A stretch of DNA of 20,954 bases, from positions 1-20,954 of IMG/VR virus record IMGVR_UViG_3300017738_000054. One strand, given 5' to 3'. Shown here piece after piece: positions 1-20,954 of the stretch. This DNA is from a virus. Both the position numbers and the translations under genes were made by a program. Numbering within the stretch: the first letter of the stretch is position 1; each line of letters opens with the position of its first letter. The notes beneath the pieces were generated by a model that worked only from the letters and a program-made list of their open reading frames with translations, had not been told where the DNA came from and did no database searches.

Positions 1-52
1 GACTAAAGAAGTTAAACCAAAAGGATTAATGGCTAAGAGGGAGACAGAGTAA
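1..52 (+). CDS. 3' end of an upstream gene (partial), probably a virion protein
   Basis: An open frame runs in from the left edge (codons from base 2) and ends in TAA at 50-52. It gives 16 residues ending in GLMAKRETE. The final base of the stop is the first base of the ATG of the next gene (TAATG), the same coupling used elsewhere in this window. Too little remains to identify the product. Because it sits directly before two large proteins that resemble T7 gp15 and gp16 in size and order, a small internal or tail-related virion protein (the T7 gp14 position) is a positional guess only. Confidence 0.55.
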   Translation, partial: TKEVKPKGLMAKRETE

Positions 53-2355
53 TGCGTTTTATGTTTGGACAAGCACTAGCAGGTGCAGCAAGAAGAGGTT
101 CTCAGAGATTACAAGAGCTTGAAACTAGAGCACAGACTATTACCGACAGAGCAACACAAAGGTTTTTAAATCAACACGATGCATGGCAAACACAGTATGA
201 CGCAGACAAGCGTGAATATACAAAAGCCTATCAAAGTTTAGACAATGTAGGTATAGAACTTACCAAGGCACAAAAAGAAATGATACTTCTTGGTGGTCCA
301 GAGGGTGCAAAAGCATTTGCTGAAGCATATAAAAACGACAGAGAAAATCAAGCATATAAATATTCAAAACAAAGAGGAAGACAAATTAGTTTTGAAGCAG
401 GAAGAACTACAGAGTTAGAAAAACCACAATTTGAATATACAGATGAAATGAAACAAGCCTTTCTTGGTAAAGTATTTCAAAGGTCAGATGACTATAATAA
501 ACTTGTGGGTCAAGGAGATGAAAAAGGTTTAGCAGACCTAGGACTTGGTATAAAGAAAGCATCTGCATTATATGCTCAAGGACTTAATCCTTATAGAGAT
601 ATTGAAGAGTCAATGAAGATGACTGCACAGACAGAGGAACAAAAGAACCAATCAATGTTAGGTCTTACAATACCTGCATCTTATCTACAATCTGGTGTGA
701 GAACTCAGTTAGCAGCTATTGGTGTAGTTAAACCTGAAGAGATAACTGATGCACAGTTAGGTGTAGGAACAGGTTGGAAAACTCCTGTATATGATTTAGT
801 TGATACAGAAACTTTATTAAGAATAGAAGAGAGTGGACTAAACCAAGAAAAAGTTGCATTGAGTATGAAAGCCACTATACAAGAGATGCAGTTTAATAAA
901 GAATATAATGGTGTTCTTATGAAAATTAAATTAAAACAATACCAAGGCATGGATGATGAACAATTAAGAGTGCAATTACAGAACGATAATTTAAAGTTAC
1001 AAAATGCATATGATAAAATTAAACTTGATCCTGTAACTGCTAAAACAATACAAGACTTAGAAGTAGAAGCAGCAGGATTACAAAATGATTTAATGGAAAA
1101 AAATTTAAGTGAGACATCTTTAAATCAATCTATAACAAATGCACACGCTAGAGAGATACAATTAAAAGAAAAACTAAAAGCTACAACAGACCCAGAAGGG
1201 CAGAAGCTAGTAAGCTCTCAGATTAAACAAGTTCAAGATGTTATAAAAAGCCACTTAATAATGAAAGAAACTTTGAATGCAGTTGACTCAGGTATTAATA
1301 ATGCAACACCACTGTTTAATTTAAAAGAACAGTTTATGTTAGAAGCAAAAAATCAAAGAGGATATTTTGAAGAGAGCATTAAAGAAGGAACAGGTGCTTT
1401 AGCAGCCGTTGATACAGGAGAAGAGACAGCAAAAGGTCGTGTAAGAAGAGCGTATGATACAGTGCAAGGAACTATATATCAGGATGAAAATCCTGAAATG
1501 TTTAAAGCTATTGAGGATCAAATACAAGCAGATGTAGATTTTAAATTTTTAAATATGTTAGCTAAGCCTGATTCACAGGGTAACTATGCATCTTTAACAC
1601 CAGATGACAAGGGTGTAAACGCTTTCATATCTACTTTATCTGTTACTAATAAAAGTGATTATGAATTATCTGTTACTCAAAGAATTACGGACACAGAATT
1701 TACAACCATAGTTGATGCTGTAGAAGATGGAGTCATGTCAGTTGAACAAATAATAAAAGAAGTGTCTGATTCTAATCAACTACCACTTGATGAGTCAGGT
1801 AAAATAGTAAATAATATTGTTGCAATGTTAAAACCTAGTCAAGGTGAAAAAGATAGTGCTACTAATATAATAAAAGATGCCCAATCAACTATAAATACAG
1901 CACTAAATCCTGAACAAGAAAAACTTAATAAATATGCAAGTTCTTTTAGTGCAGAAACTACAGATACAAAAACTTTAGGTGAAAAAATTGATGATAAAAT
2001 AAAACAAGAAATAATCAATGAGAGAAAAAGACCTAAATTTTTATCTAACATCGCTCAAGGAATTGGAGCAGGAGGTAAATTAAGAAATACGTTTAATAAT
2101 TTTACAAAGCTAGAGGGAGTTAGTGATAGAATAAACCAAATGAAAGATTCATCCTATTTAAAATCTGAAAATAAAATAAATCAACAAAATGTAAACTCTG
2201 CATTTCAAAGTTTAATAAAGTTAAAAGAACTATTTAACAATGAAACTAATGTAAGCAACGAACAAATAAATAAATTTTTAAAGAGTGACTTTAGGTTGTT
2301 ATATAATTCTTTAAGCGAGGATCAAAAAGGTTTATTAGAAAATATAGGAAATTAA
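52..2355 (+). CDS. Large coiled-coil virion protein, probably internal core protein (T7 gp15 position)
   Basis: This is a 767-residue, strongly hydrophilic, Gln/Lys/Glu-rich protein with long helical stretches. The region around residues 310-415 looks like an extended coiled coil. I see no signal peptide, membrane segment or enzymatic motif. The start ATG overlaps the previous stop (TAATG) and has a purine-rich GAGGGAGA just upstream. The stop TAA directly precedes the ATG of the 1135-residue gene. In T7, internal core protein gp15 is of nearly the same length (747 residues) and is followed by the larger gp16, so size, order and composition suggest a head-core protein ejected with the DNA. 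No homology is visible by eye, so the role is inference. A tail fibre or another structural protein is the alternative. Confidence 0.6.
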   Translation: MRFMFGQALAGAARRGSQRLQELETRAQTITDRATQRFLNQHDAWQTQYDADKREYTKAYQSLDNVGIELTKAQKEMILLGGPEGAKAFAEAYKNDRENQAYKYSKQRGRQISFEAGRTTELEKPQFEYTDEMKQAFLGKVFQRSDDYNKLVGQGDEKGLADLGLGIKKASALYAQGLNPYRDIEESMKMTAQTEEQKNQSMLGLTIPASYLQSGVRTQLAAIGVVKPEEITDAQLGVGTGWKTPVYDLVDTETLLRIEESGLNQEKVALSMKATIQEMQFNKEYNGVLMKIKLKQYQGMDDEQLRVQLQNDNLKLQNAYDKIKLDPVTAKTIQDLEVEAAGLQNDLMEKNLSETSLNQSITNAHAREIQLKEKLKATTDPEGQKLVSSQIKQVQDVIKSHLIMKETLNAVDSGINNATPLFNLKEQFMLEAKNQRGYFEESIKEGTGALAAVDTGEETAKGRVRRAYDTVQGTIYQDENPEMFKAIEDQIQADVDFKFLNMLAKPDSQGNYASLTPDDKGVNAFISTLSVTNKSDYELSVTQRITDTEFTTIVDAVEDGVMSVEQIIKEVSDSNQLPLDESGKIVNNIVAMLKPSQGEKDSATNIIKDAQSTINTALNPEQEKLNKYASSFSAETTDTKTLGEKIDDKIKQEIINERKRPKFLSNIAQGIGAGGKLRNTFNNFTKLEGVSDRINQMKDSSYLKSENKINQQNVNSAFQSLIKLKELFNNETNVSNEQINKFLKSDFRLLYNSLSEDQKGLLENIGN

Positions 2356-5300
2356 ATGGTAAGTTTAGCAGACTATAGAAACAAAAGAAAACTTGTTGGT
2401 GGTGTAATAGCAGGTGTTCCCACTGCTCTTTCTTTAGATACTTATAAAAATAAAAGAAAGAATAGAGATGAATTAAATAAGTTAACATCCTATGGTGCAC
2501 CAACAGAAGATTTTACAATACAAAAATTTGCACAAGATGAAAATAGAATAGCTAGTTTAAATGACTACATGGTAAAGAGATTAGGTGAAGATGGACAGCA
2601 AGATGAAGATGAATCTAATGAAGATTATGTAAAAAGATTTATGACTCATGCTCGTAGGTTTGAAACTAATAGCATAGATATTATGGGTCAAATAGATTAT
2701 CTACGTGGTGCAAACGAAGAAGATAGAAGAAGATTTGGAAAGTTGTATTCAGACTACAACGCATTACCAAGTGCAGGTGAAGAAGGTGGAGACAGTAGAT
2801 TAAGAGCCACTAAAGATTATTTAAAAGCAGCAATACTTGATCCAATAAACCTCGTAGGTTTTGGTGTAGCTAGATTAGGAACTGCTGTTGTTGGTAAGAT
2901 GGCTGTTAAAGAAGGGCTAAAAAGATTTGTACCAAAATCCAAAGTAACAAGAGCAATGATAGGTAGTACAGGTGCAGGTGCAGGATATGGTGCTATGTAT
3001 AACTTAGCAGATCAAGATATAAAAAGAAAAAGTTTTATGGTTGATGAAGAAACAGGCGAAGAACTAACACCTGACACTGAAATAGACTTAATGGATACAG
3101 CTTTTGATGCAGTGCTTGGTGCAGGTATAGGTGCAGGTTTAGTTGGTGCAGGTGCAGGTGTAGGCATTGGTGCAAAGAAATTATTTGGAAAATCAAAGAA
3201 AGATAAAGATTTATTAGATCAGATAGCTGAAGATGAAACAGCGACAATAGACCCTGTTGAAGGTCCTCGTGTTATTGATCCGTCAAAGTTAGAAGAAGCA
3301 GAAGAAATAATAAAAAAATCTAGAAAGAAAAAGGGAGAACCTTTTAGTGATGAAGAATTTAAAAAAGGCATAGAAAAACTAGATGAAAATATAATAACTA
3401 AACAAGATATACTGAGAGAATCACCTATAGTTAATGGCAGAGTGTTAGTAGAACTATCAAAGAAAATGAACAAGATAGTTATTAATATTACTGAAGAACA
3501 AGAAAGATTGGGCAGACCTATAACTCTTGTAGAAAGAGCAAAAGAAGATAAGATAGTTAGTAACACAGTTAAAAATCTTTTACAAAATATTGAACAAGTA
3601 GATCAAGATGTATTACAAGCTGCTCTTAGAAAAGAAGGAATAACTGAGAATAGATTTTTAGATTTTTTAGAAACAACAGACGCTTTTGCTCAAATGAAAA
3701 GAAGCACAGAAAGAGAATCAGCACAAACAATAGGATCACTAGGTCCAGTGGGAGCTTTAAGAAATAAACTTTTATCTTTAGACCCTGCATTAAAAAAGAG
3801 ATTAGATGAATTGTATGGTGCAGATGAAGAAGTTACTAGCTCTATAGGTAGTGCATATAATTTATTGAAAAGATTAGATAGGGAACGTAGAGCATTAATG
3901 GTTACACAGATTGCAACAACAGCACGTAACGTGGCTACAGGTTTGTCTGTTGTTACCTTTGAAACTTTAGCTAATACTATGGAAGCAACACTGTATCATT
4001 TAGGTAAAGCGTTTAAAGGAGAGACAAAAGGATTTGCAGTAGGTTTAAAAGATTGGACAAAAGATAGTTTTGGTTTGTTGTATAGGTTTGTAAGACAAGG
4101 ACAAAGTAAAGAGATAGCAGACTTTTTATTAGAAAATAATCCACGTATAAGTAAAGTTATGTTTCGTACACTAGGAGATGTAGGAGAGAAAGAATCTGAA
4201 ACACTGTCATCATTTGCTAGGTATGCTAATACTTTAAACATAACACAAGATGCATTATTTAGGAGAGCTTTCTTTTCTGATTATGTAACTAAAAGATTAA
4301 GAAGAGCAGGTGTAGAATTATCTGACCTAGATAGAAACGGAACAAGTATATTTGGTATAGCAAAGAAAAGTAAAGGTCAGGTAAATACAGAAGTACAAAT
4401 TCTTAGAGATGGTATGGAGTATTCATTAAAGAATACATTTGCTCTTATGCCAAGGAGTGGACCTGCACATCACTTTGTAAAGTTTGTTGAATCTTTTCCG
4501 GGTATGCCTGTGATTGGTACAGGTGAGTTTCCATTTGCTAGGTTTATGGCAAATGCTATGTCCTTTCAGTTAAAATACAGTCCTATCAATGGAGCATATG
4601 GTATATACCAAGGTGCTATTGCAGGAGCAATGAAAGGTTTAGGTAAGAAAACTACACCACAACAAATGCAAGAGATAAGAGAAAGATTAGGACAAGGTAT
4701 GGTGGGTTCAGCTGCATTAGCTACTGCTATATATTATCGTGAAAATAATCAAGATACTGAATGGTTTAATCTCAAAGCTAAAGATGGTAGAACAGTTGAC
4801 ATGCGACCCTTCTTTCCTGCTGCACCATATATGATTGTAGCTGATATGATTGTTAAATATAATAATGGTGAGCTTGATAAATTAAAAGGTAAAGATTTTA
4901 TAGATGGATTTACAGGTGCTCAGTTTAGGGCTGGTGCGGCATCATATACAGTTGATAAATTTTATGAAGTAATTGGATCAGAGGGTGGTATAGATTCTAT
5001 TGGAACAGAAAGACTTGGAGAAATAATAGGTGGATATGTTGGTGAAGTTACATCAGGATTTATTACACCTGCACGTATTGTCAAAGATGTAGTTGCAGCA
5101 TTTGATGAAGAAGAAGCAATTGTAAGAGACTCTTCTGCAATAGAGGGTGTTGGAGCTAAAGAACGTGGTGTCAATGCTTTTCTATCAAAGTTTTTAAAGA
5201 ACATTCCTTATGCATCACAGACACTGCCTGAATATGAATCCCCTACGAGAGAAGAAACAGTAAGAACACAGTCACCTTTGTTAGGTCAGTTCTTAGGTTT

Positions 5301-5763
5301 AAGATTTAGAGAAAGAGCAAATCCTGCTGAAGCAGAACTAGTAAGATTAGGATACAAGAGTTTTGAAATATTACCTACAACAGGGGATAAGGAAGCTGAC
5401 AGACTAGCAAAGAAAACACTTGGTGGAATATTAGAAAAGTATATAGGTAATTTAATTAAAAGAGATAGATATAAAAACATGACAGAAGCACAGAAGAAAG
5501 CTGTCGTTAAAATATATCTTAGAGAATTAAGATCAGTAGCAAAAGATTTTGGAGAGATAGAAGCAGCAAAGGTTGCTCAGGAAATGGGAACAACCTTTAC
5601 TTCATTTGATAGAGCACAGTGGTCTAGACTACCTAGAAATATGCGTAAACTAGCCAATGAATATTACATGGAAAAACATGGAAAAACTGTAGAGGAGTCA
5701 GGTGAATATAGAAAAGGTACTATGGTAGGTAGAATATTAGGAAGACAACCTCTATCATATTAA
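2356..5763 (+). CDS. Very large virion protein with glycine-zipper segments, probably internal/ejection protein (T7 gp16 position)
   Basis: This is an 1135-residue protein that follows the 767-residue gene with no gap. The first 80 residues carry three copies of a short basic motif, SLxxYxxKR, at about 3-12, 26-35 and 67-76. Two small-residue segments follow, G203-A213 and about 249-273 (alternating Gly/Ala with Ile, Leu and Val). Such segments are typical of membrane-inserting glycine zippers, and a charged helical linker (about 274-350) comes next. The remaining roughly 750 residues are mixed alpha-helical. T7 gp16 (about 1318 residues) is the channel-forming ejection protein in the same relative position. 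Its N-terminal transglycosylase motif is not evident here. The role is inferred from size, order and the membrane-active segments. The gene ends exactly where the convergent - strand cluster ends. Confidence 0.6.
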   Translation: MVSLADYRNKRKLVGGVIAGVPTALSLDTYKNKRKNRDELNKLTSYGAPTEDFTIQKFAQDENRIASLNDYMVKRLGEDGQQDEDESNEDYVKRFMTHARRFETNSIDIMGQIDYLRGANEEDRRRFGKLYSDYNALPSAGEEGGDSRLRATKDYLKAAILDPINLVGFGVARLGTAVVGKMAVKEGLKRFVPKSKVTRAMIGSTGAGAGYGAMYNLADQDIKRKSFMVDEETGEELTPDTEIDLMDTAFDAVLGAGIGAGLVGAGAGVGIGAKKLFGKSKKDKDLLDQIAEDETATIDPVEGPRVIDPSKLEEAEEIIKKSRKKKGEPFSDEEFKKGIEKLDENIITKQDILRESPIVNGRVLVELSKKMNKIVINITEEQERLGRPITLVERAKEDKIVSNTVKNLLQNIEQVDQDVLQAALRKEGITENRFLDFLETTDAFAQMKRSTERESAQTIGSLGPVGALRNKLLSLDPALKKRLDELYGADEEVTSSIGSAYNLLKRLDRERRALMVTQIATTARNVATGLSVVTFETLANTMEATLYHLGKAFKGETKGFAVGLKDWTKDSFGLLYRFVRQGQSKEIADFLLENNPRISKVMFRTLGDVGEKESETLSSFARYANTLNITQDALFRRAFFSDYVTKRLRRAGVELSDLDRNGTSIFGIAKKSKGQVNTEVQILRDGMEYSLKNTFALMPRSGPAHHFVKFVESFPGMPVIGTGEFPFARFMANAMSFQLKYSPINGAYGIYQGAIAGAMKGLGKKTTPQQMQEIRERLGQGMVGSAALATAIYYRENNQDTEWFNLKAKDGRTVDMRPFFPAAPYMIVADMIVKYNNGELDKLKGKDFIDGFTGAQFRAGAASYTVDKFYEVIGSEGGIDSIGTERLGEIIGGYVGEVTSGFITPARIVKDVVAAFDEEEAIVRDSSAIEGVGAKERGVNAFLSKFLKNIPYASQTLPEYESPTREETVRTQSPLLGQFLGLRFRERANPAEAELVRLGYKSFEILPTTGDKEADRLAKKTLGGILEKYIGNLIKRDRYKNMTEAQKKAVVKIYLRELRSVAKDFGEIEAAKVAQEMGTTFTSFDRAQWSRLPRNMRKLANEYYMEKHGKTVEESGEYRKGTMVGRILGRQPLSY

Positions 5764-6126
5764 TTATCTCTTATCCCCACTACCCCCTAGTACACCACGT
5801 TGTTTTCTATCACTTAACTTATCAAGATTAGACTGCATCAATGCACCTAAATCTAGGTTAAGATGATCAGCTAACATAGCACAGTACCATAGGACATCCC
5901 CTATTTCCCCACCAAGATCGTGACTCTTCTTGTTGTCACGTATAACCTTCTTAGCTTTATTAGCTATCTCACCTGCTTCACCAACCAATCCCAAACTTAA
6001 ATACTCAAGAGCTTTATCTTTAGGAAAGATGGCAGTCTCCTTTGCTTTTGTTTGGTAGTCTGATGCTACCAATAAACATTTTTTTCTATCTTGCATAAAC
6101 TTCCTTGCTTCCTCTTCTAGTTTCAT
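5764..6126 (-). CDS. mazG: MazG-like nucleotide pyrophosphohydrolase
   Basis: This is a 120-residue all-alpha NTP pyrophosphohydrolase of the MazG type. Members hydrolyse (d)NTPs to monophosphates, and phage copies are thought to adjust host nucleotide pools. The Mg-binding signature is intact: ExxE at E50/E53 and ExxD at E74/D77, in the expected GEAGEIANKAKK and EIGDVLWY contexts. The N-terminal YQ..A..TAIFP is also typical. It is the last gene of the leftward cluster, and its TAA touches the stop of the + strand gene. The annotated ATG overlaps the upstream gene by 41 bases. An internal ATG at 6096 (residue 11) has a good AAGGAAG site and would shorten the overlap to 11 bases, so the true start may be there. 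The family call is firm, the exact substrate unknown. Confidence 0.88.
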   Translation of the reverse strand: MKLEEEARKFMQDRKKCLLVASDYQTKAKETAIFPKDKALEYLSLGLVGEAGEIANKAKKVIRDNKKSHDLGGEIGDVLWYCAMLADHLNLDLGALMQSNLDKLSDRKQRGVLGGSGDKR

Positions 6127-6331
6127 AATTAATAACTTTCTTTAAACTTTGTGCGAATGCAGAATTAAATCCACGTAGCCATTCTCTGTATTGCATAGTG
6201 TTTTCACTATACGGTGGCACAAGAAGTTTGTTGTTGTGATCTACTCCTCTGTAAAAAGCATTCCTTCCTTTATCAAACTGTATCCTCAAGGGTGCATCAT
6301 ACTTCTTTAATCCATGCCTACGTTTTAGCAT
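6086..6331 (-). CDS. Small basic protein resembling ribosome modulation factor (Rmf/CrpP-like)
   Basis: This is an 81-residue basic protein. Residues about 19-60 follow the spacing of the small Rmf/CrpP-like domain: a GRxAFYRG helix, then a loop ending in PPY, then a REWLRGFNSAF helix. Compare the usual GxxAxxxG ... NPY ... W(L)xGFxxA pattern. In bacteria, ribosome modulation factor converts 70S ribosomes into inactive dimers. Phage relatives are common but mostly uncharacterised. A GAGGAG site lies 7 bases before the ATG, and the gene starts inside the end of the 52-residue gene upstream (14-base overlap). The resemblance was judged by eye, so a basic nucleic-acid-binding protein of another family remains possible. 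Confidence 0.5.
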   Translation of the reverse strand: MLKRRHGLKKYDAPLRIQFDKGRNAFYRGVDHNNKLLVPPYSENTMQYREWLRGFNSAFAQSLKKVINYETRRGSKEVYAR

Positions 6332-6476
6332 TCTTCATCTCCTCTATTTGATTTTTAAGTGCAGTGTTTTCTTGCATTAAAGAATTAAATATATTTAAGA
6401 GCTTCATCTTTTCGGATGAGCCTATGATCAACTCTTGTACTTCTAAAGCTGTCATTGGTTTTGTTTCTTCAGTCAT
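6318..6476 (-). CDS. Small coiled-coil protein (52 aa)
   Basis: A 52-residue frame starts at ATG 6476-6474 and ends in TAG at 6320-6318. It fills the gap between the ribonucleotide reductase and the Rmf-like gene. A strong AAGGAG site lies 7 bases upstream, and the 3' end overlaps the next gene by 14 bases, as is usual in this cluster. The sequence (KMKLLNIFNSLMQEN followed by TALKNQIEEMK) has heptad-like leucine/isoleucine spacing and few aromatics, so a short dimerising coiled coil is likely. I do not recognise a family and infer no function. It is a real gene by ribosome-binding site and packing, but it is short. Confidence 0.7.
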   Translation of the reverse strand: MTEETKPMTALEVQELIIGSSEKMKLLNIFNSLMQENTALKNQIEEMKNAKT

Positions 6477-6489
6477 AATATTCTCCTTT

Positions 6490-8460
6490 CTATGTTGCTA
6501 TTATGTCTACGACCTCACATACACCTGCTGTGCATGCGAGTTCTTTACTACCTGCTGTGGTGTCAATTCCCTTTTCAAACTCAGAGAGCTTATCCCAATC
6601 AACACTGCTAGGCATTTCTTTTATTAGTTCTTCATACTTATCTTTATCAATCGCTTGATAAGGAGCTTGTGCATAAGTGTGATCACTGTGTGGTAGGAAA
6701 CTTATGCCTGATATGTCATCAAAGTTTCTGTATACCCAAGCTCCAACATTCAACCAATCATCTTCTTTGACAGATATAGTTACAGATGGTTTGTGTTCAC
6801 ACCAATACCTTTGAAATGTTTCCCAAGTACGTAGCTGATCTAATGCACTAATCTCTGTCTGTGCACCTTTGGGAGCTTTCATAGGAAAGCTAAACACTGT
6901 AGTGCTATCAGGCTTCATTACATCAGGTTCATTGGGTATACCTGCCGACTTCATAAACTCTGTTAGTGGGTCTTTGTTATCACCACGTACAGTACGGATA
7001 TAATACTCACTATACCTAGTGTGTATGCCACTAGCACTGTCTACTAGTTGAGATACAGTACCACTTGGTTTGACACAGGTGATAGCAGTTGACTGTGGTA
7101 TGCCTAATTTCTTTGCAAGTTTTTTGTTTGTATCAACGGCTTTCTTTTTTAGTTTTTCTAATATGTCACCAACTCTTTCTCCGTCAAATATTTGCTGACC
7201 ATCCACAAAGAAGATTGTATTATGAGCATTAAATAATTCGCTGTCCATTATACCTGTTAGTGATACACCAAGTAGCCTTTCTTCTTCTGTGTTATCTTTC
7301 CATATCTTGCGTAGATATTTAAAGTCTGTAAGAGTAGACTGTAATGTGCCTAGTATTGTAGCCACCTCTACCTTTTCAAGTAGTGTCTCTTCAGTGTCGT
7401 CTGATCTAACAACTACTTCAGATAGATTACAGAATTGATATGGTCTAAGTATAATTTCACTACAAGGATTGCAACCAAAGGCATGATCAGTATCACGTCT
7501 TCCACTCTTGCCTGCTTGTTTCTTAGCTGAGTCTCTATTAAAGATACCACGTTCTCCTGACTTACTCTCTACTAGAGCTAACCATTCACGCATAAATGTC
7601 TCCATACTTATCTTACCTTTGTAGGCTACACTATTATTTGCTAGTGCTCTTTGTCCTTCATTCTCCCACCACTGACCTGACTTAGCATGTCTCATTTGAT
7701 CGTCACCTAGATTTGAAAGACTGATGAGGGCAGATCGTCTAACCCCTCCAACGACTACTACCTCACCAATCTTACACATTATGTCGTGGCATTCAATAGG
7801 GTATAATCTTCTACCTGCTGCACCTTTAAACTTACCGACACAAAACTTATAAAAATCTACTAATGGTTCAGGACCTGATGCCCTACCACCAAATGTTTTT
7901 AACCTAGCACCTGCAGGTCTAACATCTTCTACATCAAACTCAGGAACTTGTCCTACATAAAGCATAGCAATGAGTTCTCTCACTGCTCTTGCCCAACCTG
8001 CTCTTGAATCACCTACCTTAATAACAGTAGTGCTGTCTTCAAAGTGTTCATTAACCACAGGTAACTTATCTACGTTCTCTCTTTCAACTGAGAACCCTAC
8101 ACCTGTACCACACATAAGTATGTACATACATTCATCAAAGGCACGAGGGCTATCAACAGGTAGATATGAACAGTTATACCCTGCAACATTACATTTATCT
8201 AGTGCTGTACCTGCTGTCATTAGTGCTCTCATACTTGGCATAACATTTAAGTTAGCTATGTTTTTAAATATCTTATCTTGTAATTCTAAAGACAAAGTAA
8301 AATTGTGTTTCTTAGATACGTGATTAACAACATAATGCACATATCTTTCTACTGTCTCTGTCCATGTTTCTCTTCTTCCTTCTTCAGGCAACCATCTTGC
8401 ATAGCGTGATAGTGCTATAAAGTTTTGATAGTCTGTTGGTAATGTGTGTTCATTGTTCAT
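6490..8460 (-). CDS. nrdJ: Adenosylcobalamin-dependent (class II) ribonucleoside-triphosphate reductase
   Basis: This is a 656-residue monomeric class II ribonucleotide reductase of the Lactobacillus leichmannii RTPR type. It converts ribonucleotides to deoxyribonucleotides using adenosylcobalamin to generate the thiyl radical, needs no oxygen and no second subunit, and supplies dNTPs for phage replication. The catalytic set is complete: C97 (YNCSY) and C344 (QFCNLSE) as the reducing pair, C333 and E335 in NPCSEI as radical cysteine and glutamate, and the C-terminal shuttle pair C643/C648 in CTAGVC. The C333-C344 spacing of 11 matches the leichmannii enzyme. There is no ATP-cone at the N-terminus. 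The first 11 bases overlap the 59-residue gene, and GGAG precedes the ATG. The enzyme depends on host or environmental B12. The identification is firm. Confidence 0.95.
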   Translation of the reverse strand: MNNEHTLPTDYQNFIALSRYARWLPEEGRRETWTETVERYVHYVVNHVSKKHNFTLSLELQDKIFKNIANLNVMPSMRALMTAGTALDKCNVAGYNCSYLPVDSPRAFDECMYILMCGTGVGFSVERENVDKLPVVNEHFEDSTTVIKVGDSRAGWARAVRELIAMLYVGQVPEFDVEDVRPAGARLKTFGGRASGPEPLVDFYKFCVGKFKGAAGRRLYPIECHDIMCKIGEVVVVGGVRRSALISLSNLGDDQMRHAKSGQWWENEGQRALANNSVAYKGKISMETFMREWLALVESKSGERGIFNRDSAKKQAGKSGRRDTDHAFGCNPCSEIILRPYQFCNLSEVVVRSDDTEETLLEKVEVATILGTLQSTLTDFKYLRKIWKDNTEEERLLGVSLTGIMDSELFNAHNTIFFVDGQQIFDGERVGDILEKLKKKAVDTNKKLAKKLGIPQSTAITCVKPSGTVSQLVDSASGIHTRYSEYYIRTVRGDNKDPLTEFMKSAGIPNEPDVMKPDSTTVFSFPMKAPKGAQTEISALDQLRTWETFQRYWCEHKPSVTISVKEDDWLNVGAWVYRNFDDISGISFLPHSDHTYAQAPYQAIDKDKYEELIKEMPSSVDWDKLSEFEKGIDTTAGSKELACTAGVCEVVDIIAT

Positions 8461-8629
8461 CTTTTATCTCCTGTGTTACTTTCATTGTCTTAATTGTTAC
8501 TCCATTAATGTCGTGTAAATATTCACGAACACCGTCTTCTAACTCTTCCGTTATATCGCCATCAGATAGTACGAGATAATCGTCAGGGTCTACATCTAAA
8601 TTTAACCACATCCTAACTTGTATTTTCAT
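8450..8629 (-). CDS. Small acidic protein of unknown function (59 aa)
   Basis: A 59-residue frame starts at ATG 8629-8627 and ends in TGA at 8452-8450. It exactly bridges the reductase and the DUF3310 gene, with overlaps of 11 and 17 bases. It begins MKIQVRMWLNLDVDPDDY and continues with an acidic stretch (DITEELEDGVREYLHDI), suggesting a small alpha/beta fold. Upstream there is only a weak AGAG site, so translation may be coupled to the preceding gene. Its tail codons include the GGAG that serves the reductase start. I do not recognise a family and infer no function. Confidence 0.7.
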   Translation of the reverse strand: MKIQVRMWLNLDVDPDDYLVLSDGDITEELEDGVREYLHDINGVTIKTMKVTQEIKDEQ

Positions 8630-8903
8630 TTGTAATCTCTATTAGTTTATTTAAATACCAACTAGCTTTCTTTAAGTCTTGCTTTCCACTTTTATATCTA
8701 TATCGCCATATGTATTTCATTATGTTTCCTTGTAGATAATACTCAAAGCCTACATCTGTAGCAGCTTGAATGGCATCAATACATTCTATACCTCTTTGGT
8801 TGTAGTGAGGTGGGTGGTTTACCATATCAGATTCTTCTGCTTTAAACTCATCAATGGCATTACCCTTTTCAAACTCTATCATTTCTTTTACTGTTGCATT
8901 CAT
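8613..8903 (-). CDS. DUF3310 (SaV-like) phage protein
   Basis: This 96-residue protein has a clear DUF3310 signature in its second half: VNHPPHY at about 28-34, then GIECIDAIQA, then a GNIMKYIWRYRYKSG block and a final DLKKASWYLNKLI helix. The family is widespread in phages and often called nucleotide-kinase-like, but no biochemical role is established to my knowledge. The N-terminal 27 residues are acidic and not part of the conserved domain. The ATG overlaps the stop of the preceding gene (TAATG). It lies between the reductase and the endonuclease I region, among genes of nucleotide and DNA metabolism. The family call is firm, the function open. Confidence 0.88.
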   Translation of the reverse strand: MNATVKEMIEFEKGNAIDEFKAEESDMVNHPPHYNQRGIECIDAIQAATDVGFEYYLQGNIMKYIWRYRYKSGKQDLKKASWYLNKLIEITNENTS

Positions 8904-9253
8904 TAGGCACTCCCTTCTGTATCGGATTTAAAATCAAGTGAGATGACATTACCATCTTTACTTTTAATTGTCAACTTATCTTTTACTCTTGTGTCTTTTT
9001 TATTTAACTCTTTTGTGAACTCTTCTATCTCATACATTAAATCTTTATCTACTTCCATCATAGGAACAATGCTTGCCATACAAGTACACAAATGAAACAT
9101 TGCTTCGTTGTCCATATTAGTTAAACCGTTTTCTTTTGAGGTTACTATATTTATTTCTACTTGCCCTGTCCAAGCTCTGTTTGTATCTAGGGTAGGTCTG
9201 ACACTTATTATAAAGTCTTCAGGTTTAAAATGTTTTGAATCTATTTTTTTCAT
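8903..9253 (-). CDS. Conserved-looking phage protein of unknown function (116 aa)
   Basis: This is a 116-residue soluble protein. The first half reads like a beta-rich fold (FIISVRPTL, GQVEINIVTS), a helix follows with a CTC pair (HLCTCMASIVPMM), and the C-terminal third is charged (KDKLTIKSKDGNVISLDFKS). There is no signal peptide, membrane segment or motif I recognise. A strong AAAAGGAG site lies 9 bases before the ATG, and the 3' end overlaps the DUF3310 start by one base. It lies just after endonuclease I in transcription order. No function is assigned. Confidence 0.8.
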   Translation of the reverse strand: MKKIDSKHFKPEDFIISVRPTLDTNRAWTGQVEINIVTSKENGLTNMDNEAMFHLCTCMASIVPMMEVDKDLMYEIEEFTKELNKKDTRVKDKLTIKSKDGNVISLDFKSDTEGSA

Positions 9254-9255
9254 AT

Positions 9256-9711
9256 CTAACTCCTTTTTATTTTTCTACCCCTATAAGGAATAAAAGTTTT
9301 TGTTAATGTTTTTCCTTTTTCTTTTAGCCATTCTTCAGGTATAATTCTATCATAATAATTAAACCCATATCTTATACACCACTGTGCATAAGAAGACTTT
9401 GCACCTTTACGTAATTTTCTTTTACTATTTGTAAACACAAAACGAATATCTAATTTAGGATGTTGCTTCTTAATAGCTATATGTTTTCGCCTATCTAAAG
9501 CTGTGAACATACCTTTTGTTTCAATTATTATTCCATTGTTTAATACAAAGTCAGGAGTATAGGTGCGATATGCAAGGTCTTCCCACTCAATCTTTACCTT
9601 TTCGTAGGTAAATACTATCTTTAACTTATTTAAGTAAGTGGCAACAGTATCTTCCAAACCACTCCTATACCCATTCTTTCGTGCTATATGTTTAGCACTG
9701 TACGCTGACAT
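9256..9711 (-). CDS. T7-type endonuclease I (Holliday-junction resolvase)
   Basis: This 151-residue protein closely follows T7 gp3 (149 residues) along its whole length. T7 endonuclease I cuts branched DNA such as Holliday junctions and helps to degrade host DNA and process phage concatemers. Conserved segments include YRSGLED with E20, YTPDFVLNNG with D54, IIIETKGM with E64 and K66 (the PD-(D/E)XK-type metal site), HPKLDIRFVF, and the C-terminal IIPEEWLKE. The basic tail (RGRKIKRS) suits DNA binding. The ATG lacks a good ribosome-binding site and follows the preceding stop by 2 bases, so translational coupling is likely. An unrelated junction nuclease of the endonuclease VII type lies in the same cluster. 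Confidence 0.93.
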   Translation of the reverse strand: MSAYSAKHIARKNGYRSGLEDTVATYLNKLKIVFTYEKVKIEWEDLAYRTYTPDFVLNNGIIIETKGMFTALDRRKHIAIKKQHPKLDIRFVFTNSKRKLRKGAKSSYAQWCIRYGFNYYDRIIPEEWLKEKGKTLTKTFIPYRGRKIKRS

Positions 9712-9713
9712 AA

Positions 9714-9938
9714 CTAGAAGTTATACCAACGAATTGTTCCGTTGTAGTTATCGTTGTCTCTGCTTAGATAACCTAACGACTTCATCTCTTCACGCACTAG
9801 CTTCTCTGCTTCTTTGCGTTGCTCTATAGCTACACGTAGTCCTTCTGTTCTACGCTCTCTATATTCTTTCTTCATTGCGATAAGTTCTTTTTCTTTTTCT
9901 TTAATCATATCGCCTAGTTCTTCAATTGTTGTTGTCAT
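9714..9938 (-). CDS. Small charged coiled-coil protein (74 aa)
   Basis: This is a 74-residue protein dominated by a single highly charged helix (residues about 3-55, alternating Glu and Lys/Arg with heptad-like leucine, isoleucine and methionine). It ends in a Tyr/Asn-rich tail (NDNYNGTIRWYNF). It is probably a dimeric coiled coil, and I recognise no family. TGGAG lies 8-9 bases before the ATG. It lies between the PD-(D/E)XK nuclease and endonuclease I with gaps of 4 and 2 bases, so it belongs to the same transcript as the recombination genes and could be an accessory to either nuclease. That link is inferred only from position. Confidence 0.75.
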   Translation of the reverse strand: MTTTIEELGDMIKEKEKELIAMKKEYRERRTEGLRVAIEQRKEAEKLVREEMKSLGYLSRDNDNYNGTIRWYNF

Positions 9939-9942
9939 ATAT

Positions 9943-10686
9943 TTAGCTCCATATTTTCTTTGCTTCTTGTTTTAGTTTATAACCCCAAGTCCATGAATCA
10001 TAGTTAGGGTATACTAAAGAAGCTAACTCATGTCTATCATTGCTGACGGACAAAAATTTCTGTATACTAAATGCTACTTTCTTTAGTTGCTTTTTGTACA
10101 CAGATAAATTATCTAGTGTGAACTTCTTATAATCTTTTGGTGTAGCAAAAAATAAGTCCACACTATTATCAGGGTATGCCATAGAATAGAAAGCCATCTG
10201 TCTCATCTGTGCTTCAGTTGGTTTAGATGGCATGCGTGTTGTTGTTTTTAAATCTACTATCTTATCTTTAAATCTAAAATCAATGTAACCCATAACAGGT
10301 ATAGGCATATCTTCTAGTTCTACTTCTACCCTTTCTTGGTAGTCTTGCAGGTCAGTGTAGTCAAAGTTGTCATCAATAATTTTGCCAAAGTTTTTTAAAA
10401 GTTTCTTTTCTTTTTCTATCTTGACATCTTCAAGGTCAAGTTTAAATTCAATGCAAGTGTCTATATATTTTACTTCCAAAGAATCAAAGTCAAACTTTCC
10501 TGTCTTATATTTATCTGCTAAGACAGACTCTTGCACTATACCTCTGACTGCACCTGCTCCACTGCCTGATTTAACACCAAACAAATACCTAGCTACCCAC
10601 ATAGGCACATCACTTATGTAGGTATTCATGCTGCTAGGCGATAGGTAGTCAATGTTGTGTACCTCAAATGGATTATTCTTCTTCAT
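9943..10686 (-). CDS. PD-(D/E)XK superfamily nuclease (RecB/exonuclease-like)
   Basis: This 247-residue protein has the core of a RecB-like PD-(D/E)XK nuclease. D136 lies in VMGYIDFRF and D145-x-K147 in IVDLKTTT, followed by the motif IV QxxxY at Q163-Y167 (QMAFY). The N-terminal GAGAVRGIVQESVLA helix stands where the family usually has its G-x-x-x-H/Q-x-x-L motif. No cysteine cluster is present, so it is not a Cas4-type iron-sulfur enzyme. It probably acts as a DNA exonuclease in host DNA breakdown or recombination, the job done in T7 by the unrelated gp6. The ATG overlaps the stop of the SSB-like gene (TAATG), tying the two together. The superfamily is confident, the polarity of degradation unknown. 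Confidence 0.82.
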   Translation of the reverse strand: MKKNNPFEVHNIDYLSPSSMNTYISDVPMWVARYLFGVKSGSGAGAVRGIVQESVLADKYKTGKFDFDSLEVKYIDTCIEFKLDLEDVKIEKEKKLLKNFGKIIDDNFDYTDLQDYQERVEVELEDMPIPVMGYIDFRFKDKIVDLKTTTRMPSKPTEAQMRQMAFYSMAYPDNSVDLFFATPKDYKKFTLDNLSVYKKQLKKVAFSIQKFLSVSNDRHELASLVYPNYDSWTWGYKLKQEAKKIWS

Positions 10687-11570
10687 TAAAAAGGTATCTC
10701 ATCTTCAACATCAACAAGGTTCTTAACTACATCCTTATCAGATGCAGACATATCTGCAGGCTTCGCTTTCTCATTCCATGCATTGAATATGTATGAGTTA
10801 TAGTTCTCAATCCATTGCATAAAATCAGAGAAGTGATCTTGTGTGCCATCATCTACGTCTAATACATCTGAGTTTAAGGATGCAGTAGGTAGGTAGTAGG
10901 AGTTACCGTTAGGCAACTTTCTTTCTTCAGAACCTAGTCCTATTGTGTATTGTACAGGTAGGTGCTTTCTACTACCAATCTTGGCTATGGGTTCGCCCAT
11001 TATTTTAAATGCATCTCTGTTGTCTACTTCCCATATGAATGGTAAGTTTCCAATCTCCATTGCATCATTACCATCAGCATCCAATACTGAACCTGCTGAT
11101 AGAGTTCCAATCAATACTCTTACTCTCTTGATACTCTTCAAGAGTTCCTTTGTCTTGACAGGCAATGCTTGGTAATCCTTCACAAAACCTGCAGGCTTTC
11201 CACAGTTAAACCCACCTGTGTTATCCTTGAGGTCAACATTTAAGTTATCTGCCATAATAGTCTTGACATAAAAGCCTTTACCTGATTCAGGTTTGACAAA
11301 CTTCTTATACATAAATCTCTGTACATAAGGTCTGATTGTAACATCGTCAGAATAAAATACACTCTCACTAGATAAATCATCTATCTTATAAGAACCACCA
11401 TTGACTATGGCAGCCTGTGTTTTTTTACCCTTGACTTCAACCTCACCCATAATTGGTGAGTGTTGTATTTTAAGACGAGCAAGTTGTGCTGTCTGTTTCT
11501 TTTGGGTTAGGTCTACTCCCATCCCCATCTTCTGTGCCATATCGGCAAAGTTATTTGTATCTATATTCAT
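10686..11570 (-). CDS. Probable single-stranded DNA-binding protein (gp2.5-like role)
   Basis: This 294-residue protein contains beta-rich segments in the middle (SVFYSDDVTIRPYVQRFMY, KGFYVKTIMAD, RVRVLIGTL) compatible with an OB-type fold. It ends in an acidic tip, about DVEDEIPF, almost the same as the protein-docking tail of bacterial SSB (DDDIPF) and similar in kind to the acidic tail of T7 gp2.5. It lies between the DNA polymerase and the exonuclease, as expected for a replication/recombination SSB. AAGGAG precedes the ATG, and the first 12 coding bases are identical to those of the primase gene. The call rests on tail and context, and the fold should be tested by structure prediction. 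It would coat ssDNA and recruit polymerase and nucleases. Confidence 0.72.
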   Translation of the reverse strand: MNIDTNNFADMAQKMGMGVDLTQKKQTAQLARLKIQHSPIMGEVEVKGKKTQAAIVNGGSYKIDDLSSESVFYSDDVTIRPYVQRFMYKKFVKPESGKGFYVKTIMADNLNVDLKDNTGGFNCGKPAGFVKDYQALPVKTKELLKSIKRVRVLIGTLSAGSVLDADGNDAMEIGNLPFIWEVDNRDAFKIMGEPIAKIGSRKHLPVQYTIGLGSEERKLPNGNSYYLPTASLNSDVLDVDDGTQDHFSDFMQWIENYNSYIFNAWNEKAKPADMSASDKDVVKNLVDVEDEIPF

Positions 11571-11606
11571 ATATATAAACTCCTTCTGTTAAGTGTTCTA
11601 GTTATA
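11571..11606 (-). promoter_or_regulatory. Leader of the SSB-like gene (ribosome-binding site, shared motif)
   Basis: This is one of the few gaps in the leftward cluster (36 bases). Read on the - strand it holds CACTTAACAGAAGGAGTTT, with AAGGAG placed for the ATG at 11570. The TTAACAGAA-GGA core and the first 12 coding bases recur at the primase gene. It may be an initiation-control element or part of a weak promoter. No convincing -35/-10 pair is seen. Confidence 0.4.
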
Positions 11607-13631
11607 TCAGCTAACATCCTTCGTGTCAAGCCAATTATTACCTATTTTCGCTTCTAATACTAATGGCACATTTAAATCTATTTTGAACTGTTTGTCAACA
11701 ATTATTTTCAATCTATCATTAGTATTTTTTATTACACCAAGAACTAATTCAACCTCGTCAGGGTGTACATCTATTACAATACTATCATGTACTGTATTAA
11801 CTATGCATGACTGCATACTGTGTAGTTGTTTCTCTATATCTAATAGAGTTATAGGAACTATATCTGCTGTCGCAAAGCTCTGCACAGGAAAGTTCTTTAT
11901 CTGTGTAAAGTGTGTAGGTGAACCATTAAACCTTCTCTGTACATCAGGGAAAGCAAATGACCTACCTGATGGTGTCTTTATTCTGCCATCATTCAGAGCT
12001 TCCGTAGCCAATCTGGCATGCCAAGATGCGATTCCTTTGTACTTTTCCGTGAACTGTCTATAATACGTTGCTTCAGCAGGCGACCTCCCAAACCCTGTAG
12101 CTCCGTAGAGTGGTGCGAACGTGTGTGCTTTCGCTTCTTGCCTACTAATCTTTTGACCACCTTCAGTAATAACTTTGGCAGTGTAGTTATGTACGTCAAA
12201 CCCATTGTTTATCTCCTTCATTGCTACTTCATCCTGTGACAAATATGCAGCAGTTCTAAACTCTAGTTGAGCAAAGTCTGCTTCAAGTATCTTGCCACCT
12301 TCCCATCGTGAAACAAACACACGCTTAACAGGAAACGTACCACCTCTTGGCATATTCTGCATGTTGGGGTCTGCTCCACTGAACCTGCCTGTTGCTGTAC
12401 GGTGTTGTAATAATCTAACGTGTAGCTTTCCGTCAGACTTGATGTTAGATGCTATGCCCTCAACGAATGAAGAGAGGTAGCTATCTAAAGCAGATAGTCT
12501 AATTACTTTTTCTAAGAAGTTCTCTGCTCTGTCCATATTCTTTTGACGAGCAACGGACTTTAAGTATTGAAGACTGTTCTTACTTGTAGTAAATCCATTA
12601 GCTGATATCCACTTAGCAGTCGGTGGTGTAAAACCCATACCTGCTAACTCAGATGTGGGAATAAACTTATATCCTAGTGCATCGCATTCTATACATCTGT
12701 TCTCGTTTGCATAGGGTGTGCCATCCTTTCTAGTCTTTCTAATCTTTCCATGTCCGTGACACACGTGGCACTGTTCTGCCTTAGTCTTCCTAAGTATCTC
12801 TGCTTTGCTGTTTATCGCTAAACGAAACTCATCCTTTGGCATGTGAGAATTGAATGTCATAACCCAATCGTGTTTGTCTATAGGTTTTCTAGAATATATT
12901 AACCACGATAGTTGTTCAGGACTATTTAAATTTACAGGTGTGTCACCCATAAAATATCTAGTCTCTTTGTATAGCTCTGTCTCTATCTCTCTCTTCTCTT
13001 GAGTAAATAACTTACGTACCTCATCAAGACCATCAACGTCAACACTAAAACCAACACGATAAATCCTAGCCAAACAAAGGGCAACACTATTAGTAAGAGT
13101 AACAGTGTCCAAAAGATGTTCATATTGTGGTGACTGTAGCTTCTTGTATATTTCATTTGATAACTCCTGTGTTGCGTGTAAGTCTGCTGACAGATACTCT
13201 GATAACTCATCAGGTGGTATGTCTGCCACACTGTAACCTTTCTTAAAGTATTCTTTTAATGTGTCTTGTTTCTTTGTGTCAAGGTCATATCTTTCTGCAC
13301 ATAGCTCTAGTGTAAGAGGTTGCTTCTGTCCTTCCTGTAGTATGTACTCTCCTAACATAGTATCAAACACATCTCCTTCATATCTAAAACTAGATTCCCA
13401 CAACCACATTAAATCGTGAACAATATTATGTCCAATCAACACGGTTGCTTCATCAAGTAGTGATTGTATTTTATCGTAAACATTTTCTTCATTCATTCTA
13501 TACAGATACTCATCGCCTTTCTCTGTAAGTATGCCTACCATTACTAGTTCATTCCTCTCTTCAAAAGGGTCAAGATGTAGCTTACCCTCACGAGTTTGAA
13601 CTGTATTCTCTACGTCAATTGTTATCTTCAT
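11607..13631 (-). CDS. polA: Family A DNA polymerase with 3'-5' exonuclease
   Basis: This is a 674-residue replicative polymerase. The exonuclease is at the N-terminus, with D6/E8 in TIDVE, D73 in GHNIVHD and Y146...D150. In the polymerase domain, motif A is ADFAQLEFR (D452). Motif B is RQEAKAHTFAPLYG (R497, K501, F505, Y509), where F505 occupies the E. coli 762 position. Motif C is VHDS (H615, D616, S617), with Ser in place of the usual Glu of HDE. There is no 5'-3' exonuclease, as in T7. A zinc-ribbon-like insert with C288, C291, C313 and C316 sits in the thumb region. The start overlaps the endonuclease VII stop (ATGA), and AAGGAG lies upstream. Phe rather than Leu at position 762 has been linked to a lytic lifestyle in viral surveys. 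The identification is firm. Confidence 0.96.
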   Translation of the reverse strand: MKITIDVENTVQTREGKLHLDPFEERNELVMVGILTEKGDEYLYRMNEENVYDKIQSLLDEATVLIGHNIVHDLMWLWESSFRYEGDVFDTMLGEYILQEGQKQPLTLELCAERYDLDTKKQDTLKEYFKKGYSVADIPPDELSEYLSADLHATQELSNEIYKKLQSPQYEHLLDTVTLTNSVALCLARIYRVGFSVDVDGLDEVRKLFTQEKREIETELYKETRYFMGDTPVNLNSPEQLSWLIYSRKPIDKHDWVMTFNSHMPKDEFRLAINSKAEILRKTKAEQCHVCHGHGKIRKTRKDGTPYANENRCIECDALGYKFIPTSELAGMGFTPPTAKWISANGFTTSKNSLQYLKSVARQKNMDRAENFLEKVIRLSALDSYLSSFVEGIASNIKSDGKLHVRLLQHRTATGRFSGADPNMQNMPRGGTFPVKRVFVSRWEGGKILEADFAQLEFRTAAYLSQDEVAMKEINNGFDVHNYTAKVITEGGQKISRQEAKAHTFAPLYGATGFGRSPAEATYYRQFTEKYKGIASWHARLATEALNDGRIKTPSGRSFAFPDVQRRFNGSPTHFTQIKNFPVQSFATADIVPITLLDIEKQLHSMQSCIVNTVHDSIVIDVHPDEVELVLGVIKNTNDRLKIIVDKQFKIDLNVPLVLEAKIGNNWLDTKDVS

Positions 13632-14065
13632 AAACTCTCCTTATGTTTAGTCATATATATGACAGCTTTTTTAAGTCTTGTCAAGCTATCTTTGAACCCA
13701 CCTAAACCTACATTACAATGATGACATAACCAACCTCTAAATGTACCTGTGTCGTGACAGTGGTCTAACACCCAATTCTGTAGACGTGGTTGATTATACT
13801 TGCCTATCTCTTCTATATCCCTGTCGCATATAGGACATTTGTAATCATCAGCAGGGTATGGGTGTTGCTGTTTTAGTTTCTTGACCAAGCTAGATTGATT
13901 TCTCATGCAAGTTCTGCATGTTCTTTTAATTTCTGTAGGTTTATCACTAGCATAGTTCATCGCACTGAACTGGTCTATGGGTTGTTGTGTATTGCATTTA
14001 ATGCATACCAAGGTATCTTTAACAACAACCTTTTCTTTTATTTTGTTTCCAAATAAATCTCTCAT
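13628..14065 (-). CDS. Recombination endonuclease VII-like (HNH/His-Me finger) nuclease
   Basis: This 145-residue protein has a C-terminal endonuclease VII domain. LDHCHDTGTFRGWLC (D101, H102, H104) is followed by HHCNVGLGGFKD (N118) and framed by zinc ligands C77/C80 and C114/C117. T4 endonuclease VII resolves branched DNA. Smaller relatives are general HNH nucleases. An extra N-terminal pair of CxxC knuckles (C21/C24 and C50/C53) suggests a second zinc ribbon, probably for DNA binding, which the T4 enzyme does not have as far as I know. It sits between helicase and polymerase, overlapping both by 4 bases (ATGA). It could be a free-standing homing-type HNH enzyme, but the tight operon packing favours a role in phage DNA processing. 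Confidence 0.88.
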   Translation of the reverse strand: MRDLFGNKIKEKVVVKDTLVCIKCNTQQPIDQFSAMNYASDKPTEIKRTCRTCMRNQSSLVKKLKQQHPYPADDYKCPICDRDIEEIGKYNQPRLQNWVLDHCHDTGTFRGWLCHHCNVGLGGFKDSLTRLKKAVIYMTKHKESL

Positions 14066-15285
14066 GCGTTGTACCTAGCTAATAAATAATCTAGCTCACA
14101 GTGTACACTACCGTGCCAACCTGATAATTTATTCTTGACAATGTTAAGATGTCTTTGTGCATCCTCTTCGTCTTGTCCTTCTACTTGTGGGTTCTTTGCT
14201 ATCAGTATCATTAAATCAGCTTCAGCTGCTTTACCTGTACGTGACCCTTCCATCATACTCTGATTAAGTATAACCTTGCCCTCTGCTTCTGCACTTAGCT
14301 GAGACATATATAATATAGCACAGTTATATTGCTTTGCTATCTGTCTAGCGTGTATGGCACAGGCTTTGAGTGCTTCATCAGGTCTAGCATGTCCTTTGTA
14401 GGTGGCAAACTTATCACCCATATCAAGTACAACTATATCAGGTTTAGACTTCTTGACTGCTGACTCAACCCAACCCATATCAAGTCCTGTTGTATCCTTA
14501 ATAAATATATTCTTACGCAAGGGTGCATATATCTCATTAGCTCTTTGCATATTGGCTTTCACCTCGTGTAAGTTCATACCTGTACCTGCTGTAAGATACC
14601 TTGCACCTACCCTGTGATAGCCTTCTTCATTACATAGGATAATACACTTAGCACCTTGTGATGCAAACCCACCCGGACCTGCTATGAGACTAGCATGGAA
14701 TGATGTCTTACCTGTGTTGGGTCTTGCACCCACCTCAATAAGATGTCCTGCGTTGATACCCTCAATCTTCCTACATAATGTAGGTATGTTGAATGTCCAC
14801 CTTGCTTCAAGGTCATTCTTATCTAATAGGTTTTCTATGCTGATGTCATCCCACTCTATGTTTAAGGTAGGTGTGAAGTCATCTCCATACTGCTCTAACA
14901 TTTTACGCAAAGGTTCTAGAGAACTCTGTGTACCATTGACATAATCAAATCCTAAGTTTGCAATGTCCTCTCCTATCACCTGCTGAAATAACTTAGACAA
15001 TACCTCTTGTGCTACATCATCACCCATAGGTTTCTCACTCTTAACCTGTCTGAACATAGCACCATAAGCATTCTTCTGTGCTGTAGTCATACTAGGATTA
15101 CTAGAAAGAAACAGTGCCTGCACTTCATCAGGTGTCACTGTTCTCTCATATCTCTGCATAGCTTTGTCTATAACAGACTTTATCTTTTGTGCATCCTTAC
15201 TAAATAATCTGTTAGGACATCTTGCTCCACGATGGTCTTCGTAGAACTTCTTATTCATTAAACTTCTTAATAGTGCTAGTTCCAT
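14062..15285 (-). CDS. DnaB-like replicative helicase (stand-alone T7 gp4 helicase half)
   Basis: This 407-residue protein has a RecA-like helicase core. Walker A is GARPNTGKTS (186-195, K193), a likely catalytic glutamate is in ILCNEE (about E220), and Walker B is DIVVLD (283-288). The H3-type motif ILYMSQLS carries Q329. The GSRTGKAAEADLMILI block and the final KNKLSGWHGSVH segment are typical of DnaB/gp4 hexamers. The N-terminal 165 residues are helical and contain no primase domain, so primase and helicase are separate genes here, unlike T7 gp4. The start overlaps the primase stop by 10 bases and the end overlaps endonuclease VII. It should unwind DNA 5'-3' ahead of the polymerase. The call is firm. 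Confidence 0.92.
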   Translation of the reverse strand: MELALLRSLMNKKFYEDHRGARCPNRLFSKDAQKIKSVIDKAMQRYERTVTPDEVQALFLSSNPSMTTAQKNAYGAMFRQVKSEKPMGDDVAQEVLSKLFQQVIGEDIANLGFDYVNGTQSSLEPLRKMLEQYGDDFTPTLNIEWDDISIENLLDKNDLEARWTFNIPTLCRKIEGINAGHLIEVGARPNTGKTSFHASLIAGPGGFASQGAKCIILCNEEGYHRVGARYLTAGTGMNLHEVKANMQRANEIYAPLRKNIFIKDTTGLDMGWVESAVKKSKPDIVVLDMGDKFATYKGHARPDEALKACAIHARQIAKQYNCAILYMSQLSAEAEGKVILNQSMMEGSRTGKAAEADLMILIAKNPQVEGQDEEDAQRHLNIVKNKLSGWHGSVHCELDYLLARYNA

Positions 15286-16067
15286 ATCATCTCCTTTAAA
15301 TTATTAATATCTATATCTTCTTCATACTTTAAGTCATCTGTTAGACGCAGTACTTTAGCAGTACGCACCCAACTTTGCAACTCTTTTCTTATCTGCAATG
15401 TTTTTTGCAGTGCATCAGGGTCTAGTGCAACTACAACTGTGTCAAAGTTATGACATATAAATCTTTTATGCTCGTCTAATAAATTTGTACCAAGCAGTGC
15501 GACACCTGTGATGCCGTGATTAGCTACAGTACAAGCACTATAGCAATCCTCTACAAGCACACAACTATTGTCACCACCGTCTCCTGACTTACCATTCCAA
15601 GATACGAAAGGATGTCTGCTACTACCATATCTTTTCCACTTAGGTAATCGTTTATCTGTGGATGCACCAATTGCATCTACAACTACACCCTTCTCACTAT
15701 CTTTTATTAAGAACACAGCCCTGTCTTCTTTAACATCATGCAAGCAATGGTCTTTCCATATCTTCTCTTTCCACGATAGTCCACCGATAGGGTTATGAAA
15801 TATCTCTTCACGGATAGGTACAATATGTTCAGGAAGCACAAACTTATCCTCAACAGTAGGTTGTTTTATATTCTTTATTTCATCTACTGTTAGGTTCACT
15901 CTTCTGTTACCACTAACAGAACAACTAGCTTTGTAACAGTTAAATAATATAGAACCCATACTATTAGTAATAGTAAAAGTATTTTTACCACCACAGAAAT
16001 GGCAGTCCATTCTTTTTGTAGAACCTGTAGATACATCTACATCTCTTAATATATCATCTATATTCAT
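15276..16067 (-). CDS. DNA primase (zinc-binding plus TOPRIM, T7 gp4-type)
   Basis: This 263-residue protein begins with a zinc-binding domain, C22 and C25 in CHFC, C44 and C49, which in this family reads the template priming site. After a linker comes the TOPRIM fold: E173 in VLVEDCYSAC and D216/D218 in VVVALDPDA. It lacks a helicase domain, which is encoded by the next gene. It should synthesise RNA primers for lagging-strand replication in complex with that helicase. The start codon is preceded by AAAGGA. The leader contains a 12-base palindrome, and its core TTAACAGAA-GGA, like the first four codons (MNID), is shared with the SSB-like gene. The identification is firm. Confidence 0.9.
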   Translation of the reverse strand: MNIDDILRDVDVSTGSTKRMDCHFCGGKNTFTITNSMGSILFNCYKASCSVSGNRRVNLTVDEIKNIKQPTVEDKFVLPEHIVPIREEIFHNPIGGLSWKEKIWKDHCLHDVKEDRAVFLIKDSEKGVVVDAIGASTDKRLPKWKRYGSSRHPFVSWNGKSGDGGDNSCVLVEDCYSACTVANHGITGVALLGTNLLDEHKRFICHNFDTVVVALDPDALQKTLQIRKELQSWVRTAKVLRLTDDLKYEEDIDINNLKEMIWN

Positions 16068-16109
16068 TTGTTTAACATCCTTTCTGTTAACAGAGTTAAT
16101 ATCATATTT
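16068..16109 (-). promoter_or_regulatory. Primase leader with 12-bp palindrome
   Basis: This 42-base A+T-rich gap precedes the primase gene. It contains the perfect palindrome TCTGTTAACAGA (16083-16094), immediately upstream of the AAAGGA ribosome-binding site on the - strand. The palindrome could be a dimeric-protein operator or a short mRNA hairpin limiting initiation. A weak sigma70-like arrangement (TTGCCT at 16124-16119, 17-base spacer, TATTAA at 16101-16096) is also present but only 4/6 in each box. This would be a plausible site to start the replication transcript. Evidence is sequence only. Confidence 0.35.
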
Positions 16110-16490
16110 TTAACTTAAAGGCAAGTACCTCATAAGCAAATCTTTTCTAAGTGTGGGTGCATCATTAATAATTCTTCGTGCCACTTTAGAAAATCTAAAC
16201 TTAGTGTAAGGTACATACTTACCTCTAATAGGTTTGGTTTGTGGTGCAATGTAGTCTTGAAAACCAAAGTCATTCTTCTGCTGTTCAAGAGTATGCAACA
16301 AGTTTGCACACCAACTATCATCTACATCATCCCAAGTCCACTCAAATATATCTTTGAACTCTAGTCGTGGTGGCTGAAGTTCATACACAATCTGTGCAAT
16401 CACACCCACATTTCTATATTCAAATTTACTATACGAGTGTTGCAAAAATGCAACGACTTCAGCCCTTGTCCAAAGATTAGAATACGGCAT
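16110..16490 (-). CDS. Hypothetical protein (126 aa)
   Basis: I place the start at ATG 16490-16488, giving 126 residues (MPYSNLWTRAEVV...). Longer readings back to 16559 exist but would overlap the upstream gene by up to 83 bases. None has a good ribosome-binding site, so coupling to the upstream stop (14-base overlap) is likely. The protein has a helical N-terminal half, an acidic aromatic patch (FEWTWDDVDDSW) and a basic C-terminal half (KPIRGKYVPYTKFRFSKVARR). I recognise no family. It sits just before the primase in transcription order, so a replication-accessory or regulatory role is possible, but this is only positional. Confidence 0.68.
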   Translation of the reverse strand: MPYSNLWTRAEVVAFLQHSYSKFEYRNVGVIAQIVYELQPPRLEFKDIFEWTWDDVDDSWCANLLHTLEQQKNDFGFQDYIAPQTKPIRGKYVPYTKFRFSKVARRIINDAPTLRKDLLMRYLPLS

Positions 16491-16776
16491 ACTGCCAAGC
16501 CGTTTCGTCTGAAGACAATACATAATCTTTATACATAGCAGGTGTATCTGTCTCAGCATCTTTTTGTGGTGAAAAGTTTAAAGATTTATGTAAGTGATGT
16601 ACCAACTCCTCAAGCATAGCTACTTGTGATATTGTAATATCTTTACATTCCTCTATGTATTGAACAGTATCTCTTAATTTATTATGCAGCCGTAAGAACT
16701 CCATACGTTGCTCCTCAGTTACTAGTATATCTTTGTTGTCCAAGTTTACCTTGAATTGGTTCTTTGTATCTTTCAT
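16477..16776 (-). CDS. Hypothetical helical protein (99 aa)
   Basis: I place the start at ATG 16776-16774, which overlaps the preceding stop (ATGA) and has AAAGGAG 7 bases upstream. A start 7 codons earlier has no such site. The 99-residue product is soluble and mostly helical (EEQRMEFLRLHNKLRDTVQYI; ISQVAMLEELVHHLHKSL), suggesting a small coiled-coil protein, with an acidic Ser/Thr-rich C-terminal third. I recognise no family. It is transcribed with the flanking unknown genes ahead of the primase. Confidence 0.78.
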   Translation of the reverse strand: MKDTKNQFKVNLDNKDILVTEEQRMEFLRLHNKLRDTVQYIEECKDITISQVAMLEELVHHLHKSLNFSPQKDAETDTPAMYKDYVLSSDETAWQYAVF

Positions 16777-17273
16777 AATGCTACTCCTTTCATCCAAGTA
16801 GGTTGTTGTGTATATCTATATCGTGCAAACCTAGCTTTGTCAGCTATGTAGAAAGCACGATAGGCTTTGACAGGATAGAACTCATCAGTCTTTAGTTCAT
16901 CCATCCCACTAAAACATTGTGGGTGTTTAGTTAGTTTACCTTTAGGTATATATTTTCTACCTGCTAGTATAGAATGATAGTGTTTACTTGCTCCATGTGT
17001 CTTGTGGTATCTATCTTCATATTCCCATAACATATCAGCATATAGATTAAAAGCAAAGTTAAAGTTTGCCATTGTTTCCATAGCCCATAGAGTGCATGGG
17101 TGTTTCTGATGCACAGGTTTATATAAGTTCCTCTCCTCTGCATACTCAGGTGCATGATGCCACAGTGCAGTGCATAACATCTGTGCTTCTTCTAATGGCA
17201 TCTTCACTACGTGCTGGTCACATAAAGATTTAGCAATCTTTTTTGTTGTATCTTCTATTATAAATCTATTCAT
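16773..17273 (-). CDS. Conserved phage protein of unknown function with HVVKM-type motif (166 aa)
   Basis: This is a 166-residue protein rich in His, Cys, Trp and Tyr. The N-terminal segment LCDQHVVKMPLEEAQMLCTA resembles a sequence I recall from cyanophage and other marine phage proteins with names such as hypothetical protein. Other likely conserved blocks are HPCTLWAME (58-66), KHYHSILAGR, and a C-terminal YRAFYIADKARFARY ... QQPTWM. The many conserved His/Cys/Asp/Glu residues suggest an enzyme, perhaps metal-dependent. The PTWM end is faintly like T4 DenV, but the DenV N-terminal Thr2 and Glu23 layout is absent, so I do not assign a glycosylase. GGAAAGAAG lies upstream, and 8 bases overlap the previous gene. 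Confidence 0.8.
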   Translation of the reverse strand: MNRFIIEDTTKKIAKSLCDQHVVKMPLEEAQMLCTALWHHAPEYAEERNLYKPVHQKHPCTLWAMETMANFNFAFNLYADMLWEYEDRYHKTHGASKHYHSILAGRKYIPKGKLTKHPQCFSGMDELKTDEFYPVKAYRAFYIADKARFARYRYTQQPTWMKGVAL

Positions 17274-17496
17274 TGTTTTCTTCTTTCCAATAGTTAGGGT
17301 TAAAATATTTATCTAGTATTCTTAAATTTTTATAATCACATTCTTCTAAATTTTCTATTGCTATATCTTCAGGGTGTATCTCCTTGTATATAGATGTGCT
17401 ATAATTTTCTTCATACCATTTTGTTTCGTTGTCATAGTGATTTGTAAACAAGCTATCAAATGCTTCTCTTGCTTTTTGTTTTGTTATTTTATTCAT
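17266..17496 (-). CDS. Small hypothetical protein (76 aa)
   Basis: I take ATG 17496-17494 as the start (MNKITKQKAREAFDSLF...), which overlaps the stop of the wall hydrolase by 8 bases. A start 11 codons upstream (17529) would overlap it by 41 bases. The 76-residue product is acidic and rich in Asn, Tyr and Glu, with short helices and no hydrophobic segment. I recognise no family. Its position right after the hydrolase might suggest a lysis accessory, but no signal or membrane feature supports that. Confidence 0.7.
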   Translation of the reverse strand: MNKITKQKAREAFDSLFTNHYDNETKWYEENYSTSIYKEIHPEDIAIENLEECDYKNLRILDKYFNPNYWKEENNE

Positions 17497-17923
17497 AATT
17501 AATATCCCATCTGTAAAATATGTGGTCATCTATTCTTGCTATGTATGTCTTGGTACTCGCCCAAGATGGTGTTACATAGTATGCGTGGTAGTGTGTTGCA
17601 CCCTCTACAAGGTCATCAAGGTTGCCATAGTACACTCCGTGTGCCACGAGCATCGCTTGTTCCCAAGCATCCATATCTCTAGGTGTATCGCTCTTACCAT
17701 CACAGTACCAACTGAACTGACATCTGTTTCTTACAGGAAAGTCTGTCTTCCAACTGTAAGTAGGTCCTTGTTCTACCACCTCACATACTGTGTTGGGGTA
17801 TCGTTCATCGTGTACTCTGTTAATAACAACTTGTGCCACTGCTATCTGTCCAATTAAAGATTGGTTCTTAGCTTCGTGATACACGTTGAGTGCTAAACAT
17901 AATAGTGCTTCTGCTATCATCAT
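17489..17923 (-). CDS. SleB-type cell wall hydrolase (endolysin candidate)
   Basis: This is a 144-residue single-domain Hydrolase_2 (SleB-like) protein. It begins inside the conserved fold: CLALNVYHEAKNQ, with E17 the expected catalytic glutamate, then GQIAVAQVVINRVHDERYP, then CQFSWYCDG, VYYG and GATHYHAYYVTPSWA. SleB-type enzymes cleave the glycan strand of peptidoglycan as lytic transglycosylases. No signal peptide or membrane anchor is seen, so a holin from elsewhere would be required for lysis. A strong AAGGAG site precedes the ATG. It lies among early-type genes rather than beside the virion genes, so a role in host-cell lysis is likely but other wall-remodelling roles are possible. Confidence 0.9.
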   Translation of the reverse strand: MMIAEALLCLALNVYHEAKNQSLIGQIAVAQVVINRVHDERYPNTVCEVVEQGPTYSWKTDFPVRNRCQFSWYCDGKSDTPRDMDAWEQAMLVAHGVYYGNLDDLVEGATHYHAYYVTPSWASTKTYIARIDDHIFYRWDINYE

Positions 17924-17934
17924 ATTCTTCTCCT

Positions 17935-18105
17935 TTATTCTAATACAATTAAATGTTTTTTAGCCCATTTTATATTTAAATTCATAGTGTTTACTATCTT
18001 GTCGTGTATTTCTACACCATTAATGGTTCTAACTACCTTGAGGTTACTACCTTTGTTACCTTTTTTTCTAGCTCTCCTAGAATAAAATTCATTTTTCTTA
18101 CTCAT
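17935..18105 (-). CDS. Small basic protein (56 aa)
   Basis: A 56-residue frame starts at ATG 18105-18103 and ends in TAA at 17937-17935. The start overlaps the preceding stop (ATGA) and is preceded by a full AAGGAGG site formed by the terminal arginine codons of the upstream gene. The N-terminus is very basic (KKNEFYSRRARKKGNKGSN) and is followed by a VRTINGVEIHDKIV strand-like segment. A small nucleic-acid-binding protein is plausible from charge alone. I recognise no family. It ends 11 bases before the hydrolase ATG. Confidence 0.75.
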   Translation of the reverse strand: MSKKNEFYSRRARKKGNKGSNLKVVRTINGVEIHDKIVNTMNLNIKWAKKHLIVLE

Positions 18106-18380
18106 CTTCTCCTCCTTTTCATTGGTTTAAAGTTACCCTCTTGCCAATCCTTTCTCATACTCTGCCATTTCTCATCAGTCCAATGAGGTAACAGATTAAA
18201 ATTGGCAACAGACATTTTGTGTATGTCTTTGTATACATTACCTGCTTCACGTATCCAAACCCATTTACGTTTGGTTAGTACCCAAGTCTTTCTGTATCCA
18301 CTGCGTGGCAGTTTGCCTTGCCAATACACTTCGTATAGTTCAGCATCTTGCCATCGCTTTGCTTTAGGTTTAGTCCACAT
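18102..18380 (-). CDS. Tryptophan-rich basic protein (92 aa)
   Basis: This is a 92-residue basic protein with eight or more tryptophans (KRWQDAELYEVYWQG, KTWVLTKRKWVWIREAG, PHWTDEKWQSMRKDW) and an Arg-rich end (KPMKRRRR). It looks like a compact domain that could bind nucleic acid, but I recognise no family. The ATG at 18380 lies 18 bases after the CCA end of the tRNA, with TAGGAG in between, so translation follows or accompanies tRNA processing. Its last codons double as the ribosome-binding site of the next gene, which overlaps by 4 bases. Confidence 0.8.
   Translation of the reverse strand: MWTKPKAKRWQDAELYEVYWQGKLPRSGYRKTWVLTKRKWVWIREAGNVYKDIHKMSVANFNLLPHWTDEKWQSMRKDWQEGNFKPMKRRRR
18106..18117 (-). 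promoter_or_regulatory. Ribosome-binding site inside the arginine tail of the 92-aa gene
   Basis: The final Lys-Arg-Arg-Arg-Arg codons (AAA AGG AGG AGA AGA) give a perfect AAGGAGG with good spacing to the ATG at 18105. The same bases thus encode a basic tail and start the next gene. Confidence 0.6.
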
Positions 18381-18398
18381 TAGTATCTCCTATAAAGT

Positions 18399-18472
18399 TG
18401 GAGAGGGTAGAAGGAATCAAACCTTCATAAATAGATTTGCAATCCATCGCATAATCACTCTGCCATACCCTC
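18399..18472 (-). tRNA. tRNA-Cys (anticodon GCA)
   Basis: The 74 bases fold as a complete cloverleaf. The acceptor GAGGGTA pairs perfectly with TACCCTC over 7 bp. The D-arm GCA/TGC has a G13-A22 mismatch, like the A13-A22 of E. coli tRNA-Cys. The anticodon stem ATGGA/TCTAT has one G-U, the loop is TTGCAAA, and the T-stem GAAGG/CCTTC pairs fully. The discriminator is U73, as required by cysteinyl-tRNA synthetase, and CCA is encoded. The T-loop is TTTGATT (U56 for C56) and the D-loop has A19 for G19, a matched change. The D-arm is very like alphaproteobacterial tRNA-Cys. It lies 4 bases after the methyltransferase stop and 18 bases before the next ATG, so it must be cut from a shared transcript unless it has its own promoter. 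Confidence 0.93.
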
Positions 18473-18476
18473 ATTA

Positions 18477-19718
18477 TTATTTTAATCCTTGCATTATATG
18501 TGCAATCACATCAACTGTCCAACCATTGCCTAACATCTTATATCGTTGGCTATTGGACACGTGATTTGTGTAGTTGTCAGGTACAGTTTGCAATCGCTCA
18601 CACTCTATTGGTGTTAGCTTTCTCCATTGCATACCCTCTACTACTACATTGTCTTTGCTTACAGTTGTAAGACAGTTTGACTTATCGCTATCACTTATCT
18701 CTAACTGTTTGGATAGAGGTAGCTCAAGTTGGTTGTCTTTACGGACACCATCCTCATCTAGCCTACGATTAACAATCCTACCTATAGATTTAAGTGCTAA
18801 TGTTTTCTTCTTAACACTACGTAAATATTCAGAGCTACTACCACCTCTGCCTATAGCTTCTGTAAGACAGTTAGCTTTGTCCGTTGTAACATTCATCTTC
18901 TGTATCTTAGCTTCTTGATTAGGATTAAATGTTACAATATCTGTAGCTACCTTCGGTTCTCTATGTCCACCTTGCATAGTCGTAAGTGTGGGAGCTTTCC
19001 CATTGGGTGAGTAGATACGTTTGATACTATCAAAGCCTTTGATGTTATCAGCTTCGCCCACTTGTACCATAGTACGTTGCTTACGTTGGATACTGTTCCA
19101 CCATACTGCTCCATTATATCGTGCAGTAATGCAATGTGACTTGCTATCCTTGTTAGTCATAGCATCATTAGCTATGCCATCTTCTAGGATATCCTGCAAC
19201 ACTATACCTTTGTCCTCTGTTGGTATATCAAAGGGTATGTTAGTCCAATATAATCTCTTTCTATTCTGTGCTGAGAATAAACTACTGTTTATAGTCACAG
19301 GTTGTACACCAAGATACTTGGATATAATATCCTGACACTCTTGCTTCATAGGTACATTCTCCATAAGAAAGTACTTAGGTTTTAACTCATCTTTTAACCT
19401 AACAAACTCAAAGAATAGTTTACTACGTGGGTCATCAAAGTCTAGCTGTTTACCTGCCACACTAAACCCCTGACAAGGTGAGCCACCCATCAGTAGGTCA
19501 ACCTTTAGATATGTGAGAGGAAATGCCTTTCTACTTAAATTATTAAACTGTATTTCAGATACATCTCCTAGCTGTGTTGTCTGTGGGTAGTTTGCTTGTG
19601 TTACTTTCATAGCATACTTATCTATTTCAGATGCAAAGTAATAATCATACTTCACACCTGCTCTGTTAAGTGCTATCTGTCCACAAGACATACCATCAAA
19701 TAAACTTAATACATTCAT
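18477..19718 (-). CDS. dcm: DNA (cytosine-5-)-methyltransferase
   Basis: This is a 413-residue C5-cytosine methyltransferase, which transfers a methyl group from S-adenosylmethionine to cytosine C5 in DNA. Motifs in order are I, LFDGMSCGQIAL (6-17); IV, GGSPCQGFS with catalytic C82; VI, MENV (E120); VIII, QNRKRLYW (151-158); IX, RKLTPIECERLQ (366-377); and X, RYKMLGNGW (392-400). The target-recognition region (about 180-360) contains four related blocks of the K-x-x-C/T-(L/I)-T type (KSHCIT, KAPTLT, KANCLT, KSNCLT). No restriction enzyme is adjacent, so protection of phage DNA against host restriction is more likely than a complete R-M system. The start overlaps the upstream stop by 4 bases. 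The target sequence is unknown. Confidence 0.95.
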   Translation of the reverse strand: MNVLSLFDGMSCGQIALNRAGVKYDYYFASEIDKYAMKVTQANYPQTTQLGDVSEIQFNNLSRKAFPLTYLKVDLLMGGSPCQGFSVAGKQLDFDDPRSKLFFEFVRLKDELKPKYFLMENVPMKQECQDIISKYLGVQPVTINSSLFSAQNRKRLYWTNIPFDIPTEDKGIVLQDILEDGIANDAMTNKDSKSHCITARYNGAVWWNSIQRKQRTMVQVGEADNIKGFDSIKRIYSPNGKAPTLTTMQGGHREPKVATDIVTFNPNQEAKIQKMNVTTDKANCLTEAIGRGGSSSEYLRSVKKKTLALKSIGRIVNRRLDEDGVRKDNQLELPLSKQLEISDSDKSNCLTTVSKDNVVVEGMQWRKLTPIECERLQTVPDNYTNHVSNSQRYKMLGNGWTVDVIAHIMQGLK

Positions 19719-20080
19719 TGTCGTATCTCCTTCTCTCCTAAAAATTCTATTCTATCTTGCAACAATTTAAAAGATAAACCTTTTACATCATCGCTGTCTC
19801 CATCACTATCTACACCTAGTATGAGTGCCTTACCTGCATACATCTGCTGAACATACTCTTCGCCATTCCACACAGGAACTTTAAAGAAATGGTTACTGCT
19901 CTTGAGTAATCCCTCATCATCAACGTACATACCATCTCCATAACTATTGAGATTGACTACGTCAAATGTTCCTGCATCAATCCACTCATATATCTTTCTA
20001 AATCCGTGAAGATTTGATTCAGGTATAAACTCTACCTCTGCTACAAATTGTAGTATTGGGTCTATGTAATATGCTTTCAT
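19715..20080 (-). CDS. Acidic phage protein, DUF3846-like in outline (121 aa)
   Basis: This is a 121-residue acidic protein with an alternating strand/helix pattern. It begins MKAYYIDPILQFVAEVEF. A helix HGFRKIYEWIDAG follows, then DVVNLNSYGDGMYVDDEGLLK, VPVWNGEEYVQQMYAGKALILGVD and an acidic GDSDD loop. The order (early strand, DD-EGLLK, then aGkAlilG-D-xG) recalls DUF3846-type phage proteins of unknown function. The match is by eye and could be wrong. AAAAGGAG lies upstream of the ATG, which overlaps the preceding stop (ATGA). The 3' end overlaps the methyltransferase start by 4 bases, so the two are co-translated. Confidence 0.75.
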   Translation of the reverse strand: MKAYYIDPILQFVAEVEFIPESNLHGFRKIYEWIDAGTFDVVNLNSYGDGMYVDDEGLLKSSNHFFKVPVWNGEEYVQQMYAGKALILGVDSDGDSDDVKGLSFKLLQDRIEFLGEKEIRQ

Positions 20081-20298
20081 AATGTTTCTCCTTTTAGTCC
20101 GACATCGGACTTAGCTGTTGAATAATTGTAGGCTATGTACTTGAAAGCATACTCTCCTGCTTTCTCTCCTCGCTCAGAGGTGATGCGTTCTGATATCTCT
20201 CTCGCTGACCACCCTCTGAGTTTGGATTCCTTGCCCTCTTGCATTAACTCTTCTACTCTATGCTGTATGTTTAGCATATCTATTATATCTGTTTCCAT
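20077..20298 (-). CDS. Small hypothetical protein (73 aa)
   Basis: This is a 73-residue charged protein, helical at the N-terminus (METDIIDMLNIQHRVEELMQEG). It continues with GWSAREISERITSERGEKAGEYAFKYIAYNYS, which has the look of a small winged-helix or helix-turn-helix unit but lacks a signature I can name. AGGAG lies 6 bases before the ATG within the stop codon of the upstream gene (TAGGAG). A 14-base initiation block, AGGAGAAGTAAATG, is identical to that of the next gene upstream. No function is assigned. Confidence 0.72.
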   Translation of the reverse strand: METDIIDMLNIQHRVEELMQEGKESKLRGWSAREISERITSERGEKAGEYAFKYIAYNYSTAKSDVGLKGETL

Positions 20299-20307
20299 TT
20301 ACTTCTC

Positions 20308-20505
20308 CTAATCTATTGTTATTGTTTCTACTGCTTTTAATAAGATATACTTACCTTTTGGTAAAGCTAGTATATCATCATTAAAACACTCTGTACTTCC
20401 TGCTACTCCTCTCAGAGTAGCTTTGTCTGTGTTATCATTAATGTTGATAGCAGTTATGTCTCCGTCATCTGCATTTATGTATGCTAGTAATTCTTTAACC
20501 GTCAT
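20308..20505 (-). CDS. Small hypothetical protein (65 aa)
   Basis: This is a 65-residue acidic protein (MTVKELLAYINADDGDITAI...) with a helix, an Asp/Asn-rich stretch and a C-terminal strand pair (LPKGKYILLKAVETITID). I recognise no family. The ATG directly follows the upstream stop (TAAATG) with GAGGAG upstream, so the two are translationally coupled. Its own TAG is part of the ribosome-binding site of the following gene. Confidence 0.72.
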   Translation of the reverse strand: MTVKELLAYINADDGDITAININDNTDKATLRGVAGSTECFNDDILALPKGKYILLKAVETITID

Positions 20506-20943
20506 TTACTTCTCCTCTATGTATACACGTAAGTGTGTTGATTGTTCTATGCTCTGCCCATATGCCGTAGCACCTGTGCCTTTGTATTCATCTTTAACGT
20601 GCTGACCTCTAACACGCATCTTGTACTTGTTGGTGTTGAGATACTTTTTTATATCGTCAATAAACCTTTGACCATCACAATCATTAGGCACTTCACAGAA
20701 GTCATACTTAGGGTATGCCTTGACAGGTATCAGTTCCTCTACACGTTCTTGAAGATAGGCATTACGTTCTTTCAAGTCTTTTATTCTCATAATCCTAGCC
20801 CTCTCTTCACTAACTAATTTCTCTCGTAAGTGTGACACCTCTTGCTCTAGTTTCATTATCTGATTAGTCTGTGATACAGATACTTGTAAACCCACGTCAT
20901 AATCTTCTGCAAGTATGCTCTGCATCTTTTTAAATGCTCTCAT
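20506..20943 (-). CDS. Coiled-coil hypothetical protein (145 aa), 5' end may lie beyond the window
   Basis: This is a 145-residue protein with a long coiled coil at about residues 22-72 (QTNQIMKLEQEVSHLREKL...ERNAYLQERVEEL), then a C-terminal domain with basic patches (IDDIKKYLNTNKYKMRVRGQHVK). I recognise no family. The ATG at 20943 has no visible ribosome-binding site, and the frame remains open to the window edge, so the true start may be upstream. A start at codon 7 (20925) is also possible. It is the first - strand gene seen here in transcription order. Confidence 0.68.
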   Translation of the reverse strand: MRAFKKMQSILAEDYDVGLQVSVSQTNQIMKLEQEVSHLREKLVSEERARIMRIKDLKERNAYLQERVEELIPVKAYPKYDFCEVPNDCDGQRFIDDIKKYLNTNKYKMRVRGQHVKDEYKGTGATAYGQSIEQSTHLRVYIEEK

Positions 20944-20954
20944 AACGTGTACAA

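Follow-up and report, generated by a model that had tools for sequence, protein, structure and literature searches.

The window, i.e., the whole stretch of 20,954 bases analysed here, is a metagenomic virus record of IMG/VR and carries a tRNA-Cys(GCA) gene with an A-U pair at the elbow. Positions 19 and 56 of tRNA form a pair, and G19-C56 is among the most constant tRNA features, on a surface contacted by many proteins as well as by RNase P and the ribosome. We consider it likely that the gene encodes a working phage tRNA-Cys in which two compensatory mutations under AT pressure replaced a G19-C56 elbow by A19-U56.

A single tRNA was found by ARAGORN in the window (Table 1). It matches Rfam RF00005 at 18402-18472 of the minus strand, scoring 58.3 bits where the gathering threshold is 29. 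An earlier note, made from the letters alone, had reported A19 and U56 in this tRNA, and the Rfam alignment and the sequence place both bases exactly where it had put them. In the standard frame of RF00005 the two bases face each other, and U73, the GCA anticodon and the encoded CCA, described earlier as intact, are all present. In the covariance alignment G stands at positions 18 and 57, U at 54 and 55, and A at 58. Instead of the canonical G19-C56 the tRNA has A19 and U56, between which a Watson-Crick pair is still possible.

Table 1. Features of the tRNA-Cys gene and its neighbours in the window
Feature	Position	Strand	Basis or remark
tRNA-Cys(GCA) gene, 74 bases including encoded CCA	18399..18472	-	ARAGORN; Rfam RF00005
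A19, D-loop (canonical G19); G18 is 18456	18455	-	Rfam alignment and sequence
U56, third T-loop base (canonical C56)	18419	-	Rfam alignment and sequence
Anticodon GCA, 7-base loop	18438..18440	-	ARAGORN, which puts it at position 33
Discriminator U73 (18402) and encoded CCA (18401-18399)	18399..18402	-	Sequence
C-5 cytosine DNA methylase, 413 aa, upstream of tRNA-Cys	18477..19718	-	Pfam PF00145, E 6.1e-49
Gene of a 92-aa protein, downstream of tRNA-Cys	18102..18380	-	Conserved in relatives without tRNA here

The earlier note proposed checking positions 19 and 56 for covariation in relatives. On this check the pair is kept while the stems change in a compensated manner; in particular, all four of the relatives L002, L017, L102 and L001 keep A19-U56 despite altered stems. 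The column pair 19-56 in 46 distinct tRNA-Cys is GC in 30, AU in 15 and other in one; these 46 are our own choice from 74 distinct tRNA-Cys, and the GC/AU ratio is therefore not a rate. Over the whole structure 98.6% of the 966 cells of this alignment are paired, and the observed covariation was reached by no shuffle. Since A19-U56 is kept in the four stem-changed relatives, and given the 19-56 counts over the 46 tRNA-Cys, the pair is more than chance.

The same coupling is seen in pattern scans of 2.9 million IMG/VR contigs, with spacers of 12-20 and 8-11 (the window's own spacing is 11). A fixed tRNA-Cys motif with A19 and any base at 56 gave 10 and 9 stretches, i.e., 19 contigs, all with U56. 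The motif with U56 and any base at 19 gave the identical 19 contigs, all with A19, and the G19 form gave at least 120 stretches. We do not take the A19 scans as proof that intermediates are absent, because the motif misses two tRNAs with A19·C56 (those of the phages Arash and Y1-MI, see below).

A survey of phage and virus loci provided 412 distinct tRNAs from 168 loci, including the tRNA-Cys of L335 and L340 added by a relaxed ARAGORN run. The tRNA-Cys comprise 65 with G19-C56, 16 with A19-U56, two with A19·C56, none with G19·U56 and one with an odd D-loop; the other tRNAs comprise 316 with G19-C56, nine with A19-U56, none mixed and three with other letters. Thus the paired change claimed in the earlier note holds across distinct phage and virus tRNAs: A19 stands with U56 in 16 of 18 tRNA-Cys and in all nine of the others, and G19 never stands with U56 (0 of 65 tRNA-Cys and 0 of 318 other tRNAs having G19). 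A19-U56 occurs in seven tRNA identities, namely Cys, Ala, Arg, Asp, Gln, Gly and Trp, and we therefore rejected the idea of a phenomenon specific to Cys. An enrichment of A-U in Cys over the other identities cannot be claimed, because the Cys loci were picked by motif. An encoded-CCA T-arm pattern applied to the phage and virus loci gave 5 distinct non-Cys tRNAs with U56 against 104 with C56; the five are not independent, since several are on one shared contig.

Several individual loci from this material deserve separate mention. On one contig (L161:2209-3326) the tRNAs Asp, Ala and Arg have A19-U56, yet its tRNA-Cys has G19-C56. A 23-gene tRNA array includes a tRNA-like gene (L096:5330-5404) that combines G19 with A56; its T-loop reads TTAGATT and its anticodon loop is short. 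Pseudoalteromonas phage J2-1 has an unannotated tRNA-Cys (L228:2999-3073) with the T-loop CGCGATT and the D-loop GAGTTAGTAA; its C56 could pair with G at 19, and the 18-55 and 54-58 partners look changed. Three cultured Pseudomonas phages, M5.1, UNO-G1W1 and phiPsa374, have a tRNA-Ala(tgc) with A19-U56 (L334:1036-1110, L335:1014-1088 and L343:1011-1084).

The swap from one pair to the other is recurrent. A tRNA-Cys tree built without columns 19 and 56 needs 12 state changes, at least three of them forced by well-supported branches, in a tree whose support is generally weak (about 73 columns, with 27 of 43 inner branches open). In this tree L174, which has G19-C56, sits within the supported clade of the window tRNA.

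Among cultured Pseudomonas phages, an orthologous tRNA-Cys is found in all three states of the pair. Boevelstad, M5.1 and UNO-G1W1 have A-U, Y1-MI has A·C, and G-C is present in Kremar, VCM, UAVern, ventosus, phiPsa374, PPSC2 and 37F. This set consists of 11 records chosen by us, several of them Otagovirus, and at least nine are among the 110 records matching the Boevelstad tRNA. The earlier note had treated relatives with only one of the two changes as evidence against its reading. Such tRNA-Cys do exist: two are known, in Salmonella phage Arash and Pseudomonas phage vB_PF_Y1-MI. Both are A19·C56 and one belongs to the orthologous set that holds both end states, so they read as intermediates. 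Three states occur and G·U is never among them, which points to position 19 as the first to change; this suggestion rests on the two A·C tRNAs.

Base composition was compared among the loci. The loci with an A-U tRNA-Cys have 33-47% G+C and the median of the G-C loci is 55%, a comparison confounded by the many G19 loci that are prophage ends in G+C-rich hosts. The lower G+C at the A-U loci fits mutation pressure plus compensation. Of the non-Cys tRNAs in the A19-scan loci (112 distinct ones), only 3 are A-U, and most of the others keep G-C. As most tRNAs in the same genomes keep G-C, AT pressure does not by itself explain why a particular tRNA switches.

The switch may be pictured as follows. 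The first change would most likely have been at G19 and would have left an A·C mismatch that was tolerated; a change at C56 would then have restored a Watson-Crick elbow. Unpaired states would be short-lived because folding depends on the elbow, as do the contacts made with RNase P and the ribosome. The repeated switching in phage tRNAs is probably due to their being accessory copies, often in AT-rich genomes, able to pass through the mismatched state. Both the order of mutation and the role of AT pressure as driver are our inference. The earlier note argued for selection on function; the part of this that stands is selection to keep a pair, and selection for the A-U pair itself does not follow.

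Stacked on the core, the elbow pair presents an exposed recognition surface to the ribosome, to RNase P and to other partners (PMC4810234). With A-U in place of G-C, the elbow face should be nearly unchanged. The minimum T-arm for TruB is given as 53-GUUYRANYC-61 (PMC7912444), and the window tRNA-Cys, which reads GUUUGAUUC, agrees with it. In a review table, a G19A/C56U pre-tRNA-Gly is cleaved by a protein-only RNase P about as well as the unmutated one, with k of 1.78 against 1.67 and, in the next column, 7.7 against 4.8 (PMC5039416). Given the fit to the TruB minimum and the near-normal cleavage of this engineered pre-tRNA, the window tRNA-Cys is expected to be functional and charged. It would be expressed, charged by the host cysteinyl-tRNA synthetase and used in translation.

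The carrier, a marine phage, is of the HMO-2011 type. Over its whole length, PolA shares 63.7% identity with that of Roseobacter phage CRP-345 and 62.5% with that of HMO-2011, and the gene order of the window, compared by eye, resembles that of CRP-345. The tRNA is found in the same place in L002. L004 encodes a 92-aa protein with 99% identity to that of the window, and here the methylase gene and the 92-aa gene abut with no tRNA between them; comparison with the window (18381-18476) thus reveals a tRNA cassette present or absent between two conserved phage genes. The 92-aa protein has no match in Pfam or PHROG. ARAGORN found no tRNA in L005, L007 or L008. Since the tRNA is absent from these three loci and from its place in L004, its gene is an optional passenger. 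Cysteine accounts for 1.1% of 6,787 codons in 26 frames of the window (TGT 59, TGC 18), a share that gives no sign of special demand for tRNA-Cys.

A19-U56 is rare in the sampled cell genomes. The A19 motif was found in two stretches among the 84,980 species genomes of genome_contigs. One of them, L107 from a Burkholderiales MAG, has A19 with C56 and was not counted because it has no tRNA call and, by eye, no matching 5' half. The other is from a Moraxellaceae MAG (1.6 Mb, 22 tRNA matches), in which the A19-U56 tRNA-Cys is the sole tRNA-Cys found. This gene (L106:2058-2132) lies between surA and tRNA-Leu, apparently in the chromosome; a D12-type DNA methylase follows it and may mark an island. 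The G19 form of a slightly wider motif was found in 116 of 398 genomes of the phylum of this MAG, and, in the class to which G344 belongs, the A19 motif was in none of 240 genomes. The C56 T-arm pattern for all isotypes with encoded CCA gave 347 matches in 11 genomes (summed from a table). The U56 pattern gave 42 matches in 200 genomes of one phylum, against about 25 in the backward control (sums). The 42 loci contain one tRNA, the Moraxellaceae tRNA-Cys that anchors the sample, and no other.

Such rarity bears on two other explanations. The tRNA could have come from a host lineage that itself has an A19-U56 tRNA-Cys, and the Moraxellaceae MAG is one cell genome with such a tRNA. We regard this origin as improbable: the two stretches among the species genomes, one without a tRNA call, and the empty class of G344 weigh against it (with the reservation that the motif misses divergent tRNAs), and the nearest relatives of the window tRNA in the tree are viral. 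Somewhat more credible, while still unlikely, is that the A-U elbow is adaptive, differing at a surface recognised by RNAs and proteins of the host (RNase P, T-box leaders, modification enzymes or a defence nuclease), and that the phage tRNA thereby escapes or is favoured in infection. A19-U56 would then be an alternative elbow class carried by phages and treated differently by host factors, one that spares the phage tRNA from a host activity reading the elbow or shifts the tRNA preference of the host ribosome and RNase P in infection, an idea we hold to be equally doubtful. Its occurrence in seven tRNA identities and several phages agrees with adaptation, as do its rarity in sampled cells, the exposed recognition surface formed by the G19-C56 face (PMC4810234) and the anticodon-loop mutations of phage tRNAs for which escape from host tRNA nucleases has been proposed (PMC10264068). 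However, most tRNAs of the same phages keep G19-C56, no host factor that distinguishes A-U from G-C at the elbow was found in the literature searched, and the Moraxellaceae MAG has the A-U form beside surA on what seems to be the chromosome.

It is very improbable that the gene is a pseudogene in decay that acquired its two changes by chance. Single-change tRNAs do exist and relatives have G-C where the window carries the G29·U41 wobble, but the helices form, compensation of stem changes is seen across relatives (98.6% of cells paired, as above) and four relatives with different stems keep the pair. A sequencing or assembly error might be suspected in a metagenomic contig; this has a negligible chance of being correct, as the identical bases occur in independent contigs and in cultured phages, whose genomes refute it. 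The compensatory switch in a working phage tRNA is thus the reading that we prefer.

A-U should pair as well as G-C at the elbow, yet it almost never occurs. Cultured phages offer one tRNA in natural versions with A-U, A·C and G-C, which makes the reason for this directly testable. There is also a warning for annotators: public records leave one A-U tRNA-Cys unannotated (Boevelstad, L258:1994-2069) and mark another as a pseudogene (UNO-G1W1, L335:1471-1547); the latter is also missed by ARAGORN at the default setting.

Pairing between 19 and 56 is of a known kind, and the natural A-U variant in a phage is new; no report of A19-U56 in phage or bacterial tRNAs was found in the open-access literature searched. 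The window tRNA resembles bacterial tRNA-Cys(GCA) in its cloverleaf, GCA anticodon, U73, encoded CCA, G18, U54, U55 and A58, and differs in having A-U where the bacterial tRNA has the canonical G19-C56. It shares its double change with the lab-made G19A/C56U pre-tRNA-Gly, which is an engineered form of another tRNA and was compared, in the review table, through cleavage by protein-only RNase P (PMC5039416). Eukaryotic tRNA-Ala likewise shows, within a single tRNA identity, naturally altered tertiary pairs that are otherwise conserved, whereas the pairs described there are 15-48 and 54-58, not 19-56, and the tRNA is cellular, not phage (PMC7566577). Phage tRNAs with changed anticodon loops, described as evading host tRNA nucleases, also deviate where host factors read; their changes are in the anticodon loop (PMC10264068), while that of the window tRNA is in the elbow and implicates no nuclease. 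Finally, tRNA-Pyl and many mitochondrial tRNAs have neither G19 nor C56 and are described as losing or remodelling the elbow (PMC7609411), whereas the window tRNA keeps a Watson-Crick pair there.
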